64,000 bases of DNA from assembly GCA_021463865.1 (NCBI GenBank), contig JAJTXY010000005.1, forward strand, positions 1-64,000, read 5' to 3'. Made by a program: the position numbers and the translations under genes. The stretch is from Anaerolineae bacterium. GTDB taxonomy: Bacteria > Chloroflexota > Anaerolineae > Aggregatilineales > J027. Numbering within the stretch: the stretch's first letter is position 1; every line of letters starts with the position of its first letter. Positions 1 through 64,000 of the stretch are shown one piece after another. Below the pieces are notes generated by a model that had not been told where the DNA came from, did not search any database, and saw only the letters and a list, made by a program, of their open reading frames with translations.

Positions 1-35
1 GGGAGTCGTCCTCTGGGAGAGTAGGTCACTGCCAA
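1..35 (+). rRNA. rrf: 5S ribosomal RNA, 3' end only
   Basis: The first bases read as the conserved 3' third of a bacterial 5S rRNA: the loop and helix around CTCTGGGAGAGTAGGTC followed by CTGCC, the sense-strand end of 5S. The 5' part lies outside the window, so the window starts at the end of what is probably an rRNA operon. The exact 3' end is uncertain by a few bases. The pyrimidine-rich stretch that follows (41-88) contains no clear hairpin terminator. Confidence 0.75.
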
Positions 36-96
36 CTCACACCCATCTCCTTACTTGTCCCTTCCTCCTCCCTCTTCCCTCAACCCGTCTTTGCGT

Positions 97-295
97 TTAA
101 TAATCTGAAATACTTTGAACTTCTCCTTGAACCGACACTTTAGCCCCTTCTCGCAATTCAAATCTACTGCCTGCTTCTAATGCTACTTTATGTTCGATCC
201 TGATATCCACTGAACCAACCCATCCCGGAGGAACTGAGTTTATTTCTTCAGGAAAGGTTACTTCACAGGCAAAATTGGTTTCATAGATATAGAAC
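97..295 (-). pseudogene. Out-of-frame end of EF-Tu domain III
   Basis: Dropping one G (around 295-296) after the GYRPQ codons restores 65 further residues that fit EF-Tu domain III. They begin FYIYETNFACEVTFPE (EF-Tu: FYFRTTDVTG...LPE), contain a PPGW turn (MPGD in EF-Tu) and end with RFELREGAKVSVQGEV (RFAIREGGRTVGAGVV in EF-Tu), with a TAA at 97-99. The intact protein would be about 194 residues (97-682). A one-base insertion, a sequencing error or, less likely, programmed frameshifting would explain this. No classical slippery heptamer is visible at the junction. Confidence 0.7.
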
Positions 296-682
296 CTGAG
301 GTCGATAACCAGAAAAAAGTGGCTTGGTGCGACCCCCTTTTTCTGGTGATAATACCTCTATCTTCGCTTGGCATCGGTTATGTGCGCTGATTGTCTGGGG
401 ATGAGCCAATACTCTTCCTGTTCCTGATAGGTCCACATCAACGCTTTCAATGAGTATCTTTATCCTGTCAACGCCGACATGTGAAGGCTTCCTGCTGCTC
501 GGGTCGAGCATAATGACCTTTGATGAGATAGAGTGGCTATTAAACCCAACAATCTCGACCTTCTCCCCAGCTTTTATTTTTCCCCTTAAGACTTGGCCTT
601 CAACCCAGAGACCCCCTCTTTTATGTTTATTCGGGTAGTTTTCCAAAATGCTCATCAAAAAAGGACTTTCAGCGTCACTCAC
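281..682 (-). CDS. EF-Tu-like protein with domains II and III only (frameshifted)
   Basis: This 133-residue reading frame matches the two beta-barrel domains of elongation factor Tu and has no GTPase domain. Visible hallmarks are PFLM near the start of domain II, RGKIKAGEKVEIVGF (RGxIKxGxxVEIVG in EF-Tu), GRVLAHPQTI (GQVLAKPGTI in EF-Tu) and the domain III signature KGGRTKPLFSGYRPQ. None of the G motifs (GHVDHGKT, DCPGH, NKCD) is present upstream; the preceding gene ends four bases before this one starts. The frame stops right after GYRPQ with a non-EF-Tu tail, and the missing end of domain III continues in another frame down to position 97 (separate entry). It is the last gene of a peptide-transporter operon and points toward the 5S rRNA. 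Its function is unknown; binding of tRNA or a ribosome-related ligand by the barrels is a guess. Confidence 0.7.
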   Translation of the reverse strand: MSDAESPFLMSILENYPNKHKRGGLWVEGQVLRGKIKAGEKVEIVGFNSHSISSKVIMLDPSSRKPSHVGVDRIKILIESVDVDLSGTGRVLAHPQTISAHNRCQAKIEVLSPEKGGRTKPLFSGYRPQVLYL

Positions 683-685
683 TTT

Positions 686-1660
686 TTATCTCCCCAACCG
701 AACACGCGGATTTAAAAAAGCATACGTCAAATCGGCTAAAAAATTTGCCAGCAAGATGACGGCGACGGTAATCATCACAATGGCCTGAATGATGGGCAGA
801 TCACGATTTTCGACGGCAAAAATCAACAGACTGCCAAGCCCCTTATAGTTAAATACCGACTCGACCACAACCAGTCCACTAATCAACCAACCGAGACTGA
901 TGGCAATGACTGTCACGGTGGGGGAGAGTGCATTACGCAGCACATGACGCATGATTACGATGGGGTAGGGGAGTCCCTTGAGTTCGGCGGTACGGACGTA
1001 ATCGCGTTTGAGTTCTTCGATCACCCCGGCTCGCGTCAGACGTGTTACATAAGCCAAGAGAACAAAGGTCGCGGCAATGGCGGGCAAAGTGAGATAGGGC
1101 AGGGATTCGGTAAACGACATTTCTGGCTTGAATCCAGAGGCGCTCCCACGTAATTCAAACGGCAACCAATCCCAGTTTTTGGCCCATTTAAAGGCGACGG
1201 TGTTAATCAAAAAGATGCCTGTGACAAATTCGGGCAGACTGACCACCGCCAAAGTCAAAATTGAAATCAACCCGTCCACCAAATTGCCTTCATTTAGTGC
1301 TGCGATAATACCCAACACCAGCGAAATGGGAATCGCAATCAGTAAGGTCAAGATGGCAAGCCGCCCTGAATTTTCCAATCGTTGACGCACATCGGGATAA
1401 ATGGGGGTATTGGTAGTAAAAGAGTCACCCCAATCACCCCGCACCAAACTCGTGATCCAATTGAAATATTGCGCAGGCAGGGGTTTATCAAGCCCCAAAT
1501 CTTGGCGCACCTGTTCGATGGCTTCTGGGGGAGCGTCGCGTCCAGCCTTGATGCGTGCTACATCGCCCGGTAAAACGCGGGTCAAGAGAAAAATCAGAAT
1601 AGATGTGAAGGTCAGGGTAATCAGAAAAAAGAGCAGGCGTCGGAGTACAAAAATCAGCAT
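686..1660 (-). CDS. Peptide ABC transporter permease, DppB/OppB type
   Basis: A 324-residue inner-membrane permease of the dipeptide/oligopeptide/nickel importer family. It begins with the usual N-terminal helix (FVLRRLLFFLITLTFTSIL) and RVLPGDVA, has about six membrane segments, and carries the EAA cytoplasmic loop (RTAELKGLPYPIVIMRHVLRNAL) that docks on the ATPase. Length is normal for the family. The ATG overlaps the end of the upstream ATPase gene by seven bases and is preceded by a strong GAGGAGG site inside that gene, indicating translational coupling. It pairs with the DppC-like permease encoded at 4228-5121 to form the membrane channel. The substrate cannot be read from sequence; peptides are the default expectation. 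Confidence 0.93.
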   Translation of the reverse strand: MLIFVLRRLLFFLITLTFTSILIFLLTRVLPGDVARIKAGRDAPPEAIEQVRQDLGLDKPLPAQYFNWITSLVRGDWGDSFTTNTPIYPDVRQRLENSGRLAILTLLIAIPISLVLGIIAALNEGNLVDGLISILTLAVVSLPEFVTGIFLINTVAFKWAKNWDWLPFELRGSASGFKPEMSFTESLPYLTLPAIAATFVLLAYVTRLTRAGVIEELKRDYVRTAELKGLPYPIVIMRHVLRNALSPTVTVIAISLGWLISGLVVVESVFNYKGLGSLLIFAVENRDLPIIQAIVMITVAVILLANFLADLTYAFLNPRVRLGR

Positions 1661-3750
1661 GATGAATCCTCCTCGGCTTGGGGTGGGGGGGTGGATTGCT
1701 GCAATAGGATAAGTTCGTCTATTGTGCGGTGACAGCGAATATAATGCCCATCACCATCCTCTTGCCATGGAGGGATTTCTTGTTCACAAATCGCTCCAAG
1801 TTTACGGGGGCAGCGGGGATGAAAGCGGCAACCAGTGGGTAGATTGCGCGGACTGGGAATGTCATTATTCAACCGAATATGCTGTGTTTGGTGGGCAGGG
1901 TCAGGAACCGGAATGGCCGAAACGAGCGCCTCGGTATAGGGGTGATAGGGTGGGGCGAACAGATCATGCCCATAACCGACCTCAAAAATCTGACCTAAAT
2001 ACATCACAATCAAATAATCAGCCAAATAACCAACTACCGCTAGATTATGTGAGATAAAAAGGTAGGAGGTGTCGTTTTCGGCTTGGAGACGGGCCAAAAG
2101 ATTGAGAACAGCGGCTTGAACGGATACATCCAGTGCCGAAACAGGTTCATCGCAGACAATTAGTTCGGGGATGGAAGTAAAAGCACGTGCAATGGCGACA
2201 CGCTGACGTTCGCCACCACTGAGCATGGCCGGAAAACGATTGACGTAGCTCTCGTCCAAATTGACCGCCACTAGCAGTCGGCGGACTTCCTTTTCGGCCT
2301 CACGACGGTTGCGTTTTGCTAATTTCATGAGGGGACGGCGGATAGCCTGTCCGATAGTCAAGTAGGGATTCAACGAGTCTTGTGGGTTCTGGAATACCAT
2401 TTGGATTTGGCGCAGGGCATCCCGGCTACGCTGACGCACGGTATTTCCAATTGGCTGCCCATTTAATTCAATCGTGCCTTCGGTACGACTAATTAGGCCG
2501 ACAATCATGCGTGCAAGGGTGGTTTTGCCGCTACCACTTTCACCCACAAGGCCCAGTGTGCGGCCCTTTTGAATGCCTAAGTTAACGCCATCCACTGCCT
2601 TGACAGGAGTGGGAGGCTTGCCCTGCAAAAAGTCCAGCAGGCCACGTGGCACGTCGAAATGTTTGGTCAGGTTTTCTACTGCCAGAAGCTGCTCCCGTTC
2701 AAGGTGTTCGCTAACTTCGAGGCCACTCTGGAAGGCTTGCTCAACCACTAATTCGCCCGAGGCGATTTCGTGCCAGCGATGACAGCGTACTTTGTGCCCA
2801 TCAGCCACCTGATCTAACGGGGGGTGTTCGACAAAACATTTCTCAAATGCGACGGGGCAACGGGAGGCAAATTGACAGCCGCGCTCACGCTGTTGCAGAG
2901 ATGGAGGACGACCCGGAATGGTACGGAGGGCTACTTGCTGTTTGGTTTGGCCCAAGCGGGGCACACAGGCGATTAAGCCAATCGTATAGGGATGCAACGG
3001 ACGGGCATAGAGGTCTTGGACGGACGCATCCTCGACAATTTCTCCAGCATACATGACCGCTACCCGTTCGCACAATTGGGCGACAACACCTAAGTCATGC
3101 GTGACATAAATCGCTCCGGCCTGTGTGGTCTGGATTAATTCACGCACAATATCGAGAATGGTGGCTTCAGTAGTGACGTCAAGACTGGTGGTGGGTTCAT
3201 CCAACATCAGAATCTGCGGAGAGGCACTAAAGGCCATCGCCAACACGATGCGCTGCTGCATCCCACCACTGAGTTCATGCGGATAGCGACGACTAACTTC
3301 TTTGGCATCGGCCAGTCGCACTCGCTCGAGCATGGAATTGGCTTTTTCACGCGCTTTTCGCCGACTAAGGCCATCTCTAACCCGGATGGTTTCTGCTACT
3401 TGTTCACCCACTCGAATGGACGGATTTAGCGCCACAAAGGGATTTTGGGGAAGCATGTGTATGCGTGTGGCCCAGAGGTTTTTCATGTGGCGGCGTGGCT
3501 TACGGGCAATATCTTCTCCGTCTAGCAGAATTTGGCCGTCATTGATTTTGCCGTCTTTGCCCAAATAGCGAATGATGGCTTTGATTGCAGTGCTTTTGCC
3601 TGAGCCGGATTCGCCCACAACCCCGTAGATTTGGCCGGGGTAAACAGTGATCTCGAAGCCTCGAATCGCTTCGTACCAAGTGCGATTGGCACGATAGCTG
3701 ACGTGTAAATTTTGTACTTCCAAGACTGGCGTATCAATTTGATTCGTCAA
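1654..3750 (-). CDS. Fused double ATPase of peptide ABC transporter (DppD-DppF fusion)
   Basis: One chain carries both ATPases that are separate DppD and DppF proteins in most bacteria. The first half has Walker A GESGSGKST, signature LSGGMQQR, Walker B ILMLDEPTTSLD and the OppD-type Cys cluster (CQFASRCP). The second has GESGSGKTT, LSGGERQR, LIVCDEPVSALD and a second cluster (CRFHPRCP). I place the start at the TTG at 3750 because it directly precedes TNQIDTPVLEV, the normal start of the first domain, and has GGATGG upstream; about 698 residues. A longer frame opens at 3837 but its extra 29 residues look non-native. With the TTG start the gene overlaps the upstream acetyltransferase stop by 17 bases. 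The fused arrangement fixes the heterodimer stoichiometry at 1:1. Confidence 0.93.
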   Translation of the reverse strand: MTNQIDTPVLEVQNLHVSYRANRTWYEAIRGFEITVYPGQIYGVVGESGSGKSTAIKAIIRYLGKDGKINDGQILLDGEDIARKPRRHMKNLWATRIHMLPQNPFVALNPSIRVGEQVAETIRVRDGLSRRKAREKANSMLERVRLADAKEVSRRYPHELSGGMQQRIVLAMAFSASPQILMLDEPTTSLDVTTEATILDIVRELIQTTQAGAIYVTHDLGVVAQLCERVAVMYAGEIVEDASVQDLYARPLHPYTIGLIACVPRLGQTKQQVALRTIPGRPPSLQQRERGCQFASRCPVAFEKCFVEHPPLDQVADGHKVRCHRWHEIASGELVVEQAFQSGLEVSEHLEREQLLAVENLTKHFDVPRGLLDFLQGKPPTPVKAVDGVNLGIQKGRTLGLVGESGSGKTTLARMIVGLISRTEGTIELNGQPIGNTVRQRSRDALRQIQMVFQNPQDSLNPYLTIGQAIRRPLMKLAKRNRREAEKEVRRLLVAVNLDESYVNRFPAMLSGGERQRVAIARAFTSIPELIVCDEPVSALDVSVQAAVLNLLARLQAENDTSYLFISHNLAVVGYLADYLIVMYLGQIFEVGYGHDLFAPPYHPYTEALVSAIPVPDPAHQTQHIRLNNDIPSPRNLPTGCRFHPRCPRKLGAICEQEIPPWQEDGDGHYIRCHRTIDELILLQQSTPPPQAEEDSSC

Positions 3751-4216
3751 GGAATATTTCCATCCGGTGCATAAACGGTGTGAAGCCAAGATTGTGATAG
3801 AACTCGATGGCGACTGTGTTAAAGTGCCAGACATCAAGCGTAATGCGCTGTATGCCGTGCTGTGCGGCTAAATCATAGACCGCCTGCATAAGGGCCTTGC
3901 CATAACCCTTGCCGCGTGCATCTGGGTTGACCGAAATCTGGTCAATATGGAGAAAGGTATCGGCATGAGTGAAGGGATTGATAGGGCGATTGATGTGTTT
4001 CACGAAAACGTAACCTACTGCCGTGCCCGCGTCTTCAACGATGAAAAAATAATTATCGGGTTGAGGTAGGAGTTCGGCGTAAAATTTAATTAAGTCCTCG
4101 GTGACTTCGGCGGGTCGAAAGGTGCGCGGACGGGCTTCCACATGCACCCGCTGAACATGGGTGGTCAAATCGGCAAGGAGATGGGTATCAGCTTGAGTCG
4201 CTTGGCGAATTGTCAT
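3734..4216 (-). CDS. GNAT-family N-acetyltransferase
   Basis: A 160-residue GCN5-related acetyltransferase. The start is the ATG at 4216, which has AGGAAGA eight bases upstream and begins with the typical TIRQATQADTHLLADL strand/helix; a longer frame to 4327 runs into the upstream permease and is unlikely. The acetyl-CoA pyrophosphate loop is visible as VNPDARGKGYGKALM (consensus Q/RxxGxG/A), and the C-terminal strand LGFTPFMHRMEIFL is typical. It sits inside the peptide-importer operon between the second permease and the ATPase, overlapping the latter. The acceptor is unknown; acetylation of imported peptides or amino compounds would fit the location but is only inference. Confidence 0.85.
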   Translation of the reverse strand: MTIRQATQADTHLLADLTTHVQRVHVEARPRTFRPAEVTEDLIKFYAELLPQPDNYFFIVEDAGTAVGYVFVKHINRPINPFTHADTFLHIDQISVNPDARGKGYGKALMQAVYDLAAQHGIQRITLDVWHFNTVAIEFYHNLGFTPFMHRMEIFLDESN

Positions 4217-4227
4217 AGTTATTCTTC

Positions 4228-5121
4228 CTAACTGCTGCGCTGGACAAGTTTGCGGATGCCGTCTGACATCAGGTTGATCGCAATAACCAAGACGACAATC
4301 GCGCCTGCTGGATATTCCAACATCCAAGGGGCGATGCTATACCATGTACGCGCATCACTCACCATTAAGCCCCAATTGGGAGTGGGGGGATGGGCGCCGA
4401 TACCTAAAAACCCCAGCGATGCGACCAAAAAGATGCCATAGGAAAAACGTAGCGAGGCCTCAACAACCAGCGCCGGGATGACGGAAGGCAGGATTTCACG
4501 AAACAAAATATAAAAGCGGGATTCACCCCGTAATTGGGCCGCTTCCACAAAGCCGCGTGTTTTGATTTCGAGTACATTGCTGCGCACCACACGGGCCACG
4601 ATGGGGGCATATACTATAATGAGAACCAAAAAGAGGCTGTTTTCGGCGTCTCCCAATGAACCCAACAGCACGAGGGCCAATAACAGGGCGGGCATGGCGA
4701 GAAAACTATCCAGAAGCCGGGCGATCACTTCATCCAAGAGGCCGCCTTCATAGCCAATAATCAAACCAATGGTCGTGCCGATTAAAACTGCCAAAAGCGT
4801 TCCTAGCCCTGCTAATCGAAACACTTCCTGTGTACCCAATATCACTCGACTATAGACATCTTGGCCCAGATTATCCGTACCAAAGGGGTGGTCGCAGCCG
4901 TCGCGGAGGGGGTTGAGGACGCCTAAGCCACAGTCAGGAGGCTGCCGGGCCTCAAAATCTTGATTGTCGAACTCATAAGGAGCGATTTGCGAACCAAAGA
5001 TTGCCAGTATTAAGAACCCCAAAAAGACCAAGGTTCCGATCATTGGAAAAGGCGCTGAGATAAGCCCTCGCACTGAGCGCATGATCTGGGAGGGCAGTTG
5101 ACTAACATTGACCGCAGTCAA
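4228..5121 (-). CDS. Peptide ABC transporter permease, DppC/OppC type
   Basis: A 297-residue permease of the DppC/OppC group. Recognisable features are the N-terminal helix, the family motif HPFGTDNLGQDVYSRVILGTQ after a roughly 65-residue periplasmic loop, the EAA loop region VEAAQLRGESRFYILFREILP, and the closing LGFLGIGAHPPTPNWG. The start is a TTG at 5121 with AGGT six bases upstream. It is the second gene of the operon, separated from the binding-protein gene by a hairpin (5161-5193) expected to lower expression of the membrane components relative to the binding protein. Confidence 0.93.
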   Translation of the reverse strand: MTAVNVSQLPSQIMRSVRGLISAPFPMIGTLVFLGFLILAIFGSQIAPYEFDNQDFEARQPPDCGLGVLNPLRDGCDHPFGTDNLGQDVYSRVILGTQEVFRLAGLGTLLAVLIGTTIGLIIGYEGGLLDEVIARLLDSFLAMPALLLALVLLGSLGDAENSLFLVLIIVYAPIVARVVRSNVLEIKTRGFVEAAQLRGESRFYILFREILPSVIPALVVEASLRFSYGIFLVASLGFLGIGAHPPTPNWGLMVSDARTWYSIAPWMLEYPAGAIVVLVIAINLMSDGIRKLVQRSS

Positions 5122-5160
5122 ATTTTACCTGCCAATTTAATGTAACATAAGAAAATTAGG

Positions 5161-5193
5161 AGAAAATGGGACAGGTAAATAAACCTGCCCCAT
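5161..5193 (-). terminator. Intercistronic attenuator/terminator after the binding-protein gene
   Basis: On the minus strand ATGGGGCAGGT pairs with ACCTGTCCCAT (eleven pairs, one of them G-U that favours this strand) around a six-base loop, followed directly by TTTTCTCCT. It lies immediately after the stop of the binding-protein gene and before the permease. A partial terminator here would give much more binding protein than permease, as is common for ABC importers. Confidence 0.65.
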
Positions 5194-5199
5194 AAAGTC

Positions 5200-6807
5200 T
5201 TAGCCGACGGTTGCGAAACGCAAATCCATGCGACCGGGGAAGGGGTGGGGGGTAATGCCCTCAACCGATTCACTTGTCGCAGTTAGGCTGGCAAAGAAGT
5301 AGGGGATAATGAGCGGGCCACGTTCGATCAGCACCGCTTGAATTCGCCGATAGGCCTCTATCCGTTCTTCTTGATCAAGGGAAGAACCTGCCAAATCAAT
5401 CAGCGCGTCGAGTTCCACATCCGAAAATTTGGCCTCATTCCAAACCGCGCCGGTCTTAAGCGCCACATCCAGATAGAACTGTGGGGTGGGGCGTGATCCC
5501 CAAGGTGTAATACCTAAATCGGCTTCAAGCCAGCTATCCGGGCCATCCGCATAATAAACGGCTTCTTCACGCGGGTTCAATTCCACGCGAATCCCTGCAT
5601 CCTGCCACTGAGAGCGCAGAATTTCAGCCAATTGCTGACGATTGGGAGCGGTGGGGAAATAGAAGGGTAAATCGAGGCCGTCGGGATAGCCTGCTGCTGT
5701 CAACAAGTCACGTGCCGCCTGAGGATCACGTGGGGGCACGTTAAAATCGGGGTCAAAATACATACCATAGAGTGGGCCAATGGGGGTATCTTTGCCCTCG
5801 GCACCGAATCCGAGCGTCACCTTATCAAAAATCTCAGCGCGGTCAGTGGCGAGTTTAAAGGCCTGCCATACGCGCGGATCCGTGCCGACGCCCCGGTCAA
5901 AGCGCAGACGTGCCGCATCATAGCCGTTGGTGGCGATGTCGTAGGTCTTGTATGATCCCTCAGATTGCAGCGCAAGGAAGGTTTCGTTTGCCATGCGTGG
6001 CAGAATTTCAATGGATTCGTCGCGCAGGGCGTTGACACGAGCATCTTCATCGCTGAAGAAGATGAACTCAAGATTGGCAACTCCCGGAGCACCTGCCAGC
6101 CAATAATTGGGATTCGCTTCAAAGGTTGCGCGGTCTTCTTGGCGGTATTCCACCAGCTTAAACGCACCTGTCCCATTAAAATCGGCGGTGGGGTCTTCTG
6201 TGCCATCTTTGATAATCAGTGTGCGATTATCCGATAGGTTGTAAAGGAAATCCGGGTTGGTTTTGTTCAGACGGAAGGCCACCGTCGTCGGGTCAATCGC
6301 CACGATTTCATCTACCACTGTAAACAGATCAACTGCGCTGGAAATGTTCGGGTCTTTAAGGCGGTTGAAGGTATAGACTACATCCGCCGAAGAAAAAGGA
6401 CTGCCGTCGTGGAAAGTCGCACCCTCCACTAATTTCAGCTTGTATTCCAACCCATCTTCACTGACCGTCCAGCTTTCCGCTAGGCGAGGCATGAGTTCGG
6501 CCTTGTCATTGGTATCAATCAGATAATCATAGACAGCATTCAAAAACGCAATTTCACTGTCAGCGGAGGCTTTGGCTGGATCAAGGGTGACAGGGGCAGG
6601 CCATGCCACACGCAAAGTGCCACTCGCTTGACGGCGCAACAACCCTGCGCGGGATGGCTGCTGCCATACGTTTGATATACGATTATTTAACGGGAGGGGC
6701 AGGGCGGTGGCGGCTAGGGTAAAACCACTGAGACGGAGAAAATCACGGCGAGAGAGTCCAGACTGAGCAAGCGAAACACGATGCTTTTTATTATGTTTCT
6801 TGAACAT
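5200..6807 (-). CDS. Peptide ABC transporter substrate-binding protein (family 5), Tat-exported
   Basis: A 535-residue extracytoplasmic solute-binding protein of the DppA/OppA/NikA family. The N-terminus carries a twin-arginine signal (LSRRDFLRLSGF followed by a hydrophobic stretch ending near residue 40). The mature protein shows the family signature around LAESWTVSEDGLEYKLKL...TFHDGSPFSSADVVYTFNRL, and the dipeptide-binding closing region. No lipobox Cys is visible, so membrane attachment, if any, would be by the signal helix. The ATG has AAGGGA six bases upstream. It is the first gene of the operon, transcribed away from the giant surface-protein gene. Confidence 0.93.
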   Translation of the reverse strand: MFKKHNKKHRVSLAQSGLSRRDFLRLSGFTLAATALPLPLNNRISNVWQQPSRAGLLRRQASGTLRVAWPAPVTLDPAKASADSEIAFLNAVYDYLIDTNDKAELMPRLAESWTVSEDGLEYKLKLVEGATFHDGSPFSSADVVYTFNRLKDPNISSAVDLFTVVDEIVAIDPTTVAFRLNKTNPDFLYNLSDNRTLIIKDGTEDPTADFNGTGAFKLVEYRQEDRATFEANPNYWLAGAPGVANLEFIFFSDEDARVNALRDESIEILPRMANETFLALQSEGSYKTYDIATNGYDAARLRFDRGVGTDPRVWQAFKLATDRAEIFDKVTLGFGAEGKDTPIGPLYGMYFDPDFNVPPRDPQAARDLLTAAGYPDGLDLPFYFPTAPNRQQLAEILRSQWQDAGIRVELNPREEAVYYADGPDSWLEADLGITPWGSRPTPQFYLDVALKTGAVWNEAKFSDVELDALIDLAGSSLDQEERIEAYRRIQAVLIERGPLIIPYFFASLTATSESVEGITPHPFPGRMDLRFATVG

Positions 6808-7150
6808 GCTAATCCCTTTCTTGGAATGTGATGGGTGTGGCCTGATCTACTAGGATGTAGATTAGTCTTGCGGCCTTGCGGAAACGTTACAGTATTTACC
6901 ACTGAATATTTGGGAGGGTTGCTTGACTATTGAATCTCTCACCTTCCCATCCCGACGTGAGGATTGTAACTATCTTGCGTGCAGAATAAAAATTTACAAA
7001 ATTCGGAATCGCATTAAGGAATATTTGAAACATGTGTTCGGCTCTATTTAGAGCCATTTCAATTGAATTGTTAGAAAATACTATACAGGGCAAAACAAAA
7101 ACTTAACATTTGACATTGCTTAACAAGTCGCCTAAAACAATTCTAAAACA

Positions 7151-7177
7151 GCGAATCGTTCAATTCGCGTTTATAAT
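7151..7177 (+). promoter_or_regulatory. Candidate promoter of the giant gene with operator-like inverted repeat
   Basis: A perfect -10 box TATAAT lies at 7172-7177. The -35 position is poor, but exactly there sits a perfect inverted repeat GCGAAT-N6-ATTCGC (7151-7168). A good -10 with a weak -35 covered by a dyad is what a regulator-dependent promoter looks like. The implied leader is about 130 bases. Inferred by eye; no experimental start is known. Confidence 0.4.
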
Positions 7178-7212
7178 GAAGATTGGATGAGAGTCTAATT
7201 AATTCTTGGGCG

Positions 7213-7237
7213 AAGAATCGTTAATGATTTGATTCTT
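7213..7237 (+). repeat. Inverted repeat in the leader of the giant gene
   Basis: AAGAATC (7213-7219) is repeated inverted as GATTCTT (7231-7237) with an 11-base loop, inside the presumed 5' untranslated leader. The octamer GAATCGTT occurs here (7215-7222) and again inside the promoter dyad (7153-7160), suggesting a second binding site for the same factor or a leader hairpin. Confidence 0.35.
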
Positions 7238-7316
7238 ATTCATTGTTTTCTGCTTCGCTCTAGAATATTTCATCGGCAGACCGCCATATGGCGAATAACC
7301 ATCGGAGAAAGCACTT

Positions 7317-10300
7317 ATGAGGAAGCGCGTCCTACATAGGACATATCATCTGGTCATTATTCTGACCTTGATTATGAGCTTCATGCCTTCCCTAATGTCA
7401 CAGGAATTAAGCCCTGTTAGCACCTCGGATAAGGCGGAAGCTGCAAACACAGACAAACCTGTGGAAAGCACTTCGTCCTCACTCCTCGAAACCAGTTCAG
7501 GAGGAGGTGACACCGACCCGACAGCCCCCGGTCGTCCGGCCTATGCGCCGCCAGATGTAGAGTGTATGGTGAGTTTCGAAGGGACGATTTTCATTGATGG
7601 CGGTCCCGGCACTTACCCAACTCAATTCTATCCTGTCGCTAATGGTGACGTGCAGGACCCGGCTTGGATTAACCAAGACATTACGAGCGTTGTCGGCGAC
7701 CCACCCTTTGTGACCTTAAACCAGCGGCTCGTTCTGTATTTTTCAATCCAGAACACTTCGGAAAATGGCAATCCGAACTGCGCGGTTGGTGGTCACGATG
7801 TTGTGTTGCGAGAACTTGAAGTCCGTGACCGCGATACATTGTATAGGCAGATGTGGAATATTACTGGCACCCCTAGCATCCCCACTGCCGATCCGTTGGC
7901 TAATCTATTTTGGTCAAGTGGAACCCCCGGCGTTCTCAATCGTGGTCAAAATGCTTGGGGATTTATGTTTTTTGATGCTGATCAAGTGTCGAACGTGACG
8001 GGGTTAATTCGCTTCCAAATGATCTGGACGATGGACTCCTGTACGCCCGGTGCGTTAAACGGTAGTTCGTGCTCTGGGGCGATTGGGCCGACGATCAGTG
8101 CTCCATTGGACAGTCAAGGGACGGCGGTACAGGTTCGGGGTCCCCGCGCTCAACTGACCTTTATTGAACCCACCATTGACCCGCCCGTATTTGCCAACCC
8201 TGACCAATTTGTGACCTATATCCTAGAGGTGAACCGTCCCGCTGCCCCTGCAACGACCCAAGATATCGTGGCTGCTGCTGGTGATCCTGCATCTCTTCCC
8301 GATTGTGCGAGTGGCACATTTAATGATGGGAACCCCTATGGCTGGTACGATGGCCCAGATCCATTTACAGCTACTGAAATTGATAACATGGCCTTAAACC
8401 CGCCCATACAGACAGATGGGCCGAGTGGGGTTTATTACTGCTATTTCCGCGTTGAAATGGACACGGCTCTCGCCGATCCGGTTACCGGTCAGTTTGTGTT
8501 TGAGGGCGATGTCATCCTAACGGATATAAATGGTTTTAGTGAAACATTTCATGTAGTGGCCCCGCCTGTGACTCTCCGTATTCCTGAGGTTACGGCCACA
8601 AAGGTCATTGTATCCCCCGCTACTCCGGGACAAGGGGTTTCGATTGGTGGTACAGTTACCTATGAAGTTACCATTCGCAATACTGGTGAGATTCCCCTCA
8701 ATCAAATTTCGGCGATTGATAGCCTAACGGGACCGTTGGTGATTCCACTGAATACCACGCTGGCGGAGGACCCCGATGGAGATGGCCCACTGCAAGGTGA
8801 AGAGATTGTCCTAACCACTTCTTATACGGTCAGGGCGAATGACCCGTCCACACTGGTCAATACAGTGACGGTGACGGCCCATCTCGATTTACCGGGGGTT
8901 AACGACACTGTTTCGGACACTGCCGCTGCTTCGATTCGCGTGATTTCAGAAGATTTGCAGGTTTCGCTGCGTTTGGACACGGTGAATGGCGCACCTTATA
9001 ACGCAGTAACCAATCCACCCGTACCCGGTAGCACTTTGGTTTTCACGACCCTGTACGACAATCGGGGTACGATCAATCTGCATGATCTTCAATACGTTGC
9101 CAACTACCCGACCTATGTAGACGCCCCTGCCCCAACTTATGTCAACTCTGTCATTGGCGCTGGGCTGATTCTGCCCGGTCTGTATGGCGATGCGCCGAGT
9201 GAATCGGCCTCAACATTCACCTATACAGTTCCCGCCTCGTTCCCGCCTGATCCTATCTTCCAGCGAGTGCGAGTACGGGCTTTCCGACCCAACAACACGG
9301 CGGTTTTTTCTGAGGCGTTGTTGGTTATTGACCTCACAAATCCCGATGTAACGATTACAGCGGAGCGCTATCGGTCTACTGATGGTACCGTAGTACCTCC
9401 CGAAGAGGCGGCCCTGCGCGGGGATACCCTCTATTTTAGAGGGACAGTTACGAATGAGTCGGCGTTGGACATATGTGGTGTCGAAATTCGGCAGTATGTT
9501 CGTAATCCGATTACAGGTCTGTTGACACCGGGTAATCCGTTTGTGCTTCCGGCCAGCAATATTATATGGCCCGGATCGGCAGGAACATTGGCCCCATCCG
9601 GATCAGCCGACTTTACAGGCGTAACCTATTTGGTGAATGCCTCCACCCCTGACCCGCTGGACATTGTTTTCGAGGTGTATGCGCCGCAACAAGGTAGCCC
9701 AACCTGTGCCGTCTTGAGCACGCCGCTGGTTGACCGCACAACAGTTTCGGTGGACATTTCAGACGTGCAGATTTCAGCATTCATTCAGGCCCGCCGGGTC
9801 AGTGACAATGCGATTGTCGCCTATGGTCTCTATCCGCCACCTGAAATTACGTATCGTTTTACCTATGTAGCGACCAACGTAGGTGGTGTCCAATTTACAA
9901 TTCAACCCCCATTGGTTTACTGCGTGGGTGGCTATCCGATGACGTGTAATGCGGCATTCCCGACTGATGCCGTTAACTTTATGGATCAAGGGAGTGTATT
10001 TACACCTTTCCAGACACGGACGGACTATTTCGACCTGACATTGCTTGCAGCCGATGCGGGGAATTACACTAATCCGTTCCAAGTTCAGGTCATTCTGAAT
10101 GGTGTAGACGCTGAAGGTCAGAATATCGTTCTTCGGACACTCCTTCAGTTCCCACTTATCTCAAGCGAACTTCCCGGTACACTCACTGGCCCACTCAATA
10201 CTTTAGTGTCGCCAGCCGATCGTGCTCAAGATTTGCTCACGAGTTTGGTGCGTGGCGATGCGGATGTGCCATTCGAGTTTACCTTTGAGAACGAAACCAA

Positions 10301-13300
10301 CACCGTGTTGGAGAATGTGTACATTGTCAACCTGCTTGAAAGCAGTACGACACCGCAAGTGGGGTACTATCAAGTCGGGGCATTTGGCTTCAATGACTAT
10401 TACGAATTATGTACGGTCACTGGCCTAAGTAGTGGTGGGACCCCGAATCCGACTGGCCCCAATACCATGCAGCCGAATGAGATTATCTCCGGAACCTGCT
10501 ATTTCACCTATGCGACGACCATGCCAGCAGGTGATTTCCAGATGCAAGTGTTGGCAGTAGCGAATCGAGTGATTGACCCGACTCAGCGTCTCATCTCAGT
10601 GGTAACATGGGGCATCCGCGAAGTGCCGCATCTGCGTGCCTTGAAACTCGGCCCCGGCAGTGCGGTTGCAACTCAGCCAATCGAATACACAGTTGAGATT
10701 TATAACCAATCCATGTATCAATACGTGGATTTCAACCCCTCGAATGGCTTTACGGATGTTATTCAACCGGAACTAGACCCAAGTACGTTACAGCCTCCCA
10801 ATTTCACCATTGACCCTTCTTGGACGGGCCTAGTTACAAATGCGACAGATCCGACTGTGCCGCCAGTGGCACCCGGTCTCTATCGGTTGCTTGTCCCGCC
10901 AAATCCAACCAGCCCAGCGAGTGGAACGTATCAGCGAAATCCTCCCGGTGGTCAGTTCCCAGATACCTCCTATCGTAATGATGTCACGGTTACGGGGACG
11001 GCTCAAAGTGGCTTGATTGTGAGCGCTACTGCTGCCGCGACGGTGGCGATTACCTGCCCACTGGGGATGTTGGGTTTCTATGGCGATATTCCCGGTGATC
11101 CGTTTAGCGATACCGATGCCCAATTCACACTGGGTGAACGTCAGCGGTTTACATTCTTTATCATCAACATCTCCAATGTGCCGATTACCTTACTCACGGC
11201 GGAAGATGAGATGTATAACCGTGAAAATGGTTTGCCCGCCAATTCGACTGCTTATCCCACCTATCCGCAGTCCTTTACTTGGGATGATCCAGCCCAACCG
11301 GGGGTCATTCCTGTGGATGGGTTCGCGGTTTATGAATACGATGTGATTTTGCGTCCGGAAGATTATCCTGATGGCACAGACCCACAGCGTATTTTCTTTA
11401 CAACGCATGTGAGTATCGCCAATCCACCACCGAACTGCGACGAATTTGACATTCTGTGGTATTTTGACTCACCCAACCCGGTGACGATTGAAAAGAATGT
11501 GACCCCGTCATTGGTCTTCCCCGGCAACGCGGCGACCTATGACATCCAGCTTTTTAATGTCAGTCAAGTTTCAGATATGCAAGTCACGCAGGTGGTGGAT
11601 GACCTTCTCAGCCAATCCCCATTGGTGATGGATTTCACTTCCACCAGCCCAGATGGTCAATCCGGCATATTGGAGGAATTGGGAGAAGAACCCCCCGGCA
11701 GTGATGATAACGCTGCTGTGCTGCTTCAGAACGGTCAGCAAAACTATATCGTTCAACCGGATGATCCACCGACACTGACCAACGAAGCTACGGTCTACTA
11801 TTATCCGATGAATGGCCCAACCTCGGCAGCCCCCGGCACCGTCAATGTTGGCCCACCTGGTACATTCTTTGTCCCGATGGCAACCGGGCCGAGCGCTTTG
11901 CTGTCGAATACCGCCGAAGCGTCTATTGGCACGGCCAGTCCGCTGTCTTGTATCATGGTACCCAGCCAAACCGATGTACCTGCGGGTGGTTTGGTGGATA
12001 TTCTGGTGACGCTGATTAATGGCAGCACAGAATATGACATCACCGCTATCCAATTCACCGTAGCGGATGAAGCGGGTAATCTGATTTTGACCAACTCATC
12101 GCCGGGTGTACCTGCGCCGCTAGACCTGACGCCCGCTAACCGCCAATTTTCGATCAACGTCTCCTACCTTGTTCCAGCGGGTTGGAGCGAGCCGACTATC
12201 ACCATAGACTGTACAGCACGCGGCGTGTTTGAACTGACAGGCGAACTGCTGCCAGATTCGACTACCAGCATTCGTTTGAATGTAGATGCGCCGGAACTTT
12301 TGCTCGAAATGGTGGTGTTTGGCGACCCGGCGTGCCCGCGCATTGATGGCCCAGACCTCGACACCCTGCTTGATGATCCTGATCCGGCTGCTCTCTTGCC
12401 TGACCTTGTACCCCCCGGTACGCCGGACGGTGCTCCAGAGGCCACGGTGAGCCAGACGATTTACTATGGCATCCTGTTGCAAAATACCAGCTTGGGTCTG
12501 AATTTCCAGAACATAGCAATTGACCAAGCAAGCCTGAATAATGGCTTGTCACTTACGGCAGACGTTTCAGCACAACTCAATACGCTTCTGCCGTCACGCC
12601 TACTGGCACCCGGTGAACAAGTGGCTCTGTGTATTCCGTATCAAATCGTTGATCAGACGACAGACCCGCTGATTCACACCCTACAGGTAGCAGCCGAGTC
12701 CGTAGCTCCGACGCCTCCTAACTCGCCTGCAACGCCATTTACACTTCAGGTGGTGGCTACAGTAGATGTTCAGGACTCGAACGTTCGGATCTTTAAACTG
12801 GCGGCACCAACGGTTTCGTTCCCGGGTGATGTGGTCGAATATACGCTCTACATTGAGAACGTGAACACCGACCCGACCCTCGACGCCACGCTGCTGCTTG
12901 ATGACGTTTGGGATTCGCTCCTCGGTGGGCCGTTGGCCGGTGCCAGCTACTGCGGCAACACGGCGACACCACCCGTGAACATACCACCCGCGAACTTGGC
13001 GGTGTGTAATCCGGCGCTGCCTTCGATTCGCTTCGATGACATTGCGGATGGCCTTGATCCCTATGGGTGGACATGGCCCGATAACAACCGACCGGGGGTA
13101 CTTTTCGAAGGGGAATCAGCTTCCTATCGGTATCTGTATACGGTTCAAGACGTTGACCCGAACCCGTTGATTAACAACGCGGGTGTTCGCGCAGTTCTCT
13201 ATGATGCGAATGGCGACCCGGCGACTCCCGCCAACTGGGACGTCCAAATTGATCTCAATGGCGATCCGATTCAACCCACCGATGAGACCTTTGCCTCGGT

Positions 13301-16300
13301 AGCGATTACGGATTCGCAGTTGCTGGTGATCAAAGATGGCCCAGCGACGGCCCCGGCGGGTTCTAATGTGATGTACACGGTTACCGTTGTGAATATTGGC
13401 GATGTGGACGTTGCCAATGTGCAGGTACGCGACGAGGAATACAATCTGGATCGTGGACTGCCTCCGGGAACCTACATGCCGATGACGGAATGCTTCCGTC
13501 AACCTTCTGACCCACCTGTGACCCTTGTGGCAAATGTGGGTACGCTGATTTGTCAATACACCATTACGATGCCGGATGCCACTGAAATTGGCGCTAATCC
13601 AGCGCTTGACCCTTATATCAACACGGCATTTGCGATAGGGGAAATCTCCAATGGTGGACAACTAGTACCGCTACCTAATGAGGGTTCAGACACCGCCATT
13701 GTGGACATCTTGGTTCCCGGCTTATTCTTGGACAAGATTCCAAGTGTTGGCAGTGCAGCCATTGGTGACACTGTAACCTATCGGATCATCGCTGAAAATA
13801 CGGGTGATGTACCGCTGCGTCTTGACCAAATTGTGGATGTTCCGCCGCCGCCATCGGTGACACCAGCATTCTCAGTGCCGAGTGTCCGTATTAATTCTAC
13901 GGATCAATCGCCCACCTCATGTGGTGTGACGGGGACTTCAAGTAACTTGCCTGTGGTGCTGCAACCCGGTGATGTAGCTTGTGCTACCGTGCAGTTAGTG
14001 ATACCGAATCCGGCACCCGCCAGTGAATATATCAATACCGTCCGTGTTAATGCGACCTCCGACCCCGGTGGCGCCAATGAAGCCCCACTAGTGGATAGCA
14101 CGAGTGGTTCAGTAGATGTGCGTAATCTAGGTATCGTGGTCGAAAAACAGGCATATGACTGCGACCCGCTGGTGTGTCCAAACCCGCAAATCATCACTTC
14201 GATCGATGAGGGTGTTACCTACTACTACGGCATCACTGTCACGAACACAGGCGATGAGCCTTTGGATATGATCGAATGGCGCGACCCGCTCTTTGACAAC
14301 AACAACTGGCAGCAGTTGGTGGATGCTTTCGATAACCCAGCTGACCCGGCTGATACGACGGCCTTGGACATTGGGGAGACCCTTCCCATCGCATCTTATC
14401 CTTGGGTGCCAAACTACGCGCGTGATGGTGCTGTTTTGACCAACCGAGTGGACGCACGAGGCCAAGAGGCCACCACAGGCAATTTCACGCCAATTCGCAG
14501 CGATACAACGCAGGTCTTCATCCTGCCAACGGCGCTGCAAATTACCAAGCGTGCTTGCGTGGACATCAGTGGGAATGGGACACCGCCCGCCAGCTTTAAC
14601 CCATGCCCAGTCAATACCCCAACGGCAGTTCGTCCCGGTGGAACCATCTGGTATGAGGTTACGATCACGAACCCCTCCACGACAGTCACAGTAACGAATG
14701 TGGCAGTTACGGATACCCTGCAAGGGGCTTGGGCCGCCGCGCCTACCACGCTTGGGCCGGGGCAAACTGACACATGGATTTATGAAGGTGCTCCCGTGTC
14801 TGGTGCGCTGGTCAATGTTGTCAATACGGTGACAATAACCGCAACTTCCAACAACTTCACGGTCTCAAGTTCGGACTCCGTCTCCGTGCCAGTGGCGCTG
14901 GGTGAACTCTCCGTTCTAATTACCGAAGACAGTGGTCGTTCTACCGCTCAGGTTGGCGACTTGTTGAACTTCACTGTGTTGGTACAGAACCTTAGCAGCA
15001 CTCAGACGATCTCGTTTATCAATGTGGGGGTGCCGTTCTATAGCCCCAATTTCTTGAACCCAGTCGCGTTTGATCTTGCACCCGGCGAGACTTCGGTACC
15101 GTTTAGGTTCCAATACACGGTGACGCCTGCTGATAATACGATGGTCTTTGCCGCGATTGCCCAAGGTATCTTGCAAGGCAATCAGATAACGGCCCAGAGC
15201 AGTTGGACGGTTACTCGTTCAATGAATGGGTTGGCTGTAACCAAGGCTGCCGACACAAACTATGCGTCATTGGGGGAAACGGTCAATTACACCATCACAG
15301 TAACTAACGACAGTGGTAACGCGATCACGGGACTGACAGTCACGGATCCTTTGCTGCAAAATCTACCAGCTTGGACTTCTCCAGCTTGGCCTTCAACCCT
15401 AGCTGCTGGTCAGTCCATCACTCGTACCTTTGCGTATGTGGTTAGTGCCCCGATTCCGTCGAACCCCATCGTCAATACGGTGACGGTCACAGGAACGGTC
15501 AATGGTGTGGTAACAACGGTACAGGCTGGCCCAGTGGCGGTCTATATCCCCGACGGTAATTTGTTGGTGACCAACACGCCGAGTGTATTGGATGCGCTGG
15601 TGGGTGATATTGTCTCCTTTACCTATCGCATCTGTAACTTGGCCGACGGTACGCCTACACCACCGAACAATCAACCGATCACTAGCATCACATTGACGGA
15701 CAATCTCGGCCCGATAACATTACCCGGCTTTGATTTCAGCCTTGACCCCGGTGAATGTTATGAAACGGCACGCTTAAACGTCGAGTTGTTTGCGACAGAT
15801 GTACCCGTCTATACGATGTCGGTGACGGCGACAGGCTCCCAGTTTGATGGTGTTGGCGATGTGGCGCTGGCGCAAACCGTGTCACGGGATGTCAATGTCC
15901 GTCAACCCGGCCAAAACTTGATGTTTAATGTTACGGCAGTGCCGAATCCTGTAGTCTATACCGGTACGCCTGTACCCGTGCAGTTCAACTTTACGCTGCA
16001 AAATATCGGGACGACGGCCCAAACGATTACAGGCATCTTGGACAATAGCCCAACGGCACTCTGTACAGCGTACAGCCCCGTCCCAACCGCACCCGCCAAC
16101 GCGACCCTAGACCCCGGTGAAATTCTGGCGTTTACCTGCAATTACACCTATCCGGGTACACCTGACCCGATTGACGGTATCTGGACAGCGAATATGGCCT
16201 CCGGTGACACGGCGACGGCGACTATCTCGATTCCAGTCGTCGCTGATCCCACCGCGGCGATCATCATTTCCCAAGTGGAAACGAATCCAGCAGTGGGTGT

Positions 16301-19193
16301 ACCGGGTGGCGTTGTCACCTACACCTATCACGTTCGTAACGTCAGCGGTGCAACGGTCTTAGATGTTCGGTTGGATCATGACCCGGCCAACGATTTACAA
16401 TGTGCGTGGTCGGCTGTTGATTTCGGCTCTAATCCGCTCTGGCTCGGAACTGCCAGCCTAGCAGTGGCTGCTGAAATGACTGCCCAAGCTACCTGTGATA
16501 TTTCTACTACAGCGGCACCGGGCAGCACCGCCACGCACGTGATTGAGGCCTATATTGGTGCGGCTGTTACACCAGTAGATACGGCAACGATCAATACGTT
16601 GATTCAGCCGCCCCTGACGGTCAGTGCGCCGACCTCGGCCTTCACCGCCACCCCGGGTACCAATATCATAGCTTGGCGTGTAGGGGCTGGTTATGCAGTC
16701 AATATCTCGTTCGATATCACAAACTCCAGTAACTCGTTGCAGGTCACAGGCATTGTGCCGGAAATGTTGGTTGATGGAGCAGTCGTTTGCGCAAGTGGGT
16801 TCCAATACTCACTGCCCGCGAATCCGAATCCCATCACGTTCAATGGGACGCTGAACCCGAATGCGACTATCCGGGTGACGTGCCTCAACTACATGCCAAC
16901 GGTGGCGCTTGCCCCACTTGCAACGGTGGATGTAGCCGCAACAGGCTTTGTACAAGGCGTCAGTGTCAGCGATGATGCAACAGCCGACTTCCCGGTTTAC
17001 GATCTCGGTTTTACAGTCGAGTTGACGGCTGATCCGACGGCGGCAGATATTGGCGATACGGTCAACTTTACGCTTACGTTGACCAATACGGGCACATCAC
17101 CGCTCTTCTTACCGCCAGCAAGCCAAGACCCGGTAACAACTGGACGTTTGGATAACCCGACTGCGCCAGATGTGTTAGGTGATCTCTATGCTGCTCTGAA
17201 CACAGTCTGCTTTAGCAGTGGTTCGCTTGCCCCCGGTGCAACATGTGTACTGGCCTACAACGACCCCGCACTGACGAATGATGAGTTGACCTACATCATA
17301 GATCAGGCTGACCCGGCGACGATTACCTTCTTGGTTGGCATTACGCTGTGGAGCGATCAACCTGTTGCTCCCGCCACAACGCCGGCCTTTGAAATTGCGA
17401 ATCAGGATACGGTGGAGATAACAGTCAACCAACCCGTCGTCCCCGCCATCAATGCCTTTGGTCTGGCTGCTAATCCAAATCCGGGAGTGGTCGGAAATCA
17501 AATTGTGTTTACCGCGAGTATCCAAAACAGCGGTACACAGGTGCTGACCAATCTCACCGCGACACTCCAACTGACGCAGTTGAGCTTCACCAATGCTGTT
17601 GGTGACAATGGCGGCATTGTACTGACAGGCGGACACAACCAAACGCCACTTCCTACCATTACGATGGTTATCAATGACGCCGACGGTACGTTAAACCCCG
17701 GTGAAGTTGCTACGGCCACCGGATATTGGGTGGCGGATCGTGTCGGGTCATTCCGCGCGACTCTGACGGCTACTGGACAGGCTGGTACTACCCAAGCGAC
17801 GGCTACCGATACGGAATTGTTAGAGTTCCGCATCAACAGCAGTGCGATTGCTACGGCGACTCCAATTACCCCCGGAGCAATTACACCAACCGCGACAACC
17901 GCGACAACCGATCCGGATGGCAACCCGCTTGATCCGAATGCGCTTGACCCGACAATCACCAAGACTGTAACCCCCGAATCGGCTCTGCCCGGTCAGGATG
18001 TCACCTTCACTGTGACCATCACCAATGGCAGCACAACCGCAATGGCAAACGTCACGGTGACCGATAACATGCCGCTCGAATTGACGATCAATAATGCGAC
18101 AACATCGGTTGGGGCGTCGGTGGTTAGTGGACAACTTATCACGGTTACGACGGGGCAATTGAACCCCGGTCAACGTATCACGGTGGTGATTATTGCCCGA
18201 GTGAACGACGATGTTTCAATACCGTCGCTGATTACCAATGATGCTTGTGCGGCTGTGACAGGTCGTACACAGGTCTGCGCGAGTGTTGAACTGCCTATCG
18301 GAGCAGATGCCGAAGCCTTACCCACAACAGGGCAGGGCGAACCGGAATCTGCCGATCTCGACATAGCGACTCAGGGGGTGGCAGGAGTTGCAAGCCGCCC
18401 TTTTGGAGTGGCCCCGTTGTTAATGCTTGGTCTGCTGGCCCTCTTGAGTACCGGGCAGATCAATCGGCAGCGGTGGCTCTTGGGTGGTCTCGCGGTACTC
18501 ATTATCGCAACTATTGCGGGCGCCCTCGTTTTGGTGGGTAGTGGAGACGAGCAAGATGATACTACGGGGACACCCCAAGTGGTGCTCCCCCCCGGTGTTA
18601 CTCCAACCGCCTCACCAACACTTGACCGTGCGCCGACCTTAACGCCTTTGGCAACCGGGGAGTCACTGGAAAGCCCAGTGGCCCCCACGCCCCTAGATGC
18701 GCCGCCAACGCTGCGTCCATCACCAACGCCATATATCCCCCCGACACCTTCGGGTGATCGGCGGATAGATATTCCAAAACTGAATTTCACCGATCCTGTG
18801 CCGATTGTGGAGTTACCCTATTCAGATGCTGCGTGGGATGTGAGCAATTTGGGACACAGCGTTGGTTGGCTAGAAAAAACAACATGGATGGCACCCACAT
18901 GGGGTAATACCGTGTTGGTCGCGCATGTCCAGCTTGCCAATGACGACCCCGGCCCATTTAAACGTTTGAATGAGCTTGAGGTGGGTGATGATATTTACGT
19001 CTACGATGGCCCTTACAAATATGCCTTCCGCGTCACCGAAATTACCACTGTGAACGCGACGGCGATTGAAGTGACCCATCCTACGGTTGACCCTGTGTTG
19101 ACGTTGTTGACCTGTACTAACTGGGATTTTGCGCGTGGGGTTTATGCGGATCGTCTTATCATCCGTGCCGCGCCACTCTTAAACGTAAACTAA
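7317..19193 (+). CDS. Giant secreted DUF11-repeat protein with LPTTG motif and C-terminal sortase domain
   Basis: A 3958-residue protein in one uninterrupted 11.9-kb frame. ATG at 7317 has GGAGA upstream. Residues 1-28 form a signal sequence (RKR, then a hydrophobic stretch). The body is a chain of about twenty DUF11-type beta modules recognisable by the recurring entry strand, a G-D/E-x-V-x-Y/F turn, then TNTGD- or NxG-like strands; examples start near residues 428, 548, 1105, 1388, 1824, 2001, 2134, 2272, 2407, 2531, 2638, 2749, 2867, 2981, 3234, 3379 and 3546. After the last module come LPTTG (3668-3672), two membrane helices (about 3697-3713 and 3721-3741) separated by the basic loop INRQRW, a Pro/Thr-rich linker, and a sortase domain (3815-3958) with His3870, Cys3933 and Arg3946. 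The expected topology puts both the repeats and the sortase outside. Likely a cell-surface stalk or adhesin carrying its own anchoring enzyme; function inferred. Confidence 0.9.
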   Translation: MRKRVLHRTYHLVIILTLIMSFMPSLMSQELSPVSTSDKAEAANTDKPVESTSSSLLETSSGGGDTDPTAPGRPAYAPPDVECMVSFEGTIFIDGGPGTYPTQFYPVANGDVQDPAWINQDITSVVGDPPFVTLNQRLVLYFSIQNTSENGNPNCAVGGHDVVLRELEVRDRDTLYRQMWNITGTPSIPTADPLANLFWSSGTPGVLNRGQNAWGFMFFDADQVSNVTGLIRFQMIWTMDSCTPGALNGSSCSGAIGPTISAPLDSQGTAVQVRGPRAQLTFIEPTIDPPVFANPDQFVTYILEVNRPAAPATTQDIVAAAGDPASLPDCASGTFNDGNPYGWYDGPDPFTATEIDNMALNPPIQTDGPSGVYYCYFRVEMDTALADPVTGQFVFEGDVILTDINGFSETFHVVAPPVTLRIPEVTATKVIVSPATPGQGVSIGGTVTYEVTIRNTGEIPLNQISAIDSLTGPLVIPLNTTLAEDPDGDGPLQGEEIVLTTSYTVRANDPSTLVNTVTVTAHLDLPGVNDTVSDTAAASIRVISEDLQVSLRLDTVNGAPYNAVTNPPVPGSTLVFTTLYDNRGTINLHDLQYVANYPTYVDAPAPTYVNSVIGAGLILPGLYGDAPSESASTFTYTVPASFPPDPIFQRVRVRAFRPNNTAVFSEALLVIDLTNPDVTITAERYRSTDGTVVPPEEAALRGDTLYFRGTVTNESALDICGVEIRQYVRNPITGLLTPGNPFVLPASNIIWPGSAGTLAPSGSADFTGVTYLVNASTPDPLDIVFEVYAPQQGSPTCAVLSTPLVDRTTVSVDISDVQISAFIQARRVSDNAIVAYGLYPPPEITYRFTYVATNVGGVQFTIQPPLVYCVGGYPMTCNAAFPTDAVNFMDQGSVFTPFQTRTDYFDLTLLAADAGNYTNPFQVQVILNGVDAEGQNIVLRTLLQFPLISSELPGTLTGPLNTLVSPADRAQDLLTSLVRGDADVPFEFTFENETNTVLENVYIVNLLESSTTPQVGYYQVGAFGFNDYYELCTVTGLSSGGTPNPTGPNTMQPNEIISGTCYFTYATTMPAGDFQMQVLAVANRVIDPTQRLISVVTWGIREVPHLRALKLGPGSAVATQPIEYTVEIYNQSMYQYVDFNPSNGFTDVIQPELDPSTLQPPNFTIDPSWTGLVTNATDPTVPPVAPGLYRLLVPPNPTSPASGTYQRNPPGGQFPDTSYRNDVTVTGTAQSGLIVSATAAATVAITCPLGMLGFYGDIPGDPFSDTDAQFTLGERQRFTFFIINISNVPITLLTAEDEMYNRENGLPANSTAYPTYPQSFTWDDPAQPGVIPVDGFAVYEYDVILRPEDYPDGTDPQRIFFTTHVSIANPPPNCDEFDILWYFDSPNPVTIEKNVTPSLVFPGNAATYDIQLFNVSQVSDMQVTQVVDDLLSQSPLVMDFTSTSPDGQSGILEELGEEPPGSDDNAAVLLQNGQQNYIVQPDDPPTLTNEATVYYYPMNGPTSAAPGTVNVGPPGTFFVPMATGPSALLSNTAEASIGTASPLSCIMVPSQTDVPAGGLVDILVTLINGSTEYDITAIQFTVADEAGNLILTNSSPGVPAPLDLTPANRQFSINVSYLVPAGWSEPTITIDCTARGVFELTGELLPDSTTSIRLNVDAPELLLEMVVFGDPACPRIDGPDLDTLLDDPDPAALLPDLVPPGTPDGAPEATVSQTIYYGILLQNTSLGLNFQNIAIDQASLNNGLSLTADVSAQLNTLLPSRLLAPGEQVALCIPYQIVDQTTDPLIHTLQVAAESVAPTPPNSPATPFTLQVVATVDVQDSNVRIFKLAAPTVSFPGDVVEYTLYIENVNTDPTLDATLLLDDVWDSLLGGPLAGASYCGNTATPPVNIPPANLAVCNPALPSIRFDDIADGLDPYGWTWPDNNRPGVLFEGESASYRYLYTVQDVDPNPLINNAGVRAVLYDANGDPATPANWDVQIDLNGDPIQPTDETFASVAITDSQLLVIKDGPATAPAGSNVMYTVTVVNIGDVDVANVQVRDEEYNLDRGLPPGTYMPMTECFRQPSDPPVTLVANVGTLICQYTITMPDATEIGANPALDPYINTAFAIGEISNGGQLVPLPNEGSDTAIVDILVPGLFLDKIPSVGSAAIGDTVTYRIIAENTGDVPLRLDQIVDVPPPPSVTPAFSVPSVRINSTDQSPTSCGVTGTSSNLPVVLQPGDVACATVQLVIPNPAPASEYINTVRVNATSDPGGANEAPLVDSTSGSVDVRNLGIVVEKQAYDCDPLVCPNPQIITSIDEGVTYYYGITVTNTGDEPLDMIEWRDPLFDNNNWQQLVDAFDNPADPADTTALDIGETLPIASYPWVPNYARDGAVLTNRVDARGQEATTGNFTPIRSDTTQVFILPTALQITKRACVDISGNGTPPASFNPCPVNTPTAVRPGGTIWYEVTITNPSTTVTVTNVAVTDTLQGAWAAAPTTLGPGQTDTWIYEGAPVSGALVNVVNTVTITATSNNFTVSSSDSVSVPVALGELSVLITEDSGRSTAQVGDLLNFTVLVQNLSSTQTISFINVGVPFYSPNFLNPVAFDLAPGETSVPFRFQYTVTPADNTMVFAAIAQGILQGNQITAQSSWTVTRSMNGLAVTKAADTNYASLGETVNYTITVTNDSGNAITGLTVTDPLLQNLPAWTSPAWPSTLAAGQSITRTFAYVVSAPIPSNPIVNTVTVTGTVNGVVTTVQAGPVAVYIPDGNLLVTNTPSVLDALVGDIVSFTYRICNLADGTPTPPNNQPITSITLTDNLGPITLPGFDFSLDPGECYETARLNVELFATDVPVYTMSVTATGSQFDGVGDVALAQTVSRDVNVRQPGQNLMFNVTAVPNPVVYTGTPVPVQFNFTLQNIGTTAQTITGILDNSPTALCTAYSPVPTAPANATLDPGEILAFTCNYTYPGTPDPIDGIWTANMASGDTATATISIPVVADPTAAIIISQVETNPAVGVPGGVVTYTYHVRNVSGATVLDVRLDHDPANDLQCAWSAVDFGSNPLWLGTASLAVAAEMTAQATCDISTTAAPGSTATHVIEAYIGAAVTPVDTATINTLIQPPLTVSAPTSAFTATPGTNIIAWRVGAGYAVNISFDITNSSNSLQVTGIVPEMLVDGAVVCASGFQYSLPANPNPITFNGTLNPNATIRVTCLNYMPTVALAPLATVDVAATGFVQGVSVSDDATADFPVYDLGFTVELTADPTAADIGDTVNFTLTLTNTGTSPLFLPPASQDPVTTGRLDNPTAPDVLGDLYAALNTVCFSSGSLAPGATCVLAYNDPALTNDELTYIIDQADPATITFLVGITLWSDQPVAPATTPAFEIANQDTVEITVNQPVVPAINAFGLAANPNPGVVGNQIVFTASIQNSGTQVLTNLTATLQLTQLSFTNAVGDNGGIVLTGGHNQTPLPTITMVINDADGTLNPGEVATATGYWVADRVGSFRATLTATGQAGTTQATATDTELLEFRINSSAIATATPITPGAITPTATTATTDPDGNPLDPNALDPTITKTVTPESALPGQDVTFTVTITNGSTTAMANVTVTDNMPLELTINNATTSVGASVVSGQLITVTTGQLNPGQRITVVIIARVNDDVSIPSLITNDACAAVTGRTQVCASVELPIGADAEALPTTGQGEPESADLDIATQGVAGVASRPFGVAPLLMLGLLALLSTGQINRQRWLLGGLAVLIIATIAGALVLVGSGDEQDDTTGTPQVVLPPGVTPTASPTLDRAPTLTPLATGESLESPVAPTPLDAPPTLRPSPTPYIPPTPSGDRRIDIPKLNFTDPVPIVELPYSDAAWDVSNLGHSVGWLEKTTWMAPTWGNTVLVAHVQLANDDPGPFKRLNELEVGDDIYVYDGPYKYAFRVTEITTVNATAIEVTHPTVDPVLTLLTCTNWDFARGVYADRLIIRAAPLLNVN
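18318..18332 (+). other. LPTTG sorting-signal motif (residues 3668-3672)
   Basis: A canonical LPxTG pentapeptide follows the last DUF11 module and precedes a hydrophobic segment by about 24 residues. That segment is followed by a positively charged loop (NRQR). This is the order of a Gram-positive cell-wall sorting signal, except that the chain continues through a second helix into a sortase domain. The gap between motif and helix is longer than usual. Confidence 0.6.
18759..19190 (+). other. Sortase catalytic domain of the giant protein (residues 3815-3958)
   Basis: The last 144 residues show the sortase barrel order: RRIDIPKLN at the start, WGNTVLVAHV with the catalytic His3870, TLLTCTNWD with the nucleophile Cys3933, and YADRLII with the active-site Arg3946. 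All three catalytic residues are present. The subclass (D, E or F-like) cannot be decided by eye. There is no separate sortase gene next to this one. Confidence 0.85.
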
Positions 19194-19214
19194 ACCACTT
19201 AGAATCTGCTAAAC

Positions 19215-19253
19215 AAAAAGGGCAGGGGAAAGACCTCTGCCCTTTTAATTTTT
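19215..19253. terminator. Bidirectional Rho-independent terminator
   Basis: AAAAGGGCAG pairs with CTGCCCTTTT with a partly paired loop, flanked by A runs on the left and T runs on the right. It lies between the convergent giant gene and kinase gene and can serve both. Confidence 0.8.
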
Positions 19254-19272
19254 GTTGGTTGTATTGGCCCGC

Positions 19273-21375
19273 TTATTCCCCGCCAAAGACCTGAATAGGC
19301 ATAATGATGGGGTCGCCGACAGGCACTCCATAATCGGCAAATTGCAGTTGCCATACTCCGAAATAGCAACCGTAGCGGTTTGAGGCGAGGCCCGTAATGG
19401 GGATGGTCAATGAATCACCTCGTGCAACTGGCCCCTCTAAGAAAATACGCGGGCGGGTCGGGCTGGTATAGTTGACATCCTTGAAGATACGATCCGCCGA
19501 ACTACACTCTTGAGTCAAAGGGCCATAATCTATCTCTAGGGCGGTGGTATCTCTGATGAAGAAAAATTCTAGCCCTGCGTCGCTAGGCCAATCGCATGTG
19601 CTGGCGTTTTCGATTACCAAGTCAAACGTAAACTCCGAACGGGCCTGCACCAGACGTGGATTTACAATATCACGCAGGGAGGGGGCCGTATCCAATTCAC
19701 GCGGCTCTAGAATGGCATAATCTAGATCGCACCGAGCAAGCAGTTCTTCGACGGTCAAGGTTGGGGTTGCGGCGGTTGCGGTCTGGATAAAGGCAGCAGT
19801 TTGGCTCCCAAATATCTGCGCACGTGCTGTTTGGGTGAATAGCACTGCCGAGGTTGGGGGCAGTGTTTGGGTTGGAGTGCTGCTAGCAGTAGTGGTCACT
19901 GTATTGGTTGGTGTTGAAGATGGCGTGAATGTATTGGTGGCCGTCGAAGTTGTGGTCGCCGTTGGGGAGGCGGTGTTGGTAGGTGTGCTTGTTTTGCTGG
20001 CCGTCGGGGTATTGCTTGGCGTTGGTGTAATACTCGGTTCGCTGGACGGCAAAACAGGTAAGGTAGCACTAGCATTCTCCAACGCGATTTTGGTGGTTGG
20101 GGTATCCGTGTCTCCGTTTTCAAAAAATCCTGCGAGTGGGCCATCGCCATTTTGCCCCGTGATGATGAGGCCTAGTATGCCCCCCAACAGCACCAACATA
20201 AACAGCACTGTGATGGCAACAGAGGTACAGCCACGACTTTTCTGGCGGGTTGGGGTTAGCTCTGGCAGTCTGGTGCGTCCGGTGGTGGTCGCGGGATTTA
20301 GACTGCGTGCCCCCCCCGTAGTCATTGTGCGTGGTGTTTGTGTGGGTGGGTTAGGCGCTTGGCCTGAGCGGGGACGGTTAGGATCAAGAACGGTACGGTG
20401 GGACCCTGTGACGCGACGTTTGTCTTGCTCCGTCGCCTCGTTAATCACCGCCAGCGGGTTGCTACCAGTCGAAAACACGCTATCGGAGATTGAATCACCC
20501 ATCGAGACCGAATTGGGCGTTTTGACATCGCCGATTAATGTCCGTCCACCAATACCCCGCCGTAAATCCTCTAAAAATTCCTCCGCTGATTGATAACGTT
20601 TTTCGGGGTCTTTTTCCATCGCTTTCGCTGTCACCTGTACCACCCAATCAGGTAGCCCGGGTTCAATTTTGCGAAGGTCAGGCACGGGTTCGTTGAGATG
20701 TTTCAGGATAATGGCTAGGGGGGTATCCGCATCATAGGGGAGGCGGCCTGTCACCATCTGATACATGATAACGCCAACCGAATAGAGGTCGGAGCGCTCA
20801 TCGCCCGCTTCTCCTAGCCCCTGCTCGGGAGCCATATAAGCGGGTGTTCCCACCATGCCTCCGCTGGCTGTAAATTGCACCCCGGTGACGATCTTGGCAA
20901 TGCCAAAGTCGGTTAGAACCACCCGGCCATCTTCATCTAACATCAAGTTGGCGGGTTTTACATCCCGATGGATCATGTTGCGCTTGTGGGCATACGATAG
21001 GGCGTTCGTTGTATCGCTGATGATGCGAACGGATTCTTGCAGTGAATAACGTTGATCACTGGCAGCCAATTCAAACAGCTTATCTTTTAGCGTGGGGCCG
21101 TTGATAAGCTCCATGACCATATAATAACTTTCGCCGTGCTGATCATATTCGAAGTCAAAAACCTGCACGATGTTTGGGTGGCGTAGCTTGGCAACATTGC
21201 GGGCTTCTTTTTCAAAACGATCTTTAAATTCAGGGTCATCCGCTAAAAAAGGGTGTAGAAGTTTGATGGCAACATAGCGGTCAAGCGCGGCGTGATAGCC
21301 CTTATAGACCTCTGCCATCCCACCCCGGCCTAACCGTTCTATGACTTCATATTTACCAAGCGTTTTTCTTGCCAC
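19273..21375 (-). CDS. PknB-type Ser/Thr protein kinase with extracytoplasmic NBR1-Ig-like domain
   Basis: A 700-residue membrane kinase. Residues 10-272 form the kinase domain: GRGGMAEVY glycine loop, AIKLL with Lys38, HRDVKPANLML with Asp138, DFG at 156-158 and GTPAYMAPEQ. A juxtamembrane stretch rich in Pro/Thr follows, then one membrane helix (about 384-407), a long Thr/Ser/Pro linker (about 440-540) and a C-terminal beta domain. That domain has the NBR1-Ig-like pattern (FDLVIENASTCDW, then GCYFGVWQLQF and a closing strand). It lacks the PASTA repeats of classical PknB. The start is a GTG with AAGGG upstream. Its position beside the giant surface-protein gene suggests, but does not prove, that it senses envelope state. 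Confidence 0.92.
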   Translation of the reverse strand: MARKTLGKYEVIERLGRGGMAEVYKGYHAALDRYVAIKLLHPFLADDPEFKDRFEKEARNVAKLRHPNIVQVFDFEYDQHGESYYMVMELINGPTLKDKLFELAASDQRYSLQESVRIISDTTNALSYAHKRNMIHRDVKPANLMLDEDGRVVLTDFGIAKIVTGVQFTASGGMVGTPAYMAPEQGLGEAGDERSDLYSVGVIMYQMVTGRLPYDADTPLAIILKHLNEPVPDLRKIEPGLPDWVVQVTAKAMEKDPEKRYQSAEEFLEDLRRGIGGRTLIGDVKTPNSVSMGDSISDSVFSTGSNPLAVINEATEQDKRRVTGSHRTVLDPNRPRSGQAPNPPTQTPRTMTTGGARSLNPATTTGRTRLPELTPTRQKSRGCTSVAITVLFMLVLLGGILGLIITGQNGDGPLAGFFENGDTDTPTTKIALENASATLPVLPSSEPSITPTPSNTPTASKTSTPTNTASPTATTTSTATNTFTPSSTPTNTVTTTASSTPTQTLPPTSAVLFTQTARAQIFGSQTAAFIQTATAATPTLTVEELLARCDLDYAILEPRELDTAPSLRDIVNPRLVQARSEFTFDLVIENASTCDWPSDAGLEFFFIRDTTALEIDYGPLTQECSSADRIFKDVNYTSPTRPRIFLEGPVARGDSLTIPITGLASNRYGCYFGVWQLQFADYGVPVGDPIIMPIQVFGGE

Positions 21376-21442
21376 GAGTGTTTTTTACCCTTAATATCAC
21401 GGCATGATGGGAGGAAAATGAATTAGCTCCCCACAGCGGGGT

Positions 21443-21472
21443 AGTATACCGGATACGTGCATCATTCTCCAA
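21443..21472 (-). promoter_or_regulatory. Candidate promoter of the kinase gene
   Basis: On the minus strand TTGGAG and TATACT are separated by 18 bases, about 70 bases upstream of the GTG start. The -10 matches consensus in five of six positions, the -35 in three. Confidence 0.45.
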
Positions 21473-21555
21473 TATAGCACGCCTCAAACAGTTTGTACGA
21501 ATTACCACTTTTTTCCTTCACGAAATTTAGAAAGTGATGTAGACCATTATGCGAA

Positions 21556-22287
21556 TTAATTCTTGAGTGTGTCTTCCGGCTTTGGCTGATATTTTCCTTC
21601 AACCCATGCCGCACCATCTGGGTGGATTTCCTTTTTCCAGATGGGCACAATCTCTTTTAGCCGATCAATTCCATAACGGGCCGCCTCAAAACAGCCTTGA
21701 TCTCGATGTCCAGCCCCGCACGCAATTAAAACAGTCGGTTGGCCCACTTCAAGATGACCAATACGTTGTACCACAGCGATGCCTTGTACCAACGGCCACT
21801 GCTGACGGATTTCGGCCATGACCTGCTGCATTTTCGCCACGGCCATTGGTGCATAAGCCTCGTATTCTAGACGGGTGGTGGCCTCAATACCATGTTGTGT
21901 CTTGGTCTCCCCCCGCACATAACCGCTAAACAAGGCTATTGCACCAGTAGCGGGCGTCACTACTTTGGCGGTCAGTTCGTTTAAATCTATCGGTTGTTCT
22001 GCCAGCAGCGCGATTTCGGGCCAGTTTATGACATCGCTTCCGCCAGAAACAGGCGGGAAAAACGCAACCTCATCGCCTGCTTGGACAGGATGACCCTCAA
22101 ACACATACTCATGATTCACAGCGGGGATCGCACTGGCTAAAGCGGCCTTTAACGCTGGTATCTGGTGAACGAGGTGTTCTCGCACGGTTTCAATGGTTGT
22201 GTCTTCGGCCAGTTGGAGGGTTAATTCGCTTGTTCCCGCCAAATCTTTGAGCGTCGCAAATAGCTTTACTTTTAAGGTAAAGGTCAT
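21556..22287 (-). CDS. moaE: Molybdopterin synthase, MoaD-MoaE fusion
   Basis: A 243-residue fusion of both subunits of molybdopterin synthase, which converts cyclic pyranopterin monophosphate to molybdopterin. Residues 1-83 are the ubiquitin-like sulfur carrier MoaD ending in FFPPVSGG. From about residue 88 on comes MoaE, with the typical GAIALFSGYVR, LEYEAYAPMA, RIGHLEVGQ, CGAGHRDQGCFEAARY and PIWKKE motifs. MoaD needs a free C-terminal Gly83 for thiocarboxylation, so this chain should be cut between GG and SD; the mycobacterial fusion MoaX is reported to be processed at the equivalent place. It lies downstream of moaC on the same strand, but a hairpin (22350-22372) lies between them. Confidence 0.92.
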   Translation of the reverse strand: MTFTLKVKLFATLKDLAGTSELTLQLAEDTTIETVREHLVHQIPALKAALASAIPAVNHEYVFEGHPVQAGDEVAFFPPVSGGSDVINWPEIALLAEQPIDLNELTAKVVTPATGAIALFSGYVRGETKTQHGIEATTRLEYEAYAPMAVAKMQQVMAEIRQQWPLVQGIAVVQRIGHLEVGQPTVLIACGAGHRDQGCFEAARYGIDRLKEIVPIWKKEIHPDGAAWVEGKYQPKPEDTLKN

Positions 22288-22349
22288 GGGAAGATGCCTT
22301 GTCTGTTGTCTTTACCAATGGGGTTAATTTTACCGAAAGCAGCGTAAAA

Positions 22350-22372
22350 TATCAGGGTGGAATTGCCTGATA
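22350..22372 (-). terminator. Hairpin downstream of moaC
   Basis: TATCAGG and CCTGATA form a perfect seven-base stem with a nine-base loop; on the minus strand it is followed by TTTTA. It fits a weak terminator or attenuator between moaC and the moaD-moaE fusion gene. On the plus strand a T run follows six bases later, but no plus-strand gene ends here. Confidence 0.5.
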
Positions 22373-22456
22373 CTTAAGTTTTTTTGGCTTTTATTTATCG
22401 TGTAGGCTCAAAGGTATGACACAAACGTCGAGGCCATTATAATCGGCTAAAGACCA

Positions 22457-22996
22457 CTAAAAATCTTTGGCTCGATAATCCCCACTTTTGCCACCACGTT
22501 TTTCGAGCAGATGAATACCTTCAATGTGCATTTCGCGGTCAAGCGCTTTCGCCATATCATAGATGGTGAGAGCCGCTACACTAACAGCAGTAAGGGCTTC
22601 CATCTCAACTCCCGTTTTCCCAGTGGTGCGGGCCGTCGCTCGAATATTCACCGCTGACGCACTGGTATCTAGTTCTAAGTCAACGTCAATATGGGTGAGG
22701 GGGAGAGGGTGACACAGGGGAATCAATTCGGAGGTTCGTTTGGCAGCCATAATGCCTGCAATACGGGCTACAGTCAGCACATCACCTTTTTTGACAAGGC
22801 CATCGCGGATCGCGGCAAAAGTTTCGGTATTCATCAACACTCGTCCACCTGCAACTGCGACACGTTCGGTGTCAGCTTTATGCCCAACATCAACCATCCG
22901 CGCCGTACCTTGTCCATCTAGGTGAGTCAGCGCGGACGGTGTATTTTCAGATGATTCTGGGTCGGGTGGGCTAGGGGGCTGGCGAGATGACATCAC
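22457..22996 (-). CDS. moaC: Cyclic pyranopterin monophosphate synthase MoaC
   Basis: A 179-residue MoaC, which acts with MoaA to make cyclic pyranopterin monophosphate from GTP in molybdenum-cofactor synthesis. The MoaC core begins at residue 24 ([17 protein letters not shown]) and includes [53 protein letters not shown] and the terminal [10 protein letters not shown]. The first 23 residues, rich in Pro and Ser, are an extra tail. The ATG overlaps the stop of the upstream FHA gene by four bases, so the two are translationally coupled even though their functions have no obvious link. moaA is not in the window. Confidence 0.95.
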
Positions 22997-23523
22997 GCAA
23001 TCGAATCCTCAAAGCTGGCCCGCATGACTAGCCGTCCAAGACGGACTTCATCTCCATCCCGTAAGATGCGCGGCTCGTTCGAAAGAATTTTTTGCCCATT
23101 TAAAAAAGTGCCGTTGGCGCTGTCTTCATCAATAATAACAACCGTCTCATTTTGCCTGCGTAGCCGCGCATGACGACGTGATACGCCCGCTTCGACTGCT
23201 CCATAAGAGCTGAAGTCTACATCCACTTTCTCAGTACCGTGTGTACGACCCAACACAAGTTCCGTTTCTAAATGGAGTTTTAGGGGCTTGTCGTTGCCGC
23301 GCACATGGAAAATTACCACTGTCTCACGATCAAAACGTGCGGTTCCCCAACGACGCTTAGGGACGACAGGGCCTTCATCTTTTTCTTCTAACTGACGAGT
23401 TTTAAGACCGGTTTCTGGCAATAATTCACCACAGTTTGTGCACAAAACTGGGTTTTCGGCTGTATTTTCGGTTCCGCATTTGGAACACACTTTGGTTATC
23501 ATAGAAACATTGCTCACTTCCAT
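22993..23523 (-). CDS. FHA-domain protein with N-terminal zinc ribbon
   Basis: A 176-residue cytoplasmic protein. The ATG at 23523 is preceded by GAGGG; a TTG at 23538 and an ATG at 23502 are alternatives. Near the N-terminus is a zinc-ribbon pattern CSKCG...CTNCG. After a charged linker comes a forkhead-associated domain: [34 protein letters not shown] and [11 protein letters not shown], with the phosphothreonine-binding Arg, Ser-Arg-Arg-His and Asn-Gly residues all present. FHA domains read out Ser/Thr phosphorylation, so the PknB-type kinase encoded 1.6 kb away is a natural partner candidate, by inference only. Overlaps moaC by four bases. Confidence 0.85.
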
Positions 23524-23836
23524 GACCGTTGCCCTCAAGTCCCAACACTATATACAATTTTAGTTTACTAGAATAAAGATACTAAGGGAAATCGTACCCA
23601 TTACCTTTATGGCTATAACGATCTAACAAAATATTTACAAAATTCAGTTATTTTTGATTTAGAATTTACTCTCAAGTGATATTATACACCTTCCCAACAC
23701 AAGCGTGTATTTCAAATTTCCAACCCTGAGTCGAATATTGAAACGTCGCTTTTGCACAGGTATACTTCCAATCCCGAACACGATCTAATACATCATCTAA
23801 CGCAAGACGCTAAATTCAGCAGTAAGTGAGGATAAG
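23524..23836. other. Divergent intergenic region, 313 bp, AT-rich
   Basis: Between the FHA gene (leftward) and ftsY (rightward). It contains AT-rich stretches, including TTGATT (23654) and TATTAT (23680), but the spacing of 20 is too wide for a confident promoter. No RNA gene or coding frame is recognised. Confidence 0.5.
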
Positions 23837-24754
23837 GTGGGTTCACTGGTAAGAGGCTTGAGTCGGACCCGGCAGGCCGTTTTTGGGCGGTTAGCACAAG
23901 CATTGGGTAACACCAACATTACCGAAGATACATGGGATGAAATCGAGGCCATGTTTTTGCAGGCCGACATGGGCGTGCCGACCACAACTGAGTTGATTAA
24001 ACGATTGCAGGCGCGTGTTCGGCGGGATGGACTGACCAAGACTTCCCAGATGAACGACGCGATTAAAGCCGAATTGCGTGGCCTTCTGAATACCCCTGTT
24101 CCTTTAAATGTCAGTGGGCGCCAACTTTCGGTGATTATGATTGTCGGGGTCAATGGATCAGGCAAAACTACGACGATTGGCAAGCTGGCCCGACGTATGC
24201 AGTTGAATAATCGTAAGACCTTGATTGCTGCGGGCGATACGTTCCGGGCTGCCGCGATTGACCAAGTGCAAGTATGGGGTGAACGGGCAGGCGTTCCCGT
24301 GATTGCGGGCAAACCCGGTATGGACCCCGGCGCGATTGTGTATGACGCGGTTGAAGCGGCCAATGCACGCGGCGCAGAAATCTTGATTGTAGATACCGCC
24401 GGACGCCTGCACTCGAATTTCAATTTGATGCAAGAGTTGAAAAAAGTGTATGCCGTCATGGGTAAGGTCGTGCCGGATGCACCCCATGAAGTGCTACTGG
24501 TTTTAGATGGCACTACCGGACAAAACGCGCTTACGCAGGCCAAAAAATTCCAAGAGATGGTCAACGTCACAGGGTTGATTGTGACCAAACTGGATGGCAC
24601 GGCAAAGGGCGGTATGATTTTTGCGATTCATCAAGAACTCGGCCTGCCGATTCATTATATCGGTGTGGGCGAGACTATTTATGATTTAGTCCCGTTTGAC
24701 CCGGATCGGTTTGTCGCGGGGCTGTTTGACGAACTTGAGGAGAAAGAAAGTTAA
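23837..24754 (+). CDS. ftsY: Signal recognition particle receptor FtsY
   Basis: A 305-residue SRP-receptor GTPase that docks ribosome-SRP complexes at the membrane. It contains only the N and G domains: the four-helix N domain (TEDTWDEIEAMFLQADMG), then G1 GVNGSGKTTT, the I-box GDTFRAAAIDQ, G3 DTAGR, G4 TKLD and the closing GVGETIYDLVPFDPDRFVAGLF. The acidic A domain of enterobacterial FtsY is absent, as in many bacteria. The start is a GTG with GAGG upstream. The stop overlaps the prfB start codon by one base (TAATG), a tightly coupled pair. Confidence 0.96.
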   Translation: MGSLVRGLSRTRQAVFGRLAQALGNTNITEDTWDEIEAMFLQADMGVPTTTELIKRLQARVRRDGLTKTSQMNDAIKAELRGLLNTPVPLNVSGRQLSVIMIVGVNGSGKTTTIGKLARRMQLNNRKTLIAAGDTFRAAAIDQVQVWGERAGVPVIAGKPGMDPGAIVYDAVEAANARGAEILIVDTAGRLHSNFNLMQELKKVYAVMGKVVPDAPHEVLLVLDGTTGQNALTQAKKFQEMVNVTGLIVTKLDGTAKGGMIFAIHQELGLPIHYIGVGETIYDLVPFDPDRFVAGLFDELEEKES

Positions 24755-25837
24755 TGGAAGTAGTAAGCCGTCTCAACGAAATGCGTGAACGAATTGAAGC
24801 CCTCATGGAGCGTCTTTGACATCGCTAAAAAAGCCGATGAACTGGCTCAACTAGAAGAAAAATCCATTCAACCTGATTTTTGGAACGATGCGGCATCGGC
24901 CCAAACCACTATGCAGCATATCTCCAAACTGCGGAATGAAGTCCAAAAGTGGCAGGTGACATTTCAACATATCCAAGACACACTCGAATTAGCGGAATTG
25001 GGTGACTATAGCTTGGAGGCCGAACTTGACGCGGAAGCTGACCAGTTGGCCGAACAGGTTGAAAAGCTGTCCTTCCAAGCTATGTTAGGCGGAAGATATG
25101 ACAATGAAGATGCCATCCTTGCCATTCACGCCGGGGCAGGGGGCACAGACGCTCAAGACTGGGCACAGATGCTCATGCGGATGTATATCCGGTGGGCTGA
25201 AGAACACAATCACAAAATTGAAATTGTTGACCAAATGGAAGGTGAAGAAGCGGGCATAAAAAGTGCCATGCTTTCCATTCAGGGTGATTGGGTTTATGGC
25301 TATTTACAATCCGAACGTGGTGTCCATCGTCTTGTCCGTATCAGCCCATATAACGCCAATAGTAAGCGGCAGACATCGTTTGCATTAGTTGAAGTCTGGC
25401 CTGATATTCACGATGATATCGAAATCGAGATCAACGAAAAAGACCTGCAAGTAGACACTTATCGGGCAAGTGGGGCGGGCGGCCAGCATGTCCAGAAAAA
25501 TGATACAGCGGTGCGGATTACTCATTTGCCTACCGGGATCGTTGTATCGTGCCAAAATGAACGCAGCCAAGTGCAGAACATGAATCGGGCTATGCAGGTG
25601 TTGAAATCACGTCTATTGGCATTGGAACAGCAAAAACAGGATGAAGAATTTGCCCAACTCAAAGGTGAGCATGTCAGCGCCGAGTGGGGGCATCAAATCC
25701 GCTCGTATGTCCTACATCCCTATCAGTTGGTAAAAGACCTGCGTACTGATTATGAAACAGGTCGCACTGCTGATGTGCTGGACGGACGGCTGGATGAGTT
25801 TATGGAATCCTATTTGCGATACAAGGTCGGGTCATAA
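24754..25837 (+). CDS. prfB: Peptide chain release factor 2, with programmed +1 frameshift
   Basis: RF2 releases peptides at UGA and UAA stops. The reading frame starts at ATG 24754 and runs 21 codons to an in-frame TGA at 24817. It continues in the +1 frame from GAC at 24818 to the stop at 25837, giving about 360 residues. The catalytic loop is intact (SGAGGQHVQKN, Gly-Gly-Gln). The stop-codon recognition tripeptide, normally Ser-Pro-Phe, reads Ser-Pro-Tyr here (25343-25351; RISPYNANSKRQTSF). The GTG at 24785 that keeps a single frame gives a non-RF2 N-terminus and is rejected. Sits directly after ftsY. Confidence 0.97.
24807..24820 (+). promoter_or_regulatory. prfB autoregulatory frameshift site
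   Basis: An internal Shine-Dalgarno-like GGAG is followed after three bases by CTT TGA C, the conserved slippery and stop context of bacterial prfB. At low RF2 the ribosome pauses at the UGA and slips forward one base; at high RF2 it terminates. The spacing between GGAG and CTT equals that of the Escherichia coli site, though the internal site is weaker. Confidence 0.92.
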
Positions 25838-25891
25838 TATCATTCTTTGCCATATCGTTTGCATTGCAGCGAGGACAAGGAGACGATTATT

Positions 25892-26182
25892 ATGTATGGC
25901 ACAGTTGCTCGGATGCGCGTAAAACCGGGCATGGAAGGCCGCTTTGACCAGATTACCAGAGACATCGGGGTAGGCCGCGCACCGGGGCAGGTGGCGGTGA
26001 TGATCTATCAACTGGATCGTGATAGCAATGAGTTCATTCTGACTGTCGTTTTTGAAAGCCGTGAAGCCTATTTCGCCAATGCTGACAGCCCTGAACAACA
26101 TGAACGTTTTATGAAAATTATGCAGGTGCTGGACGGCGAACCCGAATGGAATGATGGCGAAATCGTCTATTCCGTTTTCTAA
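25892..26182 (+). CDS. Small ABM-like (dimeric alpha-beta barrel) protein
   Basis: A 96-residue protein starting at ATG 25892 with AAGGAG nine bases upstream (an upstream frame to 25847 lacks a ribosome site). The layout YGTVARMRVKPGMEGRFDQI...VAVMIYQLDRDSNEFILTVVFESREAYFANADSPEQHERF matches the antibiotic-biosynthesis-monooxygenase fold: strand, helix, strand-hairpin, then a helix after a residue like Ser-Pro-Glu. These proteins are small dimers that act on quinones, haem or unknown substrates. No substrate can be proposed. It stands alone between prfB and the hairpin at 26194. Confidence 0.65.
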   Translation: MYGTVARMRVKPGMEGRFDQITRDIGVGRAPGQVAVMIYQLDRDSNEFILTVVFESREAYFANADSPEQHERFMKIMQVLDGEPEWNDGEIVYSVF

Positions 26183-26193
26183 TGTCCCTGTGT

Positions 26194-26239
26194 CCCTGTT
26201 GCAGTGAATTTTCGAGTGGGGAAATTTGCTGTGGCAGGG
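26194..26239 (+). other. Long RNA hairpin in the prfB/ABM to protease gap
   Basis: Left arm 26194-26211 and right arm 26222-26239 pair over 18 consecutive positions with a ten-base loop: 13 Watson-Crick and 5 G-U pairs, all G-U in the plus-strand sense. The reverse strand would have five A-C mismatches, so the element works as a plus-strand RNA. No T run follows, so it is not a standard terminator. A tandem TGTCCCTG repeat abuts the left arm. Confidence 0.5.
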
Positions 26240-26280
26240 GTAAGTTAAGCAAGGGATGAGTCATCTAGTAAACGCTCCCA

Positions 26281-26309
26281 TAGATTAAAAACCGTATTAA
26301 AACTATAAT
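26281..26309 (+). promoter_or_regulatory. Candidate promoter of the site-2 protease gene
   Basis: A perfect TATAAT (26304-26309) lies 17 bases after TAGATT (26281-26286), which matches the -35 consensus in three of six positions. It is about 85 bases upstream of the ATG. Confidence 0.45.
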
Positions 26310-26394
26310 GGTATCTAATTTCAGATAGCAGTCTGTCCGCTTGAATGGATAGGATAGGCTTGTGATTGGTTCTGGTGAGAGGTTCTGAGTATCC

Positions 26395-27804
26395 ATGAAT
26401 GACTTTGTGTTAGCCGCCCTGTCCTTTTTTATTGTGCTGATTCCGCTGGTGATTATTCACGAGCTAGGCCACTTCTTTGCGGCCAAGAGCGTTGGTGTTA
26501 CTGTCCTCGAATTTGGGATTGGGATTCCGCCGCGTGCCCTTGTCCTGTTTCGGAAGGGGGATACGATCTATACCCTTAACTGGATTCCATTGGGGGGATT
26601 TGTGCGCCCCTATGGTGAGGATTTTGTCCGCCCCAAGACCGAGGAGGAAATGAAGGAAGACCGCGCCGAAATCGAAGGCCGTCATATCGAAAACCCCAAG
26701 AGTGTTTTTGAGGCGGGGCCGTGGGAGCGCATTTGGTTTTTGTTCGCTGGGCCACTCGCTAATTTCATTGCGGCACTGGTGCTGTTTATCGTTATCGCAG
26801 GCTTTTTCCAACCCTATGAAATCGGCGATATTACGATGATCGAAATCTTGCCGGGGTCGCCCGCCGAAACTGCTGGCCTTGAGGCTGGTGATGTGGTTAC
26901 GCATGTAGATGGTCAGAAAGTCGAGCGTCTTGAAGAATTTGAAGATGCCATTGAGGACAAGGACAGCATCGAACTGACCATTAAGCGGGGTGGGGAAACA
27001 CAAACCTTGACTGTAACGCCTGCGCCATTCCAAACCAGTGATGTTAAGGAAAAGGTGCAAATCGTCAATATTGAGGAAGATGCTCCTGCCCATGAAGCTG
27101 GCCTCGAAATTGATGATGTCGTAGTCGCCGTAGACGATCAATCACTGACCGATGTGGACATGCTGGTAGATTACACCAAAGAACATGAAGATATTCCCAT
27201 TGACCTGACCATTCAGCGTGCTGATGAAATCATCCATATTGAAGTGACGCCGCGTGTGTTAGACGGTGAAGATGTGGCTCGTATCGGGATTCAGATTGCA
27301 CCCGCTCCGTTGGATGAAACGATTGGTGCAGTCACTGCGACCCGTGACCTTCATACAGAAGTGCGTAAGGCAGACAATGTGGCTGAGGCCATTCAGACTG
27401 GTTCAGGTAATTTTGTTCGGGCAATTGGCGTAATATTTTACGCGCCAGTAATGCTTATTCGCGGTGATATTGAGGCCGAACAAGCCCGTCCAGCAGGCCC
27501 GGTGGCAATTTCCCAAATGGGCGGAAAATTCATCAAAGAGAGCCAAGAAGAATCCAACCCCTATCCGATTCTAGGCTTCGCAGCCATTATCAGCATCGCG
27601 TTGGCGGTGACAAATTTGCTGCCCATTCCTGCATTGGATGGTGGTCGTATACTGTTCGTCGTGATTGAACTATTACGCGGCAAACCGATTTCACCCGAAC
27701 GCGAGGGCGTGGTGCATATGATTGGGATGCTCTTTTTGCTTTCGTTGATGGTCGTCATCGTATTTTTCGATATTGTGAAACCGATTGACCTAAGCTCGTT
27801 TTAG
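26395..27804 (+). CDS. rseP: Site-2 (RseP-type) membrane metalloprotease with PDZ domains
   Basis: A 469-residue intramembrane zinc protease of family M50. HELGHFFAAK in the first membrane helix supplies the two zinc His and the catalytic Glu; ALDGGR in a late helix supplies the zinc Asp. Between them are two PDZ-like domains (near residues 145-215 with GSPAETAGLEAGD, and 220-300 with DAPAHEAGLEIDD) outside the membrane. Members cut anti-sigma factors or signal-peptide remnants; no anti-sigma gene is adjacent here, so the substrate is unknown. Two sequential PDZ domains follow the RseP layout rather than the single-PDZ Bacillus type. Confidence 0.93.
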   Translation: MNDFVLAALSFFIVLIPLVIIHELGHFFAAKSVGVTVLEFGIGIPPRALVLFRKGDTIYTLNWIPLGGFVRPYGEDFVRPKTEEEMKEDRAEIEGRHIENPKSVFEAGPWERIWFLFAGPLANFIAALVLFIVIAGFFQPYEIGDITMIEILPGSPAETAGLEAGDVVTHVDGQKVERLEEFEDAIEDKDSIELTIKRGGETQTLTVTPAPFQTSDVKEKVQIVNIEEDAPAHEAGLEIDDVVVAVDDQSLTDVDMLVDYTKEHEDIPIDLTIQRADEIIHIEVTPRVLDGEDVARIGIQIAPAPLDETIGAVTATRDLHTEVRKADNVAEAIQTGSGNFVRAIGVIFYAPVMLIRGDIEAEQARPAGPVAISQMGGKFIKESQEESNPYPILGFAAIISIALAVTNLLPIPALDGGRILFVVIELLRGKPISPEREGVVHMIGMLFLLSLMVVIVFFDIVKPIDLSSF

Positions 27805-27819
27805 CCGGGAGGGAGACGC

Positions 27820-28977
27820 ATGGCGAAGAAGCCAACTAAAGACGGGTATAACTTTGATTTCGATAATGACCTAGATGATGAGAATGATGGTGAGGAGCGC
27901 CGCCCACAAGCATTCCCAATCACTGAGACGATTGCGGCCCTGCACCAAAACCATCATTCTGAAGCGGTACTACCCGCCGGAGCGATTTATGGCTTGTCCG
28001 ATCTAGTAGATGAATCAGTTGCAGCCTTGAAAAAGGCATGGCCTGAAATTCCAGTCGAACAGCGTCGCCGCACGGTTCGATTGCTGGCTGAGATTAGCGA
28101 AACGAATTTTGACCTCGATTTTGAGGCCCTATCCTATCTCGCTTTTGAAGACCCCGACCCTGAAGTACGGGCCGAGGCTGTCGGCATGACTTGGTATGTG
28201 GATTCCGAGCGTATGTATCACCGCTTGATGAAACTGACTAAGGACGAAGCCCCAGTTGTGCGGGCAGCCGCAGTGGAAGGCTTGGGACGATACATCCGGG
28301 ATGGTGAGTTGGAAGAATTTGATGCTCGCTTGGCAGAACAAGCCCAAAGGGTGGTGTTGGCTCGTTATGATGATTTGCGCGAGGACGATGAAGTGCGCCG
28401 TCATGCATTGGAGGCCATTTCATTCTGTGGAAATCCGCGCGTGCCGGACATGATTTACGATGCCTACTATAGCGACGATTTACCCATGAAGGTCAGTGCG
28501 CTTTTTGCGATGGGCAGCTCGTGTGATGCACGATGGAAAGACATTGTGCTGAAAGAATTGAATAACCGCGAACCCGAAATTCGATTTGAGGCGGTACGTG
28601 CTGCTGGGCAGTTAGAACTCACTGCTGCGGTGCGCCGTCTAATCGAATTGGCCTATGAGGATGATTACGAAATCCGACTGATGTCCATCTGGGCAATGGG
28701 CGAAATTGGCAGCAAAGAAGCGCGTGAGGCCCTTGCCGGGATCATGGAACTGGCTGACCAGAACGAAGATGACGAACTCGCCGAAGCCGCTGAGGAAGCC
28801 CTCGGCATGGCCTCATTGGTCGGTGAGCACTTCTTCCCAATGTTCAATTTGGAAGACGACCTTGATGACGTGGACGACTTCGACTACGCCTTCGATGAGG
28901 ACTACGACGAGGTAGATGATTTTGATGACGATGACGACGACCTTTCGGATGGCAATGGTTGGGCTTCGTTGAACTAA
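27820..28977 (+). CDS. HEAT-repeat protein with acidic tail
   Basis: A 385-residue soluble protein preceded by a strong GGGAGGGAG site, 15 bases after the protease gene. It consists of HEAT-like helical repeats (for example DPDPEVRAEAVGM, APVVRAAAVEGLGRY, EPEIRFEAVRAAGQL, DYEIRLMSIWAMGEIG). The N-terminus and especially the last 40 residues are extremely Asp/Glu-rich. Such solenoids act as protein-binding scaffolds. Nothing in the sequence identifies the partner; the gene order suggests expression together with the protease. Confidence 0.8.
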   Translation: MAKKPTKDGYNFDFDNDLDDENDGEERRPQAFPITETIAALHQNHHSEAVLPAGAIYGLSDLVDESVAALKKAWPEIPVEQRRRTVRLLAEISETNFDLDFEALSYLAFEDPDPEVRAEAVGMTWYVDSERMYHRLMKLTKDEAPVVRAAAVEGLGRYIRDGELEEFDARLAEQAQRVVLARYDDLREDDEVRRHALEAISFCGNPRVPDMIYDAYYSDDLPMKVSALFAMGSSCDARWKDIVLKELNNREPEIRFEAVRAAGQLELTAAVRRLIELAYEDDYEIRLMSIWAMGEIGSKEAREALAGIMELADQNEDDELAEAAEEALGMASLVGEHFFPMFNLEDDLDDVDDFDYAFDEDYDEVDDFDDDDDDLSDGNGWASLN

Positions 28978-29006
28978 GTCCACTTTAATTCTCACAATCT
29001 GGTGAT

Positions 29007-29049
29007 AAAATCGGCAGGTGGGTCAACTGAACTCATCTGCCGATTTTTT
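29007..29049 (+). terminator. Rho-independent terminator after the HEAT-repeat gene
   Basis: AAAATCGGCAG pairs with CTGCCGATTTT around a 20-base loop and ends in a T run. It ends about 20 bases before the acylphosphatase start, which rules out the longer frame from 29018. Confidence 0.85.
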
Positions 29050-29068
29050 GCGAGGGCCGGATAAAACC

Positions 29069-29368
29069 ATGTCGGAATCAGGTGAACACAAACAACTCCA
29101 CGCGATTGTACATGGACGAGTGCAAGGCGTCAGTTTCCGCTACTATACCGAACAGCGGGCCAATGAGTTGGGCTTGGTCGGGTGGGTACGGAATCGTGGC
29201 GATGGCTCGGTAGAAGTGATTGCCGAGGGCAACCCTGAGCAACTGCGCCATTTTGAAGAGTATCTGAATCTTGGCCCAACTGCTGCTCGTGTCGAGTCTG
29301 TCGAAAAGAGCTATTCCCCCGCCACTGGCGAATTTACCCGATTTAGAATCAAGTATTTTGGCGAATGA
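29069..29368 (+). CDS. acyP: Acylphosphatase
   Basis: A 99-residue acylphosphatase, hydrolysing carboxyl-phosphate bonds. HGRVQGVSFRYYTEQRANELGLVGWVRNRGDGSVEV contains the phosphate loop with the catalytic Arg (FRYY) and the catalytic Asn (RNRGDG). The ATG at 29069 follows a terminator (29007-29049) and a GAGGG site. It overlaps the next gene by four bases (ATGA). Length and motif order are normal for the family. Confidence 0.95.
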   Translation: MSESGEHKQLHAIVHGRVQGVSFRYYTEQRANELGLVGWVRNRGDGSVEVIAEGNPEQLRHFEEYLNLGPTAARVESVEKSYSPATGEFTRFRIKYFGE

Positions 29369-30798
29369 CAACATCTATCACCGCACGTTATCCCCAACGA
29401 GTTGCATGGGCAACTTTACTCACGGCTTTTGTGACCTTTTGTTTGCTCATGGCGGGCATCGCATGGGCTATCAATTGGGTGCTTTTCGACTCCACCATTG
29501 ATTTACGCACTACTGTCAAAGTCAGTCGAGGCACGATTGGTTATACCGCCCCCAATGATACCGAGCGGGTGGTGCGGGATCGCTACCCTGTCCAGACGGG
29601 TGATACCTTGCGGACGGATGAACTTTCGCAAGGGTATATTACGATTGATGACCCCTTAAATGACGACCAAGTATTGGCAACGATTCAGATGTTTGGCGGA
29701 AGTTCAGTGATTTTGGAGCGTGCGTCTCGTCCCCGTTTTGGTTTGGGGGATAATCCCTACTCAGTCTTACTAACAGATGCATTTGGTAAACTTGATGTGA
29801 TGGTTAGCTCCAGATTTGAACGAGAATTTCGATTAGAAATAAGGGGAAGTAATTATAGTATTCGATTGGATCATGAGGGTTACTATACACTTCAATTTGG
29901 TATAGATGGGGTCAATGTCACCGTTCAAAGGGGACAAGCTGTTGTGATTAATAAGGATAATGAGGCTAAACTGATCGAAGCAACAGAACCTGTTGAAAAG
30001 TGGGCTTTCAGGAGAAACGAAGCGCCGAGAGTTGCCGCTATCCTTATTAATCTGCTAGATAATCCATACTTTCTCCGAGGTGCCCCTGATGGTGATGATG
30101 TTTTAGATGTTTGGGGGTGTCTAGAAGATCGATCAGGGGAAACTCGATCCAATGACTCTACCATCACTGACCCACCGGGAGTTCACGAGCGCGTATTTTT
30201 CCAAGATCGTTTTACTCTTCATTTGAGGCGAACTGGTTCTGAGCCAGTTTACCCTCACTATAGTGGATGCAAGCAACCCGCTGATCGCTTTGTCGTTGCA
30301 AGCGACAGTTCCAATATTGTTACAATTACTACAGTTAATCAGAATACAGATCCGCCTACCCAAATTGATATCGCGTATGTGGATGTGTCAAAATATCAGC
30401 ATCTTTATATTCGAGCATCGGTCTATATTGCCTCGCAATCATTAAGTGGGTGCGGAGCAGCAGGTACGGAATGTGCTATTATGATCAAGATGCCTTTCAA
30501 GAATGCCGGAAATGTTCAGGCAAATACGGAAAGTGCTTGGATTCAGGGATTTTACACCTATTATGACGAAGGTGTTGGTCAAGTGCAGTGCCTCGGCTGC
30601 CAGAACCATGAGCATATCAATCAAAATTCATGGTATACATTTGAATCTAGCGATTTCATGTTAGCCACTGAAGATTTACGCCCTGCGTTGATAAGGGAAA
30701 TTGAGGTTTATGCGTCGGGGCATTTATATAATTCCTATATCAGCGAATTGTCCATTATTGCTGAAGTTCCGGTGGTTTCAACATCAGTCGAACCCTAG
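29365..30798 (+). CDS. Membrane-anchored FecR-like protein with unknown C-terminal domain
   Basis: A 477-residue protein with one N-terminal membrane helix (about residues 16-38), so the bulk is extracytoplasmic. Residues 50-210 resemble a FecR domain (VQTGDTLRTDELSQGYITI, then beta strands and GQAVVINKDNEA). Residues 230-477 match nothing I recognise and hold a set of Cys residues (GCLEDRS, GCKQP, GCGAAGTEC, CLGCQNHEH) that may form disulfides. GC content falls from about 60 percent near 29521-29580 to about 35 percent near 29821-29880, a sharp internal change. Starts inside the acylphosphatase stop; converges with and slightly overlaps radC. Confidence 0.7.
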   Translation: MTTSITARYPQRVAWATLLTAFVTFCLLMAGIAWAINWVLFDSTIDLRTTVKVSRGTIGYTAPNDTERVVRDRYPVQTGDTLRTDELSQGYITIDDPLNDDQVLATIQMFGGSSVILERASRPRFGLGDNPYSVLLTDAFGKLDVMVSSRFEREFRLEIRGSNYSIRLDHEGYYTLQFGIDGVNVTVQRGQAVVINKDNEAKLIEATEPVEKWAFRRNEAPRVAAILINLLDNPYFLRGAPDGDDVLDVWGCLEDRSGETRSNDSTITDPPGVHERVFFQDRFTLHLRRTGSEPVYPHYSGCKQPADRFVVASDSSNIVTITTVNQNTDPPTQIDIAYVDVSKYQHLYIRASVYIASQSLSGCGAAGTECAIMIKMPFKNAGNVQANTESAWIQGFYTYYDEGVGQVQCLGCQNHEHINQNSWYTFESSDFMLATEDLRPALIREIEVYASGHLYNSYISELSIIAEVPVVSTSVEP

Positions 30799-31482
30799 TC
30801 CGCGTTCTCGCATCGAGACCCATTCGCCACGCCCAATCACCAGATGATCGAGGATGGCGATGTCTAATAATTTTCCGGCGGCAACGGCATCTTGGGTTAA
30901 CTTCACATCGTCATCAGATGGGGTCGCGTCACCGGATGGGTGATTGTGGGCAAGAATGAGACCCGCACTATTTTGCAAGATAGCAGGCCGAAAAATCTCC
31001 GCTACCCGCACGACAGTGGTATTGAGACTACCTATATAGACCGTCTCCAAACTGGTTACACGATTTTGGGTATCCAACAGTACCACAATTAACTGCTCTT
31101 GGGGCAGAGTGATAAGATGCCGCTCGATCAATCGTACTGCGTCAGATGGGCGGCGAATTACGGGGTGATCTTCGACCTGAAATAGTGAGATGCGCTGGCC
31201 TAACATGAGGGCGGCTTGCAGTCGCGTTGCAAGTCCTTGCCCAATACCGGGGATTTGGGTTAATTCATCTAAACTGGCTTGAGCTACTCCCTCCAAATCA
31301 CCAAAGTGCTGTACCACATATTCGGCCAATGCCATCACATCCTCGCCGGCATTGCCATTGTGTAGAATGAGCGCTAGTAGTTCGATGTTTTGCAGCGACC
31401 CAATGCCCTCACGGTTCGCTTGGACGCGCAGGCTTTCAATTGTCTTCTTAGGTGGTCGAAATTGCCCCATCATACGCACCAT
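30784..31482 (-). CDS. radC: RadC-family protein (JAMM domain)
   Basis: About 232 residues from ATG 31482 (a GTG at 31569 would extend it by 29 residues and abut the divergent neighbour; ATGs at 31473 and 31470 are also possible). An N-terminal helix-hairpin-helix segment (LDELTQIPGIGQGLATRLQAA) is followed by the metalloprotease-like MPN domain with the metal site HNHPSGDATPSDDD and the upstream Glu in VAEIFRP. RadC was once linked to DNA repair; its biochemical role remains unsettled. Converges with the FecR-like gene, overlapping by 15 bases. Confidence 0.9.
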   Translation of the reverse strand: MVRMMGQFRPPKKTIESLRVQANREGIGSLQNIELLALILHNGNAGEDVMALAEYVVQHFGDLEGVAQASLDELTQIPGIGQGLATRLQAALMLGQRISLFQVEDHPVIRRPSDAVRLIERHLITLPQEQLIVVLLDTQNRVTSLETVYIGSLNTTVVRVAEIFRPAILQNSAGLILAHNHPSGDATPSDDDVKLTQDAVAAGKLLDIAILDHLVIGRGEWVSMRERGLGFD

Positions 31483-31574
31483 GCTATACTTTGCCCCATT
31501 GATTTGACTTGATTTTAGCCCATGTGGTCGAATGCAGATAACCGATACCGACCTAACAACGGGAGTCACGATTC

Positions 31575-32183
31575 ATGAGTACGGATACCCTGAACAGTCT
31601 TGTCCTTGCCAGCGTCACAATTTTCGGCGCAGTTTTTACGGCCTTTTCGGTGGCGTTTGTCATTTGGACATATAACGACATGAAAGCCCGTTCGCGTGAC
31701 CCCCTTGCGCAGATTGCTGCTGCCATTTTGGTTGGCCTGCTCAATATGTTTGGTCTGATTATTTATATTATGCTGCGCCCGCGCGAAACGTTGGCAGATG
31801 CTTATGAGCGCTCGTTAGAAGAAGAGGCATTATTGCAGGAGATTGAGGACAAACCCGCCTGTCCCGGTTGTGGTCGTCCGACCAAACATGAATGGCAGGT
31901 CTGCCCGTTTTGCCACACCAAACTGAAAAAATCGTGTGTGGCGTGCCATCAAATGTTAGAGCTATCGTGGAATTTATGCCCCTATTGCGCCACCCCCCAA
32001 TTGGCAGCAGGCGAGGCGGAGGCGATTACAGCGGGCAGCGGTAAACGCCGCAGCAGTACACCCGCCCCCAGCCGTGCCCAATCGCCTTATGATGTCGGGG
32101 AATATGAACCTCGCTCACCCAGTCGCGCTCAACCGAAAGTACAGAATGAAAACCTCGAATGGGTGGACGATAACAACTACTAA
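31575..32183 (+). CDS. Membrane protein with double zinc ribbon
   Basis: A 202-residue protein with two N-terminal membrane helices (about residues 8-32 and 46-66). These are followed by a cytoplasmic region bearing two Cys4 ribbons (CPGCGRP...CPFCH and CVACH...CPYCA), the double-zinc-ribbon arrangement, and a disordered Ser/Pro/Arg-rich tail ending in EWVDDNNY. GGGAG lies ten bases upstream of the ATG. Possibly a membrane-tethered adaptor; function unknown. It converges with the hydrolase gene, the two stop codons overlapping by four bases. Confidence 0.75.
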   Translation: MSTDTLNSLVLASVTIFGAVFTAFSVAFVIWTYNDMKARSRDPLAQIAAAILVGLLNMFGLIIYIMLRPRETLADAYERSLEEEALLQEIEDKPACPGCGRPTKHEWQVCPFCHTKLKKSCVACHQMLELSWNLCPYCATPQLAAGEAEAITAGSGKRRSSTPAPSRAQSPYDVGEYEPRSPSRAQPKVQNENLEWVDDNNY

Positions 32184-33130
32184 CTTTGGGCGATAAACCC
32201 GACGGCCTTACACAGACGCTCGGCAAAATCAGGCGGATAGGCGTGTGCCATGCCTTCAATGATGCTTATGTTACAGGCAATAGAATGTTCTTTGAGCATT
32301 CCGGTTAACTTGAGTGTGCCGGGCAAACAGGGTTCGTCCTGATCACCAATGATCTGAACCCCACGCACATGTTTAATCGCTTCATAATCCACCTCAGCCA
32401 AAAGCTCCTCTGGGCTGGCGATATATGTTCCAAGACCGATGAACCCTTTGGCTTTGATGTCTTGCTTTAGAACGACCCGACACGCGAGACCTGCCCCAGC
32501 TGAAAAACCACCGACGACTACCTGATTTTCGTCAATGGCGTAGTCATTTTTCAGATTGGCTAGATGTGTCTGAATTTCGGGCACGGCGACGGCATGGTCA
32601 TTCCAGACGTAGGTTGTTGCACTTGTGATTTGCGAAGATTGGGCTACTGCGACCAGCCACCCTGCATCAGCCAATGATTGCCAATAAGGTGCGGTGATTT
32701 CGGTGTTGCTGTTGTTGCCATGCAGGGCCAACAAAACCGGGTAGGGGGCTTTGGCATTAGGGTGTAGAGGCAGCACCAGTAGTTCGGGCTTGGAATTGGC
32801 CTGTGCTGCCTGCTGTCGCGCTACTGAGATTTCGCGCAGACGGATAAATTCGGAGTGACTGGTGGCGGGTAGCAAATCTACATCATCGTCGGCTAACTGG
32901 CCCGCACCATACCAATACCCTGCTTCTATTGCTTTTTGAAACTCGTTTATGGTAGCGTCAACATTTTTGAGCCTTCCATACATGCACATATTCCAATAGA
33001 CCAGCAAATCGGCACGTTGAGGATGCTGCACAAGTGCATCAGAGATGCTGGTGAGGGCGTCCTGATATTTACCTTGATTGTAGAACCCTAAAATTTCGTC
33101 ACGAAATTGATCAAATGGTCGAGCCGTCAT
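32180..33130 (-). CDS. Alpha/beta-hydrolase (esterase-like) with TPR-like N-terminus
   Basis: A 316-residue protein starting at ATG 33130 with AAGGAG eight bases upstream (the frame is open to 33226, but that part has no ribosome site). Residues 1-75 form a tetratricopeptide-like helical hairpin pair (DEILGFYNQGKYQDALTSISDAL...). The rest is an esterase fold: LLALHGNNS oxyanion region, nucleophile elbow GGFSAGAG (Ser), a likely acid at GDQDEPC and a likely catalytic His in EGMAHAYP. Substrate unknown. Divergent from lepA. Confidence 0.82.
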   Translation of the reverse strand: MTARPFDQFRDEILGFYNQGKYQDALTSISDALVQHPQRADLLVYWNMCMYGRLKNVDATINEFQKAIEAGYWYGAGQLADDDVDLLPATSHSEFIRLREISVARQQAAQANSKPELLVLPLHPNAKAPYPVLLALHGNNSNTEITAPYWQSLADAGWLVAVAQSSQITSATTYVWNDHAVAVPEIQTHLANLKNDYAIDENQVVVGGFSAGAGLACRVVLKQDIKAKGFIGLGTYIASPEELLAEVDYEAIKHVRGVQIIGDQDEPCLPGTLKLTGMLKEHSIACNISIIEGMAHAYPPDFAERLCKAVGFIAQS

Positions 33131-33248
33131 TTTGAATCTCCTTGAGATGGAAAAAGCTGTCTTCTCGAAATCTACCCATTCATTTGAAGACTGGTTCAAA
33201 AAATGAGCAATTGCGCGATTGTGCAATTATGTGATCCAAATATTTATC

Positions 33249-33277
33249 TTTATCACACTGGGGTAATCCGCTATACT
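33249..33277 (+). promoter_or_regulatory. Candidate promoter of lepA
   Basis: TTTATC and TATACT are separated by 17 bases, with the ATG about 45 bases further on. The -10 matches in five of six positions, the -35 in three. An AATTGC/GCAATT inverted repeat (33209-33228) lies just upstream. Confidence 0.45.
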
Positions 33278-33320
33278 GAGGGAATTACGCCCATATTTTC
33301 AGCTTGGCAGGGACGGTTGG

Positions 33321-35126
33321 ATGGATACTTCGCGGATTCGGAATTTTTGCATTATTGCCCATATTGATCATGGCAAAAGCACACTGGCAGATCGCCTATT
33401 GCAGATCACTGGAACCATCAGTGACCGCGACATGGAAGCCCAGTTGTTGGACAGCATGGAACTGGAAAAAGAACGGGGTGTAACCATCAAAGCGTCGGCG
33501 GTGCGTATGAAATGGACGGCGGCGGATGGCGAAGAATATGAAATGAACTTAATTGACACCCCCGGCCATGTGGACTTCACCTACGAAGTCAGCCGCGCAT
33601 TGCAAGCATGTGAAGGGGCGCTGTTGGTAGTGGATGCCTCGCAGGGAATTGAGGCGCAAACATTAGCGAATCTCTATTTGGCGTTGGATGCCGACCTCGA
33701 AATCATTCCGGTCATCAACAAGATTGACCTGCCCGCCGCTGACCCTGATCGGGTGGCTCAGGAATTGGAAGACTTACTTGGCATTGAAAAGGAAAAAATG
33801 CTGCGGGTGAGCGCCAAAACGGGTATCGGGGTAGAAGAGGTGTTGCAGGCAGTGGTAGATCGTGTGCCGCATCCCGAAAGTCATCCACACAAACCGCTGC
33901 GTGCCCTAATTTTTGACAGCCACTATGATAGCTATCGCGGCGTGATTGTATATATCCGCGTGATTGAAGGCAGAGTCACCAAGCGCGACAAACTGCTTAT
34001 GATGAGCACTAATGTGACCGTAGAGCCAATCGAAATTGGCATTTTTACCCCCGGCCTCACCCCGATTGACGAATTAACGACGGGTAGCGTGGGCTATATC
34101 GCCACCGGGTTAAAGACATTGCGGGAATGCCGTGTGGGGGATACGGTCACGCTCAAGATCAATGGGGCAAGTGAGCCGCTACCGGGGTATGCACCTGCGA
34201 AACCGATGGTGTTTGCGGGGTTTTATCCGGTTGAGAATGACGACTACGCTGAACTCAAAGAGGCACTGGAAAAATTGCAGCTTAATGACGCTTCGTTGAG
34301 TTATGTGCCGGAAACCTCCCAAGCGCTGAATTTTGGCTTCCGCGTCGGCTTTTTGGGCCTGTTTCACATGACGATTGTGCAGGAACGCCTTGAACGTGAA
34401 TATGACCTTGATGTGCTGGCAACCGCGCCAAGTGTGGAATATGAGGTGGTACTGCGGAATACAGGCGATATTATCCGCATTGATAGTCCCGCCGCGTTGC
34501 CCGATGAATCTACGATTCAAGAAATCCGCGAGCCATGGATGAGTATTCAGATTTTCACGCCTGATACCTACATTGGCGCGATTATGGAATTGGTCACTTC
34601 CAAGCGTGGGGAATACATCACGATGGAATACCTTGATCCCAAGCGTGTCATGCTGTCGTATTATTTGCCGCTGGCGGAACTCATTGTGGATTTCTATGAC
34701 AAATTAAAGAGTGCCACCAAAGGCTATGCCAGCCTCGACTATCAATTTAAAGAATACCGCCCCGACAAACTGGTCAAGTTGGAGATTTTGGTGAATAACG
34801 AACCAGTGGACGCGCTGGCGATGATTGTGCATAAAGACCACGCCTTCCATAAGGGCCAAAAGCTGGTTTCCAAGCTCAAGGAATTGATTCCCCAACAGCA
34901 GTTTGTGGTGCCGATTCAGGCCGCCGCCGAAAATCGCATTATCAGCCGCGCCAATGTGAAAGCCCTCCGCAAAGACGTTTTGGCGAAGTGTTATGGCGGT
35001 GACATCACCCGTAAGCGCAAATTGCTGGAAAAGCAGAAAAAAGGCAAGAAGCGCATGAAGATGATTGGCAGCGTGGAAGTTCCACAAGAAGCATTTATGG
35101 CGGTTCTCAGCCTCGACGAAGATTAA
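33321..35126 (+). CDS. lepA: Elongation factor 4 (LepA)
   Basis: A 601-residue translational GTPase, the usual length for LepA. G1 is [10 protein letters not shown]2 the RGVTIK segment, G3 DTPGHVDF and G4 NKIDL. Domains II-V follow, and the unique C-terminal domain is recognised by [48 protein letters not shown]. The protein acts on ribosomes during initiation and stress; exact role debated. Single gene, with a good terminator after it. Confidence 0.98.
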
Positions 35127-35132
35127 ATAATT

Positions 35133-35159
35133 GGGCAGATGATTCTGCCCGTTGTTTTT
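35133..35159 (+). terminator. Terminator of lepA
   Basis: GGGCAGA and TCTGCCC form a perfect seven-base stem with a four-base loop, followed by GTTGTTTTT. On the other strand it can also serve the convergent SRPBCC gene. Confidence 0.8.
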
Positions 35160-35634
35160 AATGCACCCCGACTAACGCCGTGTCTGTTGCCAGATAATAC
35201 TCAATCGCGTGCTGCCAAAACGTCATTTGCTCACGATATGCCTCAGTCGTGAAGGGGGCTAATTTAGCATTCCCCGCCTCGCTCAATCCCGTGCGGGTGT
35301 AGGTGATGCTGACCCTCGTTTTGTCGCCTATCGCTAGACACTGAATATCAATGGTGGTCAATAGCAAATCGGGCCAAAAGCGCACATATTGAACCCGATG
35401 CTGCTGCGGGTCATAATCAGCCATCGCCCAGAATTCTTCTGATTGGTCGCCATGCTCCGTTTTGAAGACCGCCCCGACTTCTTCTAGTGATGCAGTGGTG
35501 TGATAAATCGGGGTAAATTGCCACTCGGCCAACCACAATTTCTCCTTGACCGGGGTAAATAAGGGGAACACTTGTTCAATAAATGCGGTAAACTCTAACG
35601 TGTGCGAATGGGAAATGCGCTGCGCGGTAAACAT
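35158..35634 (-). CDS. SRPBCC-fold (START-like) protein
   Basis: A 158-residue soluble protein with the polyketide-cyclase/START-like pattern: ISHSHTLEFTAFIEQVFPLFTPVKEKLW at the N-terminus, central antiparallel strands (RVQYVRFWPDLLLTTIDIQCL, KTRVSITYTRTGL) and a long C-terminal helix (AYREQMTFWQHAIEYYL). These bind hydrophobic ligands. AAGGAAC lies ten bases upstream of the ATG. It diverges from an HTH regulator gene 88 bases away, which may control it. Confidence 0.75.
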   Translation of the reverse strand: MFTAQRISHSHTLEFTAFIEQVFPLFTPVKEKLWLAEWQFTPIYHTTASLEEVGAVFKTEHGDQSEEFWAMADYDPQQHRVQYVRFWPDLLLTTIDIQCLAIGDKTRVSITYTRTGLSEAGNAKLAPFTTEAYREQMTFWQHAIEYYLATDTALVGVH

Positions 35635-35722
35635 GATTAGCTGTTCCTTTTGAGATTGTTGCTACATTTCCATTTTCGCCGCGAAGTAGGACAGCATCGT
35701 TCCTAGAAGGGGTGGGGGATTT

Positions 35723-36067
35723 ATGTATACTCCGGCGACACGCCTTCTGACCCTGCTGCATATTTTGCACGCCAACCCCGGCTTAAATGCCAACGAACTT
35801 GCCGAACGATTAGAGGTAGATACTCGCACTGTGCGGCGCTATGTCATGCTGCTGCGTGATTTGGGGGTGCAGGTGGAATCCGATATGGGGCAGGGCGGCG
35901 GGTATCGCTTGATTCGAGGGGCGGTCTTGCCACCGAGTTTGTTTTCGCGTGCTGAGATTGAAGTGCTGTTGCAGGTGTTGGAGGGAATCACTGTCCCTGA
36001 ATCGGACAGACAGGCTACCCTTGAGGCGCTAAAATTAAAACTGCGTCTGCTACTGGAAAGTGTCTAA
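35723..36067 (+). CDS. Winged-helix transcriptional regulator (HTH_11/YafY type, no WYL domain)
   Basis: A 114-residue DNA-binding protein. The N-terminal winged helix is clear (RLLTLLHILHANPGLNANELAERLEVDTRTVRRYVMLLRDLGVQVES and the GGGYRL wing). Relatives of this type (YafY/PafC-like) usually continue into a WYL ligand-sensing domain. Here the protein ends after a short helical region (SRAEIEVLLQVLEGI...LKLKLRLLLESV), so it may bind DNA as a dimer without the sensor or have lost it. Its stop is five bases before the Mrr-type gene start, so the two are probably cotranscribed, with the divergent SRPBCC gene as another likely target. Confidence 0.82.
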   Translation: MYTPATRLLTLLHILHANPGLNANELAERLEVDTRTVRRYVMLLRDLGVQVESDMGQGGGYRLIRGAVLPPSLFSRAEIEVLLQVLEGITVPESDRQATLEALKLKLRLLLESV

Positions 36068-36071
36068 TGCT

Positions 36072-37106
36072 ATGACGTTTTTACAGGCTGCCATTGAGGT
36101 TCTCCGCCAAGCCGAACGCCCACTGTCTGTCGCCGAAATTACCCGCACGGCGTTAGAGGAAGGCTTGATTGACACGATGGGCCAAACGCCGCGTCAAACA
36201 ATGGCATCGGTCATTATTGCTAGTTTGCACCGTGAACGGGACGGCATTGAAATTTCGCCGTTTAAGCGGGTTGAACGAGGCCGCTATACCCTCCGCACGG
36301 AAGATGACCCCATTCCTGAAAATGTGATAGATAACGTCATTTTTCGGCAGCAGGGTGAGTTTTTGAGCTATAAGGATGCCGCCTATGAAGTCTTGAAATC
36401 CGAGGGGCGGGCTATGTCGTATAGCGAGATTACACAAATCGCGCTGGAATTGGGCCTGATTAATCCGCAGGGCATGACGCCGGAAGCCTCGCTCTCGGCT
36501 CAACTCTATACCGACATTCAAGAAAATGGCTTATCCTCGGCTTTTCGACGGGAAGGGCCGGGCATGTTTGGCTTGGCAGAATGGGAAAGCGAAGTAGATA
36601 CCATTTCGCGCATGGCAGAAAAACAACGGCACGAAGTCAAGCGCCAGCTAAAAAATGTACTGCTGAATGTTGACCCCTATGCGTTTGAACATTTGATAGG
36701 GCGGTTGCTTGGTAAGATGGGTTATAACAACATCATCGTGACGGATCGGTCAGCCGATGGGGGTATTGATGTTGTGGCGGAGGTGCGGGTAGGGATTTTG
36801 CAGGCCCGTACTGCCATTCAGGTCAAACGTACCAGTGGCAATGTGGGACGGCCTGTGGTCAGTCAATTTCGCGGCGATATGTTGGCGATGGGGGATATAG
36901 ATCAAGGGTTGGTGATGACCACTGCTGCGTTTACCAAAGGAGCGATGGAGGTGGCCCGATTACCCAACACCGCGCCGATTATCTTGATTGATGGCGACAA
37001 ACTGACCGACCTGCTGATTGAGCATCGCATCGGGGTGCGGGTGGAGCAGGTGGCTGTCGTCAGCTTTGATAGTGATAGTTTGGTGATTGAGGAGGTGGGG
37101 GATTAA
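36072..37106 (+). CDS. Mrr-type restriction endonuclease with two HARE-HTH domains
   Basis: A 344-residue nuclease starting at ATG 36072 (a GTG at 36060 is possible). Two successive HARE-HTH winged helices occupy residues 1-70 (FLQAAIEVLRQAERPLSVAEI) and about 93-165 (YKDAAYEVLKSEGRAMSYSEI). After a helical linker the Mrr catalytic domain follows (about 205-310): DPYAFEHLIGRLLGKMGY, then DGGIDVVAEV with the catalytic Asp and AIQVKRTSG with the Gln-x-Lys. Mrr proteins are modification-dependent type IV restriction enzymes; HARE-HTH domains are predicted to read modified bases. Likely a defence gene against modified phage DNA, inferred. Confidence 0.88.
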   Translation: MTFLQAAIEVLRQAERPLSVAEITRTALEEGLIDTMGQTPRQTMASVIIASLHRERDGIEISPFKRVERGRYTLRTEDDPIPENVIDNVIFRQQGEFLSYKDAAYEVLKSEGRAMSYSEITQIALELGLINPQGMTPEASLSAQLYTDIQENGLSSAFRREGPGMFGLAEWESEVDTISRMAEKQRHEVKRQLKNVLLNVDPYAFEHLIGRLLGKMGYNNIIVTDRSADGGIDVVAEVRVGILQARTAIQVKRTSGNVGRPVVSQFRGDMLAMGDIDQGLVMTTAAFTKGAMEVARLPNTAPIILIDGDKLTDLLIEHRIGVRVEQVAVVSFDSDSLVIEEVGD

Positions 37107-37111
37107 CCACT

Positions 37112-37678
37112 ATGTTCAAAAACTTGAATGAAGTTATCGGCCACTACCAACGCCGCTTAGAAGAGACAAAAGACGTTGGTCGCTATGGGATCAGAGTGCT
37201 AGGGGCATCCATTGAGGAAATTGAGTCAGTGGAGAAAGATCTGGATACACCTATTCACTCAACGCTGAGATATACCTTGATAGCTGTTAACTGGGCAATC
37301 GATAGTTTTTCCAATCTTAGAGTTGATTCTGTGCGAGGGCTACACCATTTTAATGGCCCTGATCCAGATGGTTTACCTATTGATAGCCCATTAAAACATG
37401 GATATTGGCGCGTGGGTGGCTCTGATGTGTATTTCATCTACATGAAAATTGAGACAGGCAATGTTGAGGCATATGATGTTGACAATTCGCTCTGGATGAC
37501 TGTAGCAAAAACGATGGAAGAGTTTATCTGTATTGCTGCAAGTATTGTTGAACATCAGTGGCCTGATTCAATTAAGGAAACCGATAAGGCAATTGCGACT
37601 GCCGAGGCATTCCTTGACGAAAACAATATCTCCGAAGGTAGGTTATTTTGGCGGGATTTGGCTCTAGGATGGGCGTAA
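37112..37678 (+). CDS. Hypothetical protein next to the Mrr-type nuclease
   Basis: A 188-residue soluble protein starting five bases after the nuclease gene. I do not recognise it. The arrangement of a long helix, a middle section with YWRVGGSDVYFIYMKIETGNVEAYD and a closing helical part (KTMEEFICIAASIVEHQW) is loosely like SMI1/KNR4 (SUKH) proteins, which are immunity or adaptor proteins, but the resemblance is weak. Base composition is somewhat AT-richer than the nuclease gene. The tight spacing suggests a joint role with the nuclease. Confidence 0.6.
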   Translation: MFKNLNEVIGHYQRRLEETKDVGRYGIRVLGASIEEIESVEKDLDTPIHSTLRYTLIAVNWAIDSFSNLRVDSVRGLHHFNGPDPDGLPIDSPLKHGYWRVGGSDVYFIYMKIETGNVEAYDVDNSLWMTVAKTMEEFICIAASIVEHQWPDSIKETDKAIATAEAFLDENNISEGRLFWRDLALGWA

Positions 37679-37721
37679 TGATTCTCATAATCGGAGTGAT
37701 CACAAAAATTGCGACTAGGGA

Positions 37722-39104
37722 TTAGTCCCCGATTGGAAGTTGTTCCAAGCCTAATTGGGATTCCGATATAGAAGTTTGAGGTGCTTTTGTATCAGGTACC
37801 CGACCCTCCACGTTCCGCACAACAGGCAGCAAATACCCGGCCAATCCGATGACAGTCATCATCAGCGACGAGCCGATATAAATCACCGCCATGCCCGACC
37901 CTTTTTCTGTGCCAACCAGCCAGCCGAAAATCGCGGACAAATTGCCACCCGGACGCATGGCAGGCTCAAATACTTGGTCGGCTAATGGGCCAGCTACCAG
38001 TGTTGCCGCTGCCGTCAAAATGCTTTCCAATAATTGATTAAAAGCAAACACACGCCCTTGAATATCCGGCTCAACTTTGGACATCCAAATGCTGTCAATC
38101 GCGCCACCCCGCACCGGAAAGTTGAAGGATGAAAAAACTTGGGCTGGAAACCAGATGATTAGACTTTGGCCCAAGCCGAAAATCGTTTTGGCGATGCCGG
38201 CGCCAATTGTGCCCAACAAAAACGGATGGATACGTCGAAGTTTGCCGCCACCCCATGCACTCATGAAAATCGCCCCGGTAATGCCGCCAATACCTGCTGC
38301 GGTGCTGACAGCGGCTAAGGTACGGGCACTATCGCCACTTCGCGCCAATACCATCGGTGCATAGAGAGCACCACCGAGATCATGCACCAGCCAGAAACTG
38401 ACCGCAATCAGCGATAGGGCAAAAAGATTCGGGCGGGCACGCAGATAACGAAAACCGTAGCTAATTTCCGTCCACCAATTTTGGCGACTTTCTCGTCCCG
38501 CCTCTGTTTCGGTTGCGCGTGGAATATGGGCCAGTGCGAGGGTGGTCAGTGCTATCGAGAGGGTCATCAGGTCAACCAGCATAATCCCCGGCAGTTTGAC
38601 AGTGTAATACAAGACCCCGGCGAAGGCTGGCCCGATAATGGAAGCCCCATAATTCGTCACAAAACGCAGGCCGCTGGCACGGGCATATTGCTCACGGGGC
38701 ACGAGCAGGGTGATCGAGGCCGAAAATGCGATGCCCTGCAATTGGCTAAAGACTGTGTTCACGGCGCTGGTGATATAGAGATGCCATATTTCCAGATGGC
38801 TCATGAGATAGAGAATCAGTAGCACAATGGTCGAAAACCCTGCAACTAGATCACTGCTCATAATCAAGCGCTTGCGATTCCAGCGATCAACCAACATCCC
38901 TGCAATCGGCGCGACAAAAATGGTTGGCAGGATGCTGAAAAAGATCATCAGGGCAACGGATGTAGCTTGGCCCGATTGTTCCCATATCCACAGGGTCAGT
39001 CCAAAATGGGTCATGCGGCTGCCAATTTGGGAGACGGTTTGACCGAACCAAATTCGTAAAAATGTTCGCATCCCTTGTGGAAGGGAGGATAGTCGTGTAG
39101 TCAT
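37722..39104 (-). CDS. MFS transporter, DHA3 (macrolide-type) family
   Basis: A 460-residue major-facilitator protein with about twelve membrane helices. The N-terminal FLRIWFGQTVSQIGSRMTHFGLTLWIWEQSG and the loop 2-3 motif GMLVDRWNRKRLIM (motif A) are typical of the MefA-like drug-efflux group. A long cytoplasmic loop and C-terminal tail are present. It is the last gene in an operon with cinA and a PRTase-like gene (16-base gap). The substrate is unknown; export of a drug or metabolite is likely. Confidence 0.88.
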   Translation of the reverse strand: MTTRLSSLPQGMRTFLRIWFGQTVSQIGSRMTHFGLTLWIWEQSGQATSVALMIFFSILPTIFVAPIAGMLVDRWNRKRLIMSSDLVAGFSTIVLLILYLMSHLEIWHLYITSAVNTVFSQLQGIAFSASITLLVPREQYARASGLRFVTNYGASIIGPAFAGVLYYTVKLPGIMLVDLMTLSIALTTLALAHIPRATETEAGRESRQNWWTEISYGFRYLRARPNLFALSLIAVSFWLVHDLGGALYAPMVLARSGDSARTLAAVSTAAGIGGITGAIFMSAWGGGKLRRIHPFLLGTIGAGIAKTIFGLGQSLIIWFPAQVFSSFNFPVRGGAIDSIWMSKVEPDIQGRVFAFNQLLESILTAAATLVAGPLADQVFEPAMRPGGNLSAIFGWLVGTEKGSGMAVIYIGSSLMMTVIGLAGYLLPVVRNVEGRVPDTKAPQTSISESQLGLEQLPIGD

Positions 39105-39120
39105 AAAAGATTCAATTCAA

Positions 39121-39747
39121 TTACGTCAGGGTGGTTTGCCAATCCACTATACGCTGGGCGAGACGGGTGGTAATCAATCCTTCTTCAACCACCCATTCCA
39201 AACTCTGGGTGAGGGGGAACAAGGCTCGAATATCTTCAATGCCCTGCTGATGGAAGGCTTGATAGTGGCCTTGCCGTGCATCTACCAAACTAAGGATGCG
39301 CTTGACCGGAATACCAACCCGCGCTGCCCGATCTGCGATTTGTAATTCGACGGCGCCCTCTATCAGCACATCGGTGAGCAAGGTGGTGGGATGACCGACA
39401 TCTGCCGCCCCCTCGATGGCAAATGCCGCCGTGTAGGATTTGATTTCGCCATAGGGGTAGAGCATCGGAATGTCGGTCAGGGTAGCCAATACACCGCCCA
39501 ACGCCGTCGTGTTACGTGTAGTCAGGAGTCTATCGCGTTCGCTCAATGGGGTATAGAGGGACGCCAATAACTCCGCCGTCAATTTCATCAGTCGTGGGAA
39601 GGACGGTAGAAGGGTCAAATGGAACGATAAGGGCCAAAATTCGCCATTTTCGGCTTGAAATCGGCCAAAAAGGATCAATCCGGCACGGGCGTACTCCACA
39701 AATAAGCTGCGCCGTACCTCAATCTGAATAGGTGAATTGTCCAACAT
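39121..39747 (-). CDS. Orotate phosphoribosyltransferase-like protein
   Basis: A 208-residue protein with a type I PRTase layout. The PRPP-binding loop region reads TTLLTDVLIEGAVELQIAD, corresponding to the VEDVxTTGGS loop of PyrE but with Thr/Ser positions changed. It is followed by VKRILSLVDARQGHYQAFHQQGIEDIRALFPL, the PyrE C-terminal pattern (LVDRxxGg...GI..xxl). The upstream half is divergent. Changes in the PRPP loop make it uncertain whether it is an active orotate PRTase. Lies ten bases after cinA. Confidence 0.68.
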   Translation of the reverse strand: MLDNSPIQIEVRRSLFVEYARAGLILFGRFQAENGEFWPLSFHLTLLPSFPRLMKLTAELLASLYTPLSERDRLLTTRNTTALGGVLATLTDIPMLYPYGEIKSYTAAFAIEGAADVGHPTTLLTDVLIEGAVELQIADRAARVGIPVKRILSLVDARQGHYQAFHQQGIEDIRALFPLTQSLEWVVEEGLITTRLAQRIVDWQTTLT

Positions 39748-39757
39748 GACCTAAAAA

Positions 39758-40969
39758 TCAACCAGAGGGGTGCAAATCGTGCAGAATCTTCCACGCCATA
39801 CTAAGCCCCCATGTAGCGGCCCATGTCGGGGCTTGGGTGGATTCCCCACCATAGCCATACGAACGGGCACGGGTTTCATGTTCACTGGCAACGGCGATGG
39901 CTGTTCCGTGATCGCTGGTGGCGATGGCGATGGCGGCTGCGGCTTGGCTGTTTTTGAGTGTATGGCGGGCGATATTTTCGACATGTCCTTTCAAATCGGC
40001 ATGTTCGGCGTCGGGGTCAAGTTCGGGCAAGGCACTGTGTAATCCGGTAAGTCCATCATAAACCGAAGCGGATTCGATGACCGCTTCGCCACCAGATGCC
40101 TGTTTAACACGATCCCGCAGCGTGCCTCCTGTGCCCGTTTCCCAAAGCGCGACCTTGCCGCCAATCTTTTGCAGTATGGAGACGACTGCTCCTTCGAGTG
40201 GGTCTTTGCCTGTGCCGTAAATGAAATCACCGAGTCGCTGGCGCACGATATGTTCAATTTTGGCGATCATCTCATCCGCTTCGACCTCGGTATCAGCGCG
40301 GGCTGTGATACGAATATCGGTTTGCCCGGTATGCGCCGCCAACCCAACAGTCGGATTGGCATAGGTCATCAAATCGGCAATTTTTTCATCAATTAGGCTT
40401 TCTCCAATACCTGCCGTTTTTAAAACCAGTGCTTTGATAATGCCTTTTTGCCCCATCTTTTCTTGCAGATAAGGGATGACACGCTGACTAAGCAGGAATT
40501 TCATCTCACTCGGCACACCGGGCAGGCTAATAATAATGCCCTGCTCATCCTCCACGATGTAACATGGCGCTGTGCCAACCGGATTTTCAATCGGAATCGC
40601 TCCGGCGGGGATATGCGCCTGTTGGCGATTATTTTCACTCATGCGTGACCCAAAGCGGCGGAAACGCTCGGCAATCTGGTCAAGCAAATCCTGACGAAAT
40701 TCCAGCGGGCGGCCTGTCGCATCGGCAACCGCTTGGCGGGTCATATCATCAACTGTTGGACCAAGTCCCCCGGTTGTAATAACCAAGTCGCTGCGGGAGA
40801 GGCCCAACTTAATAGACTGGGTAATGCGCGGGAGGTTATCACCCACGCTGGTCACATAAAATAAATTCACCCCAATATCACGTAGGGTTCGGGCAATGTG
40901 TGTTGAATTGGTATCAGTGATTTCCCCTAACAAGAGTTCCGTGCCGATGGCAATGATTTCGGCGTTCAT
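39758..40969 (-). CDS. cinA: CinA-like protein (MoCF domain plus degenerate amidase domain)
   Basis: A 403-residue CinA. Residues 1-170 form the MoCF-like domain (MNAEIIAIGTELLLGEITDTNS, VITTGGLGPTVDD, GTAPCYIVE, LPGVPSEMKFL), linked to ADP-ribose pyrophosphatase activity. A KOW-like middle region follows. The C-terminal domain normally carries the nicotinamide-nucleotide amidase motif AESCTGG; here it reads LWETGTGG, lacking the conserved Ser and Cys, so amidase activity is doubtful. GAGGAG lies upstream of the ATG, eight bases after the upstream gene. Confidence 0.92.
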   Translation of the reverse strand: MNAEIIAIGTELLLGEITDTNSTHIARTLRDIGVNLFYVTSVGDNLPRITQSIKLGLSRSDLVITTGGLGPTVDDMTRQAVADATGRPLEFRQDLLDQIAERFRRFGSRMSENNRQQAHIPAGAIPIENPVGTAPCYIVEDEQGIIISLPGVPSEMKFLLSQRVIPYLQEKMGQKGIIKALVLKTAGIGESLIDEKIADLMTYANPTVGLAAHTGQTDIRITARADTEVEADEMIAKIEHIVRQRLGDFIYGTGKDPLEGAVVSILQKIGGKVALWETGTGGTLRDRVKQASGGEAVIESASVYDGLTGLHSALPELDPDAEHADLKGHVENIARHTLKNSQAAAAIAIATSDHGTAIAVASEHETRARSYGYGGESTQAPTWAATWGLSMAWKILHDLHPSG

Positions 40970-40977
40970 GCAGAGGG

Positions 40978-41478
40978 TTACTCCTCGGATTGTTGAGAAT
41001 ACATAATTTGTTCACGGATTTGCATGTCCGCACCACGAATTTTGGTGGCAAGGTCTGTTGCCAAATTAAACATCAGCCGATAGCCCAACTGGGGATACAT
41101 ATCGCACAGATTAATCAAGCGCTGGCGTGGGATAATGATCAATGTTGTTCCATTTTTGACACAGCGGGCCGTCGCTGAACGCAGCCCTTCATCTAACAAA
41201 GCAACTTCACCGAAGGATTGTCCGATGCGAAAGGTCGCAACGGTACGCGGGCCGGTCAATCTGCCCGTGTTGCCCTTGCCAAAAATGGCAGCGTCTACCT
41301 GAATAGCCACTTCGCCTTCGGCAACAACATACAGTTCGGCACTAGCCGAGTTTTCGGTAAAAATCACGTCCCCATCGTTGTACGTTTGTGTTTGGCAAAT
41401 GGAGGCGATTAATTCTAATTGGGTTGGGGTCAAATCGTAAAAAATATCGGCCTCTTTGAGAATCGCGGTAATGGACAT
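40978..41478 (-). CDS. Cyclic-nucleotide-binding domain protein
   Basis: A 166-residue protein starting at ATG 41478 with GGAG ten bases upstream (the frame opens at 41523 but the extra part looks non-native). It is essentially one Crp-like cNMP-binding domain: YNDGDVIFTENSASAELYVVAEGEVAI, then IGQSFGEVALLDEGLRSATARCV, with the Gly-Glu and Arg-Ser/Thr-Ala of the phosphate-binding cassette (FGEVALLD...RSATA). There is no DNA-binding HTH, so it is a sensor or regulator subunit rather than a Crp-type transcription factor. First gene of the cinA operon. Confidence 0.85.
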   Translation of the reverse strand: MSITAILKEADIFYDLTPTQLELIASICQTQTYNDGDVIFTENSASAELYVVAEGEVAIQVDAAIFGKGNTGRLTGPRTVATFRIGQSFGEVALLDEGLRSATARCVKNGTTLIIIPRQRLINLCDMYPQLGYRLMFNLATDLATKIRGADMQIREQIMYSQQSEE

Positions 41479-41592
41479 AGGTATGCACTCCACAAAACCA
41501 GCTAATGGTGAGACTGGTGTCATTATAACACGCCCTTTTGGTCAATTGCAGGCCATTGTTATAATGAAGAAGATGGATTTGGAGATTATCGG

Positions 41593-41970
41593 ATGCCAAC
41601 CAATACCAGTCGAAAGCTACTTGGTCAGCAAGGTGAAGCTGTTGTCACCCAGCACTTGCTTGGATTGGGTTGGCAGTTAATGGAACGCAATTGGCGCTGT
41701 CGGGCAGGTGAAATAGATTTGATTATGCAGGATGGCAAGACGCTGGTGATTGTGGAAGTGCGTACTCGGCGTGGCAAGGTGGCGATGGAAAATGCACTGG
41801 CAAGCGTAAATGCCCGTAAACAGGCAAAATTGATGGAATTAGCGACGACCTACCGCTTCGAGAAAAATATAGACGATGCCACACCTATCCGCGTAGATGT
41901 GGTTGGGGTTGCGCTTGGCAGGGACGGCACATTCGCGGTAAAGGTGATTCACGATGCCCTTAGCTGGTGA
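41593..41970 (+). CDS. yraN: YraN/UPF0102-family nuclease-like protein
   Basis: A 125-residue protein of the UPF0102 family, predicted to have a Holliday-junction-resolvase-like nuclease fold. RKLLGQQGEAVVTQHLLGLGWQLMERNWRC carries the conserved Gly-Glu, RAGEIDLIMQDGKTLVIVEVRTR the Glu-Ile-Asp and Val-Glu-Val motif with Arg where many members have Lys. The stop overlaps the miaA start by 17 bases, so the pair is coupled. The natural substrate is not known for this family. Confidence 0.93.
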   Translation: MPTNTSRKLLGQQGEAVVTQHLLGLGWQLMERNWRCRAGEIDLIMQDGKTLVIVEVRTRRGKVAMENALASVNARKQAKLMELATTYRFEKNIDDATPIRVDVVGVALGRDGTFAVKVIHDALSW

Positions 41971-42916
41971 AATTCTAGCCCGTCGCCCGGTGGCGGTCAT
42001 CATTGGCCCGACAGCGGTAGGCAAAACCGATACAGCGATTCAAGTAGCTCAAGCCCTTGATGGCGAGATTATCAGTGCCGACAGCCGCCAAGTCTATCAA
42101 TATATGGATATTGGGACGGCCAAACCTACCCCCGAACAACGCGCTTCTATCCCACATTATCTGATTGACGTAGTGACCCCCGACCAATTTTATACTGCCG
42201 TAGATTTCCAAACCCAAGCCGCTGCTGCTATTGAGGATATTCATGCACGTGGCAAACTCCCGTTGGTTGTGGGTGGGACGGGGCAATATATCTCGGCTTT
42301 GCTGGAAGGGTGGCAGTTCCCCGAAGTACAGGCCAATTATGAATTACGCTCGGAATTGGAAGCCTATGCCGAAACACACGGGTGGGAAGCCCTATTAGAG
42401 CGATTACGGGCCGTTGACTCCGTGACCGCCGAACGCATTGATGGCAAAAATATCCGACGGGTGGTACGGGCATTAGAAGTTTCGCTGGAATCGGGACGAC
42501 CTTTTTCGGAATTTCAGCAAAAGCATCCACCCGCTTATGATGTTCTGCAATTTGGCCTGATGCTGGATCGGGCCGTTTTATATGAACGGGCGGATCGGCG
42601 GGTGAATCAAATGGTCGAGGCAGGTTTGGTGGATGAGGTTCGCGCTCTGGTCGAAGCGGGTTATACTTGGAATTTGTCGGCGATGAGTGGGTTAGGGTAT
42701 CTGCAAATTGGGTATTATTTACGCGGTGAGATGTCTTTGGATGAGGCCCTGACCGATTTATGCCACCAGACCCACGCCTTTATTCGACGACAGTATACAT
42801 GGTTTCGTAAATATAACGCGGCGGCCCAATGGTTAGAAAGCAATACCAAGGCCGTTGATCAGATAAGCACACAGATTCAGCAATGGCTTGCTGCACTGGC
42901 TGAAAAGGGTAAATGA
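41954..42916 (+). CDS. miaA: tRNA dimethylallyltransferase MiaA
   Basis: A 320-residue enzyme that transfers an isopentenyl group to A37 of tRNAs reading UNN codons. P-loop GPTAVGKT near residue 18, SADSRQVYQYMDIGTAKPT, HYLIDVVTPDQFYTAVDFQ, GGTGQYISALLEGW, and the C-terminal SAMSGLGYLQIGYYLRGEMSLDEAL with the terminal FRKYNAAAQWL are all typical. Length is normal. Overlaps yraN by 17 bases and the next gene by four. Confidence 0.96.
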   Translation: MPLAGEILARRPVAVIIGPTAVGKTDTAIQVAQALDGEIISADSRQVYQYMDIGTAKPTPEQRASIPHYLIDVVTPDQFYTAVDFQTQAAAAIEDIHARGKLPLVVGGTGQYISALLEGWQFPEVQANYELRSELEAYAETHGWEALLERLRAVDSVTAERIDGKNIRRVVRALEVSLESGRPFSEFQQKHPPAYDVLQFGLMLDRAVLYERADRRVNQMVEAGLVDEVRALVEAGYTWNLSAMSGLGYLQIGYYLRGEMSLDEALTDLCHQTHAFIRRQYTWFRKYNAAAQWLESNTKAVDQISTQIQQWLAALAEKGK

Positions 42917-43710
42917 TGAATGTAATCAGAGGTGCAAGAGGTCGAGCGTCGGATGCGGTCGGGGGAGCTTATCGTCGCTCCCGACGATTTTTTATTGATA
43001 CCGAAAACACCAAGATAGTTCTGGCTTTGGTGGTTCTCGGCGTCACATTATCACTTGCCATTCCTAACGTATTTCCTGAACTCAAGCGCAGTGGGCCAGA
43101 ATGCCTTAATTTGATGTCGCCACCCGGCGGAAATCAACGGTCTATGCTGGCTGAAAATGGCGACACGCGACAGGATTTGACGCTAATTGTGGATATTGAT
43201 GCGAATCAGGCAAATGACAGGGAAGACCCTCTAATCAAAGTCGGTGAGCCTCTCATCATTGATGTGGTTTTTCAAAATGATGATATAGGCGCAATTACTC
43301 TCTATTTTGTGGATGATGCGATTGCTGTTGGCTCTCCAGCTTCCCCTGATTCAGTAGGTGGTATTTATCTCGAAATTCGAAATAAAGCAACCAATCAACT
43401 TTATAGCGGTTCGCTTCAAGGTGTACCTCCAATTATCAATGGTTCCTTTGATTATGAGGATTTACATGTGCTTCAATCACGCCGAAGATGTTCAGTAAGG
43501 GTCATATTTGAACCTGAACAATTAGCTGCCATGAATATGGGGGTGGGGGAATACGAAATCCGTGCCTATTACAATAACCCCAATCGCGGCGTTTTGCCTG
43601 CTACTGCTCCCGATGGATCAACCCCAACCGCGACTCCAATGTTCCAAGATCAGGGCGTTTGGAGAGGAAGAATCAATAGTAAAATAGTGACTTTTGAAAT
43701 CTCACCGTGA
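42913..43710 (+). CDS. Hypothetical single-pass extracytoplasmic protein
   Basis: A 265-residue protein whose start overlaps the miaA stop by four bases (ATGATGA). A basic N-terminus (RGRASDAVGGAYRRSRRFF) precedes one membrane helix (about residues 36-53); the rest is extracytoplasmic and beta-rich by pattern, with two Cys (CLNL, RRRCSV). It resembles no family I know. Local base composition is AT-rich around 43261-43320 (about 37 percent GC) compared with miaA. The last residues overlap the convergent permease gene by nine bases. Confidence 0.65.
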   Translation: MMNVIRGARGRASDAVGGAYRRSRRFFIDTENTKIVLALVVLGVTLSLAIPNVFPELKRSGPECLNLMSPPGGNQRSMLAENGDTRQDLTLIVDIDANQANDREDPLIKVGEPLIIDVVFQNDDIGAITLYFVDDAIAVGSPASPDSVGGIYLEIRNKATNQLYSGSLQGVPPIINGSFDYEDLHVLQSRRRCSVRVIFEPEQLAAMNMGVGEYEIRAYYNNPNRGVLPATAPDGSTPTATPMFQDQGVWRGRINSKIVTFEISP

Positions 43711-44505
43711 GGGTGATTTACCTACTGTATCCGCGAACCAATTTGCCAGCAACACGCAAATCATGAGCATTCCCCCCGGTGCGATGACTAAAAGGGGTGT
43801 TTCACGGATGGTACGGTACCCTTGCGCCAGCATTGTGCCCCAGTCCGGCTGCGAAATATCCCCCCCCAATCCCAAAAAGGTCAGTGCGGCCTGATAAATC
43901 AATGACCAGCTAAAAATCACCGACCCAAAAGCGGCTAGAGTGGGTAGGGCTGTTGGGAGGATGTGCCAACGTGAAATGTAAAACGGTGATGCTCCGATGC
44001 TCCGTGCGCCTTCGATAAATGGCTGGCTTAAGGTGGCACGTAGGGCATCCGCCGCGACTTGGGCATAAAGCGGGATGGCTGCGATTCCCAACGCAAGGGC
44101 CAACGTCCATAGGCTCGGTTCAAGCACCGTTAAGATCACCAATGCGGTCAAAATCGAGGGGAAGGCGAGCAGGGCATCCAGCAAAATCGAGAGCAGCCAA
44201 CGTAGCGGCGCAGGGGCGATTATCAATACTCCTCCCAACAGCAGGCCTCCAGCAATGGCAACCCCAGTGGCGATAAAGGCCGCGCTGAGGGTGCGCTGAC
44301 CTCCGACCATCAATCGGCTAAACACATCCCGCCCTAAATAATCCGTGCCAAGCCAATTGTTTTGGGAAGGCGGTGCAAGTTCCTCTCCATTAATTGGTTT
44401 TAGAGGATCGTGATTGGTGAGTTGGGGGACAATTAAGATAAATCCGGCTAGGATAACAACGGGCAGCCACAAGCCAAATTTGATGCGATAGGGTGGGTGG
44501 GCCAT
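43702..44505 (-). CDS. Peptide-type ABC transporter permease (DppC/OppC type)
   Basis: A 267-residue permease from ATG 44505 (a TTG at 44529 is possible). It has the NWLGTDYLGRDVFSRLMVGGQ motif, an EAA-type loop (EGARSIGASPFYISRWHILP) and LTFLGLGGDISQPDWG near the end. Overlaps the upstream permease gene by none or a few bases depending on the start. It is the last gene of a three-gene importer operon with no ATPase gene nearby, so it may share the fused ATPase at 1654-3750 or use one elsewhere. Confidence 0.9.
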   Translation of the reverse strand: MAHPPYRIKFGLWLPVVILAGFILIVPQLTNHDPLKPINGEELAPPSQNNWLGTDYLGRDVFSRLMVGGQRTLSAAFIATGVAIAGGLLLGGVLIIAPAPLRWLLSILLDALLAFPSILTALVILTVLEPSLWTLALALGIAAIPLYAQVAADALRATLSQPFIEGARSIGASPFYISRWHILPTALPTLAAFGSVIFSWSLIYQAALTFLGLGGDISQPDWGTMLAQGYRTIRETPLLVIAPGGMLMICVLLANWFADTVGKSPSR

Positions 44506-44512
44506 GAAGCAA

Positions 44513-45472
44513 TTAGCCAAATTCAGCAAAGTGGGTGGTCAGACGGGGGTCAATCAAGCGCTGGCCTAATCGCGCAAGCCCGTTCGCCAGCAAATAAACG
44601 ATTGCCGCCAGCAAAGCCAACGCCTGCACCATCGGGTAATCGCGGTCAAGCACCGATTGAAACAACAGACTGCCCAAGCCTCGCCGCACAAATAGTCCCT
44701 CGATGATCACCGTCCCTCCCAATAAAAATCCGGTTTGTAAAGCGACCACACGCAAGACAGGCAGTAAAGCAACCCGCAGCGCATGATCGAGTAAATCAAT
44801 GGGTGGCAATCCTTTAGCGCGGGCGGTTAGCATAAACGGTTGTTGAAGGGCATCGGTCAGGCTGGCACTCAACACCCTTGCCACCGCCCCGGATGTGTGA
44901 AATCCCAATACCAGAGCGGGCAAGATTAAGTGACGGGGCGTATCTGACCCCACCGATGGCAAAATGTCTAGTTCAAGGCTGAAAATAAACACCCCCACAA
45001 TCGCCGTGATGTAGATCGGCACGGATTGGGAAAAGGCGATTAGAACACGACTGATATGCCGCAGAAGGATTGGACTTGTCTCGATGTTGGCGACCCCTAA
45101 TCCTCCACCTGCCAGCAGCATCACCGCAAATGCTGCCATACCAAGTGCGAAGGTCGGGCCGATGCGGTCTTGGATGATATGTATTACCGCATCCCGATAG
45201 CGCAGGGATTGACCCAAGTCGCCATGCAACATATCCGTGATAAAGCCGAGATATTGTTGGGGCAGGGGATCGTTTAGGCCTTGTCTCTGTTTTTCGGCTT
45301 CAATTTGGGCGGCGGATGCCCCGGCAGGTAGCAATTCAGCCGAAATTGCATCCCCCGGCAGCACCCGCACCGCCACAAAAACAAGCGTCACCGCCGTCCA
45401 CACGACCAGCACCCCACGCAGCAGGCCCAGTGTGGAGAGTTGGACAATCGCTAGCAGACGACTTTTGGTCAT
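44513..45472 (-). CDS. Peptide-type ABC transporter permease (DppB/OppB type)
   Basis: A 319-residue permease with the N-terminal helix, RVLPGDAI motif, EAA loop (LTARAKGLPPIDLLDHALRVALLPVL) and the FVRRGLGSLLFQSVLDRDYPMVQ closing motif of the OppB family. It starts six bases after the binding-protein gene, giving tight coupling. Partner of the permease at 43702-44505. Confidence 0.92.
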   Translation of the reverse strand: MTKSRLLAIVQLSTLGLLRGVLVVWTAVTLVFVAVRVLPGDAISAELLPAGASAAQIEAEKQRQGLNDPLPQQYLGFITDMLHGDLGQSLRYRDAVIHIIQDRIGPTFALGMAAFAVMLLAGGGLGVANIETSPILLRHISRVLIAFSQSVPIYITAIVGVFIFSLELDILPSVGSDTPRHLILPALVLGFHTSGAVARVLSASLTDALQQPFMLTARAKGLPPIDLLDHALRVALLPVLRVVALQTGFLLGGTVIIEGLFVRRGLGSLLFQSVLDRDYPMVQALALLAAIVYLLANGLARLGQRLIDPRLTTHFAEFG

Positions 45473-45478
45473 CGCAGA

Positions 45479-47149
45479 TTATTCGGCCTTTACCTGCACA
45501 TTATTCAGCAAGGGCCACCATCCCTGCCCTGTAAAAATCAACCCTTCCAATCGCGCCGACCAGCCAATCAGATTGACATAATCGCGGATGGGCAGGATAA
45601 GGGCTTGATCCATAATGCGCTGTTGAATCTGGTTATAGAGCGTCACGCGCGTGGTTTCATCTACCGATAGGGCCTGCGTTAGCCATCCATCCAATTCCGC
45701 ATCCACATAATGCGTATAATTGGTCGGACTAGTGGAGAGATAGGCTGGGTTAAGGATATTGGGGTCAAGCCCAAAATCTTCAAAACTCAAGAGGTCATAG
45801 TCGCCGCTGGTTGCGACTTCTTGAAGGGCGGTGAACCCTGCGACCTGATTAATTTCCACCTCGATACCGATTTCACGCCATTGATTTTGAATTAAGGCGG
45901 CTACCTCTGGCAAAAAGCCCCAATTGCCAATGGCGATTTTTAACTTTACGGGCTGTGTATTGAATTCAAGAATGCCATCGTCGTCCGAATCCACAAGGCC
46001 GATTTGTCCAAATAATTCACGGGTGCGCTGCAAATTATTGGGGTACATTGCCGCAACTGCCGGATTGTAATAGGGCGACGCAGCGGCTAATGGGCCATAG
46101 GCAACAGGTGAAAGATCGCGGAAGAACACAGTATCTACAATGGCAGCACGGTTGGTGGCATGGAGCAGGGCCTGTCGAAAGCGTTGGTCATTCACCAGTG
46201 GGCGAGACGTATTGAAATAAAATTGGAGGGGTTGACCGGGGATGGCCTGTTCAAAAATTTGGATTTCTTGGTCACTCAGGAGCGCCTCAGCGTCAGTGGG
46301 GGGCAGTTCACCGACAATATCTACGTCCCCGGCTTCGAGCGCGATACGGCGACTGGCAGGGTCTTTGTCAAAAAATCGGAATTCGATTCGATCAATCGAA
46401 CGGTCTGATTGGGGGGCGTAGAAAATCGGCCCCCACGCATAATCCTCATTCCGTTCGATTATAATACGATCCCCCGGAATAACCTCGACCAATTTGTATG
46501 GCCCTGTCCCCACCTGATGCCATTGATAGGTATCCACTGACCAGTTGGCAAGGGCGGTTGGACTGGCGATCCCCCAATAGGGCTGACTCAGGGCATCCAG
46601 TAGCGGTGCGTAGGGGGCGGTCAACAATACTTGAAACGTATAGTTGTCCACAATTTTATAGCCATTGTAGAACGGCCCAATCAAATCCAGCGCTTTGCCG
46701 GGTCGCCATTCGGGATACTGCTGATTAGCGATGCGGTCAAAGGTCACACCGACTGCATTGGCATCAAAGGCCGTGCCATCGTGAAATTTGACACCGCGCC
46801 GCAGGTAAAAGGTGTAGATAAGGCCGTCAGGGCTAATTTCCCAACGTTCCGCTAGGCCTTCCACAAATTCCCGAGTTTGGGGGTGGCGATAGATGAGGGT
46901 GTCATAGACACTGTAGAGCGGAATACCCAATTCGGCTGAACGATTGTAATGCGGGTCAATGCCACTAGGATTTAAGGTTAACCCGTAGATAAGGGTATTG
47001 CCGCTGCTGGTGTTTTTTTCTTCTTCCGAGATTAACGTGCTGACGACGGCCAGCAAACATGCGATAAGGGCTAAGGTCAACACCGCCAAAACGGGCAGCC
47101 AGACCCCCCAACGAATTCTACGCTTACGTCGTACTTCCAAGACACTCAT
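45479..47149 (-). CDS. Peptide-type ABC transporter substrate-binding protein (family 5), membrane-anchored
   Basis: A 556-residue binding protein. A basic N-terminus (RRKRRIRWGVWL) is followed by a long hydrophobic helix (about residues 16-36) with no lipobox or twin-Arg motif, so it is probably anchored by an uncleaved helix. The family signature is visible (LAERWEISPDGLIYTFYLRRGVKFHDGTAFDANAV), as is the later PLVNDQRFRQALLHATNRAAI. First gene of the operon. Divergent from the amino-acid importer 233 bases away. Confidence 0.9.
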   Translation of the reverse strand: MSVLEVRRKRRIRWGVWLPVLAVLTLALIACLLAVVSTLISEEEKNTSSGNTLIYGLTLNPSGIDPHYNRSAELGIPLYSVYDTLIYRHPQTREFVEGLAERWEISPDGLIYTFYLRRGVKFHDGTAFDANAVGVTFDRIANQQYPEWRPGKALDLIGPFYNGYKIVDNYTFQVLLTAPYAPLLDALSQPYWGIASPTALANWSVDTYQWHQVGTGPYKLVEVIPGDRIIIERNEDYAWGPIFYAPQSDRSIDRIEFRFFDKDPASRRIALEAGDVDIVGELPPTDAEALLSDQEIQIFEQAIPGQPLQFYFNTSRPLVNDQRFRQALLHATNRAAIVDTVFFRDLSPVAYGPLAAASPYYNPAVAAMYPNNLQRTRELFGQIGLVDSDDDGILEFNTQPVKLKIAIGNWGFLPEVAALIQNQWREIGIEVEINQVAGFTALQEVATSGDYDLLSFEDFGLDPNILNPAYLSTSPTNYTHYVDAELDGWLTQALSVDETTRVTLYNQIQQRIMDQALILPIRDYVNLIGWSARLEGLIFTGQGWWPLLNNVQVKAE

Positions 47150-47301
47150 TTCCTAACTTAATATCCCTTTCAGTTGCTGTGTTGGAACATACCAATGGGG
47201 GACATGGCTCAAAAATTGTTAAAATGCGCCGTTGAAGTATAGCTCAAATAGGGTAGCGCTTTTCAAGGGGTAAGTTGTGTGAACTGCCATAACGAATGAA
47301 T

Positions 47302-47330
47302 TTGACATGAGGGGCAGTCCTGCTTAAACT
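47302..47330 (+). promoter_or_regulatory. Promoter of the amino-acid importer operon
   Basis: A perfect -35 TTGACA (47302-47307) and TAAACT (47325-47330) lie 17 bases apart; start of transcription expected near 47337. An inverted repeat AAACTCAT (47326-47333) / ATGAGTTT (47348-47355) covers the -10 box and start site, an operator-like position for a repressor. Confidence 0.6.
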
Positions 47331-47351
47331 CATCCATGCTTAGAACCATGA

Positions 47352-47366
47352 GTTTCAGACTGAAAC
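47352..47366 (+). repeat. GTTTCAG-A-CTGAAAC palindrome in the leader
   Basis: A perfect 7+1+7 palindrome directly precedes the GAGGAG ribosome site of the binding-protein gene. Its first four bases are shared with the right arm of the operator-like repeat. It may be a second protein-binding half site; as RNA it has too small a loop to fold fully. Confidence 0.45.
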
Positions 47367-47382
47367 TGAGGAGAATTTGAAA

Positions 47383-48570
47383 ATGCGTTACGGAAAGAAA
47401 TTTTTGATCTTGCTAACGGTTGCCTTGCTGCTGGTGATGGCTTTACCAGTCGCTGCGACTTCCCAACCGACGGCGGAACGTGCCACCCGTTCACAGGTGG
47501 AAGGCCAAACCATCAAAGTTGGGACAAATGCTGAATATCCGCCTTTTGAATCGGTAGATGAAGAAGACAATATTATTGGCTTCGATGTGGAATTAATGGA
47601 TGCGATTGCCGCCGATGCTGGTTTTGAAATTGAATGGGTCAATACCAAATGGGACGGCATTTTCACGGCACTTGCCAGCGGTGAATTTGATGCGGTCATC
47701 TCGGCTGCGACCATTACCCCCGAACGTGAAGAAGAGGTGGATTTTTCCAATCCCTATTTCCTCGCGGGCCAAATCATTTCGGTGCGTGCAGCTGATGCCG
47801 AAAACGTGGCTACCCCCGATGATCTGGCAGGCCTGCGCGTCGGTGTACAAGCTGGAACAACGGGCGACACCTTCGCCACTGAAATCCCCGGCGTTGAAGT
47901 CGTGCGTTTTGACGAAGCGACCCTTGCGTTCCAAGCATTGGGCAATGAAGAAATTGACGCGGTGATCGTAGATGCTCCCACCTCCGCTGACATCATTGCC
48001 AATAACCCCGATTTAAACCTAACGACGGTTGGCGAAACTCTGACGGATGAATTCTACGGCATTGCCATTCGCCCCGATTTCCCAGAATTACTGGATGCAG
48101 TTAATGCTTCCCTAGTGAATGTCATTGCTGATGGCACCTATGCCACTATCTTTGAAAGCTATTTTGGCACTCTGCCCAGCGAAGACTTCCAAGAAGGTGG
48201 CACGGGTGTAGTGCTGCTCGATACCACCGATCCCGCTTCCGTCCTCAATTATGTTTTGACCGCTACCTTTGCGGGTGACGCCGAAGCCATTGCTGAGGTT
48301 GCGTGTGCCGATGGTGAACTGCCAACCGCTGAGGATTTGGCCCAATTTGTAGGTTTGACGGTTGACCTGTCTGGCCTTGAATATACCGTCACGATTGATG
48401 GCGAAACTGCCGAAGTGGCTGTTGGTGGGTCTCTATTGCTCGAAGGGGCTGAAGTTGCAGCCAGTGACATCTTCCCTGAACCCGCGCATCTTGTGCTGGA
48501 AGGTGAAGACTGGCTCTTCTGCGAAACTGCTTCTGAAGTTGCTCCCGAAGCAACAGCCGAAGCCAACTAG
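47383..48570 (+). CDS. Amino-acid ABC transporter substrate-binding protein with C-terminal extension
   Basis: A 395-residue secreted binding protein of the polar amino-acid (SBP_bac_3) family. ATG 47383 has GGAG nine bases upstream. A Sec signal (residues 1-26, ALPVAA) precedes the ligand domain (about 40-265): IKVGTNAEYPPFESVDEEDNIIGFDVELMDAIA, the carboxylate-contacting Asp and Arg region, and the hinge strands. The family normally ends near residue 265; here about 125 further residues (GTGVVLLDTTDPASV...) form an added acidic domain with one Cys pair (ACADG, LFCET). First gene of the importer operon. Confidence 0.93.
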   Translation: MRYGKKFLILLTVALLLVMALPVAATSQPTAERATRSQVEGQTIKVGTNAEYPPFESVDEEDNIIGFDVELMDAIAADAGFEIEWVNTKWDGIFTALASGEFDAVISAATITPEREEEVDFSNPYFLAGQIISVRAADAENVATPDDLAGLRVGVQAGTTGDTFATEIPGVEVVRFDEATLAFQALGNEEIDAVIVDAPTSADIIANNPDLNLTTVGETLTDEFYGIAIRPDFPELLDAVNASLVNVIADGTYATIFESYFGTLPSEDFQEGGTGVVLLDTTDPASVLNYVLTATFAGDAEAIAEVACADGELPTAEDLAQFVGLTVDLSGLEYTVTIDGETAEVAVGGSLLLEGAEVAASDIFPEPAHLVLEGEDWLFCETASEVAPEATAEAN

Positions 48571-48613
48571 TTTTTCCGGTAGTTGGTTGGAGTTTCAATA
48601 AACAGATTTACCG

Positions 48614-48640
48614 GGCGGGTGAACAACCCGCCTATTGTTT
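48614..48640 (+). terminator. Intercistronic attenuator after the amino-acid binding protein gene
   Basis: GGCGGGT and ACCCGCC form a perfect seven-base stem with a five-base loop, followed by TATTGTTTACTT. It lies between the binding-protein and permease genes and should reduce transcription into the permease, like the hairpin in the peptide operon (5161-5193). Confidence 0.6.
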
Positions 48641-48668
48641 ACTTAATAAATTTCTGAAGGAAAGAAAG

Positions 48669-50702
48669 ATGGGTCAATCCACTAAGGCAAATGTGCCGCC
48701 ACCCGTCCCTGAGTTAATTCAAGAACCTCCGACTGTTCCCGACTTGCTGCTTGGTATGGCTCGCCGCGTTCCTTGGTGGGCTGTGTTGCTGTTCCTGCTC
48801 ATTTTTTGGGTCGGCATTGATATGCTGAATGACCAAAATGATCGGGACATCCTTGACTGGTTAGCAGATCGTCCCGAAGTCAATACCGATGAACTCTATG
48901 ATGTCGTTTACGAGGTCAAAACAGAAGTCCTATTGGTCAGCGAAACGGTACGGGTACGCGGGTTAGATGATACCTCCGTGACCGTTCCAATTCAACAGGT
49001 CGTTTCACAAGAAGACGGCGTAATCAATTGCCCCGAAGACGCAACGGAAGGGTGTCTCAGTCAGCGCGGAGTAGTCGTCACCTATCAAGATTTTGAAAAC
49101 GCCAACCGCGAATCACCGAATGGGACGGTAGAAACAAAAGGGTTACGCACCGGGGTGGTTGGGCCACTCGTTCGGGTGACTTTGGCGGATGGGGTACAGA
49201 CCGTTGTCGCGCCGAATGACATTTTGAGCGAGGAAGAGGGGGTGTTGGCTTGTGATGCTATTGCTATGCCAGACTGTGAAGCACTCAGCGGCCAAATTGT
49301 CACGTTTAATCGCCCATATAGCCTACGTCAGGGGATTCGAGTACGGGCCGATGCGCGGATTCGGCATTTAGAGGATGGTTATGAGATCACCATACGTCCC
49401 AATCGTATCTTGTCACGGCGCGAAGGAACTTTGGAGTGCCCTCCCAATGCTACACCCGATTGTGTACCCACCCCGGTTACTTACGTAGTCTATCCTGAAA
49501 AGATCATTGGGACGGAACTGCGTGGGGATGATGACAAAGAAGTTCAGATACGGACGGTTGAGCAGCAGACGGTACCGATTTCGCGCAGTCGTATCATCAA
49601 TATGGAAGTTGGCACGGTGACGTGTGATCGTTCTGAAGACCCGCGCTGCCAAGATTATGAAGGGACGATTGTTGCAGTTAGGGGCGAAACTTTTTCGGGC
49701 CGACTCAGCACCGAATCGGCCAGTCAATATGACATTATTTTGGAGGGTGATGCCGAGGCGACTGAGTTTGAGCGCCGCGACATCAAAGAAGAAATACGCA
49801 ATCCAGATGGCTGCACGGCGACGGACGCGATTGCCTGTGAAGTTACCATCACGATGAATGACAGTACAGTGGCGGGGCGGATTATCGCGGATAACGACAG
49901 CGGGATCACGATTGAAACCGTGCCGGAGAAAATCGTTACGTTGCGTAAAAGTGATATTTATTCGATCACTGCCCGTACTTATAAGACCTGCGCTCTCAAT
50001 AATCCACGTGGTTGTAATGCGGGGATTTGGTTGACCATTATTGTCACGCTGTCGGCGTTTAGTTTGGCCTTATTGATTGGCTTGTTGATGGGCCTGTTCC
50101 GTGTTTCTTCCAATCCTATTTTCTATCATCTCTCGACGTTCTATGTCGAATTGGTACGTGGTGTACCATTGTTGGTGATTTTGCTCTACTTTGCCTTTGT
50201 GGTTAGCCCGCAAATGCGTGATGCGACAGGTGTTGTCGGGAATATTACCCATCCGATTTATGATACCTTGACCAAGATTGAAGTACAGGTTTTGGGCAAC
50301 GAGTCATTCCTTGCCGAAGCCGTGATCGGATTGGCAGTGGGCTATGGGGCGTTTCTGGCCGAAGTATTTCGCGCTGGGATTCAATCGGTGTCCAGAGGGC
50401 AAACCGAGGCGGCCCGCAGTTTGGGCATGTCCTATTTCCAATCCATGCGGCATGTCATTTTGCCCCAAGCGATTCGTACCGTGTTACCCCCGCTGGGCAA
50501 TGACTTCATTGCCATGCTCAAGGACTCGTCGCTGATTGCAATTTTGGCCCTACCCGAATTGTTGCAGCAGGGACGTCTCTATAGTACGCGCACATTTCAA
50601 GCGATTCCGGCCTATAATGCCGTCGCCATTTTCTACATTGTGATGACGTTAAGCCTCTCGCTGATGGTGCGTGCGGTTGAACGCCGGTCCCGATTGCCCT
50701 GA
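48669..50702 (+). CDS. Amino-acid ABC transporter permease with large CX7C-repeat extracytoplasmic region
   Basis: A 677-residue permease, about three times the usual length. Residues 35-50 form a first membrane helix; residues 453-670 are a normal HisM/GlnP-type permease with the EAA loop EAARSLGMSYFQSMRHVILP. Between them lies about 400 residues not found in ordinary members. This stretch is a run of six related units, each with a CX7C pair (Cys 121/129, 195/203, 257/265, 319/327, 382/390, 441/449), roughly 62 residues apart, preceded by an I-x-S-x-E-x-G-like turn. The region should lie outside the membrane, with disulfides in each unit. It is likely a docking or sensing domain for the binding protein, by inference. 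Ribosome site AAGGAAAG precedes the ATG. Confidence 0.9.
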   Translation: MGQSTKANVPPPVPELIQEPPTVPDLLLGMARRVPWWAVLLFLLIFWVGIDMLNDQNDRDILDWLADRPEVNTDELYDVVYEVKTEVLLVSETVRVRGLDDTSVTVPIQQVVSQEDGVINCPEDATEGCLSQRGVVVTYQDFENANRESPNGTVETKGLRTGVVGPLVRVTLADGVQTVVAPNDILSEEEGVLACDAIAMPDCEALSGQIVTFNRPYSLRQGIRVRADARIRHLEDGYEITIRPNRILSRREGTLECPPNATPDCVPTPVTYVVYPEKIIGTELRGDDDKEVQIRTVEQQTVPISRSRIINMEVGTVTCDRSEDPRCQDYEGTIVAVRGETFSGRLSTESASQYDIILEGDAEATEFERRDIKEEIRNPDGCTATDAIACEVTITMNDSTVAGRIIADNDSGITIETVPEKIVTLRKSDIYSITARTYKTCALNNPRGCNAGIWLTIIVTLSAFSLALLIGLLMGLFRVSSNPIFYHLSTFYVELVRGVPLLVILLYFAFVVSPQMRDATGVVGNITHPIYDTLTKIEVQVLGNESFLAEAVIGLAVGYGAFLAEVFRAGIQSVSRGQTEAARSLGMSYFQSMRHVILPQAIRTVLPPLGNDFIAMLKDSSLIAILALPELLQQGRLYSTRTFQAIPAYNAVAIFYIVMTLSLSLMVRAVERRSRLP

Positions 50703-50714
50703 GGAAGGTTAGCG

Positions 50715-51488
50715 ATGACTTCACCAACCAAAAAAGATAAACAAATTGGCGATGTAATTATCCAAATTCGGAATGTACATAAGCAATTTCGCACTCCGCG
50801 CGGGGTAGTTCATGCCCTCCGCGATGTGTCAGTAGATATTCGCACGGGTGAGGTGGTCACGATTATCGGGCCAAGCGGCTCTGGTAAAAGTACCCTTCTA
50901 CGCTGCATTAATCGCCTTGAGACTTTTGATCGGGGCGATATTGTCGTGGATGGCATCCCGCTGCACGGCGCGAAAAATATCAATCGCATCCGGGCTGAGG
51001 TCGGCATGGTGTTCCAAAGTTTTAATCTGTTTCCCCATCTCACCGTGCTGGAAAACATCATGCTGGCCCAACGAGTGGTGCGGAAACGTGCTAACTTTGC
51101 CTCCAAAGAAAAAGCGATGGAGTTGTTGGGGCGGGTGGGGATTCCTGATAAAGCCGATGTCCACCCCAGCCAACTATCTGGTGGTCAGCAGCAGCGTGTA
51201 GCGATTGCACGGGCACTGGCGATGGATCCCAAAATCATGTTGTTTGACGAACCGACCTCGGCGCTTGACCCCGAAATGATTAATGAAGTGCTAGATGTCA
51301 TGATGGCCCTTGCATTCGGCGGTATGACGATGGTGGTCGTCTCGCATGAAATGGGCTTTGCGCGGGCCGCTTCTGACCGCACCATTTTTATGGATAGCGG
51401 CATGATTATCGAGGAAAACACCCCTGATAATCTATTTGATAATCCACAGCATGATCGGACTAAATTGTTCCTGAGCAAGATTCTCTAG
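50715..51488 (+). CDS. Amino-acid ABC transporter ATP-binding protein (GlnQ type)
   Basis: A 257-residue ATPase with Walker [11 protein letters not shown]-loop [16 protein letters not shown], signature LSGGQQQR, Walker [13 protein letters not shown] and switch His in VSHEMGFA. Close to GlnQ/HisP in length and motifs; residues 1-18 are a slightly longer tail. It starts 12 bases after the permease stop and powers that permease. Confidence 0.95.
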
Positions 51489-51516
51489 ATTCTTTATAAG
51501 GGTGGGAGCGAACATC

Positions 51517-53073
51517 ATGAAAAAACTTGTGATACCCCTGCTGATATTTGGTATTGTCGTGGGTAGCCATTGGTTTTTACCAGCCCAAGCACAAGGCGGC
51601 GATTGTGATCTCTCACCCGAAGATTGTGCCATTCTTGAAGCCCATGCCGCGAAAATGTTGGATACGACAACGCTGGCTATTGAAGATTTGGCCTTCAAGG
51701 GCTTGATTGATTTGCCTGACCCTATTGAATTCTCAGCACAGGGCGACGGTATCACTCATTTTGAGGTTAAGCAGGGGACCCGGTTGCTATTTGACATCGT
51801 AGGCGAGGGGGTTGAGAAAACAACCAAACAGCAGACCCGCGATATTTTGTCTCGGCGTTTAGTGACTCTGGGATTTGCCAATGCGTCGGTACAAATTGTC
51901 CAAAATCAACTTGTCGTTGAAGTTCCTATATCCCCTTTGCCGGAATCACTTGTTTCTGATTTGACCGCACGGGGTGGTGTCCTTCTCGAATTTGTGGATT
52001 TTTCCGAGGCACCGATGGATGTGACCGATGGGGCGTGCATCTTGACCGATGTGCAAATTGCGTTTGGGTATCTCAATGGGTTATGCTCTCCTGAAAATCC
52101 CGGCATTGGCAGTGATGGTCAACCGAATGGCCCGCCGTTTCATAGTATTATGACCGGAGATGAGCTTGCCGATGCTTGGGCTGAAGCCACAAGTTTTGGG
52201 AATTGGGTCATTTCGTTTGCCTTAACTCCCGCAGGCCAACAGATTTTCGCCGATTATACGGCACAGCATATTGGTGATCGGTTGGCAATTGTGCTTGATG
52301 GAATAGTCATTTCTGCACCTACCATTCAAAACGCTATTATTGGGGGGCAGGGGCAAATCTCCGGAGATTTCAGTGAGACACAGGCGAACTCTTTAGCGGA
52401 ACAACTACGTGATAAAGATGTGCTACCCCTCAAACTCCTCTTGAATACTACTGAAACTAGAAGCATTTTCCCAAACTTACAAATGCTCAGTCTGAACCTT
52501 ACCCCATTTGTCTGTTGCACCTCGGTTTCAAGAACCGAGACCGATCTCCTCCTAGGGATTTTCTCTAGTAATCTGAGCATTTCCGGCAGCAGCACTCCGA
52601 TGATGTCTATTGATTACGAGGAAAATGCGATTACTGACTTGTGGCTAAGTCTCGTTGCTGCCAATAGCAACCTCTCTCGCATCGCCAGCACCAAATCCAC
52701 TGATTCAAGTGCGGTTTTTCAGAGTGAGATTCCCCTCCAAGCACTTTTTAGCAATGACTTCCTTGGTCGGCTATTGGCGGAATTTCTGATCCATCTTTTG
52801 TTCGATGAGATAGATTTTGCCGCATATGGACTGACCTACGGCAAAGTTGTGGATTTTTTGGCGACAACATTGGCAGGGTTTCCAAGTGATGACATATTAC
52901 TTGTCCGGCGCTATATTTCACTCGACGACTACTCGCTGCGACGGGTGGAACTCTCAACCGACTTTGAGTTCCCGGTGAGCCTGCTTGCCGATACCCTCGG
53001 AATTCCACTTTTCGAGGATGTGAGCGAAACGTCCATAATCCATTTTGAGCTACAAGCCGATTTTGATGAATAG
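51517..53073 (+). CDS. Secreted protein built on the SecD head domain, without the membrane part
   Basis: A 518-residue protein starting at ATG 51517 with GGGAG nine bases upstream. A signal sequence (1-24, ending AQA) is followed by a part recognisable as the SecD P1 region: TRDILSRRLVTLGFANASVQIV...LVVEVPISPLPESLVSDL, then about residues 225-310 with ISFALTPAGQQIFADYTAQHIGDRLAIVLDGIVISAPTIQNAIIGG...ISGDFSETQANSLAEQLRDKDVLPLKL. The six-helix RND-type half of SecD is absent; instead about 200 unfamiliar residues follow. There is no membrane helix after the signal. It is 28 bases downstream of the amino-acid importer ATPase, so it probably belongs to that operon. Confidence 0.8.
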   Translation: MKKLVIPLLIFGIVVGSHWFLPAQAQGGDCDLSPEDCAILEAHAAKMLDTTTLAIEDLAFKGLIDLPDPIEFSAQGDGITHFEVKQGTRLLFDIVGEGVEKTTKQQTRDILSRRLVTLGFANASVQIVQNQLVVEVPISPLPESLVSDLTARGGVLLEFVDFSEAPMDVTDGACILTDVQIAFGYLNGLCSPENPGIGSDGQPNGPPFHSIMTGDELADAWAEATSFGNWVISFALTPAGQQIFADYTAQHIGDRLAIVLDGIVISAPTIQNAIIGGQGQISGDFSETQANSLAEQLRDKDVLPLKLLLNTTETRSIFPNLQMLSLNLTPFVCCTSVSRTETDLLLGIFSSNLSISGSSTPMMSIDYEENAITDLWLSLVAANSNLSRIASTKSTDSSAVFQSEIPLQALFSNDFLGRLLAEFLIHLLFDEIDFAAYGLTYGKVVDFLATTLAGFPSDDILLVRRYISLDDYSLRRVELSTDFEFPVSLLADTLGIPLFEDVSETSIIHFELQADFDE

Positions 53074-53077
53074 AAAG

Positions 53078-53110
53078 AGGGGCAGGGGGTTAAAATCCTG
53101 CCCTTTTTAT
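53078..53110. terminator. Bidirectional terminator
   Basis: GGGCAGG pairs with CCTGCCC with a ten-base loop and a TTTTT run; on the other strand an A-rich flank gives a weaker T run for the convergent nuclease gene. Confidence 0.8.
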
Positions 53111-53120
53111 TTGTAGTGAG

Positions 53121-55139
53121 TTATTCAGTTGGGAAGTTGAAAGTTGCTACTACGGGGTCGTGGTCAGTCACCGCATAAAGGTTGGTTGCATCGTCACTGA
53201 ACTGATACGGATAATCCGAATTAACATGGGCCACCCCAACCGAAGCCAATAAATTCGCCAGCGCGGGTGTCACCAAAATCTGATCGAGGGTTTGCGTTTG
53301 CCCCTGATAAATATAGGTATAGCGCGATACGGCTGGAATTTCATCCCACAAATTATTAAACATCGCATCAAACAAGCTGACTTCCGACGAATAGGGATAG
53401 TTATTGAGGTCGCCTGCCACGATGAAATAGGCATCGGGATCGACCGCCAACACACTTTGTGCCAATTCGATGTTGTAGGCCGCTTGCCCTTCACGCAGAA
53501 CATTACTGGCATCGGGGTTGCTGATGAAGTGGTTCGCCGAGACATACACTTCAATATACGGCGATTCTGGTGAGGTCATGCCTTCGGGGAAAATATGGAA
53601 CAAGCCCACCAGCGGCGCACGGTCATATTGCGGCGTGCCAATCGCAAACATGCGACTCAAAGATTTGGGATTGCTGATTTCCTGATTCATCGGAAATTTA
53701 TCGGCGTTCGGGTCGTCGGGACGTGGGCCAAGAATCGGGTCTTCGGGGGCAATGGGCATGGTCACGCGGTCAGTCCGATAGAGGAATGCTTGGGTAATGC
53801 CACGAGTATCGGCGCTGTCCCGGTCAATGGCGGGCATATAAATGATTGCGCTATCGGTCAGATGGGCGATTTCGATACTCAAATCTTCCAGCACATCCGG
53901 CAATGCGTTGGCGTTATCGACATCCCCACCGCATGTCCCATAGATTAAACCGCCGCTGACACACACATCCTGATCTTCGACCTCTTGCAGGGCGATGATG
54001 TCGGGCGAGTGCATTGCTTCTACAATTTGACGAGCTAGTTTGGTGATATGGGTCTGATAGGCTTCAAGCGTGCGTGGCACATAATTAAAGGCCAAATTTT
54101 CAGGATTGTCATTGATGTCGAAGGGGTCATTATAAAAATCGTAGAGATTTTCGACATTAAACGTAGCAACCGTAAATTGGGTTGTGGGGTCAGCGGCGAC
54201 TATAGGTGTATTTTGATCGGGCGCGACTCCGGCTTGCACTTCGGGGAGGGTATCAATTTGCAGGGTATAGCGAGCAAAGGCATACACCAAATTTCCGGTG
54301 AGAGGGCTGGTGAAAACCTCATAGGTCGAGTAGGGTGGTAGATTGACGTTGTAATCATACGCCAGCCCTTTGAGAACGTTGGCCTCTACCGAGATGCGAT
54401 AGGGGTTATCATTATCCAAACCATCGTCCAAGGCTTCGCTGTCACGGAACACACGCCGCTCATAGAGATTTTCGCGTTGGGCCACCGGAGCATCCCCGCG
54501 CATTACATATACTTCGCTGTCGTTGCTAGAACTATACAGATGTGTTCCCGAAATGACATAACTCATTTCCGGTACAAACGCGCGCATGGATTCAAGCCGT
54601 TCGCTCATCCGGACAACTGCCAGTGCATCACCTATTGGATTATATTCGACGGCTGGAACGGCGGTGTTCAAATCTTCGACTGCACCATCTATGCTTACAA
54701 GGTCAATTTCGCGCAGGCGGGTCATATCATAAAATTCTTCAACCTTGCCCTCCACCGTGATGATTTCACCGAGTACGGGTGTGTAATCATCAAAAGCGGT
54801 TTTTGCACCAATCAAGACCTGAATGGCGTCTGAGGTGTTGGGGTCGCCGTCACTGTTTTCGGGTGTTTCTTGCAAAAAAAATAGGTTTAACTGGCGTCCG
54901 CTGGTGTCAATCATCATCAGATTGGTGACAACACCTTGTACCTGTACACGCTTGTCTCGGTAGGGCGATTTAAAGGTTTGAGGTTCGGTTTCATCATCGG
55001 TTACTGCTCCCTGTACCTCGCCGATCTTTAGCAGGGGAATGTCTTGCGAAAACGCGCGTGGGCTGGTCATTACAACCGAGCTAATCAGGATGGAAGAACT
55101 CAACAAGAGTGCGACAAGATGGCGTAAAGAGTGTTTCAT
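53121..55139 (-). CDS. Secreted ExeM/NucH-type endonuclease/exonuclease/phosphatase
   Basis: A 672-residue extracellular nuclease. A signal sequence (residues 1-31) is followed by an OB-like domain (about 35-165, with YRDKRVQVQGVVTN and EIITVEGKVEEFYD). A middle beta domain follows, and then the exonuclease-endonuclease-phosphatase catalytic domain (from about 310: ATFNVENLYDFYND, DIIALQEVEDQ, VAGDLNNYP, and DHDPVVATF at the end). These are the metal-binding Asn, Glu, Asp and His of this fold. The family degrades extracellular DNA. Ribosome site GGGAGGAG lies upstream of the ATG. Confidence 0.9.
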   Translation of the reverse strand: MKHSLRHLVALLLSSSILISSVVMTSPRAFSQDIPLLKIGEVQGAVTDDETEPQTFKSPYRDKRVQVQGVVTNLMMIDTSGRQLNLFFLQETPENSDGDPNTSDAIQVLIGAKTAFDDYTPVLGEIITVEGKVEEFYDMTRLREIDLVSIDGAVEDLNTAVPAVEYNPIGDALAVVRMSERLESMRAFVPEMSYVISGTHLYSSSNDSEVYVMRGDAPVAQRENLYERRVFRDSEALDDGLDNDNPYRISVEANVLKGLAYDYNVNLPPYSTYEVFTSPLTGNLVYAFARYTLQIDTLPEVQAGVAPDQNTPIVAADPTTQFTVATFNVENLYDFYNDPFDINDNPENLAFNYVPRTLEAYQTHITKLARQIVEAMHSPDIIALQEVEDQDVCVSGGLIYGTCGGDVDNANALPDVLEDLSIEIAHLTDSAIIYMPAIDRDSADTRGITQAFLYRTDRVTMPIAPEDPILGPRPDDPNADKFPMNQEISNPKSLSRMFAIGTPQYDRAPLVGLFHIFPEGMTSPESPYIEVYVSANHFISNPDASNVLREGQAAYNIELAQSVLAVDPDAYFIVAGDLNNYPYSSEVSLFDAMFNNLWDEIPAVSRYTYIYQGQTQTLDQILVTPALANLLASVGVAHVNSDYPYQFSDDATNLYAVTDHDPVVATFNFPTE

Positions 55140-55214
55140 TGGCTAGAACTTATCTCCTCCCAGCATTTATCAATAAGCGCATCCATTTTAACAGGTTGGG
55201 CGCAGAAAAACGTA

Positions 55215-55244
55215 TTGTGGAAATTTTTGACTACCTGATATACG
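55215..55244 (+). promoter_or_regulatory. Candidate promoter of the malQ-hut group
   Basis: TTGTGG and TATACG are 18 bases apart, about 60 bases upstream of the malQ ATG. The -10 matches in four of six positions, the -35 in three. Confidence 0.35.
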
Positions 55245-55299
55245 CTAGAGTCGTTTTTCCAGTTTGAGAGATTTAGGTAGCAGGAGAATATTCAAAAAC

Positions 55300-56826
55300 A
55301 TGGCATTTAAGCGAGCAAGCGGTGTCTTGCTGCATCCCACCTCGCTCCCCGGACGACATGGCATTGGTGATTTGGGGGAGGCCGCCTACATTTTTATTGA
55401 TTTCCTCGTCGCAAGCAAACAATCTATCTGGCAAGTTTTACCGCTCGGCCCCACTGGGTATGGGGATTCACCCTATCAATGTTTTTCGGCGTTTGCTGGC
55501 AACCCTATGTTAATTAATTTGGATCGTTTGGTTGAAGAGGGTCTCTTAACGGCTAACGATGTTGTGCCCGACCCCGCTTTTAGCCATGAACGGGTGAATT
55601 TTGGCCCGGTGATTGCCTATAAAACCGAACGCTTAAAACGCGCCTATGGAAAATTTAAGGCCGATGGACATCGCGTCCGCCGCATGTATGACGAATTTAT
55701 CCAACGTGAAGCCAGTTGGTTGAACGACTATGCCTTATTTATGGCGCTCAAGCTGGATTATGGTGGTGGCCCTTGGGTTGAATGGCCGACTGAACTTGTC
55801 CGTCGTGAACCCGACGCGCTTGAGGTTGCCCAAACGCGCCTTGCCGACTCCATCGGGTATCAGAAATTTATTCAATGGCTATTTTTTGAACAATGGCACG
55901 ATGTCAAACATGCTGCCAATTCCAAAGGGATTCAGATTGTCGGGGACGTGCCGATTTTTGTTGCCCATGATAGCGCCGATGCGTGGGCCAATCCCCATCT
56001 GTTTTATCTTGATGAAGATGGACAGCCAACGGTAGTGGCGGGTGTCCCCCCGGATTATTTCAGTGCCACTGGTCAGCGTTGGGGCAATCCCCTGTATCGT
56101 TGGGATATCATGGCCCAAGACGGCTATGAATGGTGGATTCGCCGCATGAAGGCCACCTTGAATCTGGTAGATATTATCCGCATTGACCACTTCCGGGGAT
56201 TTGAGGCCTATTGGGAAATTCCCGCCACCGAACCCACTGCTGTCAAAGGGCGCTGGATTGATGGCCCCAAAGCCCATTTCTTTGAAGCAGTCAAAAATGC
56301 GTTGGGTGGGCAAGTGCCTGTGATGGCGGAAAATCTGGGGGTGATCACGCCGGGTGTCGAAAATCTGCGCAAACAGTTTGATATGCCGGGGATGCGGATC
56401 GTCCAATTTGGTTTTGGCTCTGGCCCCACTAACAATTTCTTGCCCCACAATTACGATAACAATACTGTCGTTTACACGGGCACGCATGACAACGAAACGA
56501 TTATGGGGTGGTATCTGCGGAAAGATACGACAGGTACAACTGATGACCCTGAAACGGTCAAGCGTGAACGGCTGTTTGCGACGCGCTATGCCAATATCAA
56601 AGACCCCGCCGATGCCCATTGGGATTTTATCCGACTGGCATGGATGTCGGTGGCAGATTTGGCGCTGGTGCCAATGCAGGATATTTTGGGACTGGGCAAC
56701 GAAGCCCGTATGAACTATCCCAGCAGCGAAAGTGGCAATTGGCAGTGGCGCTATACCCCAGATCAACTCAAGGTTGAACACGCCGAACGCCTTGCCGAAT
56801 TCACGCATATGTATTCACGCGATTAG
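55300..56826 (+). CDS. malQ: 4-alpha-glucanotransferase (amylomaltase)
   Basis: A 508-residue GH77 enzyme that disproportionates malto-oligosaccharides. It shows RASGVLLHPTSLPGRHGIGDLG at the N-terminus, WQVLPLGPTGYGDSPYQCFSAFAGNP, IVGDVPIFVAHDSADAWAN, RIDHFRGFEAYWEIP with the catalytic Asp, MAENLGVI with the catalytic Glu and TGTHDNETIMGWY. I choose ATG 55300; the AGGAG site is 14 bases upstream, rather far, and a TTG at 55264 is the alternative. It probably works with the glycosidases at the end of the window, by inference from distance. Confidence 0.95.
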   Translation: MAFKRASGVLLHPTSLPGRHGIGDLGEAAYIFIDFLVASKQSIWQVLPLGPTGYGDSPYQCFSAFAGNPMLINLDRLVEEGLLTANDVVPDPAFSHERVNFGPVIAYKTERLKRAYGKFKADGHRVRRMYDEFIQREASWLNDYALFMALKLDYGGGPWVEWPTELVRREPDALEVAQTRLADSIGYQKFIQWLFFEQWHDVKHAANSKGIQIVGDVPIFVAHDSADAWANPHLFYLDEDGQPTVVAGVPPDYFSATGQRWGNPLYRWDIMAQDGYEWWIRRMKATLNLVDIIRIDHFRGFEAYWEIPATEPTAVKGRWIDGPKAHFFEAVKNALGGQVPVMAENLGVITPGVENLRKQFDMPGMRIVQFGFGSGPTNNFLPHNYDNNTVVYTGTHDNETIMGWYLRKDTTGTTDDPETVKRERLFATRYANIKDPADAHWDFIRLAWMSVADLALVPMQDILGLGNEARMNYPSSESGNWQWRYTPDQLKVEHAERLAEFTHMYSRD

Positions 56827-56837
56827 GCATAGTCAAA

Positions 56838-58355
56838 ATGGGCAGCACAGCACATTTCACCATTTTGGATGGCGGGTCACTGCATATTGGAGACATTATA
56901 GGTGTGGCACGGCGAGGGCAGATGGTTGTGCTGCATCGTTCTGCCCGTGAAAAAATCGAAGCTGGGCATGAGGTGGTCAAAAACACAGTGGCGCAGGGCA
57001 AGGTGGCCTATGGCGTCAATACGGGTTTCGGCAGTCTTAATCGGGTGCGAATTGCTCCCGAACAAATCCGACAGGTACAGCGCAACCTGATTCGCAGCCA
57101 CGCAGCGGGTATTGGTGATGTCTTGCCCGAAGAGGTAGTACGCGCTGTCATGATTGTGATGGCGGCCAGTTTGTGCAGGGGGTATTCGGGTGTCCGACCC
57201 GTTGTGGTTGAGACACTTGTCAATGTCCTGAATGCGGGCATTACTCCTATTGTGCCCTCGCGTGGGTCGGTTGGGGCGAGTGGCGATCTTGCACCCCTTT
57301 CGCATATCAGCCTCGTGTTGATTGGCGAAGGGGAGGCATGGTTTCAAGGCCAAATAATGAGCGGGGGAGAGGCGCTGGAACAGGCGGGTGTAGCTCCCCT
57401 TGTTTTGGATGCTAAAGAGGGATTAGCCCTCATTAATGGCACACATCTGATGTGTGCGATGGCCGCCTTGCTGATTGCGGATACCGAGCATCTTTTAGCC
57501 TCAGCCATCACTGCCGCCGCGCTTTCGATTGATGCTTGCCGCGCTACCGACGCTTTTTTGGATGGTCGGGTGCATATGATTCGCCAACAGCAGGGGCAGA
57601 TGCGCGTGGCGGATCGCTTGCGTACCTTGCTTGATGGCAGTACCATCCTGCCTAGTCATAAAACCGATGATCCGCGAGTCCAAGACCCCTATTCGCTGCG
57701 TTGTACGCCGCAGGTGCTTGGTGCGGCATGGGATATGTTGGAGTACGTGACGACTATCATCAACCGCGAACTGAGCGCCGTGACCGATAACCCGTTGGTG
57801 TTCCCCGATAATGGTGACATCATCAGCGCGGGCAATTTTCATGGGATGCCGATTGCACTGGCCCTTGATGCGCTCAAAATCGCGGTGTCGCATATCGCAG
57901 GCATCAGCGAACGACGGGTCTACTTTTTACTGAGTGCCTCCGACAGCGAAAATCCACTCAATCCTCATCTTAGCCCGCAACCGGGGTTACACAGCGGTTT
58001 GATGATCGCGCAATATACTGCCGCCGCCGCCTGTAATGAAATCCAGACCCTTGCTGCTCCGGCTAGTGTGCATAATATCCCGACCAGCGCAGGCATGGAA
58101 GATTACAATAGCATGGGGGCCACCGCCGCGCACCAAGCATGGCAGGCGGTCAAATTGGCGATCCATGTCATCGCTATCGAATTGTTGTGTTCGGCAGAGG
58201 CGTTGGAATATCAGCGGCCTTTGAAAAGTGGGGTAGGGGTCGAACGTGCCCATGCCCACATTCGCCAACAAGTGCCCCGTTTGGTCGAAGACCGTCCACC
58301 CAACCCCGATATTGAGAAAATTGTTCAAATGATTCGACAGGGAGTTTTTGATTAA
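56838..58355 (+). CDS. hutH: Histidine ammonia-lyase
   Basis: A 505-residue lyase that converts histidine to urocanate and ammonia. The MIO-forming Ala-Ser-Gly is in [26 protein letters not shown], the substrate loop, and [23 protein letters not shown] and [18 protein letters not shown] are all typical. Length is normal. It starts 12 bases after malQ and is followed by hutU after one base, so histidine degradation genes are cotranscribed. hutI and hutG are not in the window. Confidence 0.96.
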
Positions 58356-58356
58356 C

Positions 58357-60003
58357 ATGACCCATGTAATCCGTGCGCCGCGTGGTTCGCAACTGCAATG
58401 CAAGGGGTGGTTGCAAGAGGCCGCCCTGCGTATGTTAATGAATAATCTCGACCCCGAAGTGGCGGAAGACCCTGCGAACCTCATTGTTTATGGGGGGCGT
58501 GGACAGGCCGCCCGCAGTTGGGAGGCCTTTGATGCCATTATCCGCACCCTGCAATCGCTGGAAAATGATGAAACCCTGCTGGTGCAAAGTGGCAAACCTG
58601 TCGGCGTCCTAAAAACTACCCCCGACGCGCCGCGTGTCCTTATCGCTAACAGCAACCTTGTGCCGCATTGGGCCACCCAAGAACATTTTGACGCCCTTGC
58701 CGCTAAGGGTCTTATCATGTACGGGCAAATGACGGCAGGCAGTTGGATTTATATTGGCACACAGGGCATTTTGCAGGGCACCTATGAAACACTGGCAGAA
58801 GCAGCCCGTCGCCATTTTAACGGCACCTTACGCGGCACACTCACGGTTACGGCGGGTCTTGGTGGCATGGGTGGCGCACAACCCCTAGCGGTGACGATGA
58901 ATGAAGGGGTGTGCTTGATTGCCGAAGTAGACGAACATCGTATCCAGCGCCGCATCGAAACCCGTTATCTGGATGAATGGACAACCGATTTGGAGCAGGG
59001 GATTCAACGCGCACTTGAAGCCAAAAATCGCGGTGAAGCTATCAGTATTGGCGTATTGGCGAATGCCTCCGATTTATACGAAACCCTGCTCAATAGCAAT
59101 ATTATCCCCGAAGTTGTCACCGATCAGACGCCTGCCCATGATGTGATGATGTACGTCCCCACTCATATGCCTTATGAAGCCGCCGTCGAATTACGTACCT
59201 CCGACCCTGCTGCCTATCATGATGCCAGTTTAATGACCATGCGGCGCTCGGTAGAGGCCATGGTCGCTCTGCAAAAGCGCGGCTCAGTGGTGTTTGATTA
59301 TGGCAATAATATTCGTCAGCGGGCTTATGATGCGGGATTTGAGGAGGCGTTTGCTTTCCCCGGTTTTGTGCCTGCGTTTGTCCGTCCCCTCTTTTGTGAA
59401 GGCAAAGGCCCGTTTCGTTGGGTGGCCCTTTCCGGCGACCCACAGGATATTTATCGTACCGACCAAGCCATCCTTGATTTATTTCCCAAAGACGTAGCCC
59501 TGCATCGCTGGATTAAAAAGGCACAGGAAAGGGTGGCTTTTCAAGGACTGCCCGCCCGCATTTGTTGGTTAGGGCAGGGGGCACGTGCCAAAGCAGGTCT
59601 GGCCTTTAATGAACTGGTTGCAAAGGGAGAAGTCAGCGCCCCGATCGTGATTGGCCGCGATCATCTGGATACGGGCAGTGTCGCCAGCCCCAACCGCGAA
59701 ACGGAGTCTATGTTGGATGGCACAGATGCCGTCAGCGATTGGCCCTTGCTCAATCTAATGGTCAATGTTGCCAGCGGCGCGACTTGGGTTAGTTTTCATC
59801 ATGGTGGGGGTGTCGGGATTGGCTTTAGTCAGCACGCCGGGCAGGTGATTGTCGCCGATGGCACGCCACAAGCTGCCGCTCGGTTGCAGCGTGTTTTGAC
59901 CAATGATCCGGCGATGGGAGTTTTACGCCATGCCGATGCGGGCTATGAACTTGCGATTGAGACTGCGGACAAGAACGGTCTTGTAATACCAGTGCGACGA
60001 TAA
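58357..60003 (+). CDS. hutU: Urocanate hydratase
   Basis: A 548-residue urocanase, the NAD-dependent second enzyme of histidine breakdown. It starts [34 protein letters not shown]. It shows the NAD region [36 protein letters not shown], and the C-terminal [27 protein letters not shown]. The ATG is two bases after the hutH stop. The next gene begins six bases downstream. Confidence 0.96.
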
Positions 60004-60008
60004 CTATT

Positions 60009-61376
60009 ATGAAATCCATTCGCTATACCCTACGTGTCAATCTCCTAAATCTGCGTCATAACTATTGGTTTGTCCCACTATTGATGATGGTAGGGGCAAT
60101 GCTGCTCGCCTCAATCATGCTCGAACTGGATCGGCGTGTCAGCACCAAAACCCTTGAAGCATTGGGCCTGTTTTATGACGGCGATATTGATGGAGAGCGC
60201 CTCCTGTTGGCAACGATTGCCGGGTCAATGATTACCGTAGCAGGGGTCGTATTTTCGATAGTGATGGTCGCGCTGTCATTTACCTCAACGCAATCTGGCC
60301 CTCGCTTGCTTATCAACTTTATGCGAGATCGTGGCACGCAGATTGTGCTTGGTGTCTTTACAGCAACGTTCATCTACAGTCTTCTAGTCTTACGTACCAT
60401 CCGTGTGTCTGACTCTGAAAATGGTAATCTGCCGCATTTGTCTGTCACTGTCGGCATTCTATTGGCCGTCCTAAGTTTTGGTGTCCTGATTTACTTCATT
60501 CATCACACTGCTGAAGCGATTCAAATCCCCAACCTCATTGCCCGGGTAGGGAGCGATTTACATGAAGCCGTCCATGCTAACTTCCCGCAATCTGCTGCGT
60601 CGCAATTGAATTCACCATACCCAACCATTGAGCAAACCATTGCCGACCTGTCATATCCACTTACTGAATTGATCAAGAGTCCGCGCAGTGGTTATCTACG
60701 ACTGATTGACTTTGGGATGTTGGCAGAAATTGCCATCTCCCACAATTACGTGATATGGGTGCGCCATCACCCCGGGGACTTTGTGTCGGCAGGGGGTACA
60801 TTGGCAAAACTCTGGTCGGAGAAGCCCATTGAGACAACAACCAAGACTGACCTTGAAATTGCCTTTGTGACGGATACCCATCGTTCACCGGATTACGATA
60901 TGGAGTTCTTATTTAATGAATTGGTGGAGGTCGGTTTGCGGGCAATCTCACCTGCCATTAATGACCCCTTTACTGCGATGAGTTGTTTGGACTGGCTAGG
61001 AGCGGCGCTATGCCAAATTGCCGAACGGCAACTACCGTCTCCCTATCACTATGATGAAAATGGCAAACTCCGCTTAATGTGTTACGCGCCTAGCTTCAAA
61101 GGCCTGATGGATGACGCTTTTAATCAGCTTCGCCAATATGGACAATCCAGTGTAGCTGTAACCATTCGTTTGCTCGAAACCTTACAAATAATCGCAGAAC
61201 GGCTGTATCGAGTGGAGGATTTTGAGGTCGTCAAACGCCATGCTTCCATGACGCTGCATGGGTCAACCGTAACGCCGCTAGAAGCAACTGACCGTGAAGA
61301 CATTGAGGCAGCATATCAGGCTGTTATTGATACTCTTGAACAGCGTAAAGTCCTTATTGACTCAACTGAAGCATAA
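60009..61376 (+). CDS. DUF2254-family membrane protein
   Basis: A 455-residue protein with about four N-terminal membrane helices (residues 15-155) and a soluble C-terminal part, matching DUF2254. Typical is FSIVMVALSFTSTQSGPRLLINFMRDRGTQIVLGVFTATFIYSLLVLRTIR and, later, DFVSAGGTLAKLW and RAISPAINDPFTAMSCLDWL. The function is unknown. It starts five bases after hutU, so it is in the hut operon by position, but a link to histidine use is not established. Confidence 0.88.
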   Translation: MKSIRYTLRVNLLNLRHNYWFVPLLMMVGAMLLASIMLELDRRVSTKTLEALGLFYDGDIDGERLLLATIAGSMITVAGVVFSIVMVALSFTSTQSGPRLLINFMRDRGTQIVLGVFTATFIYSLLVLRTIRVSDSENGNLPHLSVTVGILLAVLSFGVLIYFIHHTAEAIQIPNLIARVGSDLHEAVHANFPQSAASQLNSPYPTIEQTIADLSYPLTELIKSPRSGYLRLIDFGMLAEIAISHNYVIWVRHHPGDFVSAGGTLAKLWSEKPIETTTKTDLEIAFVTDTHRSPDYDMEFLFNELVEVGLRAISPAINDPFTAMSCLDWLGAALCQIAERQLPSPYHYDENGKLRLMCYAPSFKGLMDDAFNQLRQYGQSSVAVTIRLLETLQIIAERLYRVEDFEVVKRHASMTLHGSTVTPLEATDREDIEAAYQAVIDTLEQRKVLIDSTEA

Positions 61377-61422
61377 CCAACCCCAGATATTGTAGGGAGA
61401 ATACACCGGGGTTGGCTTTTTC
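61377..61422. terminator. Terminator of the malQ-hut group
   Basis: CCAACCCC pairs with GGGGTTGG over eight bases, followed by CTTTTTC. It lies right after the DUF2254 gene stop and before the convergent GH gene. Confidence 0.8.
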
Positions 61423-61452
61423 AAATAGATAGCCAATATAAACGTTGGCTGG

Positions 61453-62718
61453 CTATTCTGAATAACTATCAAGAATGGTGGCGGCACTTTCGATGTCACC
61501 CGCAATGAGTTTTGAAAATACCTCGTCTAGCTGGCTATCTTGCGAATGAGCTTTTCTCAGATTGAACAAACGCAAGGGGAGTTCCAACTGTTCGGCGGTA
61601 AAGGCGAAATTAGCCCCGTCGAAAGTGCGGCGAGTCTCTTGCAGCATTGCCAAATATTGATACCCAAACTCCTCAGTAGGTTCGATTATCGTCCCCTCAC
61701 CATAATCGTTCCATGTGATGAGTTGGATAATGTCGGGCTTTTGGTCAAGGGCCATTTGCAGCGTATAACGAAACGTCTCGCCGCCCTCAGCATCCAAATA
61801 GCCATAGCTGTCCCGCACACCAGCTTCGGCATAAATATCATGGAAGCCGGGGAAAGCCCCGCCCACCACAAAATCCTTACGGGTAGCCTTGCGATAAAAA
61901 TCACTGAGATAGGCTTCAATGGCAGCACGGTTATAGGTAACACCGCCTTGCATGGGGGGCCAAGGATAGCTGCATAGCGCGTTGGTGACATTATGTTTAT
62001 CAAGTGTGATGAGTGCGGGTGGAGGTTCGAGTCCTGTAAACAGGGTTTCCCAATCGTCGGCACTTTTGAAATACTGCGGGCCAAAGGTAAACAATAACGG
62101 TTGACCACTGGCTTTGATATAGTTTTCTTTTATGAACCACTGTTCCTGTGCAAAGGCCATATCAGCTTGCCCATAGTTGAGCCGTTCGCTTTCCTCAACA
62201 TGACCGCCTTCAACCATATATTTGATGGTCTGGTCTTCGTAACATAAGGAAAACAGTAGCCCTGCCTTCTCGATATATTCAAACAGCTTAATCGTGGCAT
62301 CGTTAAGGTCTGCATAGTCACGGAAATTTTCGACCCCATACCAATCTACAATGACCCCATCAATACCACTGAGTTTCATCAGCAGCACTTGATATTCCAA
62401 TAAATCAGGATCGCTGGAATCATACGGGCCAGTCAAGGGCATATAATGGGAAGCGATCTCTGGGCGGCCATTTTCATGGGTGATGCGCGGATTAAAATGC
62501 TCCATTGTCCAATGCCAACCCCAACGGAAACTGATTTCTGGCGTTTGGTACCACGGCATGTAATGAGCCATCAAAAGTGGACGACCTGCTGTTTGGCGCA
62601 TGTTTCGGGCAGCCTTTGGTTCGTTGGTCGAAAACGCATAGCTCGTATTGTAATGCAGGGCTTGTCCAATGAGCAGTGCTCCAGCCCCTTTAAAAAATGT
62701 TCGACGTGAAATGGACAT
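61453..62718 (-). CDS. Tat-exported glycoside hydrolase, GH99/GH71-like
   Basis: A 421-residue protein with a twin-arginine signal (SISRRTFFKGAGALLIGQAL). The mature part starts LLMAHYMPWYQTP, the glycan-binding opening of the GH99/GH71-like group. It contains GIDGVIVDWYGVENF with acidic residues at the barrel ends, and closes with WNDYGEGTIIEPTEEFGYQYL. Members cleave alpha-mannosides or alpha-1,3-glucans; the exact family and substrate cannot be fixed by eye. Placed 47 bases after the GH31 gene on the same strand, so the two probably form an operon for glycan degradation. Confidence 0.8.
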   Translation of the reverse strand: MSISRRTFFKGAGALLIGQALHYNTSYAFSTNEPKAARNMRQTAGRPLLMAHYMPWYQTPEISFRWGWHWTMEHFNPRITHENGRPEIASHYMPLTGPYDSSDPDLLEYQVLLMKLSGIDGVIVDWYGVENFRDYADLNDATIKLFEYIEKAGLLFSLCYEDQTIKYMVEGGHVEESERLNYGQADMAFAQEQWFIKENYIKASGQPLLFTFGPQYFKSADDWETLFTGLEPPPALITLDKHNVTNALCSYPWPPMQGGVTYNRAAIEAYLSDFYRKATRKDFVVGGAFPGFHDIYAEAGVRDSYGYLDAEGGETFRYTLQMALDQKPDIIQLITWNDYGEGTIIEPTEEFGYQYLAMLQETRRTFDGANFAFTAEQLELPLRLFNLRKAHSQDSQLDEVFSKLIAGDIESAATILDSYSE

Positions 62719-62765
62719 GGTTTTTTCCTTTATTCACGATTAAACGAAAATGTGCTCCTGTCGGG

Positions 62766-64000
62766 TCACGGGGTATTTTCTCGATAGCCTTCCGATACCG
62801 TCCACAAATTGAGATAGTCAATTTGGGCGTGCCATTGCGTGTGGTGTACCTGCTCCTCATATGCTCCATGCCGCCATACGTTGACCGGAGGAGTAAAGGT
62901 CGTGAAATGTGGTAATACTCCGTTGGTGTGATTGGCCGCACGTAAAAATCCAAAATGGAGATAGGCATCCCGATAGCGATAGGTGATAAAGGGATTCTCG
63001 GTATTGTTCCACATCACTACCTGTACGGGTTTGTCCGTGTCGGCGATGGTATATAACCCGGCCTCGCAAAGCACCTCAAGCAACAACCGGCTTTGTGAAT
63101 CCGACAGTGTGATGATATAGGGGGCTAATTGAGCAGGGTCGGCTATGATAGCATCTATCTCATCAGCTATGCGGTTGCGTACCCCGGTATGCAGCTTAAA
63201 AAATCGCAGGTGATGGAGCAAAGTTTCACGTTTACGAGAGCGACGAGAGAGTAGAGAATCCGAAGGGCTTTCCAATGTCAATTGTAGGCCCGTTTGTCGG
63301 TGTAATTGAATCCCTGTTAGATGCAAGGTCTCGGTGTCTACATCATAGCGCTGATCAACGGAATGCCCATTGGCAGTGACCTTGACCCGTTCAGCGACCC
63401 CATGAATGTAAATATGGAAAAGTCGCTGTTCTGGAATGAGTGAAATATCGCCAGTAGGGGGGTCTATGTTCAATTCTAGCTTGTGACTGAGCCAACGCTG
63501 GGTAAAACGGGTCTCGCAAAAATGACCCTGAGCGAATGCGGTGGTCTCACCATCGTCCTCATATAAGGTAAAGCCATTATCCGCACCTGCGAAAACGTGG
63601 ATATGCAGTTCGCTTGGATTACCGACCCCATTGAGTCCATTCGCAAGGGGGATAATCGCACCTGCTTTGGCAAATAATGGGATGTCGCCTAATCTGCCAT
63701 AGATTGCGTGCCAGCAATTTCCTGCGAAGTGTTCCCCGCTAAAGAAGTGAACCCAATCGCCTTCGGGCAGCCATACCACTTGGCGACTCAGTTGGGTATC
63801 GGGGTCGGCGGGATGCACATACGGAGCCGCAATCAATTCTGTGCCAAATAGATATTGGTGTTGGCAGTGATAGGCTTCGTCATTTTCTGGATATTCATAA
63901 TACATCGGTTGCGTCAGCGGTAGACTGTCTTGGTGGGCGCGGCGGGCCATTGTATAGAGATAGGGGATAAAGGCATGGCGTAATTGCAGAGCTTCACGCA
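62766..64000 (-). CDS. GH31 alpha-glucosidase-like protein, 3' part (cut by the window edge)
   Basis: The frame is open to the right edge; from 64000 downward it reads REALQLRHAFIPYLYTMARRAH, the typical GH31 helix before the catalytic region's end. It is followed by QPMYYEYPENDEAYHCQHQYLFGTELIAAPYV, VVWLPEGDWVHFFSGE and PLFAKAGAIIPL, all characteristic of GH31 C-terminal beta domains. The active-site Asp motifs should be upstream, outside the window. The last 150 residues are an added domain. The gene continues beyond 64000. Confidence 0.88.
   Translation of the reverse strand, partial: REALQLRHAFIPYLYTMARRAHQDSLPLTQPMYYEYPENDEAYHCQHQYLFGTELIAAPYVHPADPDTQLSRQVVWLPEGDWVHFFSGEHFAGNCWHAIYGRLGDIPLFAKAGAIIPLANGLNGVGNPSELHIHVFAGADNGFTLYEDDGETTAFAQGHFCETRFTQRWLSHKLELNIDPPTGDISLIPEQRLFHIYIHGVAERVKVTANGHSVDQRYDVDTETLHLTGIQLHRQTGLQLTLESPSDSLLSRRSRKRETLLHHLRFFKLHTGVRNRIADEIDAIIADPAQLAPYIITLSDSQSRLLLEVLCEAGLYTIADTDKPVQVVMWNNTENPFITYRYRDAYLHFGFLRAANHTNGVLPHFTTFTPPVNVWRHGAYEEQVHHTQWHAQIDYLNLWTVSEGYRENTP

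Follow-up and report, generated by a model that had tools for sequence, protein, structure and literature searches.

Results

A DUF11-type repeat protein with an LPxTG motif and a sortase domain in one open reading frame

At positions 7317-19193 on the forward strand of the window (the whole stretch of 64,000 nucleotides that was analysed) a single uninterrupted open reading frame of 3958 codons is present, with the sequence GGAGAA located 7 nt 5' of its ATG. The flanking genes are ordinary and all lie on the opposite strand, with an oligopeptide ABC transporter to one side and molybdopterin genes and a Ser/Thr kinase to the other. The genome belongs to the Anaerolineae, and its close relatives were assembled from metagenomes and are listed as Chloroflexi and Anaerolineae (CFX5, CFX10, MAG_03). 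The same continuous frame was found in the separate assemblies of L058 (the record of L006) and L059 (the record of L007), and in those of L008 and L009 it is continuous across the last 3635 residues. Since several separate assemblies contain it, an assembly artefact as the source of the fusion was ruled out. The following features were assigned.

7317..19193 (+): whole gene, 3958 aa (signal peptide, DUF11/DUF7507 stalk, LPTTG, membrane hairpin, Pro/Thr linker, sortase)
7317..7403 (+): signal peptide, approximately residues 1-29 (MRKRVLHRTYHLVIILTLIMSFMPSLMSQ); from the sequence, hydrophobic segment at residues 9-27 (15-33 in L058)
8589..18281 (+): stalk of about twenty DUF11/DUF7507-like modules, approximately residues 425-3655, ten with a lysine at the isopeptide position; from Pfam, TIGR01451 and a strand-motif count
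18318..18332 (+): LPTTG, residues 3668-3672, the sole LPxTG of the chain; from the sequence, conserved in relatives
18405..18458 (+): membrane helix 1, approximately residues 3697-3714; from hydropathy (3700-3718 in L058, own numbering)
18459..18473 (+): basic cytoplasmic loop INRQR, residues 3715-3719, counterpart of the basic tail of a sorting signal; from the sequence and comparison with relatives
18474..18536 (+): membrane helix 2, approximately residues 3720-3740, counterpart of the N-terminal helix of stand-alone sortases; from hydropathy and comparison
18537..18764 (+): Pro/Thr-rich linker, residues 3741-3816; from the sequence
18765..19172 (+): sortase domain PF04203, residues 3817-3952; from Pfam and alignment
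18924-18926, 19113-19115 and 19152-19154 (+): catalytic codons of His3870, Cys3933 and Arg3946

The order and numbering of these elements, from the signal sequence to the three catalytic residues, agree throughout with the first-pass annotation. The Pfam model Sortase (PF04203) matched residues 3817-3952 with an E value of 4e-20 and 72 bits against a curated cut-off of 26.6. His3870, Cys3933 and Arg3946 are all present and invariant across an alignment of fusions of this type, and the domain is under purifying selection (pN/pS 0.08 in comparison with L009). The NCBIfam models for classes C, D, E and GN gave 30.5, 27.8, 24 and 19.9 bits, all below their cut-offs of 160, 165, 160 and 158, as was also the case for the other Anaerolineae sortases tested. 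For the stalk, Pfam recognised six stretches of DUF7507 and four of DUF11, and TIGR01451 seven stretches; as the strand-motif count yielded 21 raw matches, a few of them probably spurious, 'about twenty' modules is a fair description. No adhesive domain was recognised in the 3958-aa protein by Pfam.

LPTTG, helix 1 and the basic INRQR follow each other in the order of a sorting signal. The spacer of approximately 25 residues between motif and helix exceeds that of the plain sorting signals encountered in this study, and the signal does not lie at the C-terminal end of the chain, as LPTTG is followed by 286 residues that include the sortase. The anchor models of Pfam and TIGR (Gram_pos_anchor, LPXTG_anchor) gave nothing over cut-off in the window genome, where they also miss plain LPATG tails; they give matches in genomes without a sortase and are unsuited to counting sorting signals here. 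An AlphaFold model of residues 3659-3958, built from five near-identical sequences, reached a pLDDT of 37 and carries no docking or reach argument.

The LPxTG motif accompanies fused sortases in Anaerolineae

To search for homologues, the C-terminal 311 residues were compared with 298 genomes of the class, and loci were fetched where the sortase match sat in a long frame. This yielded 35 Anaerolineae frames of more than 450 aa with a scored C-terminal sortase domain, in which the 160 residues before the domain were inspected. [LI]PxTG was present within this distance in 33 of them, where 0.73 would be expected from shuffled stretches, and in none of 20 stand-alone sortases obtained from the same search. 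The conservation of the motif is therefore specific to fused sortases. One of the two exceptions (L053) has VPKTG at the same place, the other (L073, 505 aa) is not obviously of this kind, and L055 is a further case that carries ILPKTG. A search for LPxTG by DNA pattern returned chance-level matches only. The LPxTG-sortase fusion is widespread in Anaerolineae; it recurs across dozens of related species, which nearly always keep the tag, and this recurrence makes it probable that the fused proteins attach themselves to the cell surface.

Two architectures were distinguished. In the window type (LPxTG, membrane helix, basic loop, membrane helix, linker, sortase) the order for which the first-pass annotation had proposed a homologue search was recovered in three families of the taxonomic order: in G212 and G232 of the window's genus, in G107 of another family and in G270 and G146 of a third. 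When this type is aligned, nothing ahead of the membrane helices is invariant except the L, P, T and G of the motif. The more frequent type lacks a transmembrane helix between motif and enzyme (no-TM type); it reads LPxTGFAPG and the sortase follows approximately 25 residues on (24-33 in nearly all). Across 27 aligned no-TM sequences the P, T, G and F of LPxTGF are as invariant as the catalytic His and Cys. The ectodomains are diverse (DUF11, SdrD_B, beta-helix and another kind in G575), and a signal peptide-like start was seen in most of the no-TM proteins whose N-terminus was inspected. When a profile of this type was run against a 400-genome sample of the phylum, matches above approximately 200 bits spanned the motif and lay nearly all in longer frames, whereas other sortases scored at most about 116 bits with alignments beginning after the motif, leaving a clean gap. 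In G575, which is 97% complete, the only PF04203 match is a fused sortase (L154:394-2118, 575 aa) with a Thr/Pro-rich linker and LPETGF.

The first-pass annotation had named absence of the motif from homologues that keep the sortase as an observation that would speak against its reading. What was found is the reverse: nearly all fused homologues, in both architectures, retain the motif but not its surroundings. This conservation, far beyond chance in otherwise strongly diverged sequences, renders it hardly conceivable that LPTTG is a functionless leftover of the fusion or arose by chance, and it supports the earlier proposal of a sortase that would act on LPxTG motifs of its own kind.

In the no-TM type, the nearly constant spacing and the FAPG conserved behind the motif could also be read in another way. 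N-terminal lids are an established feature of class C sortases, and the LPxTG might in a similar manner fill the active site as a pseudosubstrate that regulates the enzyme without being cut. The cleavable Thr-Gly is invariant, the same motif is borne by a separate substrate protein where the two parts are encoded by split genes (see below), and motif and enzyme are kept apart in the window type by the membrane hairpin and a long linker. We therefore consider such a role very improbable and favour the motif as a substrate.

Tandem pairs of giant LPxTG-sortase fusion genes were observed at L072 (contig C50 of G089) and at positions 898000-911500 of contig C1 of G253 (L056, L075). In G130, about 2 kb ahead of an intact fused gene, a sortase-like remnant interrupted by three stop codons was noted (C13:85268-85489); it is perhaps a decayed tandem copy.

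Split-gene counterparts and origin of the fusion

In three other genomes (G048, G278 and G231) a stand-alone sortase gene lies on the same strand behind the gene of a DUF11 protein whose C-terminus is made up of LPETG, a hydrophobic helix and a basic tail. The DUF11 proteins comprise 531, 2254 and 945 aa as read, and the gaps to the sortase gene are 12, 46 and 110 nt, respectively. Inspection of about 35 stand-alone sortase loci revealed such pairs at three of them, so that the pairing of adhesin and sortase is not general. The stand-alone sortases of this kind have a hydrophobic segment at the N-terminus, followed by a Pro/Thr-rich linker and then by the catalytic domain. If the two split proteins are joined end to end, the result is exactly the architecture of the window protein, the former basic tail being the cytoplasmic loop. 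The hairpin is explained in this way and the topology is fixed, in support of the earlier placement of repeats and sortase both outside, on either side of the hairpin. With these counterparts in view, the window gene seems to have arisen by joining an LPxTG adhesin to the sortase dedicated to it.

In G272, a small protein (L150:5344-5853, +) ends in IPESG, a hydrophobic stretch and RRGR, 9 nt before a sortase gene; this is possibly a sorting signal of variant form next to the sortase that belongs to it.

In a tree of the sortase domains, the no-TM type fell into one group with the exception of one long-branch row, and the window type appeared at two places among stand-alone sortases. These positions suggest that the fusion arose repeatedly. 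AU tests are compatible with single origins as well, as they rejected neither a single clade for the window type (p 0.24) nor a single clade for all fused sortases (p 0.28).

Other sortases and LPxTG proteins in the window genome

Four other PF04203 sortases are encoded in the window genome. Moreover, two more DUF11 proteins with plain LPATG, transmembrane helix and basic tail were found, one on contig C23 and one on C57 (L163:2409-5741, +, 1111 aa; L164:2571-6467, +, 1299 aa), neither with a fused or an adjacent sortase; this list of LPxTG proteins rests on a DUF11 search and is incomplete. Their tails indicate that LPxTG serves as a sorting signal in this organism, and both proteins are possible trans substrates. 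Given these sortases and LPATG proteins, action in trans in either direction is possible.

On another reading, one of the four stand-alone sortases, any of which may be able to do so, cuts LPTTG, and the fused sortase serves other substrates such as the LPATG proteins or is spare. Most genomes with a fused sortase also hold a stand-alone one of approximately 300-345 aa, which fits such a division of labour. It leaves unexplained the link of LPxTG with fused sortases in both architectures, with near-fixed spacing in the no-TM type, and the fact that the only sortase of G575 is a fused one. We regard processing in trans as unlikely; the spacing in the no-TM type and the fused sortase of G575 favour action in cis, and self-processing by the fused sortase is likely from these comparisons.

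Lysines and possible polymerisation

The first-pass annotation had also named a self-polymerising fibre as a possible outcome. In such a fibre the sortase would join the LPTT of one chain to a lysine of another to give a pilus-like polymer. The whole chain of 3958 residues contains only 17 lysines. Ten of them lie in the repeat region (8589-18281), each at the start of a module, which is the isopeptide lysine position of DUF11-type domains according to the isopeptide triad defined previously (PMC12617251). This leaves K39 and K47 of the N-terminal tail as the only ectodomain lysines outside isopeptide positions. L058 and L059 both retain K39, K47 is missing from L058, and the homologues in G107 and G270 have their lysines at quite different places. 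No pilin motif was recognised in the 3958-aa protein. Class C is the polymerising class of sortases, and with 30.5 bits the fused domain stays far below the class C cut-off of 160. As the repeat lysines are all at isopeptide positions and the sortase is so distant from class C, self-polymerisation is unsupported by the sequence, and despite the two free lysines we judge it distinctly improbable. Nine transpeptidase-domain matches were obtained in the window genome, which makes peptidoglycan a plausible acceptor.

Discussion

We propose that the window gene encodes an adhesin-sortase fusion that probably processes itself. The chain would be exported by Sec and cross the membrane twice, with repeats and sortase both outside. 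Cys3933 would then attack the Thr3671-Gly3672 bond of its own chain or of a neighbouring copy, the adhesin would be handed to an amine of the envelope, the likeliest acceptor being a peptidoglycan stem peptide, and the hairpin with the sortase would be left behind in the membrane. Points that weigh against this proposal are the four other sortases of the genome, the long spacer between LPTTG and helix 1, which makes the reach of the enzyme in cis less certain, and the small number of split pairs.

The system can be related to several known ones. With class A-type anchoring by a membrane sortase it has in common the LPxTG, the membrane helix, the basic stretch, a sortase with His, Cys and Arg, and the topology; here, however, substrate and enzyme form one chain and a loop between two helices takes the place of the basic tail. 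Pilus clusters with dedicated class C sortases resemble the split pairs in G048, G278 and G231 in that a sortase gene lies beside the LPxTG substrate to which it is presumably dedicated, whereas the window protein is fused, misses the class C cut-off and has no recognised pilin motif. The CLIPPER (DUF11/DUF7507) fibrillar adhesins (PMC12617251; PMC8286594) share the signal peptide, the tandem Ig-like stalk, the lysines at isopeptide positions and the sorting motif, but not the C-terminal sortase after the motif. As both adhesin surveys limited their search for sorting motifs to the 50 C-terminal residues (PMC12617251; PMC8286594), they would miss the fused form. Engineered sortase-LPETG fusions (BISOP) cut themselves (PMC2901362) and likewise have enzyme and LPxTG site on a single chain; they are man-made, with the sortase on the N-terminal side and no membrane parts, in contrast to the natural fusion with its C-terminal sortase.

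In the literature searched, which included few subscription journals, no published description of a natural LPxTG-sortase fusion was found, only engineered fusions or passing mentions. The protein does not stand alone, though, and belongs to a widespread Anaerolineae kind with split-gene counterparts. The natural fusion is a real and well conserved form of sortase-substrate system that has apparently not been described before.

More tentatively, and with somewhat less than even confidence, the fusions may be members of a general self-sorting system of Anaerolineae, in which a C-terminal LPxTG-sortase cassette is carried by many different ectodomains and acts in cis, once per molecule. In the no-TM type the enzyme would take the place of the membrane-retention signal and would be released.

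Sortases are known as separate enzymes that each serve many substrates. If this more tentative reading is true, each of these surface proteins would carry its own single-use anchoring enzyme and would be a natural counterpart of the engineered self-cleaving sortase fusions, possibly one that evolved more than once. The self-processing reaction is directly testable, and the proteins may offer natural templates for self-cleaving sortase tools. To our knowledge, surface attachment in Chloroflexota has been little studied; if each substrate has its own sortase and the motif is strongly selected, the view of surface display in this phylum would have to be revised.
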